Below are positions 1 through 40,193 of a stretch of DNA of 40,193 nucleotides, piece by piece; within the stretch, counting starts at the first letter, position 1; each line of letters begins with the position of its first letter. Under the pieces are notes generated by a model. That model saw only the letters and a list, made by a program, of their open reading frames with translations. It was not told where the DNA came from and did not search any database. Source of the DNA: Methanosarcinaceae archaeon (GTDB lineage: Archaea; Halobacteriota; Methanosarcinia; Methanosarcinales; Methanosarcinaceae). A program made the position numbers and the translations under genes. The stretch lies in contig JAIPUR010000024.1 in the NCBI GenBank assembly GCA_020055655.1, forward strand, positions 1 through 40,193, in the 5' to 3' direction.

Positions 1-336
1 TGCACGGTTAACGTCTGGGAGTATGATGTTGTTGGAAAATATCGTACATTCGAAGTAACGGATAATGACAATGAATGTATGTTCACTCCTTACTTTGGAC
101 ACGATGCGCAGACTTATGTGAGGGAGGGAGCTGATATTCTCCATCCATTTCTTGTGGATTCGATGGGATTTCCATTAAAATTAGGAAAAAATGAACCTGT
201 CTATTTTAGTTTCAATGGTTATGCAGCTACAGTTGTAGGCACAGGTCCAAAAGGTGTTGGGGATAAGATTGGTGGCAGGGAAGAAAAATCAGAAGATTTT
301 GATAATCTATTGAATGAAATTGGTGTACCTATATGA
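1..336 (+). CDS. Hypothetical protein, 3' part only (5' end outside window)
   Basis: The frame is open from the first base of the window to a TGA at 334-336, so this is the last 111 residues of a longer gene; the internal ATG at 79 is probably not the start. The visible part is hydrophilic, rich in aromatic residues and glycine, with no membrane segment and no motif I recognise. Its stop overlaps the start of the next gene (ATGA), so the two are very probably translationally coupled, and the next gene encodes an exported surface-type protein. A role in the same cell-surface system is inference from position only. Confidence 0.6.
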   Translation, partial: CTVNVWEYDVVGKYRTFEVTDNDNECMFTPYFGHDAQTYVREGADILHPFLVDSMGFPLKLGKNEPVYFSFNGYAATVVGTGPKGVGDKIGGREEKSEDFDNLLNEIGVPI

Positions 337-929
337 ATAAAAAATCAATATTATTTGTGTTAGTGGCCAGTATGCTATTATTGTCTACAATAAACACAGT
401 AAGTTGTTCTTCAATGGAAATTGATGTTTATTACAATGATGTTTTGTATCCGGGAGCATCAACTCCAAAACCTCTTGTAAAGATTGGAGAACCTTTTACG
501 ATTAAATTTGATGTAACTTGTTTTAGCTCGGGGATTTTATCCCTGAAATTAACAGAATTAGCAGATGGAAGTTTTGAGATCATCACTGGTCCAACTTTAA
601 AATTAGAGCAGTATACAGATGATATATTTGAAAAAAATAAAACTATCTCTTATGAGTGGACACTAAAGGCCACGCAAGAGTGGTCTGGAGGAGGAATGCC
701 CCTCAATTTGGTATATCAATTTAATGATATTGGCACGGGGAGTGTTATAGTCCAAGGCGAATTCACCGCCGCATACGTCACGATTTCAGATGAGTATTAC
801 GATGGCCCAATTGCCAAGCCCGAATCCGATCAGCAATCAAATGCCGAATCTCCATCAATGCCGGCGTTCACTCTCCTGGCTGCCTGTATTGCTTTTGCAG
901 GAGTAATTTCTTACAGGAAGTATCAATGA
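333..929 (+). CDS. Sarcinarray family surface protein with sorting-signal-like tail
   Basis: A 198-residue protein. Residues 1-26 form a signal peptide (MNKK, then a long hydrophobic stretch ending near VSCSS). The central domain (about 28-155) has the pattern I associate with the sarcinarray family of Methanosarcinales: IDVYYND, then VKIGEPFTIKFDV, a TLKATQEWSGG-type segment and QFND. The C-terminus has a Pro/Ser-rich linker, a PAF tripeptide, a hydrophobic helix and a basic end (YRKYQ). This resembles PEF/PGF-CTERM tails processed by archaeosortases. The protein should be exported and anchored outside the cytoplasmic membrane. It overlaps the upstream gene by 4 nt. The family has no known biochemical function; the assignment is from memory of its pattern, not from a search. 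Confidence 0.62.
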   Translation: MNKKSILFVLVASMLLLSTINTVSCSSMEIDVYYNDVLYPGASTPKPLVKIGEPFTIKFDVTCFSSGILSLKLTELADGSFEIITGPTLKLEQYTDDIFEKNKTISYEWTLKATQEWSGGGMPLNLVYQFNDIGTGSVIVQGEFTAAYVTISDEYYDGPIAKPESDQQSNAESPSMPAFTLLAACIAFAGVISYRKYQ

Positions 930-1007
930 AAACTTCATTGTACTTCTTTTTCTAAAAGACCGCAACTGTATGCTATTGTTTGGCATGATCTTCGTAAATC
1001 AAAAGCA

Positions 1008-1016
1008 TTAAATATA
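1008..1016 (+). promoter_or_regulatory. TATA box of trpB2
   Basis: TTAAATATA lies about 58 nt before the ATG at 1074, which gives a leader of roughly 30-35 nt. A GAGGT ribosome-binding site at 1063-1067 precedes the start by 6 nt. The gap between 929 and this box is A/T-rich with a T-run after the previous stop. Confidence 0.5.
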
Positions 1017-1073
1017 GCCTAAATGTACTAAAACCTACATTATTGAATTTGATTTTTATACAGAGGTATTATT

Positions 1074-2372
1074 ATGGATCAGACAAAAATATTACTTGAT
1101 GAGAATGAGATGCCAACACAGTGGTATAATATTCTTTCAGACATAAAGGTAGAGCCGCCACTGAATCCGGCAACCAACGAACCAATGGATCCAAAGGACC
1201 TTGAGCCTATTTTTGCAAAGGAACTTATCAAACAGGAGATCAGCAGCGAGAAATATATCGATATTCCTAAAGATATCCTGGAAATATATGCATTGTGGAG
1301 ACCATCCCCTCTGTACAGGGCACACAGACTTGAGAAAGCTCTGGGGACACCTGCAAAGATCTACTATAAGAATGAAAGTGTCAGTCCTGCAGGAAGCCAC
1401 AAGCCTAACACTGCAATTGCGCAGGCATACTATAATATGAAGGAAGGCACCGAAAGGATCACAACAGAAACCGGTGCAGGCCAGTGGGGTAGTTCATTAT
1501 CACTTTGCTGTAATTATTTTGACATGGAATGTAAGGTTTACATGGTAAGCTCAAGCTTCTACCAGAAACCATACCGTAAGTCCCTTATCAATCTCTGGGG
1601 AGCAACTGTAATTCCATCTCCAAGTACCGAGACACAATTTGGAAGAAAGATCAGAGAAATGTATCCAGACACAACAGGCAGTCTTGGTATAGCAATCAGT
1701 GAGGCAATCGAGGAAGCTGCGCTCAATGACAATACCAAGTATGCACTTGGAAGTGTGTTAAACCATACCAGTTTACACCAGACCGTTGTAGGTCTCGAGA
1801 CCCAGGCACAATTTGATAAGACAGAGGACTATCCGGACATAGTTATCGGATGTTGTGGCGGCGGAAGTAACCTTGCTGGTGTCGCTCTCCCATACATAAG
1901 AGATAACCTTGCAGGCAAGACAGATACAAGGTTCATTGCAGTAGAGCCATCCGCATGCCCAACCCTCACATCAGGTGAGTTCAAGTATGACTTCGGTGAC
2001 ATGGCACAGCAGACTCCACTTTTGAAGATGTACACACTAGGTTCTGAATTCATACCACCAGCTATCCATGCAGGAGGTCTCAGGTACCACGGCGTATCAC
2101 CGATCATCAGTAAGCTTGTATCAGACGGTATCATGGAAGCAACATCATACCACCAGGTTGAGGTATTCGATGCAGCAGTGGCATTTGCACGCAGCGAGGG
2201 TATTGCTCCTGCACCAGAATCCGCACATGCTATCAAATCTGCTATCGATGAAGCACTCAAATGCAAGGAGACTGGCGAAGAAAAGACCATTCTCTTCAAT
2301 CTTAGTGGTCATGGTCACTTCGATATGGCATCCTATGACAAGTACTTCAGCGGCGAGCTAAGTAACGATTAA
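1074..2372 (+). CDS. trpB2: TrpB2-type tryptophan synthase beta chain
   Basis: A 432-residue PLP enzyme of the TrpB2 (TrpB-like) subfamily, condensing indole with serine to give tryptophan. K110 in AGSHKPNTA is the expected Schiff-base lysine; [10 protein letters not shown] is the phosphate-binding glycine loop, and LSGHGHFD closes the barrel near the C-terminus. The length (about 430 rather than 400) and the GSHK-N-A form of the lysine motif are typical of TrpB2 and not of classical TrpB1, which pairs tightly with TrpA. No trpA or other trp gene is adjacent, as is usual for TrpB2. A role salvaging free indole, or serine-deaminase-like activity, has been discussed for this subfamily. The start is supported by GAGGT 6 nt upstream. 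Confidence 0.92.
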
Positions 2373-2391
2373 TTAGATGTTTCAATAATTT

Positions 2392-2424
2392 AATGGCATG
2401 TGTATCATGCCATTCTTGTTTTTT
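2392..2424 (+). terminator. Hairpin plus T-tract terminator after trpB2
   Basis: A perfect 9-bp stem (AATGGCATG at 2392-2400, CATGCCATT at 2406-2414) with a 5-nt loop is followed directly by CTTGTTTTTT. It lies 20 nt after the trpB2 stop. Confidence 0.7.
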
Positions 2425-2456
2425 AATCCGACTTATCATTTCTGAGCCCGAACAAT

Positions 2457-2466
2457 TTTATTAATA
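2457..2466 (+). promoter_or_regulatory. TATA box of hel308; transcript probably leaderless
   Basis: TTTATTAATA is centred about 31 nt before the ATG at 2493. The expected archaeal start point therefore falls at or next to the start codon, and no Shine-Dalgarno sequence precedes it. A leaderless or near-leaderless mRNA is the simplest reading. Confidence 0.5.
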
Positions 2467-2492
2467 TTATCAACCCTTTTGATTGCATAACA

Positions 2493-4712
2493 ATGAAAAT
2501 AAGCTCTCTTGACATTCCGGAAGAAGTAATTCAATTCTATCAAAACTCCGGGATTGAAGAACTCTATCCGCCTCAGGCTGAAGCCATGGAAAAAGGTCTC
2601 ATCAGTGGCAATAATCTTCTTGCTGCTATACCCACAGCATCAGGAAAGACACTTCTTGCAGAGCTTGCCATGCTCAAGTCCATATCGCAAGGCGGAAAAG
2701 CTCTTTATATCGTACCTCTAAGAGCGCTGGCAAGTGAGAAGTTTGACCGTTTCAGGCAGTTCTCGTCCATATATATCAAAGATGGTGGAGTTAAAACTGG
2801 TATTTCAACAGGTGATTTCGAGTCAAGGGATGAATGGCTGGGATTCAATGACATTATCGTTGCCACATCTGAAAAAACGGATTCTCTTCTTCGTAATAGT
2901 ACAAACTGGATGGAAGATATCACATGCATCGTAGTGGATGAGGTTCACTTACTTGATTCTGCTCACCGTGGTCCGACCCTTGAGGTTACACTTACAAAAT
3001 TGATAAAACTCAATCAAAAATGTCAGATTATAGCCCTTTCGGCAACAGTTGGTAATGCCTATGAGGTTGCAGACTGGCTCAAGGCAAAACTTGTACTTAG
3101 TGAGTGGAGACCCACCAGCCTGAAAGAAGGGGTATTCTATGGTGGGAACATAAATTATCGTGGTTCTCAGCAGCTCATCAATGAATCTTCAAATGATGAT
3201 GCAACAAATATTCTGCTTGATATTATTCAGGATGGTGGGCAGTGTCTTGTATTTGAGAGTAGCCGTAAGAACTGTGTGGGCTTTGCCAAAAGAGCAGGCA
3301 GGGCGATAGCCGATCAGCTTGATAAAAAAACCCGTGATGCTCTGGATTTCATAGTTGCTGAGGTAATGGAAGCCGCGGAATCTGAAGCATCAAAAGTACT
3401 GGCACAATGTATCAGAAATGGTGCAGCTTTCCATCACGCAGGTCTGAACTCCATTCATCGCAGATTGGTGGAAAAAGGTTTTCGTGACAATCTTATCAAA
3501 GTTATATGCAGTACTCCAACTCTTGCAGCCGGTCTGAATTTGCCTGCAAGACGTGTGATTATTCGTAGTTACAAGCGTTACGATTCAAACTATGGAATGC
3601 AGCCAATCCCTGTTCTTGAATACAAACAAATGGCTGGGAGGGCAGGCCGTCCGCACCTCGATCCCTATGGTGAGTCTGTGCTCATCGCAAAATCATATAA
3701 TGAAATGGAAGCGTTGTTCGAGAATTACATTGAGGCCGATGCCGAGGATATCTGGTCCAAACTTGGTACTGAGAATGCCTTGCGTACTCATATTCTTTCA
3801 ACCGTTGTGAATGGTTTTGCCACCACAAGGGATGGCTTGATGGAATTTATTGAAGCCACATTCTTTGCACATCAGAATGACACATGGGGCATAATGGAAG
3901 TTGTCGATGAGTGTCTGGAATTTCTGAAAAACCATGATATGCTGGAGGGTGATGAGAATCTGTTATCCACATCATTTGGCAGAATGGTTTCAATGCTTTA
4001 CATTGATCCGCTTTCAGGTGCGACAATCGTTGAAGGCTTAAAAAAAGCTAAAGAGCCTACTGACCTTACATTAATTCATCTCATTTGTAAAACACCTGAC
4101 ATGAGACAACTTTACATGAGGTCTAATGATTACGAAATAATAAATGATTTTGTAATGGCCCATGCTGATGAGTTTGTAGAAGTACCAAGTCAGTTCAAGG
4201 CCACTGAATATGAATGGTTCCTTGGCGAAGTGAAAACTGCTCTTCTAATGCTTGAATGGATCGGTGAGAGATCCATGGATGATATCAGCAAAAAGTTCAA
4301 TGTTGGTGAAGGGGATATCCATGCCTTTGCAGATATTGCAGAATGGCTTATGCATGCAGCATCAAGACTTGCAGGACTTTTGCAACTTGAAGTTAAAGAT
4401 GATGCTTTAATTCTGGAAAAAAGAATCCATTATGGTGCACAAAGGGATCTGATGGAGCTTGTGATGATACGCGACATAGGCCGTGTGCGTGCGCGTAAAT
4501 TGTATAGTGCAGGCTTTAAGACTATAAATGACCTTAAGAAGGCAGATGTTGTTGTAATTGCTAAATTAATAGGTTCAAAAACAGCTTCTAAACTCTTTGC
4601 AGAGATCGGTCACCATATGAAGATACCTGGTGATATAGATGAAGTAAGTTCCAAAACCATGGGTGCACTGCTTGGGAATGAGCAGAGTACTTTCAGTGAT
4701 TTTGAGAAATAG
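2493..4712 (+). CDS. hel308: Hel308 family ATP-dependent DNA helicase
   Basis: A 739-residue superfamily 2 helicase that unwinds lagging strands at stalled replication forks (3' to 5'). Visible in order: Q-motif YPPQAEA (about 26-32), Walker [10 protein letters not shown] with K52, the DEVH box (about 147-150), motif III SAT, motif IV-VI region ending in QMAGRAGRP, a winged-helix/ratchet region, and a C-terminal helix-hairpin-helix (about 650-695, [10 protein letters not shown]). Length and domain order are normal for the family. It stands alone between trpB2 and hisD with its own promoter. Confidence 0.93.
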
Positions 4713-4791
4713 AACTTATTTGAAGCACCTATATATAATGAAAGAATACTTTGTGCAGACACGCTAGAAAATATCTGATCTATTATTACTA

Positions 4792-4801
4792 TTTATAATA
4801 T
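4792..4801 (+). promoter_or_regulatory. Candidate TATA box of hisD
   Basis: TTTATAATAT lies about 34 nt before the ATG at 4835. A second candidate, ATATATAATG at 4731-4740, would give a longer leader. I cannot decide between them by eye. Confidence 0.35.
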
Positions 4802-4834
4802 CAAAGTTCAGGAAAATGAGTTTCGGGGATTATC

Positions 4835-6115
4835 ATGCTTTACAAAAATTTATCTGAATTAACCGATGAAGAAATGGCTGGCCTTATCGACCGTAGTGGA
4901 GAGCTTGCAGATGTAGGCGAAACTGTTGCTGCCATACTTGAAGATGTAAGAGAAAATGGGGATGATGCTATTAGAAAGTACACCCATAAGTTCGACGGTG
5001 CGCAGTTAACCGATATTGAAGTATCCAGTGAAGAGATAGATGAAGCTGTAAAAAGTATTGATGGATCTTTATTAAAGCATCTTGAATTTGCCGCAGAGAA
5101 TATCCGCAAATTCCATCATGCTCAAATGCCTGAAAAGCTCTGGTTCATGGAATTATCTCCTGGTATTGAACTGGGTCAGAAAATAACTCCCCTTTCAAGT
5201 GTTGGTGCATATGTTCCAGGTGGAAGGGCATCTTATCCTTCAACCGCACTTATGACCATTATTCCTGCAAAGGTAGCAGGAGTGAAGAATGTTGTTATGT
5301 GTACGCCACCAGGCTCCGATGGAAAGATAAATCCTCTTACACTTGCAGCAGCAAGGGTTGCAGGTGCAGACCATGTGTATAAAGTGGGTGGTGTGCAGGC
5401 TATAGTTGCAATGGCATATGGAACTGAGAGTGTTTTGAGCGTTGAAAAAATAGTAGGTCCAGGTAATGTATTTGTCACAGTTGCAAAAATGCAGGTACGT
5501 GACCGTGCTGAGATCGATTTCCCGGCAGGTCCAAGTGAAGTGCTTATTATAGCCGATGACTCTGCAGATGCAGCTATGGCAGCATCAGACATCATAGCTC
5601 AGGCAGAGCATGATCCAAATGCTGTTTCCGTTCTGGTGACAACCTCTGCAAAACTTGCTGAGGATGTAAAGAATGAAGTGAATAAACAGGCTGTAAGTAC
5701 ACTAAGGTCAGAGATTGTTGAGACCTCCCTTAAAAAAGCTGCAATATTGGTGGCTGATTCTATGGATGCTTGTGTCGAGTTGTCAAATGACTTTGCTCCC
5801 GAACACCTTGAGATCATGGTGGAAAATACAGATGAGGTTCTTGAACAGATAGATAATGCAGGTTCTATATTTGTAGGGAATTATGCTCCTGTTCCGGTGG
5901 GGGATTATGCATCCGGTACTAACCATGTATTGCCAACAGCAGGGTATGCGAAGATCTACTCAGGACTCAATATTCTTCACTTCCTTAAGACTGCAAGCAT
6001 ACAGAGAATAAGCAAGGATGGACTTGGCACTCTAAAAGATGCTGTAATATCAATAGCTGAAAAAGAGGGGCTTGCGGCTCATGCAGACTCTGTGCGTATG
6101 AGATTTAAAGAGTAA
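4835..6115 (+). CDS. hisD: Histidinol dehydrogenase
   Basis: A 426-residue enzyme for the last two oxidations of histidine biosynthesis (L-histidinol to L-histidine, two NAD+). Diagnostic parts: [16 protein letters not shown] (about 122-137), VGPGN (208-212), the zinc ligand pair Q256/H259 in AQAEHDP, and the catalytic E323-H324 in FAPEHLEIM, followed by [14 protein letters not shown]. Length is normal. The gene is alone, not in a his operon, as is common in methanogens. The ribosome site is weak (GGGGAT about 6 nt upstream). Confidence 0.95.
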
Positions 6116-6146
6116 CATTCCTTCTTTTTTGAGTCTAAAATCGACA

Positions 6147-6157
6147 ATTATTTAAAA
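6147..6157 (+). promoter_or_regulatory. TATA box of the DUF1699 gene
   Basis: TTATTTAAAAG is centred about 69 nt before the ATG at 6221. A GAGGGAG ribosome site at 6210-6216 precedes the start by 4 nt. Confidence 0.4.
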
Positions 6158-6220
6158 GGTGAGTGCGTACACTTATTTAGTAAGTTCTAATAGCCGTAGA
6201 ACTGTAAATGAGGGAGTTCA

Positions 6221-6619
6221 ATGAAAATAAGAGTCGTAAGTTCTCGTGAAGAGATTCCCCATCTCAATCCAAATGAGAAGGTGATACATCTTGCTTTTAG
6301 GCCATCGAATAAGGATATCTTTTCCCTTGTACAGACATGTACAAAGGTTGAAGTTATTCAGATTCCAAGTTCCTACAGGCGAACAGTTTCTAAGTCCATC
6401 GAAATGTTCATGGAAATGCAGAATATAAAACTTGTGGAAGGCGATGTGTGGGGGCACAGAAAAGACATAAATGAATACTACAGCGTATCACCTGCTCTAC
6501 TTGACAAAATAAAAGAGCTGAAATCTGATGGCTTGTCAGATGAGGAAATTGTAACTAAACTGGAGCGTGAAGGTAAGTTAAACCGCGATATGTTGTTCTA
6601 TATATTGAGCAAGAAATAA
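6221..6619 (+). CDS. DUF1699 family protein, methanogen-specific
   Basis: A 132-residue soluble protein matching my memory of DUF1699, a small family confined to methanogens: MKIRVVSSREEI at the N-terminus, then HLAFRPSNKDIF, IPSSYRRTVSKS and GDVWGHRKDINEYY. The C-terminal third (about 90-132) reads like a small helix-turn-helix or degradation-type helical module (GLSDEEIVTKL). No catalytic residues are evident. Function is unknown. It is transcribed toward the corrinoid island, which runs in the opposite direction. Confidence 0.75.
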   Translation: MKIRVVSSREEIPHLNPNEKVIHLAFRPSNKDIFSLVQTCTKVEVIQIPSSYRRTVSKSIEMFMEMQNIKLVEGDVWGHRKDINEYYSVSPALLDKIKELKSDGLSDEEIVTKLEREGKLNRDMLFYILSKK

Positions 6620-6868
6620 GTTTCAATTCTTTCATATACAGGGTTTACTTGCATATTTTCCATTTAGCTAGTTGGCTCTGTAATGATTTATTTTTGTACT
6701 TTTAGCTCCTTTATTCTTTTAGTCGGTAGTACTTATTTTGAACTGCGTTTTCTATTTTTCTACTAATATAATTTTGAAATAATTGTTAAAATGATGCAAA
6801 CATACATGTATGTATATATTATAAAAAATTTTATTGAGTATTATGATAAAAAAGTAAAAGTGAGGTAA

Positions 6869-8494
6869 TCAATCCAATATCTGAATGTCCTCATAAGTGA
6901 TCGCATTCACAGGGCAAATCCGAACACACCTTTTACATGCAGTTCCAAGACACTTTTGTGTATCATACCTTGCGAACCGTTTGTCATCTCTTTCAACAAT
7001 GCTAATTGCATTTTCAGGGCATTCCTTTTCACACTTATGGCACAAAGTGCATCCTACTGCAAGCTCTTCAATAGTAATACCAACATTCTCTACAATTTCA
7101 ACGCCTGAAGTACTTATATTTTTTATATTCTCTGAAGACCGCTTTTCAACAGATGCAGTGCCAGGTTCCAGTGGAAGAGCGGGGAGACCATATATGGACA
7201 GGAAATGGTTGTACTGGTCCTTTGTCATACCTTCGGTCCAGTAGGAAAGCTCACAGGAATAGAAGTCCTTGAATGTGCCGCTTGTAGCCATCATCAAGTG
7301 ATCTGCCGTAATGTGACCTGCAAGTTTTATGACCTCATCAAGTTTGGATTCATCCAGTAATATTTCCCTTGCAAGTGCCAGGGAGGTGTTGCCGAATTGA
7401 ACTACCTTTTTAGAGAAATCCGGGCATGAGCCAATATGCATTGCTTTTTCAGCATCAACATATCCACCTGAAGCACCGGTCATGTACATGTTCTCAAGAT
7501 CATCATAATGCAGACCGGATTCTATTATGAGAGTCAATTGAGCTGCTCTTATGGCACCTATAGCCTTTCCGGCTTCTTTTATATCATCCTCTGTGATGAA
7601 CAGGTCATCACCAAGCAATATTTTTCCGTATTTTAGTTTAGGTGGATTTTCAATTATTCCTGTTTTCATGGCAACTGAAAGAACTGAAATAACACCTGTA
7701 CCTGTTATTCCCACAGGTTTTATATCTGAATCCTTTATTATTTCCCCGGAAACCGGGTCTATAATATAACTTTTCTGAGGTTCCATATCAGCATCAAGGA
7801 CCATAAGTTGCCAGTACTTTCCTTCACTGATTATATCAGATATCACACCTGGACTTGCAAGCATTCCACATCCAATGCCCTGTCCTTCAATAGCAGGACC
7901 TGCGGCTGCACTGGCCGTGATTATACGCTCACCTATCTTGATAGCCATTTCAGCATTGGTACCATAATCGGTCACAATAGTTGGAACAGTCTGGTCCAGG
8001 AAATCGGTTTCAAGCATCATTGCAAGAGCATCAGCACCGATCTCATGTCTGATAGCAGGAGGAACAATGATACTGCAATCATTATTAAATGCAGGACTTC
8101 CTTTAAAAATATCAGGTGCAGGGAATACCCTTGACTCACGCTTGACATCCTCTATTCCGAGTCTCTCCTGCATATTCTTACCAGCATATGCAAGGTCCCT
8201 TATCTCTGAGTTCTGGAACAATGAAAGCTGTATCGGATTTCCGCATACAGATATTTTCTCTATTAATGAAGCATCTACGTGGAAGCTATCGATCAATTTA
8301 CATATTGCATCGACGATTATTCGATGTGCTACATCTTCACTTACAGACAATGCAAAATCCAGATGATCGGTGATATTTCCACCGGGAAGAGGATGTTTTG
8401 CAGTCATTGAAGCCTTAAATACACTTTTAGATTCTAAATCTATTAATTGAGCCCTAAAGCCGCTCGTACCCAGATCCAGTGCTATCCCATACAT
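6869..8494 (-). CDS. ramA: RamA-like ATP-dependent reductive activase of corrinoid proteins
   Basis: A 541-residue protein. Residues 1 to about 440 form the ASKHA-fold ATPase domain of the RamA/DUF4445 type (YGIALDLGTSGFRAQLIDLE at the start; VTDYGTNAEMAI and TGASGGYV further on). The last 60 residues hold two [4Fe-4S] sites: C482, C485, C488, C492 and C515, C520, C523, C527. RamA reduces inactive Co(II) corrinoid to Co(I) with ATP, so that methyltransferase corrinoid proteins can work. Length agrees with RamA of Methanosarcina. It is the last gene of the methyltransferase island, 93 nt after the chaperonin gene, with AGGGGAA before its ATG. A paralogue dedicated to the adjacent fusion protein is likely, so the exact symbol is provisional. 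Confidence 0.85.
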   Translation of the reverse strand: MYGIALDLGTSGFRAQLIDLESKSVFKASMTAKHPLPGGNITDHLDFALSVSEDVAHRIIVDAICKLIDSFHVDASLIEKISVCGNPIQLSLFQNSEIRDLAYAGKNMQERLGIEDVKRESRVFPAPDIFKGSPAFNNDCSIIVPPAIRHEIGADALAMMLETDFLDQTVPTIVTDYGTNAEMAIKIGERIITASAAAGPAIEGQGIGCGMLASPGVISDIISEGKYWQLMVLDADMEPQKSYIIDPVSGEIIKDSDIKPVGITGTGVISVLSVAMKTGIIENPPKLKYGKILLGDDLFITEDDIKEAGKAIGAIRAAQLTLIIESGLHYDDLENMYMTGASGGYVDAEKAMHIGSCPDFSKKVVQFGNTSLALAREILLDESKLDEVIKLAGHITADHLMMATSGTFKDFYSCELSYWTEGMTKDQYNHFLSIYGLPALPLEPGTASVEKRSSENIKNISTSGVEIVENVGITIEELAVGCTLCHKCEKECPENAISIVERDDKRFARYDTQKCLGTACKRCVRICPVNAITYEDIQILD

Positions 8495-8587
8495 TTGATT
8501 TCCCCTATTATTTTCTGTTTAGCCGTTTTTTATTACAATGTTATTTTTGATCCAGGGCCAAAATACCAACCTGACGTAGTGGATCTA

Positions 8588-10198
8588 TTATCTGCTTCTA
8601 AGGATCTTGTCAATCCTCAAAACGCTGTTTGTAGCCTCTGTTGCTGCTATTAGTGAAAGTTTCTTGATGCTTGCGGAATCATACACAGGTGGCTTATTTG
8701 GTATTACCTCCCTTAACATATCGATTCTGGCATCTATTCCTTTATTATAGTACCCGGACATGCTTGACATTGAATCTATGACATTCATACCCATATTACG
8801 TGCAAGCGTCCTTGGAATCTCTTCCAGTGCATCTGCATATGCAAAGACCGCAAGTTGCTCTTTCCCAGCAACCGTAGAAGCATATTTTCTAAGCATTTGA
8901 GCGATCTCAAATTCTATCCAGCCACCGCCTTTCACGACTACCGGATTCTTCACCATAAAAGCAGCATTGTTAAGAGCATCATCAACTGCTTCTTCAACTT
9001 TATCCAGAGCATACCTGAATGGTTCCCATATCACAATGGATGACATCGGCTGATCCCTGACAGATATGGTGAGGAAATATTCATCACACCTCTTGTCCAC
9101 CTCGACCTCATCAGCATCACCAAGATCACTGGGCAGGATCTCGTCTTTGATGGAAAGGATTGAAGCACCAGTTGCCTTTGCGATCTTTTGAAGGTCCTTC
9201 ATCTGGAGCTTTCTGTAGAGCAGAATATCATTCTTTGCAAGAGTACCTTCAATGGAAGGATCGACCTTGCCTTCGCAGAGAACCAGATCTGCACCCGAAT
9301 CTACAATTTTATTTGCAAGTTCTTTCAGGTGCCTTATTTGGGAATTCTCAAATATCATTGAACCTTCGACGCCATCAAGATGAATATTATGCTGGGAATT
9401 AATGATCTTGCTCTCAAATTTTGTATTATAATTCAGGATAAGGACCTTTGCTCCCCTAAAATGAGTTGTTACACTTGTGTTATCAGGTGCTTCATCAAGT
9501 ACAATACCTGAAACACAGTTCATATCAGGTCCACCTACCTTCTTTATGACCTTTACATAATCATTGAGATCAACATAACTGTCCTCGCCCAGTTCTTTGA
9601 GATTCTCTACGGTCTTGAGCACAGCATCTGTGATCATCTTTGCCTGCTCAGCTTCCACACCCTTGCTTAAGCTGGCATTTTCGATCACTGAATGCATATC
9701 TTCATGTGAACGGCCATTAATCGTTGTAAATTCAAGAATGTCATAAGCTTTGTTAAGAGCCAGTTGATAGCCTCTTATAATAGTTGAAGGATGTATTCCT
9801 TCCCTTGCAAGTTTGGAAGCATTTTCAATAAGAGATGATGCAAAAAGAACAGCTCCCTTTGTACCATCACCACAGGTTTTATCCATTGACATTGCCAGAC
9901 TTTTCATGGAAGTGACTACAGGATGAAGTACATCTACCTCTTTGATGATGGTCTTCCCGTCGTTTGTCATGATAATATCGCCTGATGGATTTGCTATCAG
10001 TTTGTTCAGACCACGTGGACCAAAAGAAGATGATATCAGGTCTTTTACATCAGCTGAAACGGATTCCATGTGATGGATCAGATCATCGCCCTTAACATCC
10101 TCATCTATCCCGATCCTTGCCCTTACACTTGCCTTAAGAGCTTCCATGCTCTCAAGTTCATTACCAGGAGCTGGAGCTTGATCTACCATGGAGCTCAT
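8588..10198 (-). CDS. Divergent group II chaperonin (thermosome-like) subunit
   Basis: A 536-residue Cpn60/TCP-1 protein. The equatorial nucleotide loops are present but altered: TNDGKTIIKE is near canonical, GDGTT has become GDGTK, and the C-terminal equatorial loop reads VVKGGGWIEFEIA where VVPGGGAxExEIA is usual. The C-terminus ends in DKILRSR, without the Gly/Met tail of ordinary thermosomes. This fits a specialised paralogue and not the housekeeping thermosome. Its ATG overlaps the stop of the upstream gene (ATGA), so it is coupled to the hydantoinase-like gene and belongs to the methyltransferase operon. A role in folding or assembling the corrinoid methyltransferase is inference from position. 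Confidence 0.88.
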   Translation of the reverse strand: MSSMVDQAPAPGNELESMEALKASVRARIGIDEDVKGDDLIHHMESVSADVKDLISSSFGPRGLNKLIANPSGDIIMTNDGKTIIKEVDVLHPVVTSMKSLAMSMDKTCGDGTKGAVLFASSLIENASKLAREGIHPSTIIRGYQLALNKAYDILEFTTINGRSHEDMHSVIENASLSKGVEAEQAKMITDAVLKTVENLKELGEDSYVDLNDYVKVIKKVGGPDMNCVSGIVLDEAPDNTSVTTHFRGAKVLILNYNTKFESKIINSQHNIHLDGVEGSMIFENSQIRHLKELANKIVDSGADLVLCEGKVDPSIEGTLAKNDILLYRKLQMKDLQKIAKATGASILSIKDEILPSDLGDADEVEVDKRCDEYFLTISVRDQPMSSIVIWEPFRYALDKVEEAVDDALNNAAFMVKNPVVVKGGGWIEFEIAQMLRKYASTVAGKEQLAVFAYADALEEIPRTLARNMGMNVIDSMSSMSGYYNKGIDARIDMLREVIPNKPPVYDSASIKKLSLIAATEATNSVLRIDKILRSR

Positions 10199-12129
10199 GC
10201 CCCTCTCCTTGGACTGCCCACTGCAAGCCCTTCAATTTTTGTTTCAAGGGGAAGGGTTCCCATAGAACCAACATCATTACGTTTTAGTTCGAATTTTACT
10301 TTATCCATGTTCAGACCGTAACCTTTCATATACTCTGAAACCGATTCTTCCACAAATTTGAGAGCATATTCAATAGCAGACTTATAATCTTCAAAAAGTA
10401 TTCTTCCTTTCTCCGAGAACAATGCATATTGAGTACTGCCAAAGGAAGAAGGACGGATCAGTATCTCTGTCCTGTAAATAACATCACCAACTAGAGCCCC
10501 AACTGCATTTCCAACCTGGTGGAAATCAGGTACAATTATATCACCATCTATCGTTTTCTCAAGATCGGATTTATAGGCAGCTACCGGAGCACCCACAAGC
10601 ACGACAGGTGACTTGAGCCTGAATGTCATATTATCAGAGCAAGCCATTATCTTTTCAATGTCCTTTGTCTTAACATCATCTGCAAAATATGATATTAGGT
10701 CAAGGGCCAGATTGTCCACTAGCCCTTTCTTAACATTGGCACAGAATTGTTCTTTGCTGATACCCAGGTAACCGGAAAGGATCTTTGCACCTATGTCAGA
10801 TGCCTCTCCATTCCACCTGTCATATTCCCCAAGAACATGAAGTGCATCAGTTGGTGTGAATCCTATCTGCTGAATGCATCTTTTCTTCACAAGTGCCTGC
10901 AATATATGTGTGAACATCAAAGGATGGGTTTCTGTCTTCTTTGCAATATCCATAATAGATGTAGGCTCCTCACCCACAGCATCCAGTATCTCCATTTCCT
11001 GTCCATCGAGATCTGCCATGGCTCTGCAATGAGATCTTGAACCTTTGCATATGAAAAATGTCGTTGATTGCAGGGATTCTGTCATTATACGTGTGGAATA
11101 CTTATCCGAGCTTTCCAGTTCATCTATTACAGAAGGATATTCACTTGCAGCAAGACAAAGGGGAATTACTCTGTTCGGGCCAATATACATCTTGTTCTGT
11201 ACCCATACATGACTGTCTCCACCCATTGCCGATGTTCTCATTTTAATGGCTTTCACCATTGTTTTCCAGCCACCGACTATGGCACCCTGTTCATCTATCT
11301 GTGGGACAGCATCACGGATCATTGCAATATCTGTACTTGTACCGCCAACATCCATTGCAATACATTCTTCAAGTGAAGTTAGGTGACCGGCGCCAACAAG
11401 ACTGGCAGCTGGTCCTGAAAATATTGATTCAACGGGTTTTTCCACCGCTTCTTCTATCTTAACAAGTGAACCATCACACTTCATCATCATAAGTGTGGAA
11501 TCTATTCCAATATCTTTCATTACCGAAAGAATAGACTTAATAAAATCATCCACTACAGGTATAAGCTGAGCATTAAGCAAGGCAGTGATAGCCCTTTCTG
11601 AAGCTCCAAGGCTCATGGACAACTCATGTCCACATACTATTGGTAGATCGGTTAGTTTGCGCACATACTCTTTTACGCGATTTTCATGATCAGGATTTCT
11701 CACACCGAAGTATGAAGAAATTGCAAATGAAGCTACTTTCTTTTTGTTCTCAAGAATAAACTCCCTGAGCTCTTCCAGACCTTCAAGGGGAGCTATTTCA
11801 TTTCCATCGGAATCATGCCCTCCGGCTATGGACAGTACATGATCACTTGGAACTTTATTATTAATTGAATAACCAATGAGAATAAGACCGGCAGGATAAC
11901 CCTTACCCTCAAGGGTAGTATTGGTTGCCAGTGTTGTGGAAACAGAAGTAAAATTGATATCTTTTAAGTATTTTGGATCAAGTCCGTTGAGAGTATTTCG
12001 AATGCCTGTGACCAGATCGGGATATGTTGTCAATGATTTGTAAGAATTTACCAAAGATCCATCAGAGAGATCCATTAGTACTGCATCTGTATATGTGCCG
12101 CCTGTATCAATACCAAGTCCAAGTTTCAT
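10195..12129 (-). CDS. Hydantoinase/oxoprolinase (HyuA)-family protein
   Basis: A 644-residue ASKHA ATPase-like protein. The N-terminal phosphate-1 loop is GLGIDTGGTYTDAVLMDL, followed by STTLATNTTLEGKG. The phosphate-2 loop is AMDVGGTSTDIAMI, and SGPAASLVGA lies between, as in HyuA. A C-terminal extension (about 360-640) contains a winged-helix-like stretch and LVGAPVAAY. Classical HyuA hydrolyses hydantoins or 5-oxoproline with HyuB, but no hyuB is nearby, so that reaction is doubtful here. Its position between the corrinoid/methyltransferase fusion and the chaperonin suggests an ATP-using helper of corrinoid methyl transfer; this is inference. AGGTGAT precedes the ATG. Confidence 0.8.
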   Translation of the reverse strand: MKLGLGIDTGGTYTDAVLMDLSDGSLVNSYKSLTTYPDLVTGIRNTLNGLDPKYLKDINFTSVSTTLATNTTLEGKGYPAGLILIGYSINNKVPSDHVLSIAGGHDSDGNEIAPLEGLEELREFILENKKKVASFAISSYFGVRNPDHENRVKEYVRKLTDLPIVCGHELSMSLGASERAITALLNAQLIPVVDDFIKSILSVMKDIGIDSTLMMMKCDGSLVKIEEAVEKPVESIFSGPAASLVGAGHLTSLEECIAMDVGGTSTDIAMIRDAVPQIDEQGAIVGGWKTMVKAIKMRTSAMGGDSHVWVQNKMYIGPNRVIPLCLAASEYPSVIDELESSDKYSTRIMTESLQSTTFFICKGSRSHCRAMADLDGQEMEILDAVGEEPTSIMDIAKKTETHPLMFTHILQALVKKRCIQQIGFTPTDALHVLGEYDRWNGEASDIGAKILSGYLGISKEQFCANVKKGLVDNLALDLISYFADDVKTKDIEKIMACSDNMTFRLKSPVVLVGAPVAAYKSDLEKTIDGDIIVPDFHQVGNAVGALVGDVIYRTEILIRPSSFGSTQYALFSEKGRILFEDYKSAIEYALKFVEESVSEYMKGYGLNMDKVKFELKRNDVGSMGTLPLETKIEGLAVGSPRRGA

Positions 12130-12249
12130 TTATATCACCTGTTTTAGAAAATTTATGAAGAAGAAGAAATGCTGGAGGCATTCTTCTTTAATCGATTTTG
12201 CAAATTAATAGACCAAATCAAATTTTGAGATCACCTCACAATAAAAGGA

Positions 12250-12276
12250 AAAGAAAAAATGGGTTATTACACCCAC
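12250..12276 (-). terminator. Hairpin and T-rich tract after the fused methyltransferase gene
   Basis: On the minus strand a short stem (TGGGT / ACCCA, 5 bp with possible GU extension, 6-nt loop) is followed by TTTTTTCTTTTCCTTTT, just after the stop at 12290. It probably ends or attenuates transcription, so the downstream helper genes would be made at a lower level than the methyltransferase. Confidence 0.5.
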
Positions 12277-12289
12277 TTTATCCAATGAT

Positions 12290-14182
12290 CTATTTCTGGA
12301 GCTCTGGACCGAGTTCCTTAACAACATCGACCATTGCCTTAACTGTGCTAAGTGGTCCTCCTGGTGGGATCTCACAGCCAGATGACATTATATACTTGGA
12401 CTGCAGACCATTCTCCTTGAGTACTGGATGAACGTCTCTAAGCAGCTGTTCTGTGTCGTTCTTGATCTTCTGCACACCTTCTGCAGAACCATCCATGAAA
12501 TCAACAGGATTAATCTCTCCCATAAGACAACATTCCTGACCATATTTTGGAATAAGGTCCATGTGTCCCTGTGAGCCCTTTCCTCTGAGCTTTGGATAGT
12601 ATGCGTAGCTGTAAAGCTGGGTGCCGAACTTTGTGATCTGGGTATCAAAGTGTACTGCATCTGCACAGTTGTGGATGATGTATGGCTGGTCATATTTCTT
12701 GAATATTGGAAGGTGCTGGTCGTAGACGAATTTACCGTCAAACTTCCAGTAGTCTTCTTCGTCCATGATTATATTGTTAGACCAGAGGTTGTCAACACAA
12801 AGTGCATTACATGCGCTTTCTTCGAAGAATACTTCAGATACCTGGCAGATGTAGTCAGTACATTTCTGCACAGCTTCAAGTACAACTTCAGGATTTGTCT
12901 TCATATCCATAAGTACACGGTCTGCTCCCATCAACTGGGTAAGGGTGAGCAGTGGACCTTCGTGGAAACCGACAAATGGTGCATTGAGTTCGCCATTGAG
13001 CTTTTCTGTTGCAAGCTTGGATGCCTGAATAAGCTCGTATGCACGTGTTCCTTCCTTGACTTCTGGAACTTCTATCTTGTCATAATCATCAAGGTGACCT
13101 TCGGATGATGGAGTGTCATCTTCTGGGTATTTGATCTCACATCCAAAGTCAGCCGGTGTAATTGAAAGGTCCATAAGACCTACGAACATATCACTGTCAG
13201 TGTACTTGGTTCCAAGGAAAGCACTGTCTCTAAATGCCTCTGGTTCAAGACAATATTGCTTGTATGAAACATTAGCAAACTTCCTGTATGAACCACATGC
13301 AAGAGGATATACTGGAAGCCGGTCTACCTTTTTGTCGCCCATTGCTGCAAGTGTTCTGTCCATGTGGGACATTTCTTCTTTATCTTTGACAGCTACAGAA
13401 TCGAATTCTGCCATGATCTCTTTTGCAGTCTCGAGTCCGACATCTGTCTTGCCCTTTACTTTCTTCTTAGAAAGTATGTCTCTATACTTGACCTTTGCAA
13501 GTCCGATCTTTTCATCGCTCCATCTGTCTTCAGATGGGCCAAGTGCCTTTACAGCTTCCTTTGCCCAGTCAGTTGCAAGCATTGCATCGTTGTGTGTTGA
13601 ATCTGCACCGACTTCTGCTGCAAACTCTTCGGATATTGGAGCACCACCGACCATAACAGCCATAGCGTCTCTGATACCTTCTTCCTGAAGCATTTCAATA
13701 ACTTTTTCCATGTTTACCATGGTTGTTGTCATTAAAGCACTCATTGAAACAAGATCAGCTTTGTTTTCTTTTGCAGCTTCAGCGAATTTCTCGACAGGTA
13801 CATCAGCACCGAGATCGATCATGTTGAAACCTGCTGCTGAAAGCATTGTCTTTACGAGGTTCTTTCCAATATCGTGAACGTCACCCTCAATACTTCCGAT
13901 TACACCGACTGCTGGTACATGTCCTTCCTGTGTGACGATGTGTGGAGTTAAGATATCCATACCTTTATACATTGCTTTTGATGCAACGAGCAGGTGTGGG
14001 ACAAAAGCCTCTCCTCTCTCATACTTGTCACTGACAATGACCATTCCTTTTGCAAGACCGTCGAGGATAGCTGTGTAAGCATCATCACCATCTGCAACTA
14101 CTTTGTTCGCGAGTTCTTCTACTGCAGCGACGTTTCCGCCAACTACAGCATCCGCTAATTGATTTAATGTAGCAGTATCCAT
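12290..14182 (-). CDS. Fused corrinoid protein/methylcobamide:CoM methyltransferase (MtsD/F/H type)
   Basis: A 630-residue two-domain protein. Residues 1-215 are a corrinoid-binding protein of the MtaC/MtbC/MtmC class: a four-helix cap, then the cobalamin motif DVHDIG (D101, H103, G106; H103 is the lower ligand) and a GGAPI loop near 179-183. Residues about 270-630 are a UroD-fold methylcobamide:CoM methyltransferase of the MtaA/MtbA class with zinc ligands H504, C506 and C603. Such fusions are known as MtsD, MtsF and MtsH in Methanosarcina acetivorans, where they act on methanethiol and dimethyl sulfide and transfer the methyl group to CoM. GGAGGA stands before the ATG, and a long A/T-rich promoter region lies upstream. 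Substrate cannot be fixed from sequence; methyl sulfides are the best guess, supported by the adjacent Msr-type regulator. Confidence 0.85.
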   Translation of the reverse strand: MDTATLNQLADAVVGGNVAAVEELANKVVADGDDAYTAILDGLAKGMVIVSDKYERGEAFVPHLLVASKAMYKGMDILTPHIVTQEGHVPAVGVIGSIEGDVHDIGKNLVKTMLSAAGFNMIDLGADVPVEKFAEAAKENKADLVSMSALMTTTMVNMEKVIEMLQEEGIRDAMAVMVGGAPISEEFAAEVGADSTHNDAMLATDWAKEAVKALGPSEDRWSDEKIGLAKVKYRDILSKKKVKGKTDVGLETAKEIMAEFDSVAVKDKEEMSHMDRTLAAMGDKKVDRLPVYPLACGSYRKFANVSYKQYCLEPEAFRDSAFLGTKYTDSDMFVGLMDLSITPADFGCEIKYPEDDTPSSEGHLDDYDKIEVPEVKEGTRAYELIQASKLATEKLNGELNAPFVGFHEGPLLTLTQLMGADRVLMDMKTNPEVVLEAVQKCTDYICQVSEVFFEESACNALCVDNLWSNNIIMDEEDYWKFDGKFVYDQHLPIFKKYDQPYIIHNCADAVHFDTQITKFGTQLYSYAYYPKLRGKGSQGHMDLIPKYGQECCLMGEINPVDFMDGSAEGVQKIKNDTEQLLRDVHPVLKENGLQSKYIMSSGCEIPPGGPLSTVKAMVDVVKELGPELQK

Positions 14183-14240
14183 TTAATTTCCTCCAATGTT
14201 TCTGTTGTCACCAATTGCCCATATTGCCTCTGCAACTGTT

Positions 14241-14490
14241 GACGCATTAACGTAGAATCGATAAGATATAACATAAACGGAATAATAAAATAAAGTCTAA
14301 TGATGGTGTTAACATGGCACTCAGGGGTTAATCATATTATTTAATGGGCGGAGTTTAATCTAATTATAGAGGTCAATTACAAAAATATGATTAATCTAGT
14401 TAATGGTATTAATTGAATTAATAGAATGCCTAATTCATTATCTAATCAATAGTTAATATAACTTCTTACAACAATTGTATTGCTAATTTT
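14241..14490 (-). promoter_or_regulatory. Promoter/leader of the fused methyltransferase, copy A of a duplicated region
   Basis: This is the core of the 473-nt gap between the methyltransferase and its regulator. On the minus strand a TATA box TTATGTTATA (about 14267-14276) would start transcription some 55 nt before the ATG at 14182. Upstream lie GTTAAC at 14308-14313, TTAATGGTATTAA at 14400-14412 and a run of ATTAAT boxes to about 14450. The same elements in the same order and at nearly the same spacing occur at 18148-18405 before the kinase gene. A small palindrome (CTACTT/AAGTAG at 14634-14646) follows the regulator stop. I see no gene in the rest of the gap. Confidence 0.7.
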
Positions 14491-14655
14491 CCTCAAAAGC
14501 TTAGCAATCTACCAATATTTGAATGCATAATACAATATTAAATAGCAGTTTGATCAAATAAGTAAATCATTCGTTTGAATGTTCAGTAAGATCCGTCATT
14601 CATACAATAAAAATAAATATTGATAAAGAGGAGCTACTTTAAGTAGATAAATAAA

Positions 14656-15441
14656 TCAGATACCATCCACATACAATGAGGTTGCCTTAAAGTAATTAAA
14701 AAGGTCTTTGCCCCATTTAAGAGCACTTTCCTCATAAGCCATCATTGCATGGTTGTGGTACATCCCATTTTTGAAGAAGAGTGAAAATGATAAAAATTCA
14801 TCAGTTGCAATACAGGAAGCAAGATTGATATTATCATGATACACATAAAGCTTGACATTGCGCATACTGATAAACTCTTCCAATATAGTTCGATACTCGT
14901 CCCTCATTCTTTCAAAAACATGTTCTGTCACAATGAGTTCCATATGAACGCCATTCTTTGCATATTCAAGATATTTAGAAGTGTAAGCGGGACTAAAATA
15001 TGATGATACTTCCATTATGCTTTTTGCTTCTGCAAGATTATCTTCCAGATCCTTTGGTAGTTCATACATACGATTTAAGTCAGCTTCCACGAGTTTGCAA
15101 GGACCAATCTCATCTATCCTGTCTTGCAACTGCGAAGGAATTGAGCTGAATTTATGGTTATCCCAGTATTCCCGATTATCTGAATAAACGTGTAAAGTAT
15201 TAATAAGAGGTAACATTTTTCTGGCGATTACCTCGCCAAAGTTTGAAAGGAAATAATGATCGTTTGCATAAATAACCAAACCATGGTCAACAAGTATCTT
15301 TATCTGTGTCATCATTGCACTTGAAGTTACACTGAGGGTCTGCTTGATATCATCAAGACTCATTGGCCCATTTATTAATAAAAGAAGCAGATCCTTTCTT
15401 TTATCTGAAAGAAAAATCGTACCCAATAAAGCCAATTCCAT
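14656..15441 (-). CDS. Msr-type transcription regulator (ArsR-like HTH plus DUF1724)
   Basis: A 261-residue regulator. Residues about 10-75 form a winged helix (KRKDLLLLLINGPMSLDDI, then a recognition-helix region SSAMMTQIKILVDHGL and a wing YANDHYFLS). Residues about 120-255 match the DUF1724/FilR1-like domain of methanogenesis regulators, with the usual DRIDEIG, SYFSPAYTSKYLEYAKNG and LFFKNGMY segments. Msr proteins of Methanosarcina activate neighbouring methyl-sulfide methyltransferase genes, and the position here, directly before the fused methyltransferase, is the same. It starts 39 nt after the kinase stop, so kinase and regulator are one transcript. AGGTGA precedes the ATG by 8 nt. 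The likely target is the 14241-14490 region. Confidence 0.85.
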   Translation of the reverse strand: MELALLGTIFLSDKRKDLLLLLINGPMSLDDIKQTLSVTSSAMMTQIKILVDHGLVIYANDHYFLSNFGEVIARKMLPLINTLHVYSDNREYWDNHKFSSIPSQLQDRIDEIGPCKLVEADLNRMYELPKDLEDNLAEAKSIMEVSSYFSPAYTSKYLEYAKNGVHMELIVTEHVFERMRDEYRTILEEFISMRNVKLYVYHDNINLASCIATDEFLSFSLFFKNGMYHNHAMMAYEESALKWGKDLFNYFKATSLYVDGI

Positions 15442-15480
15442 TTTTCATTCACCTTGGTATTTAATTGATCAATAAATTTC

Positions 15481-18009
15481 TTAATCATTCCATAAGGGAA
15501 GCTTAATGTAAATTGTTGTTCCTTCACCTAATTCACTTTCAACCCATATTTCACCTTCATGAGCATCAATTGTATCTTTACACATTTGAAGTCCTGATTC
15601 AATTGCCCAGTACATATGACTTGAATTCTCATCCAACTGACAAAAGTTATGAAATAGGTGGGGTATCAATTCTTTTTGTATGCCAGGTCCCATGTCAGAT
15701 ATCTCAGTGTGTAGATAATTATCATCCTCGTACATATTTATAGCCAAAGAACCACCCTCTGGGGTAAAGTTTATAGCATTATCAATTAGATTAAGATAAA
15801 CATCAGTCAGTTTCTCTTTGTCTCCTTTCACAAAAGAAAGATTACGAGGGATGTTCTTTTTAAGATCCAGTTGCTTTTCATCGATCAATAGTATCAGATT
15901 TAGCAATACATCGGATATCAATGTGTAAAGATTAAGCTCTTCAAATGAGTATTTTATCTCACCCAAGTCTTTCAAATTTCGGTAAAATGCAGTATCAGAT
16001 AGTCTTTTGATTCTCTCAGAATTACGAAGCAGAGCCAACATTGCTACTTTCTGAGAATCATTTATTAAATTAAGAGCTTCGCCACCAAAAGAATTACATT
16101 CTGAACATATAGAATCATCATCTACGGGAAAATTACTTTTAATGAAATCTTCCTTCATACTATTGATAGACCTTAATTCTTTGTTAGATTTTGAAAGTTC
16201 TGAAGAATACTTATTGAAAGCATCTAATGTTTGTCTTTTCTTAATCAATTTCCACATTGCCTGCACAAGGAGGGTAAGTTGAAGTACATCAGATTCATCA
16301 TAGTCTTCTTCTTTGTTACCTACACCTACCACAGCAACAATATGCTCACCATCAAACAAGGGAACATTCAAGTGTCGTGTTAACTGTACATGGCCACTTG
16401 GATAACCTTTTTTCATAGAGGATTCCATACTATAATCGTTGGTGATGATAGGTTTACGCTGTCTAACAGCTTCTCCCCAAAGGCCGGTGGTAGCTATAGG
16501 ATATGTAAAGATCTTGTCTTTGATTTCACACTCTTTCATGGTAAATTTTGACCACGAATGCATAATAAGAACAGTTTCATCTGCATTTGTAAATGCAAGA
16601 TAACCTAATTTGCTACCAGTAAGTCTTACTGCCTCTTCGCGGGCAAAATCAGTGATATCGTTTAAAGAAGTGCCTGTCATATCATTTAGCTTGACCAATG
16701 CCTCTAACCTTGAAGCATTAAGCAGTTTTGATTTTTCAGCTTTCTTCCTTTCAGTAATGTCACGAGCAACTGACAGAACTGCTTTTTTACCATTATATTC
16801 AATAAGCTTAGCATTAACTTCAAGTGGTATAACAGAGCCATCTTTTCGAATAGCTGCTGACTCATAGGTAGCTTTTCCATTTTTAACTATACGTCTAATG
16901 AAATGCGTGGCATGCTCCACATATTTTGAGGGAACCAGGTTTTTTGGTGATAAGCTCAAAATATATTCTTTGGAATATCCAAGGGTATCAACAGCAACCT
17001 GATTTACATCTATTAAAGTACCGTTCAGTTTGCTGAGAAAAATAAGATCGTTGATGCTATTGAATATGATCTTGAATTTGTGTTCAGATTCACGAAAGCT
17101 CTCATTAATTATTCTGTTTTCAACCTCAATGGCTGCGATATCTGCATTTGCTTTGAGATAGTGCATGCATGCACTTTTCGGAGACCTTGGATTTTCAAAG
17201 TACATAGCAAAGACACCAAGAATGTCTCCATTTGATGCCACCATCGGTTCAGTCCAGCATGCACGAATGCCAATTTTCTTTGAAAAAACTCTGTCCTTTG
17301 TCCAGAAAGGATATTTAGCCACATCTTCAATTATGACCCGCCTTCCAAAGCATACAGATCTAGCACAACAACCCATGTTATGTTTTACCTCTGCTCCTTC
17401 AAGATATTCCCTGAATAAAGCAGGCAAGTTGGGAGCTACAACGTGAAATATCCTCTTTTTGCTCTTGTCCAGCAAAATCACGGCACATTTCAGATCAGAT
17501 TTGATCATTTCAGCGTTCGTTACAAGAAGGGAGAGAATGTTCTCAAGAGACGCATCCTTGCCACTGACATTTGTATTTGCACCTTGATCAGTTACCTTGC
17601 GGCACTTTTTTTCAGTAATGTCACTGATGATACCGTCAATATAGGTATCACCATTTTCGTCACGTCTTATTTGTGACTTTTCTTCAACATGGCGTATCTC
17701 ACCAAATTTGGTGATAATTCTATACTGCTGTTCAAATGCAGTAATTACAGGATTTAGGTACTTAAAAGCATTAGAAATTATCTTGAAATCATCAGGATGT
17801 ACAATTTCGCCAAAGTTCATCTTTCTAGAAGTAAAATCTTCAGGATGATAGCCAAATTGTTTGATGTTTGCATTTAAATGCACAACTGGTAGATCATCCT
17901 CAAGTTTTCGGGAAATTATAATAAACGAACTTTCTTTAATAATTTTTAAATCAAGTTCTGTATCTGATTGTTTAATCATATTTTTGACCAGATTACCACA
18001 GATCCTCAT
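15481..18009 (-). CDS. PAS-GAF-PAS-GAF sensor kinase, MsmS-like, without a canonical H-box
   Basis: A protein of about 842 residues, numbered here from the TTG at 18012 as residue 1. Order: PAS1 (25-137, ending GIISDITEKK), GAF1 (155-305, with NMGCCARSVCFG), PAS2 (312-425, ending VARDITERKK), GAF2 (435-595), a helical dimerisation region (600-700) and a HATPase (715-840). The ATPase has N-box NLIDNAINF and G1 box DMGPGI. The region where F-xx-SHELRTP should be reads DFIKSNFPVDDDS, with no histidine, and the G2 box is degenerate (AIESGLQM). Domain order and location match MsmS of M. acetivorans, a haem-binding kinase beside an mts gene whose haem is attached through a cysteine in the second GAF; here GAF2 has one cysteine, C495. 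ATG 18009 follows an in-frame TTG; ATG 17979 is another possible start. No membrane segments. Confidence 0.82.
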   Translation of the reverse strand: MRICGNLVKNMIKQSDTELDLKIIKESSFIIISRKLEDDLPVVHLNANIKQFGYHPEDFTSRKMNFGEIVHPDDFKIISNAFKYLNPVITAFEQQYRIITKFGEIRHVEEKSQIRRDENGDTYIDGIISDITEKKCRKVTDQGANTNVSGKDASLENILSLLVTNAEMIKSDLKCAVILLDKSKKRIFHVVAPNLPALFREYLEGAEVKHNMGCCARSVCFGRRVIIEDVAKYPFWTKDRVFSKKIGIRACWTEPMVASNGDILGVFAMYFENPRSPKSACMHYLKANADIAAIEVENRIINESFRESEHKFKIIFNSINDLIFLSKLNGTLIDVNQVAVDTLGYSKEYILSLSPKNLVPSKYVEHATHFIRRIVKNGKATYESAAIRKDGSVIPLEVNAKLIEYNGKKAVLSVARDITERKKAEKSKLLNASRLEALVKLNDMTGTSLNDITDFAREEAVRLTGSKLGYLAFTNADETVLIMHSWSKFTMKECEIKDKIFTYPIATTGLWGEAVRQRKPIITNDYSMESSMKKGYPSGHVQLTRHLNVPLFDGEHIVAVVGVGNKEEDYDESDVLQLTLLVQAMWKLIKKRQTLDAFNKYSSELSKSNKELRSINSMKEDFIKSNFPVDDDSICSECNSFGGEALNLINDSQKVAMLALLRNSERIKRLSDTAFYRNLKDLGEIKYSFEELNLYTLISDVLLNLILLIDEKQLDLKKNIPRNLSFVKGDKEKLTDVYLNLIDNAINFTPEGGSLAINMYEDDNYLHTEISDMGPGIQKELIPHLFHNFCQLDENSSHMYWAIESGLQMCKDTIDAHEGEIWVESELGEGTTIYIKLPLWND

Positions 18010-18147
18010 CAATTATGGTTCTACAACAATGACGCTGCTACTAGTTGCAGCTTTTTCTAATTGATATGATCGGCTAGATCCATTGCAATTCTTTCTTTCT
18101 AAATAATATGTACTCGTCAATGATTACATGTACTTTATGGAAACACC

Positions 18148-18405
18148 GATGCACAACGTGGTACGAATAATATATAACATAAATGGAATAATAAATTGGG
18201 GATTGTTAACATCATTATAGATGAACACATGGTTAAATGGCTTAATATATTAGCTGATAACAGCCTGATTAAGCGCATTAATTAAAAAAATGCATCTAAT
18301 CCAATTAATGGCATTAACACCATTAAGGTTTACATTATCTATAAATTATATATTCAATACTAAAATTCATTTCTTATAATAATGAGCATTGTAAAAATTA
18401 TTATT
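18148..18405 (-). promoter_or_regulatory. Promoter/leader of the kinase-regulator unit, copy B of a duplicated region
   Basis: Minus-strand TATA box TTATGTTATATATTATTCG (about 18163-18181) lies some 160 nt before the kinase start. GTTAAC at 18205-18210, TTAATGGCATTAA at 18305-18317 and CATTATCTA at 18333-18341 repeat the elements of 14241-14490; the offsets from the TATA element differ by 1 to 9 nt. The 627-nt gap 18010-18636 otherwise holds an untranslated leader (18010-18147) and, from about 18500, the cobA promoter. Confidence 0.7.
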
Positions 18406-18553
18406 AAGCAGATCAAACAGGCCATTCAAGTAAAGTCTGTGTCAATTTGAAACTGAATATATGTGCTTTCTTGTTCTTTTTTGCATTTGAATCATCCATA
18501 AACCAATGGTTTTATCTAGTTTCAACTCTGCTATTTCCATTGTCTCAAATTCC

Positions 18554-18563
18554 CTTTAAAAAC
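18554..18563 (+). promoter_or_regulatory. Candidate TATA box of cobA
   Basis: CTTTAAAAAC lies about 80 nt upstream of the ATG at 18637. A TTTATG-rich stretch just after it is an alternative. The ribosome site is weak (AGGAT about 10 nt upstream). Confidence 0.35.
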
Positions 18564-18636
18564 ATTTATGTTTATGAATAGATATTATGATCAGTTCATT
18601 AGAATCATAAATTTGACCAAATAGGATTTTGCAAAT

Positions 18637-19395
18637 ATGACTCAATATGGAAAAGTATATCTGGTTGGTTCAGGACCCGGGGACCCGGAACTTCTGACCG
18701 TTAAGGCTCGAAGGTTAATTGACACTGCTGATGTGGTAGTTTTCGATCAGCTTCCAGGTAAAGCAATTCTTGAATCTATCCCAGCTGAAACTGAAAAGAT
18801 AGATGCTGGTAAGCATGCTGGTGAGCACACTCTTAAACAGCATGAGATAAATGCCGTTATTGTTGAGAAAGCAAAAGAAGGAAAGTCTGTAGTTCGCTTA
18901 AAGGGTGGCGATCCATATATGTTCGGACGTGGTGGCGAAGAGGCTCAGGAACTTATTAAAGATGGAATTCAGTTTGAAGTAGTACCTGGCATAACATCTG
19001 CTGTATCTGTTCCTGCATACGCTGGAATTCCTGTGACTCACAGAGATCATGCATCAATGGTGACTTTCATCACCGGTCATGAGGACCCAACAAAAGAAGA
19101 AAGTGCACTTGATTGGGAGGCACTGGCAGCTTTCAATGGTACTATTGTAATTTTCATGGGTGTGAAAATGCTGGGCAGAAATGCTGGCGAACTAATTAAG
19201 AATGGTAAAGATCCTAATACGCCAGTTGCACTCATAGAGAGAGGTACACGTCCTGATCAGAGAGTTACTGTTGGAACACTTGAGAATATCGAAGCACTTT
19301 CTAAAGAAAGAGCTGTCAAAGCTCCTGCAATAACCATAATTGGCGATGTTGTAAAACTTCACGATGAACTTGGTGAACAGCTTATTTCTTACTAA
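18637..19395 (+). CDS. cobA: Uroporphyrinogen-III C-methyltransferase
   Basis: A 252-residue SAM-dependent methyltransferase that methylates uroporphyrinogen III at C2 and C7 to give precorrin-2, the branch point to cobalamin, siroheme, haem (Ahb route) and F430. Clear family signatures: LVGSGPGDPELLTVKA near the N-terminus, VVRLKGGDPYMFGRGGEE (about 87-104), FEVVPGITSA and ALIERGTRPDQR. Length is that of a stand-alone SUMT, without the CysG dehydrogenase/chelatase part. It is 12 nt before hemD and evidently in one operon with it. Confidence 0.95.
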   Translation: MTQYGKVYLVGSGPGDPELLTVKARRLIDTADVVVFDQLPGKAILESIPAETEKIDAGKHAGEHTLKQHEINAVIVEKAKEGKSVVRLKGGDPYMFGRGGEEAQELIKDGIQFEVVPGITSAVSVPAYAGIPVTHRDHASMVTFITGHEDPTKEESALDWEALAAFNGTIVIFMGVKMLGRNAGELIKNGKDPNTPVALIERGTRPDQRVTVGTLENIEALSKERAVKAPAITIIGDVVKLHDELGEQLISY

Positions 19396-19407
19396 GGAGT
19401 TCTGAAT

Positions 19408-20202
19408 ATGGTGAGTTTAGGTAAAAAGCCTGTACTTGCAATAATGAGGCCGGAAGTGTACATAAAAAGGTCTGTGGAACTTGCAGAATCACTTGGCTTT
19501 GAGCCTGTTGCAGCCCCAATGGTAGAACTTGCAAGTATGAGGGATGATGAATTTGATCCTTTTCTTGAAAGGGTTCTTTCGGGAAAGTCAGATTATGTCA
19601 TAATCACAAGTGCCAATGGAATGGATTTCACTCTCGATAAGATTCCTGATGATCGCAAGCAGGATTTCATAGATGCTTTGAATTCAACCAATGTGATAGC
19701 GATTGGTCCCACAACCAGTAAGTCACTTGAAGATTTTGGCATTAACATCATGGGTATTCCCGGAGTTTACAGCTCAGAAGGTATAGTGGACTATCTGTGT
19801 GGTTCAGTGAAGGGAAAGGTCATAGACATGGCAAGGAGCTATTATGGTTCACAACTGCTTAATGAAGGCCTTCTCAAATGTGGAGCTATAGTTCATGAAA
19901 CTCAGATCTATACAATAGTCAGGCCGGAAGGTGAAAAACAAAGCCAGTTTATGGGGGATGTTTTTGATAAAAGGATTTCTGTTTTTGCATTCACAAGTTC
20001 TATGATGGTACATAATTTCTTTGAGTATGCAAAGGAATTTGGCTCGGAAGCAGATGCTGTATCGATTCTGAATGATTCAGTTGTTGCTGCTATAGGTAAA
20101 CCTACTGCAAAAGTCCTTAAAAGCTATGGAGTTGAAGTATCTGTAACTCCTGGTAAATTCACATTTGAAGAAGTTTTGAAAAAAGTACTTGATGTACTTT
20201 AA
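19408..20202 (+). CDS. hemD: Uroporphyrinogen-III synthase
   Basis: A 264-residue HemD-fold protein that closes hydroxymethylbilane to uroporphyrinogen III. The family is poorly conserved, but two alternating alpha/beta domains can be followed: PVLAIMRPEVY..SVELAESLGFEPV at the start, DYVIITSANG (about 67-76), VIAIGPTTSK, the second domain around VFAFTSSMMVHNFF, and VVAAIGKPTAKVLKSYGV near the end. The immediate cobA neighbour confirms it. AAGGAG precedes the ATG by 9 nt. Confidence 0.92.
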   Translation: MVSLGKKPVLAIMRPEVYIKRSVELAESLGFEPVAAPMVELASMRDDEFDPFLERVLSGKSDYVIITSANGMDFTLDKIPDDRKQDFIDALNSTNVIAIGPTTSKSLEDFGINIMGIPGVYSSEGIVDYLCGSVKGKVIDMARSYYGSQLLNEGLLKCGAIVHETQIYTIVRPEGEKQSQFMGDVFDKRISVFAFTSSMMVHNFFEYAKEFGSEADAVSILNDSVVAAIGKPTAKVLKSYGVEVSVTPGKFTFEEVLKKVLDVL

Positions 20203-20369
20203 TCCTTTTCTTCTTGATTTTATTTTTATTTTTTAGGGTAAATCTTTATCGTATTCTATATGTATATTTTTGGGAAGTTCATCTACCATCGATATAATAT
20301 AGTATGATTGTATAGGTTCGGCACAAACAACGATACTTTCTTTTATGATTCTAATTCGGAGCATTTATT

Positions 20370-21572
20370 ATGATAGGTATTTCAAAGTTGTACTGCAGAA
20401 CTGTTGAGCCATCAGACGCTTTGCGCTATGGACGTGATTCAAAACAGCTCCCTTCTCACTTATTGCAATTCTCAAAGGATAAAAAACCTGTTGTTGTCTG
20501 GAACGTGACTCAGCGATGTAATCTCCGTTGTATTCACTGTTATGCTCATTCAAAGGATATTGAATACAATAATGAGCTCAGCACGGAACAGGGCAAGGAG
20601 CTAATAGATGACCTTGCTGATTTCGGTTCACCTGTGATACTATTTTCAGGAGGTGAACCTCTTATGAGAAAAGACCTTCCTGAGCTTGCAGCCTATGCAA
20701 CATCAAAGGGAATCCGTGCAGTTATCTCTACCAATGGTACTATGATAACTGAAAAGGTTGCACAGAAACTCAAAGATATTGGCCTGTCATATGTAGGTAT
20801 TTCTCTTGATGGTATGCGCGAGACAAATGACAAGTTCAGAGGTATGGCAGGTTCATTTGACAAAGCACTTGAAGGGCTTCGCAACTGTCAGAAAGTTGGC
20901 ATTAAAGTAGGACTGCGTTTTACTATCAATCGCCATAATGTTCATGATATTCCTGGGATATTTGATCTGATGGAAAAGGAGAACATTCCTCGTATTTGCT
21001 TCTATCATTTGGTTTATTCAGGACGTGGTTCTGAAATGATCGAAGAGGATCTTTCTCTGGAAGAGAGCAGGGAAACAGTTGATCTTCTGATCGACAGAAC
21101 TCGGGAATTGCATAAAAAGGGTAAAATGGTCGAGGTTCTGACAGTGGACAACCACTGTGATGGTCCATACATTTACCTGCGCTTGCTGAAAGAGGACCCT
21201 GAACGTGCAGCTGAAGTTCTTGAACTCCTTGAGATGAACAGAGGTAATTCTACAGGAATTGGATTTGGTTGTATCTCCTGGGACGGCTCAGTACACCCTG
21301 ATCAGTTCTGGAGGCACTATACCTTTGGCAACATAAAAGAGCGCAAGTTCAGTGAAATATGGACTGATACTTCTGATGAACTAATGGCAGGTCTAAAGGA
21401 TCGTAAGCCTCTCATAAAAGCAAATGCTAACAGATGTGCAAAGTGCAAATGGTTCGATGTTTGTAATGGTAATTTCCGTGTAAGAGCCGAGGCTGTACAT
21501 GGTAATCTCTGGGCTGATGACCCAGCATGCTATTTAACAGAAAAAGAGATTGGTTATACTGAAGAAGGTTAA
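20370..21572 (+). CDS. ahbC: AhbC-like radical SAM enzyme of the alternative haem pathway
   Basis: A 400-residue radical SAM protein with the cluster motif C50-x3-C54-x2-C57 (RCNLRCIHCYA), the GGEP SAM-binding motif (SGGEPLMRK) and a C-terminal SPASM-like cysteine region (CAKCKWFDVCNG, then ADDPACY). The N-terminus (IGISKLYC, then SHLLQFSKDKKPVVVWN) is what I remember for AhbC, which converts 12,18-didecarboxysiroheme to Fe-coproporphyrin III. AhbD, the last enzyme, is the close alternative and has a different N-terminus. It follows cobA-hemD with its own 167-nt upstream gap, whose first half is T-rich (terminator-like) and whose second half carries a TATA-like GATATAATATAG. Confidence 0.85.
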   Translation: MIGISKLYCRTVEPSDALRYGRDSKQLPSHLLQFSKDKKPVVVWNVTQRCNLRCIHCYAHSKDIEYNNELSTEQGKELIDDLADFGSPVILFSGGEPLMRKDLPELAAYATSKGIRAVISTNGTMITEKVAQKLKDIGLSYVGISLDGMRETNDKFRGMAGSFDKALEGLRNCQKVGIKVGLRFTINRHNVHDIPGIFDLMEKENIPRICFYHLVYSGRGSEMIEEDLSLEESRETVDLLIDRTRELHKKGKMVEVLTVDNHCDGPYIYLRLLKEDPERAAEVLELLEMNRGNSTGIGFGCISWDGSVHPDQFWRHYTFGNIKERKFSEIWTDTSDELMAGLKDRKPLIKANANRCAKCKWFDVCNGNFRVRAEAVHGNLWADDPACYLTEKEIGYTEEG

Positions 21573-21606
21573 ACCTTCTCTATTTTATATTTTATCTTGT
21601 TTTTGA
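21563..21606 (+). terminator. Hairpin plus T-rich tract across the ahbC stop
   Basis: AGAAGGTT at 21563-21570 pairs with AACCTTCT at 21572-21579 (loop opens to about 5 nt), followed by CTATTTTATATTTTATCTTGTTTTT. The stem includes the last codons and the stop of ahbC. Confidence 0.55.
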
Positions 21607-21632
21607 TTCTTTAATCAGTTTCTATTTTTGGA

Positions 21633-21728
21633 TTACATGTTCGGTAGCATGTAAGCCAGAAATATGTATGTAAGTAAACCTGCTATTAAAGCAAGAAAAC
21701 CCATTTTTACAGCAAGCTTTACGATCAT
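21633..21728 (-). CDS. Small single-span membrane protein, 31 residues
   Basis: On the minus strand an ATG at 21728 opens a 31-codon frame ending in TAA at 21633. AAGG lies 9 nt before this ATG; a second in-frame ATG at 21737 sits directly against that site and is unlikely to be used. The peptide starts MIVKLAVKMG and continues with one hydrophobic span (about residues 10-27, FLALIAGLLTYIFLAYM). It follows the superoxide reductase gene and its terminator in the same orientation. I know no family for it. The good ribosome site and the clean membrane helix argue that it is real, but a search for conservation has not been done. Confidence 0.45.
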   Translation of the reverse strand: MIVKLAVKMGFLALIAGLLTYIFLAYMLPNM

Positions 21729-21790
21729 TTGTATCATCCTTTTTACTAACTTAAAAGTAATGTCTACTTATGGTGTCAATATGCTCATCT

Positions 21791-21820
21791 ATAAAAACAG
21801 TATGGCGCAGAAGGCGCCAT
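21791..21820 (-). terminator. Hairpin plus T-run terminator of the superoxide reductase gene
   Basis: Perfect 7-bp stem ATGGCGC (21802-21808) and GCGCCAT (21814-21820) with a 5-nt loop. On the minus strand it is followed by CTGTTTTTATAG. It lies 25 nt beyond the stop of the gene at 21846. Confidence 0.75.
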
Positions 21821-21845
21821 TTCAAAAACATGTTCAATTGAATTT

Positions 21846-22196
21846 TCAAACTTCTATGCAGTTCTGCCATACGCCATGAATGTTGCAGCATTCAAGTGCA
21901 CAGAATGATTTGAAATTGTCAATATTGCTTATGTGGAATGTAGCAATAGGGTCAGTTTGTGCAGCCTCGAAGTCCATTCTGCCAAGGTTTACAATGCTTC
22001 CTTCCTTTGTGGTGCCGTAAAGTTCTACCCATTTGATGTAGTGTTCAATTGAATTTGGATGTGCTACTTCCTTCCCAACAACTACTCTCACAAAATCATT
22101 GTCTTCTTTACCATGGCCTTTTATAATGTCCAGTACAGGCGCATGCTTTGCTTTCTCTTCATCTTTCGGACCTTTTATTGTATCTGCAAAACTCAT
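21846..22196 (-). CDS. sor: Superoxide reductase (neelaredoxin / 1Fe-SOR type)
   Basis: A 116-residue desulfoferrodoxin-fold protein lacking the N-terminal rubredoxin-like Fe(Cys)4 domain, so the one-iron class. Ligands of the catalytic Fe(His)4Cys centre are visible: the His in KHAPV near the N-terminus, the two His of VAHPNSIEHYIKW, and the C-terminal Cys/His of ECCNIHGVW. It reduces superoxide to hydrogen peroxide without making oxygen, as suits an anaerobe. GAGGTGA precedes the ATG. It follows the ferritin gene by 54 nt and ends in a strong terminator, so it is the last main gene of a stress operon. Confidence 0.92.
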   Translation of the reverse strand: MSFADTIKGPKDEEKAKHAPVLDIIKGHGKEDNDFVRVVVGKEVAHPNSIEHYIKWVELYGTTKEGSIVNLGRMDFEAAQTDPIATFHISNIDNFKSFCALECCNIHGVWQNCIEV

Positions 22197-22250
22197 ATTT
22201 TCACCTCTTTATCTAAACTGATATTTCTATAATTGTCATTCATTTGAATA

Positions 22251-22760
22251 TTATTCTTCTGCAGGCGGTGTGTACACTCTTGCTGCAAGTTCTCTGTCAA
22301 TTGTGAACAATCCATTGCCGTCATCTCCTATGAGCTTTAATTTGGCAATGATCTCATTGTCGTTTCCTTCTTCTTCTATCTGCTCTGTTACGTACCACTG
22401 AAGGAATATCTGAGTTGCATAATCTCTTTCTTCGGTTGCAAGATATACAAGATCATTAATGGATTTAGTAATGAACTGTTCGTGCTCGAGGGTTGCTTCA
22501 AACATTTCAAGAGTAGTTCCAAAATCGGTCGGAGGCTGCTCAATAGCTTCCAGTACTACTTTTTCTCCCTGATCATTGATGTAATCATACAATTTCATTG
22601 CATGGAACATCTCTTCCTGATACTGCACCATGAACCAGTTGGCAAAACCGTCCAGTCCCACATTGGTGCAGTGTGCAGACATTGACATGTAGAGGTATGC
22701 CGAGTACATTTCCTTGTTGATCTGTCCATTTAAGGCATCAGTCATTTTCTCGCTGATCAT
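22251..22760 (-). CDS. ftn: Non-haem ferritin
   Basis: A 169-residue four-helix-bundle ferritin. Ferroxidase residues fall where expected: E17 (INKEMYSAYLY), then the EEMFHAMK motif of helix B and the EHEQFITKSI and EQIEEE segments of helices C and D. The N-terminal MISEKMTDALNGQINKE is typical of FtnA-like proteins of prokaryotes. It stores iron and limits Fenton chemistry. AAGGAGC precedes the ATG. It lies between the DsrE-like and superoxide reductase genes in one apparent operon. Confidence 0.95.
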   Translation of the reverse strand: MISEKMTDALNGQINKEMYSAYLYMSMSAHCTNVGLDGFANWFMVQYQEEMFHAMKLYDYINDQGEKVVLEAIEQPPTDFGTTLEMFEATLEHEQFITKSINDLVYLATEERDYATQIFLQWYVTEQIEEEGNDNEIIAKLKLIGDDGNGLFTIDRELAARVYTPPAEE

Positions 22761-22796
22761 TTAATTGCTCCTTCTAATTATAATTCTAGTAGCTAA

Positions 22797-22820
22797 ATAC
22801 CTTTCAGAATACCTTTCAGA
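22797..22820. repeat. Tandem 12-bp direct repeat
   Basis: ATACCTTTCAGA occurs twice head to tail (22797-22808, 22809-22820). The second copy includes the stop of the DsrE-like gene. It looks like a recent slip duplication in the DsrE-ferritin spacer; no function is suggested. Confidence 0.7.
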
Positions 22821-23163
22821 AAACAATTATTTCATAGCCTTCTTCCAGATATCTTGTCATGCTTGGGTGTCCGAACATTTCGTCACACAATATAAGATTC
22901 TGTTCTTTTGCACTTTCAAAACTATCCATTTTCATAGCACATGCTTTGCAAACACAATCTATGAGTCCTGTTTCTTTTGCTTTTTCGTAAAGGTCTGTGA
23001 AAGGTTTTTTCTCACCCATAGCTTCCTTTACTAATTTGGTAGCAGAACCTTCGATGATAAGTTTAACATCATAGCCTTTTTCTTTCATTTCAAATGAATT
23101 CATCAATGCATGCACAAAGAACATAGGTTCCCCATTGAAAGCAAAAACAGCTATCTTCTTCAT
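22816..23163 (-). CDS. DsrE/DsrF-like small protein
   Basis: A 115-residue alpha/beta protein of the DsrE-like fold: KKIAVFAFNGEPMFFVHALMN at the start, YDVKLIIEGSATKLV in the middle, and a cysteine cluster CVCKACAMKM (about 70-79) where related proteins carry a reactive cysteine, then YEIIVF at the end. Relatives act in sulfur relay or in redox sensing, but the substrate here is unknown. First gene of the ferritin-superoxide reductase operon; AGAGGTGG precedes the ATG and a TTTATACAAA TATA-like box lies near 23220-23229. A role in peroxide or sulfide stress is inferred from neighbours. Confidence 0.72.
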   Translation of the reverse strand: MKKIAVFAFNGEPMFFVHALMNSFEMKEKGYDVKLIIEGSATKLVKEAMGEKKPFTDLYEKAKETGLIDCVCKACAMKMDSFESAKEQNLILCDEMFGHPSMTRYLEEGYEIIVF

Positions 23164-23466
23164 AAAAAACCACCTCTAATTATATATCTGATATGAATGC
23201 CCCAAATAATATGATAGAGATTTGTATAAAGTGTTTTCGGTAATTGGATATTTTAGTGCAGTTGAGCTTATTTTTTTGGTTGGCTATAAAACAAAAATCT
23301 TAGCTGGGGTTATATGCTGATATTTGAGGTAATTCTAAAAAACATTTTAACTCAATACTTTGCTGGCTGCAACTGTTTAATTGCTGCAACCAGATACTTT
23401 AAATAATCTTAGACCACTGTTAGATAAAAAGCACGATTTCTTTATAATATTTATTGGAGAGTTTTA
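23164..23466. promoter_or_regulatory. Divergent promoter region, DsrE operon (minus) and valS (plus)
   Basis: The valS side has TTTAAATAAT (about 23398-23407) as TATA box and TTGGAG before the ATG. Just upstream of that box GCTGCAAC occurs twice (23366-23373, 23383-23390), 17 nt apart, and the flanks make an imperfect palindrome (CTGG to CCAG, 23363-23393). The minus side has a TATA-like box near 23220-23229. I see no gene in this gap. Confidence 0.45.
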
Positions 23467-26058
23467 ATGACGGTCCCAAAAGAATACGTCCCTCATGAAG
23501 TTGAACCTAAATGGAAAGAAGCATGGGATATGTCCATGTATCATTTTGATTGGAATGACAGCAGCAGACCTCAGTTCATAATAGATACTCCACCTCCTTA
23601 TCCTACTGGTAATTTCCACATTGGTAATTCCCTTAACTGGTGCTACATAGATTTTGTTGCACGATACAAAAGAATGTGTGGTTTCAACGTAATGTTCCCA
23701 CAGGGATGGGACTGCCACGGCCTTCCTACTGAAGTAAAGGTAGAGGAAATTCATGGTATCACTAAAAACGAAGTATCCAGGGTTGAATTCAGGGATATGT
23801 GCCGTGAACTTACCGTAGGAAATATCGAGAAGATGCGAGAGACCATGCTCAATCTCGGTTTCTCTACAGACTGGAGCAATGAATTCGTCACAATGGAGCC
23901 CGAATATTACTCCAAGACCCAGAGATCATTCAGACAAATGTATGATATGGAGCGCCTTTATCAGGCAGAGCATCCGGTCAACTGGTGCCCAAGATGTGAA
24001 ACAGCTATTGCATTTGCAGAAGTTGAATACGAGGGTCGTGATACAAAACTGAATTTCCTTAATTTTGATAAAATACAGATAGCAACCACAAGGCCGGAAC
24101 TCCTGGCAGCATGTGTGGCAGTTGCCATTAATCCTGAAGATGAGCGTTATTCTGAATATCTAGGTGGCAAGCTCAAGGTACCTATATTCGGACATGAGGT
24201 CACTGTTATTGGTGACAATGAGGTCGATCCGTCATTTGGTACCGGTGCCGTAATGATCTGTACTTTCGGTGACAAGCAGGATGTCCGTTGGTGGATGGAA
24301 CATGGTCTGCCTCTTCGAAAGGCCATCGACAAGAGTGGTCGCATGACCTCTATTACAGGAAAATATGAGGCTATGACCATTCCTGAATGTAAGGCTGCTA
24401 TTATTGAGGATCTGAAAGAAGCAGGTCACATGATCGAGCAGAATACCCTTGACCAGAATGTAGGGATGTGCTGGAGGTGCAGTACGCCCATTGAGATTCT
24501 TTCTGAACGTCAGTGGTTCATCAAGATTGACAATGATGCAATTGCAAATGCAGCAAATGAGGTTGAATGGCTTCCTGAATACATGAAGGTAAGGCTTGAT
24601 AACTGGGTAAATACAATGGAGTGGGACTGGTGCATTTCACGCCAGAGACTTTTCGCAACTCCTATTCCTGTCTGGTACTGTAAAGATTGTGGTGAAGCAT
24701 TGGTTGCGGAAGAGGAATGGATGCCAATAGACCCAACGCAGCAGCAACCACCTGTAGCATGTAAATGTGGAAGCAGTAACTTTGAAGCTGAAGAGGATGT
24801 GCTTGACACATGGATGGACTCATCCATTACAGCACTCCATGTATCCGGATGGCTTTCAGAGCATGAGGTGAGAAACCCTACTCAGCTTCGCCCACAGGGC
24901 CATGACATCATCCGTACCTGGGCATTCTACTCAATACTTCGTTCCATGGCCATAACCGGAAAACGTCCATGGGATTCCATCCTTGTGAATGGGATGGTAC
25001 TCGGTGAAGATGGTCACAAAATGAGCAAATCTCTTGGTAATGTGATATCTCCTGAAACCGTGGTTGCAGATTACAGTGCCGATGCATTCAGGCAGTGGGC
25101 AGCTATCGGTGGTTCACCTGGTTCTGATGTAATGTTCAGATGGAAGGATGTAGTTTCAGCATCACGTTTCTTCACTAAGATGTGGAGTATTTACAGGTTC
25201 TCTATGATGCATCTTGAAGATTACACTCATGCAGAAATAAATCCTGCTGATCTAAAGGTAATAGACAGATGGCTTCTGAGTAAACTTAATAGACTAATCA
25301 AATCAGTTACTGGAAGTATGGATGCATATCAGTTCGATGAAGCGTTCAAGTCCATCCGTGGTTTTGCCTGGGATATATTTGCAGACAATTACATTGAACT
25401 TACTAAATCCCGTTTGTATGGTGAAGACGCAGCTGCTAAGAATGCTGCAAAATACACTTTGTTCACAACAGTTGATTCACTTGCACGTATGCTGGCACCA
25501 TTCGCTCCTTTCTTTGCAGAGGAAATGTTCTCTCGCATAGGTGAGGGAAGTATACACTGTCAGCCATGGGCAAAACTGGATGAATCACTGATCGATGCTG
25601 ATGTAGAAGATGCAGGTGAGTTCATTAAGGAAGTTGCAAGCAGTGTCAGACGCTACAAGTCAGAAAATGGAATGGCATTGAATGCTCCTCTTGAAAAGAT
25701 CGAGGTATATGGCATATCGACCGATGTGTCCGATCTTGTGGGTGCTACCAATTCTTCTGTGGAGCTTATTGAGGGTGAACCTGATTTCGAGCATGTTCCG
25801 GTCAATGTCAAGCCTAATATGGGTATTATCGGTCCTAAGTTCAGGGGCAAAGCAAAGGTCATCATCGATGCTCTGGTAAATGAAAATCCAAAGAAGATCG
25901 CAGATGAGGTTGCAAAGGGTATGGTCACAGTGACAGTTGATGGTGAAATTATTGAGCTTGAGCCTGAATCTGTGGGAATAGAAAAGGAAGTAGTTTCAGC
26001 AGGACGTTCTGTTGATGTTCTTGATATCAATAATGTTCCTGTTGTTATTCTAAAATAA
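23467..26058 (+). CDS. valS: Valyl-tRNA synthetase
   Basis: An 863-residue class Ia synthetase. The HIGH-type motif is FHIGN within [16 protein letters not shown], followed by [14 protein letters not shown], the ValS form of that loop. The editing domain lies about 200-340 ([19 protein letters not shown]). The catalytic WCISRQR and the [10 protein letters not shown] loop (about 518-527) follow, then the anticodon-binding domain. A zinc-ribbon set is visible (CWRC; CKDCG; CKCGS). Length is normal for archaeal ValS. TTGGAGAG precedes the ATG. The PUA gene starts 28 nt after the stop. Confidence 0.96.
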
Positions 26059-26086
26059 TGAATTCAAGTGAATCAGGTGTGATTAA

Positions 26087-26569
26087 TTGAAGATCAAGGG
26101 AAGGGTTCAGATCAGAAAGTCAGCTAAAAATAAGCTGATGAATGGTCTGAGGTCCGTTTTTGGTGATGATGTAGATCAGCTTCTTGACATGAAAATAGAA
26201 ACGGCCATGGCAGATGATTTTCCAATTGTCATTGTTGATAGTAAGGTGCTTTTGTTCCAGGTGGGGGATATTTACTTCCCGACGGTGCGTGGTGTCCTTG
26301 AGCTTGGTCTGCGTAAGAATGTTGTAATGGTTGACTCTGGTGCTGTGCGATTTGTAGTGAATGGTGCCGACATCATGTGTCCTGGTATAACTTCTGCTGA
26401 CCCTGCCATACAGCCGGGCGATCTTGTGATAATTGTTGAGGAAACCCATGACAAGCCACTGGCAATAGGTACATCTCTTATGCAGGGTGCTGAGATGGCT
26501 GCAAATTCAGGAAAAGCTGTAAAATCGGTGCACCATGTGGGCGATAAATTATGGAATCTTGAAATCTGA
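26087..26569 (+). CDS. PUA-domain RNA-binding protein (MCT-1/Tma20-like)
   Basis: A 160-residue protein. The N-terminal part (1-75) has a pre-PUA module (KIKGRVQIRKSAKNKLMNGL) and the C-terminal part (76-155) a PUA domain (FPTVRGVLELG, VDSGAVRFVVNGADIMCPGI, GDLVIIVEETHDKPLAIG). Eukaryotic relatives act in translation re-initiation and ribosome recycling; the archaeal ones are uncharacterised RNA binders. The start is a TTG at 26087, chosen because AGGTG lies 8 nt before it and no suitable ATG follows. It is probably co-transcribed with valS. Confidence 0.85.
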   Translation: MKIKGRVQIRKSAKNKLMNGLRSVFGDDVDQLLDMKIETAMADDFPIVIVDSKVLLFQVGDIYFPTVRGVLELGLRKNVVMVDSGAVRFVVNGADIMCPGITSADPAIQPGDLVIIVEETHDKPLAIGTSLMQGAEMAANSGKAVKSVHHVGDKLWNLEI

Positions 26570-26685
26570 AAGAAATCATTAATATATGATGACGGTGCAT
26601 ACAAATAAAATCATTATTCCAGTAACAATTTAAGTAGTTTGATATTAATATAACATCAATGTTTTTGAATATATGAGGGTGAACT

Positions 26686-27066
26686 ATGGCGAAGATCATG
26701 AACAAGTTATTTGGTGGCAGTGGCAAGACCGCAACCTCTGAGGATGAATACTCTGAACTTGACCTTACTAAATATGAAGAAGTACTCGATGATGAGCCTG
26801 CAGAAACATATATCCGGGTTGCTGAACTGGCTAATCTGAATGAGCTTGTATCTCTGAAAAAAGAAATCTACGATGGTAATATCGTAATGATCGATATCTC
26901 AAACATCAAAGCAGACAAGTTAATGCTTGATCGTGCATTGAAGGACCTTAAGGATGTTGTTATTGATGTCCATGGTGACATTGCAGGAATCAAGGAAGAT
27001 CAGGTTCTTGTGACTCCAACAGGCATTAAGATCGACAGGTCAAAGGTCATTGGTGGAAGATATTGA
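26686..27066 (+). CDS. sepF: SepF-like cell division protein
   Basis: A 126-residue protein: a short amphipathic N-terminal helix (MAKIMNKLFGG) that would bind membrane, an acidic linker (about 15-40), and the SepF core (about 42-126, TYIRVAELANLNELVSLKKEI, MIDISNIKADKLMLDRALKDL). In archaea that use FtsZ, SepF is the membrane anchor of the division ring. A TATA box (ATTAATATAAC, 26644-26654) and AGGGTGA directly before the ATG give it its own promoter. Its stop overlaps the next start (TTGA), coupling it to the zinc-finger gene. Confidence 0.88.
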   Translation: MAKIMNKLFGGSGKTATSEDEYSELDLTKYEEVLDDEPAETYIRVAELANLNELVSLKKEIYDGNIVMIDISNIKADKLMLDRALKDLKDVVIDVHGDIAGIKEDQVLVTPTGIKIDRSKVIGGRY

Positions 27067-27707
27067 GCGAAGAAGAAAGCTGCCGCAATTTTGCTACGAA
27101 AACTCAATGTCCACTTTGTCATGAGGAGATGAGCGTCAACTGGCAGGGTGATGAAATTCCTTATTTTGGTGAGGTTATGTATATTGCCTCACTATGTACA
27201 TGTGGCTTTAGATTCGCAGACACAATGATTCTCTCTCAGCGAGATCCAATGAGGTTCGAGCTGAACGTGGATGGACTTGATGACCTTAATAGCAGGGTTA
27301 TCCGTTCAACATCTGGTACGATTCGTATACCTGAACTTGGTATCGATGTGGAGCCCGGATCGATCTCTGATTCCTATGTGACCAATATTGAGGGTTTACT
27401 TGATAGGATCCTTCAGGTTGTTGTTTCTGCAACCCGTTGGGCTGAACAGGATGGGGACGAGGACAAGCGTTTAAAAGGTGAGGAAATTCAGCAGATTTTT
27501 GAAGATGTTATGTCTGGTAACAGGCCAATCACTGTGATTATCGAGGATCCTTTCGGCAACAGTGCAATAATATCTGATAAAGTTAAGTTTGTAGTATTAA
27601 GCTCTGAAGAGGCTGAAAAGCTTAAGACTGGTATGATAGTCTTTGATTCGGAAAGTTCTGATGTAGAATTGGATGCTTCTGATTCAGAATATGGCATTTC
27701 AAATTAA
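27063..27707 (+). CDS. ZPR1-type zinc finger protein
   Basis: A 214-residue protein with one ZPR1 module: the Cys4 finger CPLCH about 18 residues in, paired with CTCGF near residue 47, then the beta-barrel part (RFELNVDGLDDLNSRVIRSTSGTIRIPELGIDVEPGS) and an acidic tail. Eukaryotic ZPR1 binds EF1A and acts as its folding chaperone; the archaeal single-module version is less studied. Translation starts at a TTG that overlaps the sepF stop, so the two are coupled. An in-frame ATG start is not available near the N-terminus. Confidence 0.85.
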   Translation: MSEEESCRNFATKTQCPLCHEEMSVNWQGDEIPYFGEVMYIASLCTCGFRFADTMILSQRDPMRFELNVDGLDDLNSRVIRSTSGTIRIPELGIDVEPGSISDSYVTNIEGLLDRILQVVVSATRWAEQDGDEDKRLKGEEIQQIFEDVMSGNRPITVIIEDPFGNSAIISDKVKFVVLSSEEAEKLKTGMIVFDSESSDVELDASDSEYGISN

Positions 27708-27846
27708 TACAATCTCTTTGATTTTTTTTATTTGTTCATCTATTATTTTTCATTCCATAACTTTATATTTTCTTATTCTGATATTTATTAATTAAGTTAC
27801 ATTTTATCTGATAAATTGGATATTGTATCTGAACTAATTTAGTGTT

Positions 27847-28614
27847 ATGGGGGTTCTTTCTTTGGAAAATGATGATAAAAAAGCAATGACAATGCCGCTC
27901 ATAGGGGACAATGCACCTCCATTTAAGGCCAAGTCTACTTTAGGTGCTATTGATTTCCCAAATGACTATAAAGGAAAATGGGTTGTATTTTTCAGCCATC
28001 CTGGTGATTTTACTCCGGTTTGTACTACTGAGTTTATAAAATGTGCAAGTATGCAGGATGAATTCAAAACACTTAATGCAGAGTTACTTGGGCTTTCTGT
28101 GGATAGTTTGCACTCGCATATTGCCTGGTTGTCTGCCATTAAGGAAAACATTGAGTATGATGGCCTGAAAAATATTGATGTGATGTTTCCTGTAATTGAT
28201 GATCTTAGTCTGGAGGTATCTCAGAAATATGGTATGATCCATCCAAATGCTCACTACACGCCTGAGGAATTGCTTGATCAATTTGAAAAGAATCATGGGA
28301 GAATGGATATATCCGGATTTAGTACTGAGACTGTACGCGCAACTTTTATCATAGACCCCTTTGGGAAGGTCCGTGCTATTCTTTATTACCCATTATCAAG
28401 TGGTCGAAGTATGGATGAAATAAAAAGACTCCTGATCTCGATACAAAAATGCGATGCGGAGGATGTGTTCACTCCAGAAGGGTGGCAACCGGGTGAGGAT
28501 CTGATCGTTCCAAATCCCGATACATGGACTCAGGCAAAGGAAATGAAGACAGGCAATGATGATATAAAGTGTATTGACTGGTTCTTATGTCTGAAAAAAG
28601 ATAAAAATAAATGA
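27847..28614 (+). CDS. Peroxiredoxin (Prx6-type, AhpC/TSA family)
   Basis: A 255-residue thiol peroxidase. The peroxidatic cysteine is in DFTPVCTTEF; the fold is followed through GLSVDSLHSHIAWL, FPVIDDLSLEVSQKYGM, VRATFIIDPFGKVRAILYYP and the C-terminal domain VFTPEGWQPGED that marks the Prx6 class. A CASM cysteine near residue 66 and two C-terminal cysteines (CIDWFLC) could resolve. It reduces hydroperoxides and fits the superoxide reductase/ferritin genes nearby. The ATG at 27847 has no ribosome site; a TTG at 27862 has GGGGGT 7 nt upstream and may be the true start. Confidence 0.92.
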   Translation: MGVLSLENDDKKAMTMPLIGDNAPPFKAKSTLGAIDFPNDYKGKWVVFFSHPGDFTPVCTTEFIKCASMQDEFKTLNAELLGLSVDSLHSHIAWLSAIKENIEYDGLKNIDVMFPVIDDLSLEVSQKYGMIHPNAHYTPEELLDQFEKNHGRMDISGFSTETVRATFIIDPFGKVRAILYYPLSSGRSMDEIKRLLISIQKCDAEDVFTPEGWQPGEDLIVPNPDTWTQAKEMKTGNDDIKCIDWFLCLKKDKNK

Positions 28615-28794
28615 CCTCAATTTCTTTTTTATCTTTTCTTTTTGTTTTTTAAATCTAAATTATTAGTTTCTCCACTTCTAAATCCTCTATTTACGTTTGT
28701 TTTTCTATTTCTATCAAAGGAAATGCCTATAAGCAATGTACTTGTTTAAGTAGCAAAAATCAAGTATTTATTTAACAATTATCAGGTGATCATA

Positions 28795-30228
28795 ATGGCA
28801 GAGCAAGAGAAAGATACTGCACTTCCTTCCAAAGAGGATTTCAGTGAATGGTACAACGACGTTCTTCAGAAAGGCGAGATAATGGATGTTCGTTATCCTG
28901 TGAAAGGTTCATATGTGTGGTTCCCATTCGGATTTAATATCAGAAGAAACGTTTACGACATTATTCGCAAACTTCTGGACAAGGATCATCAGGAAACTCT
29001 TTTTCCCCTTCTTATTCCTGAGCATGAGTTTATGAAAGAGGCCGAGCACATCAAAGGTTTTGAAGAAGAAGTTTACTGGGTGACACATGGAGGCACTTCT
29101 CCGCTGGATGTCAAGCTTGCTCTTCGTCCAACCAGTGAGACCGCAATTTATCCAATGTACAAATTATGGATACGTTCTCATGCAGACCTTCCTCTCAAGA
29201 TTTATCAGGTGGTCAATACTTTCAGATACGAAACAAAGCACACTCGCCCACTCATAAGACTTCGTGAGATCACCTCTTTTAAGGAAGCACATACAGTTCA
29301 TGCAACCTGGGATGATGCAGCAGCGCAGGTGGATGAAGCTATAAGTATATACCAGGAATTCTATCGTGCACTTGCACTTCCTGTTCTTCCTTCAAAAAGG
29401 CCTGAATGGGACAAGTTCCCAGGTGCGGATTATACCATAGCAACTGATGTTCTGATGCCAGATGGGAAAACACTTCAGGTTGGTACTGCTCACCATTTGG
29501 GTGACAATTTTGCAAAGACATTTGATATTAAATACGAGGACGCTGAAGGTGAACAGGTCTATGCACACCAGACTTGCTATGGTGTTTCCGAACGTTCCAT
29601 TGCATCTTTAATATCTGTTCATGGTGATGACAAAGGCCTTGTACTTCCTCCATCTGTAGCTCCTATACAGGTTGTGATCATTCCTATTATATTCAAAGAT
29701 TCAGGTGAGGTCCTTGAAGCATGTGAGAATGTAATGGCTCTGCTCGAAGGTGCAGGCATACGTGTGAAGATGGATGCAAGTGAAGGTCGTCCTGGTGCTA
29801 AGTACTATAAATGGGAGATGAAAGGTGTTCCTGTGAGGCTTGAGCTTGGCCCACGTGATCTTAAGAACAACGCAGCTATGCTTGCACGCCGTGATACTGG
29901 TGAGAAATCCCAGTTCTCTCTTGACAATATCAAGGATGAGGTTCTCTCTTTGCTGGATGCTGTGCAGGATGGCCTTTACAACAAAGCAAAAGATGAGCTG
30001 GAATCACGTATATTTGATTGCTCAGATCTTGATGATGTAAAAGAGAAAACATCAAACGGTATCGCTCGTGTTTTCTGGTGCGGTGACAAGGGGTGTGGCC
30101 TGAAGCTCGAGGAGGAGATCGGTGCAGGTATTCTTGGAATACCTAATGAACAGAATAATAGTTCTGGTAAATGTCCTGTATGTGGTGCAGATTCTGATAC
30201 TCAGGTATACGTCGCCAGAACCTATTGA
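28795..30228 (+). CDS. proS: Prolyl-tRNA synthetase, archaeal/eukaryal type
   Basis: A 477-residue class II synthetase of the archaeal type: no bacterial editing insertion, motif 2 [24 protein letters not shown], motif 3 region around [16 protein letters not shown], anticodon domain from about 285 ([13 protein letters not shown]), and a C-terminal zinc-binding extension (CGDKGCG; KCPVCG). The ATG at 28795 is preferred over the GTG at 28786, because that GTG is part of the AGGTGAT ribosome site. A T-rich tract after the peroxiredoxin gene (28620-28650) separates the transcripts. Confidence 0.96.
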
Positions 30229-30281
30229 TATGAATTGGAAAATATAGATATATACTCTCGAAAATAAGGTAGGTGATTATT

Positions 30282-31349
30282 ATGGAATCATTATCTCCCG
30301 AAAATGCCAAGTTGCCGGGGAATCCTCTGTTCGTATGTGTGCTCGGAAATACGGCGACTGCTTATATTGAAGGTTTATCTGCAGCAGGAAAGACTGCAAA
30401 ACTAACTGATCTTACTCCTGCGGGAGATTCCGAAGTTTTGGAAACTGGATGTATCATAGACATTCCAATTCTTCCAATGACTCCTCCTTATGATACTCCT
30501 ACGCCTGCTCTCATTACGAGGGTGGCATTAAAAATGGCTGGTGTTCCTCATATGCTTGTGAATGCAGGCCTCAGGGTACTTCCTTCTGAGAAGGTTCCTC
30601 TTGTTGATCTGGGTGGATTGCCTGGGGATGATATCAGAGGTGAGCTTGCAGTTCATAATGTTGAAAAGGTCTTCAAAAATGCTTACAAGCTCGGTGAGGA
30701 TCTTTCCAGAAAGCATGATCTTGTTGTTATTGGTGAAAGCATAGCTGCTGGAACAACTACTGCAAATGCTGTTTTGCAGTCTCTTGGATACGATGGGAAT
30801 GTAAGTAGCAGTTCCTCATCCAATCCGCTCGATCTGAAAAAACAAGTTGTTTCTGAAGCTCTAAAAGTTTCAGGTATCACCCATGGCTCTATGCGCCATG
30901 ATCCACTTGGGGCCATTGAATGTGTTGGCGACCCCATGATGGTTGTAGTTGCAGGAATTGCTGCGGGTCTTGGTGATACAAGACTAATACTTGCAGGCGG
31001 TACTCAGATGGAGTCTATTTTTGCTGTGGTCAAACACCTTGGTTATACCACTGATAATATGACTATTATAACTACCAGTTATGTTTCAAATGATGAATCA
31101 GCAAGTTTCTGTAATATTGCAGATCAGCTTGGCGCAAAATACTATGGTATCGATCCTGAATTTGGTAAATCAAAGTCACAGGGACTGCGTCAATATGAAC
31201 TTGGTTTTGTTAAGGAAGGTGTAGGTGCCGGAGCTGCAATTTATCTTACGCGCATGTTCGGCCACTCTCTTGAGGATCTGCGTACTGGGATTGAAGACCT
31301 TTGCCATGAATTATGCAAACTTGGGGATCTGCTTCGGGTTGAAGAATAA
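30282..31349 (+). CDS. cobT: CobT-like nicotinate-nucleotide phosphoribosyltransferase
   Basis: A 355-residue protein of the archaeal CobT-like family (TIGR00303 type): FVCVLGNTATAYIEGLSAAGKT, a Gly-rich loop around VVIGESIAAGTTTANAVL and GLGDTRLILAGGTQM. Archaeal members are taken to activate the lower-ligand base (5-hydroxybenzimidazole or related) of methanogen cobamides by transfer of phosphoribosyl from nicotinate mononucleotide. The ATG at 30282 is preferred; the GTG at 30273 belongs to its AGGTGAT ribosome site. Together with cobA it supports cofactor supply for the corrinoid proteins of this window. Confidence 0.87.
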   Translation: MESLSPENAKLPGNPLFVCVLGNTATAYIEGLSAAGKTAKLTDLTPAGDSEVLETGCIIDIPILPMTPPYDTPTPALITRVALKMAGVPHMLVNAGLRVLPSEKVPLVDLGGLPGDDIRGELAVHNVEKVFKNAYKLGEDLSRKHDLVVIGESIAAGTTTANAVLQSLGYDGNVSSSSSSNPLDLKKQVVSEALKVSGITHGSMRHDPLGAIECVGDPMMVVVAGIAAGLGDTRLILAGGTQMESIFAVVKHLGYTTDNMTIITTSYVSNDESASFCNIADQLGAKYYGIDPEFGKSKSQGLRQYELGFVKEGVGAGAAIYLTRMFGHSLEDLRTGIEDLCHELCKLGDLLRVEE

Positions 31350-31507
31350 GGGTAGAATTGGATAATATGCTGGGGGTATCCTATTGATTTATTATCACTT
31401 CTTTCTTTTTGAGTTTACAGCTTCTCTTTTTATTTTTGATCATTAAGCTTTCATTTTATTTATTTTGCTGTTTTGTATTCTTTTTAGGTGATTATTGGAT
31501 GGAGACC

Positions 31508-32775
31508 ATCAAATTAGATTTTTGATTTAAAAACCTATCTCTTTTTTCAACAAGACCTACCCAAAAAAATAGCGTCAGCTCCCTCCAAAGCTATAAATAG
31601 TATAAATTTGGCCAGTCTCATGGAGGATATTTATACTGTGTATAAGGGAGTCCTCTTTGAGGACTCCATTCGAAACGATATTGGTAAAGAGAATGTGTCA
31701 GTTTGCCGATTGTTACATTTTCTTAATATTGACGACATCGCACAGCATGTTGAAAATAACCATTATTCCAATAAAGACTGGCATTTCAGATATCGTATTT
31801 CTTCTATGATAAAACTCACTGTTGTCAAATGCTTCAGAGATCTTTCTTTCAACAAAACAATTTCATCTATTTCAGATGAAGAAGCTCTGCTTCTTCATTT
31901 TGTTGATGGCAATGGAGATATTTCATTACCTACAGGAGCAACACTTCATCATTTTGTAAAATACAGATTAGGAAAGAAAGGATTTCAATATATTATGGGA
32001 ATGATAGCTGAAAGGATCATCAAACTAACTAAATCCAGAGATCTAAAAACCGATTCTACGCCTCTTGAGGCTTCCAGATATGATAAACATAGTGATTATA
32101 ATCCTCACTATGGATGCAAAATGGACAAAGCTCACATCACATTGATAGGAGTTTTTCCACTATATATGACATATACAAATGGATTGGCCAATGATTCTCC
32201 TGAACTGGATAAACATATTGATTTCTTAAAGAATTTTAATATCAACATTGATTCTTATGCTTTGGATTCTGGATATGATTCATTTGAAAACCATGCTGAT
32301 ATATGGTACCACTTGAAAGTGAAACCAACTATCCCGCCAAGATGTAATGCAGTGACCAACATGGAGGGAACAATTGAAAGAATAAATCACTGGGTCAACA
32401 AGATGTGGAAAAAAAGAGGTTCAATACATATGCCAATAGCAAAAAAACTGGAATTGCTATATGAAAACGGAAGGAGGAAACAAGTGGGCATGTATCTGAG
32501 AAACAAAATGATGATGGATGAAAAATTTGAAGAGAAGATTAAGACGAGACAACCTATTGAAAGATCAAATAGACACATCAAAGGCAGTGTAATCTTTGAT
32601 GTGAGAAAAATACAGAAGAATAGCAGGGAAATCTATTCAATAATAAGATTTGTGGCATACCAGTTTATGACACTGGCAAATTTACAAAACAAAATAGAGA
32701 AGATAAACTTAGCCAGGTATTTTTAAGAAAAATGCTCATCAAATTAGAATGGGGTGAATTATGACCTAATTTGAT
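31508..32775 (+). mobile_element. Insertion sequence, about 1.27 kb, with ATCAAATTAG ends
   Basis: The transposase gene is bounded by ATCAAATTAG (31508-31517) and its reverse complement CTAATTTGAT (32766-32775). A further direct copy of ATCAAATTAG at 32738-32747 makes the right end a hairpin, and the left end can pair as ATCAAA/TTTGAT (31508-31526). No clear target duplication is seen, so the exact ends are uncertain. It lies between cobT and rsgA, in an A/T-rich stretch. Confidence 0.7.
31620..32726 (+). CDS. DDE transposase of the IS4/IS5 superfamily
   Basis: About 368 residues, full length and uninterrupted. The first two acidic residues are in KTDSTPLEA (D145 from this start) and ALDSGYDS (D216); the glutamate is in QPIERSNRHIKG near the C-terminus. 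The protein is Lys/Ile/Asn-rich, more so than its neighbours, as is common for transposases. The ATG at 31620 is chosen over the in-frame TTG at 31608, which lies only about 5 nt after the likely TATA box CTATAAATAG. The subfamily cannot be settled by eye. Confidence 0.85.
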   Translation: MEDIYTVYKGVLFEDSIRNDIGKENVSVCRLLHFLNIDDIAQHVENNHYSNKDWHFRYRISSMIKLTVVKCFRDLSFNKTISSISDEEALLLHFVDGNGDISLPTGATLHHFVKYRLGKKGFQYIMGMIAERIIKLTKSRDLKTDSTPLEASRYDKHSDYNPHYGCKMDKAHITLIGVFPLYMTYTNGLANDSPELDKHIDFLKNFNINIDSYALDSGYDSFENHADIWYHLKVKPTIPPRCNAVTNMEGTIERINHWVNKMWKKRGSIHMPIAKKLELLYENGRRKQVGMYLRNKMMMDEKFEEKIKTRQPIERSNRHIKGSVIFDVRKIQKNSREIYSIIRFVAYQFMTLANLQNKIEKINLARYF

Positions 32776-32787
32776 AATCTCACATTC

Positions 32788-33897
32788 CTAAAACTCCCCT
32801 TTAGACTCCCTTAACTTCCTTGCCGCCTGTGCTATCCCTTTACACTTTTTCTTTTCCACTCCCTTTAAGCCGATCTCAGCCTTAGCCGCCTGAAAAGCCA
32901 GCTCAGCATTCAGCTTATGATAACTGTCAAACCTTTCCTGACTTATGATTCCCTCATCCACTGCTTTTATGACGGCACATTGTGGCTCATTCTGATGCGT
33001 GCAGTCCTTGAAACGGCAATTGTGAGCAAGTCTTGCAATATCGGAGAAGGTCATATCGATGCCATCGGATGAATCTCCAAGCTGGATCTCACGGATGCCG
33101 GGGTTGTCGATTAATATTGTGCCGTTGGGGAGGAGGAAAAGCTGTCTGACAGTGGTGGTATGTTTTCCTTTATCGTCATCTTCACGCACGTTTAGCGTCT
33201 TCTGGACATCATGACCCAAAAGTGCATTAATGAGGGTGGATTTGCCAACTCCTGAAGAACCTATCAGTGCTATAGTTTCATCTGGATTCATGAAAGTGTC
33301 CAGTTCTTCCAGATTTGTATTTGAGAGGGCACTGAGAGTTATCACCGGAACATCGTCAGCCATATCCATTATTTCCTGTATCGTTTCTGACGGGTCGTCT
33401 TCCAGTTTCTCAGCAAGATCTATCTTGTTGATCACAATAACAGGTCTTGCACCGGAAGAATGAACGATGGTAAGATATCTTTCAAGTCTTCGCAAGTTGA
33501 GATCATGACCCACTGCCGTGACGATGAAGATCCTATCAATATTTGCAGCTATCAATTGTTCCTCACTGGAATCGCCTGCAGAACCACGGGACAGACAGGT
33601 ATTTCGTGGGAGAATGTCCACAATGGTGTATGAATGAATGTCACTCTGGTCAAGTACCACAACAAAGTCTCCGACAACCGGCTGTTTGCCAAGCTTGCGC
33701 ATGGCTCCCGATATCGCTGCCTGTATCTCACCCTTAGCAGTCAGGATATTGCAGACCGTTTTGTGCTGGGTTGCGATCCTGCCGGGAATATAAGGCCCTT
33801 TATAGACCGAAAATGCAGATTCAAGTGAATTGTTCCAGCCGGGAATAGCACCGGCTTTTGAAACATCACTTCCTTTGTTGCTGTATTCACCATTCAT
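32788..33897 (-). CDS. rsgA: RsgA-like circularly permuted GTPase
   Basis: A 369-residue protein. N-terminal OB-fold (about 40-100, [11 protein letters not shown]), then a permuted GTPase: G4 NKID, G5 LSALS, G1 [10 protein letters not shown]3 DNPG, and the C-terminal zinc knuckle [16 protein letters not shown]. RsgA helps small ribosomal subunit maturation; it is a bacterial family found in Methanosarcina relatives, so an old transfer is likely. An upstream extension of the frame to 34044 is not counted as protein, because a minus-strand TATA box (33969-33980) lies inside it; the ATG at 33897 gives a 50-nt leader. The stop lies 12 nt past the insertion sequence. Fragments of a second copy lie at 36704-36940 and 38608-38658. 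Confidence 0.9.
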
Positions 33898-34202
33898 ACC
33901 ATAAATCCAGAATGTTATTATGAATAAACTTTTTGATAGGAGTGATGGATAATATTGAAATGAAAAGTCTATAAATAATCTAAATTCTGTACAAAATTTA
34001 AGAACATTGTATGATGGGTAAACTATATAATACAATAACTTCAAGTTATGCCTGTACAGCCATATAGTGTAGGTGTACTTTATTTTATTTTATAGGCTAC
34101 AGTCAACAAAAACGCGACTTAAGTATTTGCAATTTAAGGTCCAATATGCTGTTTTATACGAATTTTGGATAGCAAATTAGAAATACTTTTTAAAGCCGAA
34201 AT
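33898..34202. promoter_or_regulatory. Divergent promoter region between rsgA and ablA
   Basis: Minus side: GATTATTTATAG (33969-33980) as TATA box of rsgA. Plus side: TTTTATACG (34152-34160) as candidate TATA box of ablA, with a start point about 20 nt before its ATG. The region between is A/T-rich and probably carries osmotic control of ablAB, since those genes are salt-induced in Methanosarcina; no operator is obvious. No gene seen. Confidence 0.4.
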
Positions 34203-35528
34203 ATGAGCAGTGGTATTTTGATAGAAAAATACAGTAAGCAACAAAAAGAAATAGCAACAATGATCGATTCTGATGACTTTCTGAGCAAATGGAAAGATTG
34301 GAATTGGCAGTTAAAACATTCAATTCGTGATATTGAAACTTTCGAGAAACTACTTGAAGTTAAATTTGAGCCATCTGAGAAAGAGAAGCTCAAGGAAACA
34401 CTGGAAAAATTCCCATTATCTATCACACCTTATTACCTATCGTTGATAGATTCTGATGATTTCAGAAATGACCCTGTTTTTCTTCAGGCGTTTCCTTCAC
34501 CAGAAGAATTAACTGTATCAGATGAGGAATTTGAAGACCCTCTTTCAGAAGATACAGATAGTCCTGTTGAAGGTATAACTCATAGATATCCTGACAGGGT
34601 CCTTTTCCACATAAGCAACGTCTGTTCGATGTACTGCCGCCATTGCACACGTAAAAGAAAAGTTGGGGATATCGATTGCATACCCGGAAAAGATAAGCTC
34701 CTTGAAGGTATCGAATACATTAGGAACACACCAGAAATAAGGGATGTGTTGCTTTCAGGTGGCGATCCCTTGATGCTACCTAATGATTTCCTTGATTGGA
34801 TCCTTACCGAAATAAATAGCATTCCTCATGTAGAAGTGATCCGTATTGGAAGCAGGATGCCTGTTGTACTTCCATATCGTATTACAGACGAACTTGTGGA
34901 GGTCTTGAAAAAGCATCATCCGGTCTGGTTGAACACACATTTCAACCATCCACGAGAAGTTACATATTCATCCCGCCAGGCACTCCAAAAACTTGCAGAT
35001 GCGGGTATACCTCTTGGAAACCAGACAGTACTGCTTGCAGGCGTGAATGATTGCCAGAGAATTATAAAGAAGCTGGTCCATAAAATGGTTGAGAATCGTG
35101 TCCATCCGTATTACCTTTATCAATGTGACCTTTCTGAAGGACTTTCGCATTTCAGGACCCCGATAGGCAAGGGGATGGAGATCATGGAGAACCTGATCGG
35201 CCACACAAGCGGTTTTGCAGTTCCTACCTACGTAATCGATGCTCCTCATGGAGGAGGAAAGATACCAATTATGCCAAATTACATTATTTCATGGTCAACA
35301 AACCGTGTAATTCTCCGTAATTATGAAGGTGTCATTACCACCTACAAAGAACCTGACTCATATAAACAGGCATATTGTGATCGTAAATGTGATGATTGCC
35401 ATCTTCAGCTTAAGCTTCAGGATGCTACAGAATACAAAGGAGTTGGTATCGCCAAACTGATTGCGGACCATGATGATACTACAAGCCTTGTTCCTGAAGA
35501 TAATGCGAGGATGGAGAGAAGGGACTAA
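34203..35528 (+). CDS. ablA: Lysine 2,3-aminomutase
   Basis: A 441-residue radical SAM, PLP-dependent enzyme turning L-lysine into L-beta-lysine. Cluster motif C141-x3-C145-x2-C148 ([15 protein letters not shown]), [23 protein letters not shown], the glycine-rich substrate stretch and a PLP lysine in [15 protein letters not shown], and a C-terminal cysteine group (CDRKCDDC) for zinc and dimer contact. Length is normal. It is directly coupled to ablB (TAATG). The pair makes N-epsilon-acetyl-beta-lysine, a compatible solute of halotolerant methanogens. No ribosome site is visible before the ATG, so the start is tentative; ATG 34260 is an alternative. Confidence 0.93.
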
Positions 35529-36364
35529 TGGACACCATTGAGAAAATAGGCAATTCTATTATCCAGCATGGAAAGTATAACGACCGGATCTATCTTATGA
35601 AACTGGATCCGGCAGATATGCCTTTAATTCTGGATGAAATGGATGCTCTTGCAGGAAAGGAAGGTTATTCCAAGATCTTCACAAAGGTCCCGGAATCTTT
35701 CAGGAAACTCCTTAGTGAACGAAACTATCATTGTGAGGCATCCATACCAGGATATTATGAGAGAGAGGAAGATGCTGTCATCATGAGCAAATTCCTTGAT
35801 GAAAAAAGAAGCATCAACTGCCTGAATGAACAGCACGAAGATATCATAACGACAGCTCTGTCAAAAGAAAAGGAGCTGGACCTCACGCTTCCATCCGGGT
35901 ATTCCATAAGGGAATGCGGGAAACAGGATGTTGAACAAATGGCTGAAGTATACCAGAGTACGTTCGCCACCTATCCTTTCCCAATACATGACCCGAAATA
36001 TCTGTTAAAGACAATGGAAGACAATGTGGTTTATTTCGGTGTTTTTAAGGAAAAAAAAGCAGTTGCACTTTCCTCTTCTGAAATAGATATCGAGCACTTT
36101 GCTGTTGAAATGACCGACTTTGCCACATTGCCCGAATTTCGTGGTAAAGGGCTGTCTTCACATCTGCTCATGAAAATGGGGGAAGAGATGAAAGCAAAGG
36201 GTATCAGGAACGCATTTACCATTGCAAGAGCCGGCTCTTATGGGATGAACATCGTGTTTGCAAAATGCGGATATGAATATTGTGGAAGGCTTGTGAATAA
36301 TACCAACATTTCCGGTGAGATTGAAAGCATGAATATCTGGTATCAAAAAATTCAAACCAATTAA
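35528..36364 (+). CDS. ablB: Beta-lysine N6-acetyltransferase
   Basis: A 278-residue protein with a C-terminal GNAT domain (about 130-275): YSIRECGKQDVEQMAEVYQSTF, VEMTDFATLPEFRGKGLSSHLL (acetyl-CoA loop) and AFTIARAGSYGMNIVFAKCGYEY. The N-terminal part (1-125) matches the extra domain of AblB. It acetylates the epsilon-amino group of beta-lysine to give N-epsilon-acetyl-beta-lysine, used as osmolyte. Its ATG overlaps the ablA stop by one base. Confidence 0.93.
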   Translation: MDTIEKIGNSIIQHGKYNDRIYLMKLDPADMPLILDEMDALAGKEGYSKIFTKVPESFRKLLSERNYHCEASIPGYYEREEDAVIMSKFLDEKRSINCLNEQHEDIITTALSKEKELDLTLPSGYSIRECGKQDVEQMAEVYQSTFATYPFPIHDPKYLLKTMEDNVVYFGVFKEKKAVALSSSEIDIEHFAVEMTDFATLPEFRGKGLSSHLLMKMGEEMKAKGIRNAFTIARAGSYGMNIVFAKCGYEYCGRLVNNTNISGEIESMNIWYQKIQTN

Positions 36365-36379
36365 TCACCAATCTAAAAA

Positions 36380-36690
36380 GATCATAGATTTGACGATCTA
36401 AGTTCATCTATGGCTGCAACTTTTTCTTGTCAGGGTTTCTGTCGCTCAGAACATCAAAGAAAGGTTTTCGCCTGGCTTTAAAGCTCTGTGGACGTTTCCT
36501 GATAAGTATCTCTTTTCATGTGGCTTTAGAACACCAAAGTCCGTGAAGACCACCATCACAAGGTCTTACTTGTTCTCCTCATTGAGTTCGAGATAGTTCA
36601 CCTTCACATACTCGAAATCTTCAATTTGCTTGAACTTGAGTATCCTGCTGCACTAAATGCACAGGACTGCTTGTTGGAGTTTACAACTAT
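36380..36690 (-). pseudogene. Decayed coding sequence of unknown family
   Basis: The 681-nt gap 36365-37045 begins with sequence that reads as broken protein on the minus strand: a stretch ILKFKQIEDFEYVKVNYLEL, a TAA, then DLVMVVFTDFGVLKPHEKRYL, followed by a frame shift into FKARRKPFFDVLSDRNPDKKK. Successive frames are each plausible but interrupted. The last part has a flavour of a transposase, which I could not confirm. I treat it as debris of at least one gene. Confidence 0.4.
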
Positions 36691-36703
36691 ATCGATGTCA
36701 CTT

Positions 36704-36940
36704 CTGAAGAACCGATCAGTGCTATAGTTTCACCTGTATTCATTAAAAAGTCTAGCTCTTCCAGATTTGTATTTGAGAGGGTACTGAGAGTTATCACCGG
36801 AACATCATCAGCCATATCCTCTATTTCCTGTATCGTTTCTGACAGATCATCTTCCAGGTTCTCAGCAAGATCTATCTTGTTAATGAGAATAACAGGTCTT
36901 GCACCAGAAGAATAAACGATGGTGAGATATCGCTCAAGTC
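36704..36940 (-). pseudogene. Internal fragment of a second rsgA gene
   Basis: About 79 codons closely match rsgA at about 33252-33488 in the same orientation. They still read through: [56 protein letters not shown], ending in ETIALIGSS where the P-loop GVGKST should follow. There the match stops abruptly. It keeps G4 (NKID) but has no start, no G1 and no zinc knuckle, so it cannot be active. The piece sits between the decayed sequence on the left and the hgcA promoter on the right. Confidence 0.85.
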
Positions 36941-37045
36941 ATTCTCCCTATTTTATTTACCTATCAAATAGATATATATGCAGCTTCTTGTATACTAGTA
37001 TTGTTTCAAATTTATTTGAATCAGTTCATCACAAGGAGAAATAAC

Positions 37046-38134
37046 ATGAGTAAAAACAGAGATACAGGTTCATGCTGCTCATCCGATAGCGAGATGAATA
37101 CAGCTAATTTCATCCCAATGGCAGACCTGGACAAAAAGAGATCTCCTCCTGAGATCAGTGAGACAACAAGTGTGATCACCTCCAGTGAGAGATTTGGTCA
37201 TTTCCTTGCCCGTTGTGGTGTCAAACGGGAAGAACACATTGTAAGTCCGGGAATCTATAAACTGGGAAACCCTACCTCCGATTCTCCTGTCCTTGTCTCG
37301 GCTAACTATACACTCAGTTTCGATGCACTCCGCAGTTCACTCGCAGGCATCGACTGCTATATCCTTGTCATAGATACAAAAGGTATCAACGTCTGGTGTG
37401 CTGCCGGCAAAGGAACATTCGGTACTGATGAGATAGTCTACCGCATCAGATGGTCAGGACTTGACAAGATCGTCAAGCATCGAAATATCATTTTACCACA
37501 ACTCGGTGCACCTGGAGTCTCTGCATATGATGTTAAACGCATGTCTGGTTTTAAAGTCGAATACGGACCTGTTCGTGCCGAAGACCTGCAGCAATATCTC
37601 AAAACTCATACTGCAACGGCTGAAATGCGCAGGGTCCGGTTCACATTCAAAGACAGGTTGGTGTTGACTCCTGTGGAACTTGTTCATGTAATAAAACCAA
37701 CATTAATTGCTGCAATCGTCCTCTACTTGCTAGCAGGTCCTTTTGGAGCATTCATTGTAGTTGTCACAGCATTTGCAGGAACCATACTATTCCCTGCTCT
37801 ACTTCCTTTCATTCCGACACATGACTTTAGCACAAAAGGACTGATACTGGGAGGAATTGTATCTCTTCCATTCGCAGTCTTTCTTGCAACAACTTCTACA
37901 ATTAGCTCTGCAATGTCACCCCTGGAAAATGTACTTACAGCATTGGCCACTTTCCTTATTCCGACCGCAGTAGTTGCATATATTGCCCTTAATTTTACAG
38001 GATGTACAACCTACACTTCAAGAGCCGGTGTCAAAAAAGAGATATTTAGATATGTACCATTCATGGCATTTATGGGAGGAATGGGGCTGCTATTTCTCAT
38101 CATTCTGGGTATCAGTTTACTGGAGGTCATTTGA
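37046..38134 (+). CDS. hgcA: HgcA, corrinoid protein of mercury methylation
   Basis: A 362-residue protein. The N-terminal cytoplasmic domain (about 45-190) is the CdhD-like corrinoid domain. It holds the family hallmark NVWCAAGK at 115-122, in which C118 is the cap-helix cysteine that ligates cobalt and donates the methyl group to Hg(II). Residues about 215-360 form five membrane spans, as in HgcA. A vicinal cysteine pair (C10-C11) lies near the N-terminus. With HgcB it converts Hg(II) to methylmercury. The ATG at 37046 is chosen because AAGGAG lies 7 nt before it; an in-frame ATG at 37001 has no ribosome site. It overlaps hgcB by one base. The physiological role is unknown; the CdhD likeness suggests a link to one-carbon metabolism. 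Confidence 0.95.
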   Translation: MSKNRDTGSCCSSDSEMNTANFIPMADLDKKRSPPEISETTSVITSSERFGHFLARCGVKREEHIVSPGIYKLGNPTSDSPVLVSANYTLSFDALRSSLAGIDCYILVIDTKGINVWCAAGKGTFGTDEIVYRIRWSGLDKIVKHRNIILPQLGAPGVSAYDVKRMSGFKVEYGPVRAEDLQQYLKTHTATAEMRRVRFTFKDRLVLTPVELVHVIKPTLIAAIVLYLLAGPFGAFIVVVTAFAGTILFPALLPFIPTHDFSTKGLILGGIVSLPFAVFLATTSTISSAMSPLENVLTALATFLIPTAVVAYIALNFTGCTTYTSRAGVKKEIFRYVPFMAFMGGMGLLFLIILGISLLEVI

Positions 38135-38430
38135 TGTTCGATTCATATATTGAGAACACACTTCAATATTATCCTGAAAAATGTATCAACTGCCTCATGT
38201 GTATACAGGTCTGTCCTCATGTAGTGTTTACCGAAGGGAAAGAACACGTAGAGCTCAAAAAACCTGCTTCATGCATGGAATGTGGAGCTTGTGCAGGCAA
38301 TTGTCCCGTACAGGCAATTGAAGTAGAGAGTGGTGTGGGATGTGCGTGGGCAATGATTCGTGCAGCGCTCAGAGGTGAGGATATGGATAGTGATGCGAGT
38401 TGTTGTGGTGAGGATGGTGGGTGCTGCTGA
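38134..38430 (+). CDS. hgcB: HgcB, dicluster ferredoxin of mercury methylation
   Basis: A 98-residue ferredoxin with two [4Fe-4S] motifs: C17, C20, C23, C27 and C47, C50, C53, C57. Then comes the HgcB-specific C70 in GVGCAWAMI and a cysteine-rich tail with pairs C90-C91 and C97-C98. HgcB is thought to hand electrons to the HgcA corrinoid so that Co(I) is regenerated, and its tail cysteines to bind and pass on Hg(II). GGAGGT precedes the ATG by 6 nt; a TTG at 38131 in the same frame is not the start. TGATG overlap with hgcA makes the pair one translational unit. Confidence 0.95.
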   Translation: MFDSYIENTLQYYPEKCINCLMCIQVCPHVVFTEGKEHVELKKPASCMECGACAGNCPVQAIEVESGVGCAWAMIRAALRGEDMDSDASCCGEDGGCC

Positions 38431-38607
38431 TGAAAATATACAAGGATGCAGCTTTTCAATAAATTATATGGCACAGAAATCATTCAAGATGAATTTATTT
38501 TGATTTTGATTTTGGAATTAAACTTGAATTGTCTCCTACACCTCCAATCTGGATTTATCTAAAAAAGAAATTGATGCCCTCAAACACCAATTTCTCCAAT
38601 AACTTCC

Positions 38608-38658
38608 CTAAAACTCCCGAAGCTTCCTTGCCGCCTGTGATATTCCCTTAAACTTTTT
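38608..38658 (-). pseudogene. C-terminal fragment of an rsgA-like gene
   Basis: Seventeen codons on the minus strand, [16 protein letters not shown] plus stop, match the last codons of rsgA at 32788 ([17 protein letters not shown]...EF), with near-identical DNA around CACAGGCGGCAAGGAAG. The frame upstream of it (DFETIVTYI) does not match RsgA. With the fragment at 36704-36940 it brackets hgcAB. Confidence 0.7.
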
Positions 38659-38823
38659 GATATAAGTTACGATGGTCTCAAAATCCGGGACTCGAAATCT
38701 TCGATTAAACGCTAACAACTTTCAATAGAACAGGATGCTTAGTTGTTCATTAGAGCACATTGGAAACTAATTTGGATTAAGCACTTTCGATATCAATTTC
38801 TGATTTTTTTGTCTCAACAATAA

Positions 38824-38876
38824 CTTTAAATATCCGATATAATATTGTTGTCATAACAACTGTTGTAACGACAACA
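38824..38876 (+). promoter_or_regulatory. marR promoter with palindromic operator
   Basis: CTTTAAATATCC (38824-38835) is a TATA box. A 31-bp near-perfect palindrome at 38846-38876 (TGTTGTC at one end, GACAACA at the other, only two mismatched pairs) covers the expected start point. This is what an autorepressing MarR protein would bind. Confidence 0.7.
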
Positions 38877-38895
38877 TAATTGGATGAAGTAGAAA

Positions 38896-38943
38896 ATGGA
38901 TGATATACACCTCGAATCATTCATAATAATGAATAAGGAGTAA
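38896..38943 (+). CDS. 15-codon leader ORF, imperfect copy of the marR 5' end
   Basis: ATG at 38896 opens MDDIHLESFIIMNKE and stops at TAA 38941-38943, four bases before the marR ATG. The marR protein starts MDEIPLGAFIAI, and the two DNA segments are alike over about 35 nt. So the start of marR has been duplicated and the first copy has become a short upstream frame in the same phase. Its last codons contain the AAGGAG ribosome site of marR. No ribosome site for the leader itself is clear. Translation is not proven. Confidence 0.4.
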   Translation: MDDIHLESFIIMNKE

Positions 38944-38946
38944 TAA

Positions 38947-39414
38947 ATGGATGAAATACCCCTCGGCGCATTCATCGCAATAACCTATCGAAGTAACTTT
39001 GTGAAAATAAACAACAAAATGAAAGAACTTGGTCTTTCTGCAGGCCAATTCTTCGTACTACATGTCCTTTCTCATGATCAGGGTTTAACGCAGGATGCAC
39101 TTGCATGGCATCTTCTCATTGATAAAGGAAGCATTGCCAGGGCAGTCAATGTCCTTGAAGAAAAAGGCTATGTTAAACGTATCACCGCTGAGAATAATCG
39201 CCGGTCTGTTCGGATTTATTTCACGGAAAAAGGAGAAGAGCTGATTCCAGAAATTCATAAAATAGACCGGGAACTGGAAGAAGGTACTTTGTCATTACTC
39301 ACAGAGGAAGAGAAAGCACAGGCGAGAGTACTACTTTGCAAAATGGCACAGGGTAGCTACGAAGATGCTCATGATAACGATGAGAAACGGAAGGAATTCC
39401 CACTGAAAAAATAA
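38947..39414 (+). CDS. MarR family transcription regulator
   Basis: A 155-residue winged-helix protein: dimer helix (LGAFIAITYRSNFVKINNKM), helix-turn-helix about 45-90 (GLTQDALAWHLLIDKGSIARAVNVLEEKGYVKRI), wing RRSVRIYFTEKGEEL and a C-terminal dimer helix. MarR proteins usually repress an efflux gene beside them and lose grip on binding a phenolic or drug-like compound. Here the MFS transporter 44 nt downstream is the expected target, along with its own promoter. AAGGAG precedes the ATG by 8 nt. Confidence 0.93.
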   Translation: MDEIPLGAFIAITYRSNFVKINNKMKELGLSAGQFFVLHVLSHDQGLTQDALAWHLLIDKGSIARAVNVLEEKGYVKRITAENNRRSVRIYFTEKGEELIPEIHKIDRELEEGTLSLLTEEEKAQARVLLCKMAQGSYEDAHDNDEKRKEFPLKK

Positions 39415-39458
39415 CACAGCGATAACAAAATGAAAACTCACGAAAAAGGTGACAGTAA

Positions 39459-40193
39459 ATGGAAGATACACATAATCCAAAGGAAAAGCATGAGACCTTG
39501 AAACTCATAGTCATCTTCACTGCATCCATGCTAACCCTTATGGGTGCTGCTGCGGTTGCTCCGGCACTTCCCGGAATGCTTGAAAACTTCGCCGACGTAC
39601 CCAATGCAAGCCTGCTTGTATCCCTGGTAGTTACACTTCCGGCATTGGGAATAATTATCAGTTCTCCTTTCATCGGCATCCTTGCTGATAAATACAGCAG
39701 GAAGAACCTGCTCATAGCCTGCCTTGCCATATTCGCGCTTGTAGGAGCTACTGGTGCAGTTCTTAATTCACTCTACATGATACTTGCTTTCAGGATACTA
39801 CTTGGAGTAGGAATCGCAGGAATGACAGTCTGTGCTGCGGCACTGCTTACAGACAATTACTCCGGCATTGAGCTTAAGAAAAAGCTAGGACTGCAATCCG
39901 CATGCATGGGTTTAGGTGCCGTGATACTTGAAGTAACAGGTGGAGCACTTGCAGATATTAGCTGGCATGCTCCTTTCTACGTCTATCTGATAGCACTACT
40001 TATAATTCCAGGAGCCATGATATCCATTGGTGAATCAAGAAAGATTAATACACAAAATCCTCAGGCTGATCAAAAGCATGCTGAAAGCCATATTAGAAGG
40101 AAGCAACTCGACCTTAGAAGTATAATCATGGTCTACATTGCAACGTTTGTACTGATGGTGCTCTTCTTCTCAGTGCCAACAAAGCTTCCGTTC
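39459..40193 (+). CDS. MFS transporter, N-terminal part (runs off the window)
   Basis: 245 codons from the ATG at 39459 to the last base, no stop. Six membrane spans can be followed in the first 190 residues; between spans 2 and 3 is the MFS motif A (GILADKYSRKNLL). After span 6 comes a charged loop (about 190-225) and the start of span 7. It is of the drug-efflux/sugar type; the substrate is not readable. AGGTGA precedes the ATG by 6 nt. Probably in one operon with marR. Confidence 0.88.
   Translation, partial: MEDTHNPKEKHETLKLIVIFTASMLTLMGAAAVAPALPGMLENFADVPNASLLVSLVVTLPALGIIISSPFIGILADKYSRKNLLIACLAIFALVGATGAVLNSLYMILAFRILLGVGIAGMTVCAAALLTDNYSGIELKKKLGLQSACMGLGAVILEVTGGALADISWHAPFYVYLIALLIIPGAMISIGESRKINTQNPQADQKHAESHIRRKQLDLRSIIMVYIATFVLMVLFFSVPTKLPF

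Follow-up and report, generated by a model that had tools for sequence, protein, structure and literature searches.

A divergent group II chaperonin is linked to fused corrinoid methyltransferases in Methanosarcinaceae

Across 111 Methanosarcinaceae genomes, 61 of the 63 open reading frames (ORFs) belonging to a clade of divergent group II chaperonins (C) lay near a gene for a fused corrinoid/methylcorrinoid:coenzyme M methyltransferase (T), i.e., a T ORF of the same orientation was found no more than 6 kb upstream or 2.5 kb downstream of C. The chaperonin was detected in 47 of 52 genomes with T versus 0 of 59 without T (raw counts, uncorrected for shared ancestry). The methyltransferase and the chaperonin constitute a robust module. 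The explanation that we favor, to which we give an even chance, is that such genes form an mtsD-type locus in which C is a group II chaperonin dedicated to T as its client, with a RamA activase and with a HyuA-like protein that perhaps aids cofactor exchange.

The linkage is illustrated by the window (i.e., the whole 40,193-nt stretch of DNA analyzed here; contig JAIPUR010000024.1 of the Methanosarcinaceae assembly GCA_020055655.1), which carries the following features.

15481..18012, minus strand: K, PAS/GAF protein with an HATPase domain, RdmS/MsmS-like sensor kinase (Pfam PAS_3, GAF_2, PAS_9, and HATPase_c)
14656..15441, minus strand: M, FilR1/Msr-type HTH regulator (PF08350 FilR1_middle, 124 bits; HTH_20)
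14183..14655, minus strand: A+T-rich 473-nt gap 5' of T, a probable regulatory region predicted from the sequence
12290..14182, minus strand: T, fused corrinoid/methylcorrinoid:coenzyme M methyltransferase, MtsD type by sequence (Pfam B12-binding_2, B12-binding, and URO-D)
10195..12129, minus strand: H, lone HyuA-like ASKHA protein, mts type (Pfam Hydant_A_N and Hydantoinase_A)
8588..10198, minus strand: C, divergent group II chaperonin of the methyltransferase-linked clade (Cpn60_TCP1, 389 bits)
6869..8494, minus strand: R, RamA-type reductive activase (TIGR04270, 729.5 bits; RACo_C_ter and 4Fe-4S dicluster domains)

The genes T, H, C, and R followed one another in this order on the minus strand; H and C shared 4 nt (10195 to 10198), and the remaining intergenic gaps measured 160 nt (T-H) and 93 nt (C-R). 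The ORF coordinates and the Pfam/NCBIfam matches bore out the first-pass annotation regarding the four genes, their order, their strand, and the overlap, as did the scores given below regarding its divergent group II chaperonin and RamA-like activase. The arrangement is not a chance one because it recurs across Methanosarcinaceae.

In T, B12-binding cap, B12-binding, and URO-D-type methyltransferase domains (Pfam) were joined in a single chain, and the translation contained a DVHDIG corrinoid motif and an HxC...GC motif (among 61 T copies, 5 escaped a pattern search for the corrinoid motif). This domain architecture is shared with MtsD, MtsF, and MtsH (CmtA) of Methanosarcina acetivorans; the relevant passages of the paper on these enzymes leave a neighboring chaperonin unmentioned (PMC7374477). 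T was 73.7%, 65.3%, and 54.9% identical to the D-type, H-type, and F-type copies, respectively, of genome G074, which is almost certainly M. acetivorans, judging from synteny with the cluster in the available passages of PMC11619418. On the basis of its likeness to MtsD, T is probably an MtsD-type methylsulfide:coenzyme M methyltransferase, with predicted use of dimethyl sulfide.

The region upstream of T also resembled MtsD loci, which carry a regulator and a kinase of the same types. The regulator M was directly 5' of T in most mtsD-type loci, and K was 57% identical to a G074 kinase lying 5' of a regulator and an mtsD-type gene. As in RdmS (MA0863, an H-box-less kinase) and MsmS, as presented in excerpts of PMC11784639, sensor domains and an HATPase domain are combined in K, with no HisKA family among its Pfam matches, and the gene occupies the same place, upstream of an mts regulator and enzyme; by analogy, heme/thiol sensing by K is only putative. 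In the favored explanation, the window carries a probable mtsD-type methylsulfide utilization locus of a Methanolobus-like methanogen, plus maintenance genes.

The chaperonin C contained a full-length Cpn60_TCP1 domain and a thermosome fold (predicted structure; TM, 0.85 to the Methanococcus maripaludis chaperonin 5w79). Its scores against curated thermosome models were all below the cutoffs (341.5 versus 671.1, 329.9 versus 450, and 326 versus 400), which places it outside the canonical archaeal thermosome alpha/beta subunits. Identities were at least 43% within the clade and did not exceed about 35% with ordinary thermosomes. The window copy reads TNDGK, GDGTK, DDAL, and SKG; therefore, it has the NDG, GDGT, DDA Asp, and sensor Lys residues, which we take to be the nucleotide-binding and catalytic set (an assignment supported by the title of PDB entry 3j02, a D386A mutant). 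Within the Methanosarcinaceae clade, GDGT and the DDA Asp were kept in all 56 full-length copies and the sensor-loop pattern was kept in 53 of the 56, while the Ala of NDGA was replaced by Lys or Arg throughout. The NDGA-to-NDGK change is a candidate mark of the clade, based on comparison with aligned canonical subunits; GDGTK alone was rejected as a mark because DGTK is also present in Acidianus chaperonin beta (3j1e). At the lid position, the predicted structure showed residues 265 to 273 with a pLDDT of <50 and a helix at 277 to 301. The dN/dS ratios of C were 0.04 to 0.18 in 12 of 12 pairs, similar to those of T and H, and C is under purifying selection. Thus, C has the full-length domain, the fold, GDGT, and the catalytic Asp in common with the archaeal thermosome (M. 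maripaludis Mm-Cpn), but it differs in its approximately 30% identity, in NDGK in place of NDGA, in the absence of a GGM tail (missing from 56 of 56 full-length copies), and in its genomic tie to a single enzyme family.

In other archaea, different group II subunits assemble together. C could be a substrate-adaptor subunit that, instead of building a ring of its own, joins ordinary thermosome subunits in a hetero-oligomeric ring when methylsulfide enzymes are made. The three further group II or related chaperonin genes in the window genome and the missing GGM tail are in line with such a role, but the low identity of C to ordinary subunits argues against it, and we regard it as unlikely.

The 66 typed T copies were mostly chosen for a nearby chaperonin, which biases the presence of C among them; the genome-level count, compiled by hand, is the fair one. 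In two genomes counted above as lacking C (G091 and G095), the first 59 to 75 codons of C were present at contig ends beside T, thus raising the count to 49 of 52. No chaperonin trace was found in the other three T genomes, i.e., G048 (70% complete), G049 (93% complete; T at contig ends), and G100 (60% complete). The two unlinked C ORFs started 1.9 kb from a contig end, and the intervening stretch was HyuA. At 22 F-type T loci, C was present and HyuA was absent; given that HyuA also occurs without C, T is the common partner of C.

Within each of four genomes (G074, G007, G006, and G008), C copies that were 92.7 to 99.6% identical lay beside T copies that were only 53 to 55% identical. Such near-identical paralogues imply a moderate correlation between C and T identities (r = 0.49; 52 pairs), and tight cophylogeny was rejected. 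That every T has its own C was also rejected: none was found for L113, the second T of L149, the mtsH-type L162, or L257. The F-type T copies of L258 lacked their own C, as did L255 within the 6,000 bases examined. Second C copies were degraded at L153 and L154 and missing at L257, with an intact copy elsewhere in each case. C would therefore have to act in trans.

The expression data in the consulted parts of two studies bear on two readings. In favor of a chaperonin dedicated to T, MA4384-MA4394 is a single contiguous HdrED-responsive cluster (PMC11619418), and the G074 clade C gene between an F-type T and mtaCB falls within the MA4384-MA4394 span. In a different reading, C is a chaperonin for general stress, without a specific client, and belongs to the methylsulfide regulon because both answer to energy or redox stress; in line with this, mtsD and the MA4384-MA4394 cluster react when Mcr or Hdr is limiting (PMC11267899, PMC11619418). 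A general chaperonin would have no need to follow T, yet C was kept in none of the T-less genomes, near-identical C copies stand beside divergent T paralogues, and a divergent C accompanies T in a genome without McrA. We consider a general stress role improbable.

That genome belongs to a second lineage, family f8. In G382 and G257, T was followed after 8 and 12 nt by a divergent C; the pair was present in 2 of 2 T-bearing genomes of the f8 sample, without HyuA at either locus, and one of these genomes was 96% complete and without McrA. The contig scan, which covered genomes of this phylum, used two peptide patterns, which diverged members would escape. In the chaperonin tree, the f8 pair joined the Methanosarcinaceae clade depending on the outgroup choice, and the program warned of long branches meeting; the shared neighborhood is a better argument than the tree for a tie between the two lineages. 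Catalytic residues (NDG Asp, sensor Lys, and DDA Asp) seem to be missing from the f8 chaperonins through loss, so that the two lineages cannot have ATP-driven folding as their shared role. These losses, and the Lys or Arg of the Methanosarcinaceae NDGA motif, would suit a nonfolding cage or scaffold for holding, storing, or shielding T without an ATP cycle; however, considering the conserved GDGT, DDA Asp, and sensor loop of the Methanosarcinaceae clade, such a cage is just as doubtful as the general stress role.

The chaperonin is more specific to T than are HyuA and RamA. R scored above the TIGR04270 cutoff (729.5 versus 500 bits) and shares the RACo C-terminal domain and two 4Fe-4S motifs with the RamA reductive activase, but the locus where it sits is one for methylsulfides, not methylamines. 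Downstream RamA genes on the same strand within 8 kb accompanied only 25 of the 63 clade C ORFs. H had a Hydantoinase_A domain and a predicted fold closest to acetone carboxylase chain 5svc_B (Z, 28.8; rmsd, 3.9; 514 aligned residues; 20% identity), and both GGT phosphate motifs were found in 43 of 43 homologs; a match to the ASKHA reactivase 2d0o_C (Z, 16.9; VIA-align structure alignment) shows a shared superfamily only. Compared with the HyuA proteins of hydantoinase, acetone carboxylase, and caprolactamase, H has the same fold over >500 residues and both ASKHA phosphate motifs, but its operon lacks HyuB. No HyuB partner was found beside or fused to H, and the sole HyuB of the window genome (G000), on contig C45, formed one 1,223-aa frame with a different HyuA; a hydantoinase function of H was thus rejected.

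The first-pass annotation had regarded HyuA as unusual in methylotrophic loci, which was not borne out in that form. HyuA-like genes are multicopy in Methanosarcinaceae and also lie beside mtaCB (methanol methyltransferase) and other corrinoid-protein loci, and a bacterial glycine betaine cassette includes "HydA" according to a figure legend (PMC9768040). Among G000, G058, and G074, HyuA lay at methyltransferase loci in L243, L245, L249, L250, L142, L162, and the window; it adjoined mcrA in L246, and no methyltransferase was found among the ORFs tested at L244, L247, and L248. Placement of all copies at methyltransferase loci was thus rejected. H was also rejected as the client of C, given the F-type and f8 loci without HyuA. 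That C serves its immediate neighbors HyuA or RamA rather than T is very improbable, as the 4-nt HyuA overlap in most Methanolobus loci and the RamA directly downstream in the window are outweighed by C without HyuA at 22 F-type and both f8 loci, by the scarcity of nearby RamA, and by the many loci with HyuA or RamA and without C. A neighborhood survey for the four families, as the first-pass annotation had proposed, thus found T and C together, with HyuA missing from mtsF-type and f8 loci and RamA often distant. Its proposal of a dedicated device is partly supported, in that the chaperonin is tied to T, but the four genes do not form a fixed unit; for this reason, two ASKHA ATPases joined with a folding chamber are still hypothetical.

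In the favored model of a chaperonin dedicated to T, the methyltransferase would demethylate dimethyl sulfide (or methanethiol), placing the methyl group on its bound corrinoid and then on coenzyme M, as inferred from MtsD, and RamA would rereduce corrinoid that had slipped to Co(II), as expected from its family. C, using ATP, would fold, assemble, or load with corrinoid the approximately 68-kDa two-domain T, or would rescue damaged T; acting in trans, a single copy per genome would be enough for several T paralogues. HyuA, the lone ASKHA ATPase of mtsD/mtsH-type loci, would perhaps aid cofactor exchange, which is the weakest step. Gene order, linkage, co-occurrence, purifying selection, and the kept catalytic residues are observations, and client binding, ATP use, and cofactor loading by C are inferences. 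Recombinant CmtA (MtsF) has reportedly been produced in Escherichia coli, which would count against C being strictly required for folding. More tentatively, and with considerably less confidence than the model itself, the group II lineage may be a private maturation cage of fused corrinoid:coenzyme M methyltransferases that has a changed pocket (Lys in NDGK and GDGTK), was duplicated beside divergent client paralogues and homogenized, and inserts or exchanges corrinoid with one or two ASKHA ATPases; the related f8 lineage would be a cage specific to this client that lacks an ATP cycle.

We found no description of a link between chaperonin and methyltransferase in the open-access literature searched, in the portions available; subscription papers on mts genes may mention the neighbors. 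The key mts-gene papers are reportedly those of Oelgeschlager and Rother 2009, Bose 2009, and Fu and Metcalf 2015. M. acetivorans has been described as carrying two outlying Hsp60 genes. Chaperonins are usually generalists. If correct, the model would supply a clear example from nature of a group II chaperonin that is dedicated to one client and follows one enzyme family from genome to genome, including a genome without McrA, and it would offer a route to asking what chaperonins recognize. It would also point to an unrecognized maturation step for methylsulfide methyltransferases, the enzymes by which dimethyl sulfide gives rise to methane in anoxic sediments. Chaperonin copies, as neighbors of MA0859 and MA4384, and clients are both present in M. 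acetivorans, which is genetically tractable, and the question is thus directly testable.

Six genes lie in sequence on the minus strand of the window, which is contig C16 of a 2.48-Mb genome (99.9% complete). They are listed here in order of transcription.

18012-15481, minus strand: PAS/GAF kinase-like gene
15441-14656, minus strand: Msr/FilR1-type regulator
14182-12290, minus strand: fused corrinoid methyltransferase (T)
12129-10195, minus strand: HyuA-like protein (H)
10198-8588, minus strand: chaperonin (C)
8494-6869, minus strand: RamA-like protein (R)

The four-gene arrangement described in the first-pass annotation was confirmed, with T, H, C, and R in that order and a 4-nt overlap between H and C. 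The closest chaperonins among named relatives were those of Methanolobus. Divergent from the kinase gene, at 18637-21572, are tetrapyrrole genes (TP_methylase, HemD, and a radical SAM protein), so that genes for corrinoid/heme precursor synthesis adjoin the corrinoid enzyme locus. The start of the locus is duplicated in the same genome (region L251, G000:C46:68000-78649; T at 9106-10650); in this other copy, T is 95% identical over 515 residues, the regulator 78%, and the kinase 80%; the contig stops within T.

We compared T with the three fused copies of G074, and the identities were 73.7% (MtsD-like, D-type), 65.3% (MtsH-like, H-type), and 54.9% (MtsF-like, F-type). We took G074 to be Methanosarcina acetivorans because its F-type locus order (T, chaperonin, cobW-type GTPase, MtaC, MtaB, two HyuA, and two Msr regulators) matches the description of mtsF, mtaCB2, hydantoinases MA4395/MA4396, and msrDE in PMC11619418. 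According to a review (PMC7374477), dimethyl sulfide is preferred by MtsD and methanethiol by MtsF, while MtsH accepts both. Given these substrate reports and its closeness to the D-type copy, T is best called MtsD-type, a predicted methylsulfide enzyme. In M. acetivorans, mtsD is reported to rise about 100-fold under Mcr limitation (PMC11267899). The kinase-like gene encodes sensor domains and a HATPase domain, with no HisKA match among its Pfam matches; this layout is that of RdmS (MA0863) and MsmS, and RdmS is described as having no H-box (PMC11784639).

The window's C was searched against 111 Methanosarcinaceae genomes. Members of its clade were at least 43% identical to C; after a gap came the ordinary thermosomes, none above about 35%. 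Every clade match was fetched (regions L095 to L154; L113 in this series has T and H but no C). Among clade ORFs 200 aa or longer, 61 of 63 had T on the same strand, with limits of 6 kb on the upstream side and 2.5 kb on the downstream side. The other two (L098 and L102) start 1.9 kb from a contig end, and HyuA fills that space. The clade was present in 47 of 52 genomes with T (counting full-length genes and clear fragments) versus 0 of 59 without T (Fisher P of about 5e-26, uncorrected for shared ancestry). Of the five exceptions, G091 and G095 have, beside T, the first 59 to 75 codons of C before the contig stops, which is what assembly breakage at near-identical copies would be expected to produce; the others were G048 and G100 (70% and 60% complete, respectively) and G049, where T lies at contig ends. 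Contig ends of L158, L159, L252, and L254 fall inside the chaperonin gene. Such breaks are probably caused by near-identical copies, and gene surveys will thus undercount the chaperonin.

HyuA was just upstream of 43/63 clade ORFs, and RamA was within 8 kb downstream of 25/63. The first-pass annotation had proposed a dedicated maturation or reactivation device of two ASKHA ATPases plus a folding chamber. The linkage and co-occurrence counts support dedicated maturation for T plus the chaperonin and point only weakly to HyuA as a part of it. HyuA-like proteins are multicopy (1 to 13 matches in 103/111 Methanosarcinaceae genomes), and their genes also adjoin MtaCB and other corrinoid-protein genes; HydA is drawn in a bacterial glycine betaine cassette (PMC9768040, figure legend). 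H is predicted to fold like subunits of acetone carboxylase and caprolactamase. The only HyuB in the window's genome is in frame with another HyuA, leaving H with no HyuB partner there. H may have a reactivase-like ASKHA role. Midway along H (window 10195-12129), residues ca. 376 to 423 are helical and look like a winged helix.

R scores above the cutoff of the RamA model and is clearly a RamA. Other Methanolobus loci carry a URO-D-type methyltransferase gene between C and R that is absent from the window; most Methanolobus-type loci have it (L097, 4209-5348; L099, 12148-13260; L104, 6002-7126; L110, 5227-6228). In Methanosarcina (L122 and L142), a cobW-type GTPase is next after the chaperonin, and one also follows the mtsH-type locus of G074 (L162, 3660-6475). 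Downstream of the latter there is also what we take to be a RuBisCO-like large subunit.

The predicted fold of C matched the M. maripaludis chaperonin (TM, 0.85; 28% identity). Motifs were counted in 56 full-length clade members, excluding seven shorter ORFs. All 56 had Lys or Arg where aligned canonical subunits carry Ala/Val (NDGA/NDGV); GDGTK was present and the DDA Asp retained in every one; 53 matched the sensor-loop pattern, and none had the GGM tail. GDGTK was rejected as a diagnostic mark of the clade because the Acidianus beta subunit carries it too. Judged from its sequence, the window's C probably has an ATP cycle.

Chaperonins of D- and F-type loci within a genome were 96.8% (G074), 99.6% (G007), 96.6% (G006), and 92.7% (G008) identical, beside T proteins that were only 53 to 55% identical. 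Thus, C has been copied to, or homogenized between, loci of divergent enzymes. C copies were degraded at F-type loci L153 and L154 and absent from D-type locus L257, each time with an intact copy elsewhere in the genome. This pattern is consistent with a helper that acts in trans, so that a genome needs only one working copy. Broken or shortened copies were seen at L152, L153, and L154 (G093, G083, and G080), with another copy retained. The dN/dS of C was 0.04 to 0.18 in 12 pairs, similar to the values for T and H.

Outside Methanosarcinaceae, the only match passing 1e-90 among 392 genomes sampled from the phylum was in G382, in which the chaperonin follows T after 8 nt (L155, 6141-11811) with a convergent RamA. 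The pair recurs with 12-nt spacing in G257 (L242, 102-5888), again with RamA convergent to it, and these two were the only genomes of their family (f8) with T in a 391-genome sample. Neither f8 chaperonin retains the NDG Asp, the sensor-loop Lys, or the DDA Asp. No McrA was found in G257 (96% complete), so the methyltransferase-chaperonin pair is not bound to methanogenesis. Searches of an open-access library found no description of a client-tracking chaperonin clade. The enzyme and the chaperonin fold were known; the apparently new element is a chaperonin clade that tracks a putative client.

Follow-up and report, generated by a model that had tools for sequence, protein, structure and literature searches.

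Msr-type regulators choose which methylated compound a methanogen uses. One of them, MsrF, has been reported to increase the expression of mtsD (PMC3960522), and the kinase RdmS is given as MA0863 (PMC11784639). In the MsrF-RdmS-MtsD locus of Methanosarcina acetivorans (L064), the kinase, regulator and mtsD genes follow one another in the same order as in the locus studied here, with identities of 48%, 55% and 74% to our kinase, regulator and methyltransferase, respectively. Its mtsD promoter shares the TATA core found at our locus and carries a box, TTAAC-N3-GTTAA, at −27. Unlike its counterpart described below, the upstream region of the M. acetivorans kinase gene carries neither a box nor such a TATA core, and the kinase gene itself contains an in-frame TAG that ours lacks.

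In the FilI/FilR1 system of Methanosaeta harundinacea, the PF08350-type regulator also binds methanogenesis promoters, and FilR1 is reported to bind its own promoter and the promoter of its kinase operon (PMC3991700). FilI, a histidine kinase, transfers phosphate to FilR, whereas the kinase of our locus has no H-box; the accessible part of the same paper contains no operator sequence for FilR1 (PMC3991700). The MsrC-mtsF pair places a regulator of the same family beside a fused corrinoid methyltransferase gene, as in our locus (PMC11619418), and this locus (L194) is paralogous, our methyltransferase being 55% and our regulator 40% identical to its products. In the literature searched, mostly outside subscription journals and accessible in part, no binding site for Msr-type regulators was found.

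We analyzed a stretch of 40,193 nucleotides (hereafter, the window), which is contig C16 of a 2.48 Mb genome of a Methanosarcinaceae archaeon whose named near relatives are Methanolobus. Two upstream regions, both read on the minus strand, were compared: region A (14241–14490), before the methyltransferase gene, and region B (18148–18405), before the kinase-regulator genes.

Identity of the kinase-regulator-methyltransferase trio

On the minus strand, the genes run in the order kinase, regulator, methyltransferase (Table 1). The methyltransferase is a fusion of B12-binding domains with a methyltransferase of the URO-D type (PF02607, PF02310, PF01208). The regulator matched the FilR1 middle domain PF08350 at E 4e-36, and its winged HTH is represented by HTH model matches scoring below the gathering score. 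The kinase contains PAS, GAF and HATPase domains, and no histidine was found in residues 591–720, where the H-box would be. None of the cysteines listed in the kinase was assigned to haem-linked redox sensing. Translation of the kinase likely starts at the ATG at 17979 rather than at the TTG at 18012. The gap between the kinase and regulator genes measures 39 bp, and both genes are probably carried on one transcript.

Table 1. Coordinates of the genes of the trio and of the sequence elements in regions A and B
Feature	Position	Strand	Basis
mtsD-type fused corrinoid protein / methyltransferase, 630 aa	12290–14182	−	domains and identity to relatives
MsrF-type regulator, winged HTH and FilR1 middle domain, 261 aa	14656–15441	−	domains and orthologue comparison
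RdmS/MsmS-type PAS-GAF sensor kinase without H-box, 832 aa	15481–17979	−	domains and residue check
A: TATA core block, 27/29 with B; TATA box TTATGTTATAT at 14276–14266; expected start ~14245	14261–14289	−	
A: GTTAAC half-site, ~9 nt farther from TATA than that of B	14308–14313	−	
A: 105-nt upstream stretch, 68% to B, operators inside	14371–14475	−	
A: three overlapping TTAAY-N3-RTTAA candidate operators (14391, 14400, 14409), 9-bp steps	14391–14421	−	
B: TATA core block as in A; TATA box TTATGTTATAT at 18182–18172; expected start ~18151	18167–18195	−	
B: match to profile R1 made from relatives' mtsD promoters alone	18164–18225	−	best in genome
B: two overlapping TTAAY-N3-RTTAA candidate operators (18305, 18314)	18305–18326	−	

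We compared the three proteins with the mts loci of genome G074, which we take to be that of M. acetivorans. With the mtsD, mtsF and mtsH loci of G074 assigned partly from position and neighbours, the identities at the mtsD, mtsH and mtsF positions were 74%, 65% and 55% for the methyltransferase and 55%, 52% and 40% for the regulator; for the kinase they were 48% (mtsD) and 46% (mtsH). Because the identities are highest at the mtsD locus, we named the trio RdmS-MsrF-MtsD type, and the methyltransferase is most likely of the MtsD type, a predicted methyl-sulfide methyltransferase. An MsrC-mtsF identity for the regulator and methyltransferase pair was rejected on the same figures (74% to mtsD against 55% to mtsF). 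As in the window, mtsD is preceded by a homologue of the regulator in 39 of 40 relatives' loci, and the recognition helix of the regulator (TSSAMMTQIKIL in the window) is nearly invariant across MsrF orthologues and somewhat different in the regulator paralogues of C43-type clusters.

The same genome contains a second kinase-regulator-mtsD cluster (G000 contig C46:73391–78649; L033), and contig C46 ends within its mtsD. Since mtsD is 95% identical to the window copy over 515 aa, far above the values for the regulator (78%) and kinase (79%), the comparison suggests gene conversion of mtsD between the two clusters. Between mtsD and ramA, the window encodes a divergent thermosome-like protein (8588–10198), which scores under every curated NCBIfam cut-off, together with a hydantoinase-like protein (10195–12129).

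An in-frame TAG occupies the same PAS-domain site (...CT*EYRVLTKS) in 18 of 18 loci outside Methanolobus (L050–L065, L067 and L068) in which the kinase gene lies directly before the msrF orthologue; in the kinases of Methanolobus and of the window, a sense codon (Q, R or another) fills this site. The site is a candidate pyrrolysine position in the RdmS-type sensor kinase. In 2013, an in-frame UAG was predicted for a sensory histidine kinase, perhaps the same gene, in three archaea (PMC3639795).

Likeness of regions A and B

The initial annotation had listed four anchors in the same order in the two regions, and all four are present in both, with plus-strand starts (A/B) at 14266/18172 for ATATAACATAAA, 14308/18205 for GTTAAC, 14400/18305 for TTAATGGyATTAA and 14436/18333 for CATTATCTA. 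Its spacings of 41/32 and 133/132 nt become 42/33 and 134/133 nt when measured start to start from the TATA element; between the two regions, GTTAAC and CATTATCTA are each shifted by ~9 nt. The strongest block, absent from that annotation, surrounds the TATA box (27 of 29 positions identical, E = 1e-8), and the second stretch of likeness, 105 nt long and 68% identical, gave E = 7e-5.

Shuffling bore out the likeness: the observed local score was reached by 0 of 1000 dinucleotide shuffles under strict or loose scoring, and once the 29-mer was left out, by 4/1000 (strict) and 0/1000 (loose). The score of A against B was 48, compared with at most 30 for A or B against 14 other intergenic regions of the window longer than 120 bp. 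Within the promoter class A and B are also the best-scoring pair, as A scored at most 36 and B at most 44 against relatives' mtsD promoters; the promoter cores of L072 and L073, with 44 and 39 against B, come near the A-B score. When up to three mismatches were allowed, the 29-mer occurred at two places in the genome, A and B, and nowhere in 26 other Methanolobus genomes. Further copies searched for across the genome were thus confined to A and B for the 29-mer, with the tandem arrays described below also found at the second mtsD copy.

A chance likeness of A/T-rich sequence, with no function behind it, would draw on the base composition of both regions and on the single box described below, which is no commoner genome-wide than its reversed control. 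We regard it as vanishingly improbable: spacing and sequence are conserved in relatives, and B was found by a profile blind to it. At the sequence level chance is refuted by the E values and by the 0/1000 shuffles. The comparison supports, at the level of sequence, the assignment of A and B to one promoter type.

In the alignment, the likeness stops ~20–25 nt past the TATA box, near the expected start points, which were placed from the spacing of 19–22 nt reported for Methanolobus psychrophilus (PMC5378194). From these start points, leaders of ~63 nt (A) and ~171 nt (B) are expected. The "promoter/leader" proposed as common to both regions is therefore shared as a promoter with upstream operators, and the leader label is unsupported because the likeness ends where it does. 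The term "duplicated control region" likewise holds for one promoter type in A and B, with true duplication and separate assembly as competing readings of the sequences.

Separate assembly would mean that A and B each acquired operators and a TATA element without any duplication of DNA. The overall likeness is indeed modest and lies mostly in the operators and the core, and the ~9-nt shifts of GTTAAC and CATTATCTA point the same way, as does the promoter of sister ramA-kinase-msrF units, which is related yet scores 17–25 against A or B, not above background. Against this stand the 29-nt block and its flank beside the TATA box, which were found at A and B only, and the outcome of masking: once TTAA and the TATA core are masked out, the A-B likeness is weaker yet persists, being reached in 5/500 (strict) and 1/500 (loose) shuffles, compared with 263/500 and 98/500 for the masked comparison of B with C46. 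On balance, we consider separate assembly unlikely.

A candidate operator in mtsD promoters

The relatives' sample comprised 40 loci with the methyltransferase (L034–L073), from which L066 (without the regulator, start not projected) and L071 (an mtsH-type paralogue) were left out, giving 38 promoters. These contain a TATA box resembling TTATGTTATAT, often preceded by TTAATAAATTACC, and upstream of it a 13-bp inverted repeat, TTAAY-N3-RTTAA. We counted 65 exact boxes in the 38 promoters, from which the pattern had itself been drawn by eye, compared with a shuffle mean of 0.375 (maximum 3, 200 shuffles). At least one exact box was present in 34 of the 38, and none was found in the remaining four. 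The ATTAA boxes put forward as candidate binding sites are accordingly the best candidates available, and TTAAY-N3-RTTAA is likely the operator, judging by its distribution in sequence.

Counts taken outside the source promoters came from genome-wide single-box and tandem scans and from the remainder of 40 loci (the 38 relatives, C46 and the window). In these 40 loci, 71 boxes lie within 420 bp before mtsD (16.8 kb) compared with 7 in the other 322 kb, and two of the 7 are those in B. Relative to the TATA box, and with A, B and the C46 copy included, 20 boxes lie at −27, 5 at −63, 13 at −99/−100, 8 at −135 to −137 and 10 at −144 to −146. Operators thus recur at about −27, −63, −100 and −136, in steps of 36–37 bp or ~3.5 helical turns, with 9-bp tandem steps within arrays.

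The window contains five exact boxes, all in A (3) and B (2) and arranged in 9-bp tandem arrays, which sit 127–145 nt (A) and 135–144 nt (B) upstream of the TATA box. The single box occurs at 30 places in the genome compared with 49 for the reversed pattern, so that it shows no enrichment and, being rarer than its control, says little on its own. Tandem arrays were found at three places only, namely A, B and the promoter of the second mtsD copy on C46, and the reversed tandem control gave none in this genome. Among 26 other Methanolobus genomes, a single tandem match was found in each of six, in four cases immediately ahead of mtsD, and the reversed control gave three matches. The same candidate operator is present before the presumed target gene, mtsD, and before the regulator operon.

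Origin of region B and proposed regulation

A sequence-only profile, R1, was built from the 38 relatives' mtsD promoters with this genome excluded and searched against the whole genome. Its top match was B (19.6 bits, E 0.0015), followed at 19.5 bits by a promoter on C43 that precedes a URO-D methyltransferase gene and at 15.8 bits by the core of the C46 mtsD promoter. Region A was absent from the genome matches (8.1 bits unfiltered, covering the TATA box only) because its GTTAAC lies ~9 nt further out. As R1 ranks B first and omits A, B looks closer than A to the mtsD promoter of the family.

At kinase genes, this architecture is rare. None of 16 regions of 330 bp before the kinase (C46 and 15 other Methanolobus loci, of which two belong to the same genome) contained an exact box; the kinase promoters in these regions differ in look from B, and that of C46 has a plain TATA-like element. 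B is thus special to the window copy, and a general rule by which all kinase-regulator units carry a B-type promoter was rejected. Because mtsD genes have this architecture throughout the family and kinase genes seldom do, we favour, on comparative grounds, the view that B is an mtsD promoter copied to the front of the kinase gene.

The same outcome could have arisen if B were a relic of a lost mtsD copy, that is, if a tandem duplication of kinase, regulator, promoter and mtsD had been followed by a deletion joining the first promoter to the second kinase. The two cluster copies in the genome (the window and L033) show that duplication did occur, but no mtsD or regulator coding remnant was detected in 18013–18640 (best E 0.55), and we consider this origin improbable. 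It concerns origin only, the present wiring being identical either way.

The operator seems, from its placement in other loci, to have become linked to a kinase-regulator unit more than once, since boxes occur on the ramA side in four sister loci and before the kinase in two others. The four sister Methanolobus loci (L038, L040, L047 and L189) have ramA ahead of the kinase and carry a single exact box ~180–206 nt upstream of ramA, followed downstream by TTATTACTTGAAGTTATTATTTATA and accompanied by a similar TATA region. L069 and L070 have a box ~125–155 nt ahead of the kinase frame. No ramA-side box was found in L044 and L046, the other two of the six sister loci with the same kinase type.

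The four sister loci share a further feature, a conserved stretch of ~190–220 nt between an msrF paralogue and ramA (L047:610–840, L038:645–837, L189:2755–2975, L040:7839–7619), which is immediately preceded by an mtsD-like promoter core. The stretch has a multi-stem fold (consensus −45 kcal/mol; both sides changed at 4 of 46 pairs in 3 sequences), had no Rfam match in the loci searched (L038, L047 and L189), and is a candidate small RNA in which CTACCTCCA could pair with ribosome binding sites. R1 matches at about −6050 in L038, L047 and L189 were rejected as ramA promoters, as they lie ~450 nt further upstream, before this RNA-like stretch; near the ramA promoters themselves, R1 gave a weak match in L038 (1079–1112, E 0.36).

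Taken as copies of one mtsD-type promoter, A and B would probably both serve the MsrF-type regulator, which would activate mtsD and its own operon through the arrays. In such a scheme the product of the middle gene would bind the operator arrays in A and B; once bound, it would activate the methyl-sulfide methyltransferase gene (mtsD) and its own kinase-regulator operon, which would have gained its mtsD-type promoter by copying or capture. This would create a positive feedback, with the H-box-less sensor kinase as its gate, in which regulator output rises when the target enzyme is needed. That the window regulator is the binder, that activation is the direction and that B derives from A is what we infer. 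The initial annotation had an Msr-type regulator driving both units: the neighbouring regulator is indeed the best candidate binder, because a homologue lies upstream of mtsD in nearly all loci, its helix is nearly invariant and MsrF is reported to enhance mtsD, whereas a promoter of this type on the regulator's own unit fails as a general arrangement.

If the proposed wiring is correct, a one-way activator has turned into a self-reinforcing switch for methyl-sulfide methanogenesis in this species, and the kinase promoter shows a circuit gaining feedback through a copy of its target's promoter. More tentatively, the tandem array repeating every 9 bp, placed at about −27, −63, −100 and −136, might be the operator code of MsrF-type regulators, and the promoter copy might have made the switch self-reinforcing and possibly bistable. 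The proposed regulon, with its candidate operator, is new; the control circuit is of a known kind. A concrete 13-bp candidate operator with conserved spacing makes the regulon testable and other genomes scannable.

The binder of A and B could instead be another regulator of the same family, such as the C46 copy or a C43 paralogue, rather than the local one. The genome encodes at least three such regulators (those of the window, of C46, 78% identical, and of C43, 36% identical), and the C46 mtsD promoter bears the same arrays, so that the regulators may cross-act. We hold this to be decidedly improbable, given that 39 of the 40 relatives' loci have a window-regulator homologue ahead of mtsD and that MsrF is reported to act on mtsD (PMC3960522); moreover, promoters near the C43 paralogue have a variant core and no tandem arrays.

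The C43-type cluster (L141–L150), present in this and other Methanolobus genomes, is a second methyltransferase cluster with msrF paralogues, ramA and MtbA, and it also includes a separate corrinoid protein, an FMN/OYE-type oxidoreductase, a radical SAM protein and an AMP ligase. The variant core, TTGATTAATTACC-n5-TTATTATATAT, precedes some of its genes.

Follow-up and report, generated by a model that had tools for sequence, protein, structure and literature searches.

A two-gene locus in a methanogen contig, which a preliminary description had taken for the mercury methylation pair hgcA-hgcB, raises the question of whether it is a genuine and complete operon, which chemistry may be expected of it, and how it came to lie where it does. 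The window, that is the whole stretch of 40,193 nucleotides that was analysed, is one entire contig of a 2.48-Mb genome whose nearest named relatives are Methanolobus species, and its source is a Methanolobus-type methanogen. The reading argued here is that the locus represents an hgcAB operon of the Methanolobus type, complete and to all appearance functional, that it would perform HgcAB chemistry as judged by homology, and that it is part of a cassette which moved between genera; the three taken jointly are considered very probable.

The first gene, hgcA, occupies positions 37046-38134 of the forward strand, from an ATG start to a TGA stop at 38132-38134, and encodes 362 amino acids. Directly downstream and on the same strand, hgcB (38134-38430, ATG at 38134) encodes a dicluster 4Fe-4S ferredoxin of 98 amino acids, and the two genes overlap by exactly one base. 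The span 37046-38430, the one-base overlap and the motif NVWCAAGK with its cysteine C118 are all as the preliminary description had given them. This cap-helix motif corresponds to residues 115-122 of HgcA, and the segment D110-K122, C118 included, is invariant across 70 aligned homologues. The cluster cysteines of HgcB fall at positions 17, 20, 23, 27 and 47, 50, 53, 57, in two 4Fe-4S motifs of the form CxxCxxCxxxCP, and are followed by C70 within GVGCAWAMI and by CC pairs at 90,91 and 97,98, positions which agree with the earlier account of a dicluster ferredoxin ending in cysteine pairs. In the alignments of 70 HgcA and 24 HgcB sequences, the residues of the catalytic motifs are invariant or nearly so. 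Furthermore, the window copy compared with its nearest relative gives a dN of 0.09 against a dS of 0.32, and the gene is thus under purifying selection.

The AlphaFold2 model of HgcA (mean pLDDT 87, pTM 0.81) is composed of a corrinoid domain of Rossmann-like fold and, at the C-terminus, five helices (208-230, 232-255, 261-286, 292-320 and 326-357), with which the hydrophobic stretches of the protein agree. The five membrane spans counted earlier are borne out by this fold. The model is matched best by CFeSP gamma (CdhE/AcsC) and, over the whole protein, by the integrative model of HgcAB deposited as 9a0b. The corrinoid domain superposes on the CFeSP gamma structures 2ycl and 2h9a with Z of 17-18 and 28-29% identity (Z 18.1 and rmsd 1.8 over 127 residues for 2ycl_A); CFeSP gamma shares this corrinoid-binding fold but has neither the cap-helix cysteine nor the membrane domain, and serves another role.

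Family membership was assessed with the NCBIfam equivalog models NF040863 (HgcA) and NF040864 (HgcB), both with curated cut-offs, a profile search having been named beforehand as a test of the proposed identity. HgcA scores 433.6 bits (cut-off 275), with residues 38-354 of 362 aligned, and HgcB 117.1 bits (cut-off 99), and the two genes are accordingly hgcA and hgcB. As to the worry that generic annotation could hide both of them, these models would name each, whereas Pfam labels the pair CdhD (47 bits) and Fer4 only. From that Pfam domain name, and from a distant match to CdhE/CFeSP gamma (NF003195, PRK04165) of 80.9 bits against a cut-off of 306, in which the corrinoid domain alone is aligned, the protein could be read as a corrinoid protein of the CdhD/CdhE type. 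Such a reading is contradicted by the score with the HgcA model, by the presence of C118 and by the membrane helices, which CFeSP lacks. Moreover, the CdhE/gamma-type paralogue that this genome encodes on contig C11 reaches only 57 bits when scored against the HgcA profile, and stands in a separate clade. In a 99-row tree, obtained by a quick search and including CdhE/gamma-type paralogues but no CdhD sequence, the HgcA clade is set apart from these paralogues with an SH-aLRT of 100, and the grouping outside HgcA that the preliminary description had named as a refutation did not occur. Family scores and this tree, with CdhE/gamma-type paralogues as its comparison, together rule out the CdhD/CdhE identity, which keeps a negligible probability. 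Equally remote is membership of the HgcAB-like fusion family (NF043039), which has the same two domains in fused form and would not methylate mercury. It draws on a match of 217.1 bits and on the fused forms found in two relatives (G050 and G064), but the match is under the cut-off of 285, the window holds two separate genes which pass the HgcA- and HgcB-specific models, and the tree places the window HgcA away from the fusions; this identity was rejected as well. The fused hgcAB of Methanococcoides methylutens did not methylate mercury in culture, which means that homology alone is no guarantee of activity; the window copy is of the unfused type.

Within the genus, HgcA exceeds its cut-off in 16 of 27 genomes, and in the whole family in 25 of 112; HgcB does so in 24 genomes of the family, co-occurring with HgcA in the same genomes, and G013 is the sole HgcA-positive genome of the family in which HgcB stays below the cut-off. 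In G013 the locus (L117:3561-4934) consists of decaying hgcAB pseudogenes with stops in both genes, and ACR3 and low-molecular-weight phosphatase/arsC-like genes lie 2-5 kb downstream of them. Methanolobus tindarius forms methylmercury in culture (PMC5893877). With hgcAB tested in that species and present in much of the genus, the window pair adds to a system already known in Methanolobus and, its genes being intact, lengthens the list of predicted mercury methylators by one. It resembles the pairs of M. tindarius and other Methanolobus in genus-level kinship, gene order, catalytic residues and unfused state, and differs from them in its HgcA sequence, which is closer to a copy from another genus.

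The likely chemistry can be drawn from the HgcAB of Pseudodesulfovibrio mercurii / Desulfovibrio desulfuricans ND132 (PMC7305189, PMC11588087), which has in common with the window pair the corrinoid domain with a cap-helix cysteine, the five-helix membrane domain, the dicluster ferredoxin, a conserved cysteine after the clusters (C73 in ND132) and a C-terminal CC. The ND132 system was shown to use SAM as methyl donor and a mechanism involving a Co-thiolate and Fe-S clusters (PMC11588087), and mutants of C93, C73 and C94/C95 have been described, with the HgcB cysteines as carriers in the transfer to thiol-bound Hg(II) (PMC7305189). By homology with it, we infer HgcAB chemistry for the window organism and predict mercury methylation as the activity of the pair. 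HgcA, held in the membrane, would bind a corrinoid whose lower cobalt ligand is the thiolate of C118, and the two 4Fe-4S clusters of HgcB would reduce the cobalt to Co(I); the cobalt would then be methylated and its methyl group passed to thiol-bound Hg(II), with C70 and the C-terminal CC pairs of HgcB handling mercury and product. It is possible that the methyl donor in the methanogen differs from SAM and is methyl-tetrahydrosarcinapterin. The window form differs from that of ND132 in two CC pairs ending HgcB and in an N-terminal tail of HgcA (residues 1-35, 37046-37150) with a CC pair at residues 10-11. With start codons picked by script and bacterial records taken as labelled, a CC or CxC is present in this tail in 55 of 65 archaeal sequences versus 2 of 12 bacterial ones, and the archaeal tail may handle mercury as the HgcB tail does.

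The purpose for which the pair is kept is a separate matter, and an alternative that falls somewhat short of even chances is that a genuine HgcAB was selected for another role, such as metal homeostasis or the transfer of methyl groups to a different thiophilic metal or metalloid, with mercury methylation as a side reaction. The constraint on hgcA and the patchy gain and loss of the genes, seen in the genus-wide count and in the decaying copy of G013, are in keeping with it, as are the arsenic genes (ACR3, arsC-like) near hgcAB in a minority of relatives and a MazE/AbrB-like protein, rich in cysteine over a stretch near its N-terminus, which is encoded directly upstream of hgcA at most sampled archaeal loci. 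However, no neighbour within the window indicates such a substrate, and the alternative bears on the purpose of the pair and not on its identity as HgcAB. The neighbourhood of hgcAB in the window is not common to the Methanolobus relatives checked. Clustering of ORFs of at least 80 aa around 82 loci, with the small upstream gene handled separately, yielded no neighbour shared with the window beyond hgcA and hgcB, and arsenic genes recurred in a minority of those loci only.

The origin of this genuine hgcAB pair can be followed at the level of DNA. The segment 36961-38471 of the forward strand, comprising promoter and hgcAB, is 87.4% identical to DNA of G047, a genome from another genus (g7) of the same family; the similarity ends at these borders and is at background level within about 50 bp beyond either. 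The nearest HgcA (83%) and HgcB (91%) are likewise those of G047, against 59-71% for the HgcA of sampled congeners, whereas ProS (76% to G047, 82-84% to congeners) and ValRS (77% and 79-83%) show the opposite order. In the quick tree, the HgcA proteins of the window and G047 pair with an SH-aLRT of 99, nested inside Methanolobus sequences. G047 is the only one of 11 g7 genomes with HgcA over the cut-off, and another g7 member carries a fused hgcAB. As homology is confined to 36961-38471, hgcAB and about 85 bp of upstream DNA appear to have moved horizontally between the window lineage and the other genus, and the window copy has the look of a recent exchange in which the two genes travelled alone with a promoter of their own. 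A survey of 2020 found neither insertion sequences nor transposases in the vicinity of hgcA, and called for single transfer events and their mechanisms to be pinpointed (PMC7438021); the window offers a clean, base-resolved case of hgcAB transfer between genera.

Transposition is suggested as the mechanism. An IS5-like element (31502-32781) with 16-bp terminal inverted repeats (31502-31517 and 32766-32781) and a transposase gene at 31608-32726 lies about 4 kb upstream of the cassette, and copies of about 88% identity exist in other Methanolobus; a transposase relic akin to this gene is present in G047, about 33 bp past the homology border. A search for hgcA on mobile replicons returned zero matches in 72,556 plasmids, in 50,697 phages or in viral contigs. 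The stop codon of an intact rsgA (32788-34044) is a few bases from the IS5-like element, and remains of a second copy of this GTPase gene flank the cassette on the reverse strand. A decayed fragment (36700-36940), 90% identical in DNA to 33248-33488, abuts the 5' side, and a fragment of the rsgA 3' end (38594-38658; 80% over 65 bp, tblastn E 2e-5) is found on the 3' side. That the cassette simply split a single rsgA copy was rejected because the two fragments are not collinear, and the history is therefore more complex. Within the genus rsgA is sporadic, and in genome G008, too, an intact copy is accompanied by a decayed one.

The cassette opens with a candidate promoter element, CTATCAAATAGATATATATGCA (36961-36982, forward strand), in which an imperfect 5-1-5 palindrome precedes a TATA-like stretch. 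The pattern CTATC-N-RATAR-N-TATA-N-RTGCA recurs upstream of hgcA in most Methanolobus copies and in G047, with flanks that are otherwise unrelated. Exact matches number six in the 27 genomes of the genus, all of them just upstream of hgcA, which argues against a wider regulon; matches with two mismatches exist elsewhere, and one adjoins a transposase relic. A candidate leader dyad, TTCAAA-N4-TTTGAA (37014-37032), is also kept in most Methanolobus hgcA copies.

A second possible contributor to control is the MazE/AbrB-like gene (PF04014), directly upstream of hgcA at no fewer than 43 of the 62 sampled archaeal loci with room for it. Its product is small with N-terminal cysteines (for example L044:7682-7972), and may be what PMC7438021 refers to as a "putative regulator". 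In the family the gene occurs in nine genomes only, each time adjoining hgcA, and it is absent from the window's genome. The hgcA-linked element and this gene are handles on the control of hgcAB and hence on the selection for it. A broader reading, put forward as speculative and rather unlikely, is that in methylotrophic methanogens hgcAB is a self-contained mobile cassette of 1.5 kb, with a private promoter/operator (the CTATCNGATAG-TATA element), which is exchanged between genera near insertion-sequence debris and has shed an ancestral cysteine-rich MazE/AbrB-like gene. If this were true, the signals sensed by the element and by the MazE/AbrB-like protein would reveal the native substrate.

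As for the remainder of the window, the placement of the pair beside corrinoid genes had been overstated, as the nearest, cobT, ends 5.7 kb upstream, and 23-30 kb separate hgcAB from RamA and from a corrinoid/methyltransferase fusion. The latter two belong to a cluster at 6869-14182, which comprises RamA, a divergent thermosome-like gene, a hydantoinase-A-like gene and the 630-aa fusion, and perhaps serves methylated sulfides. Directly upstream of hgcAB is a kamA-ablB pair (34203-36364), for the osmolyte N-epsilon-acetyl-beta-lysine.
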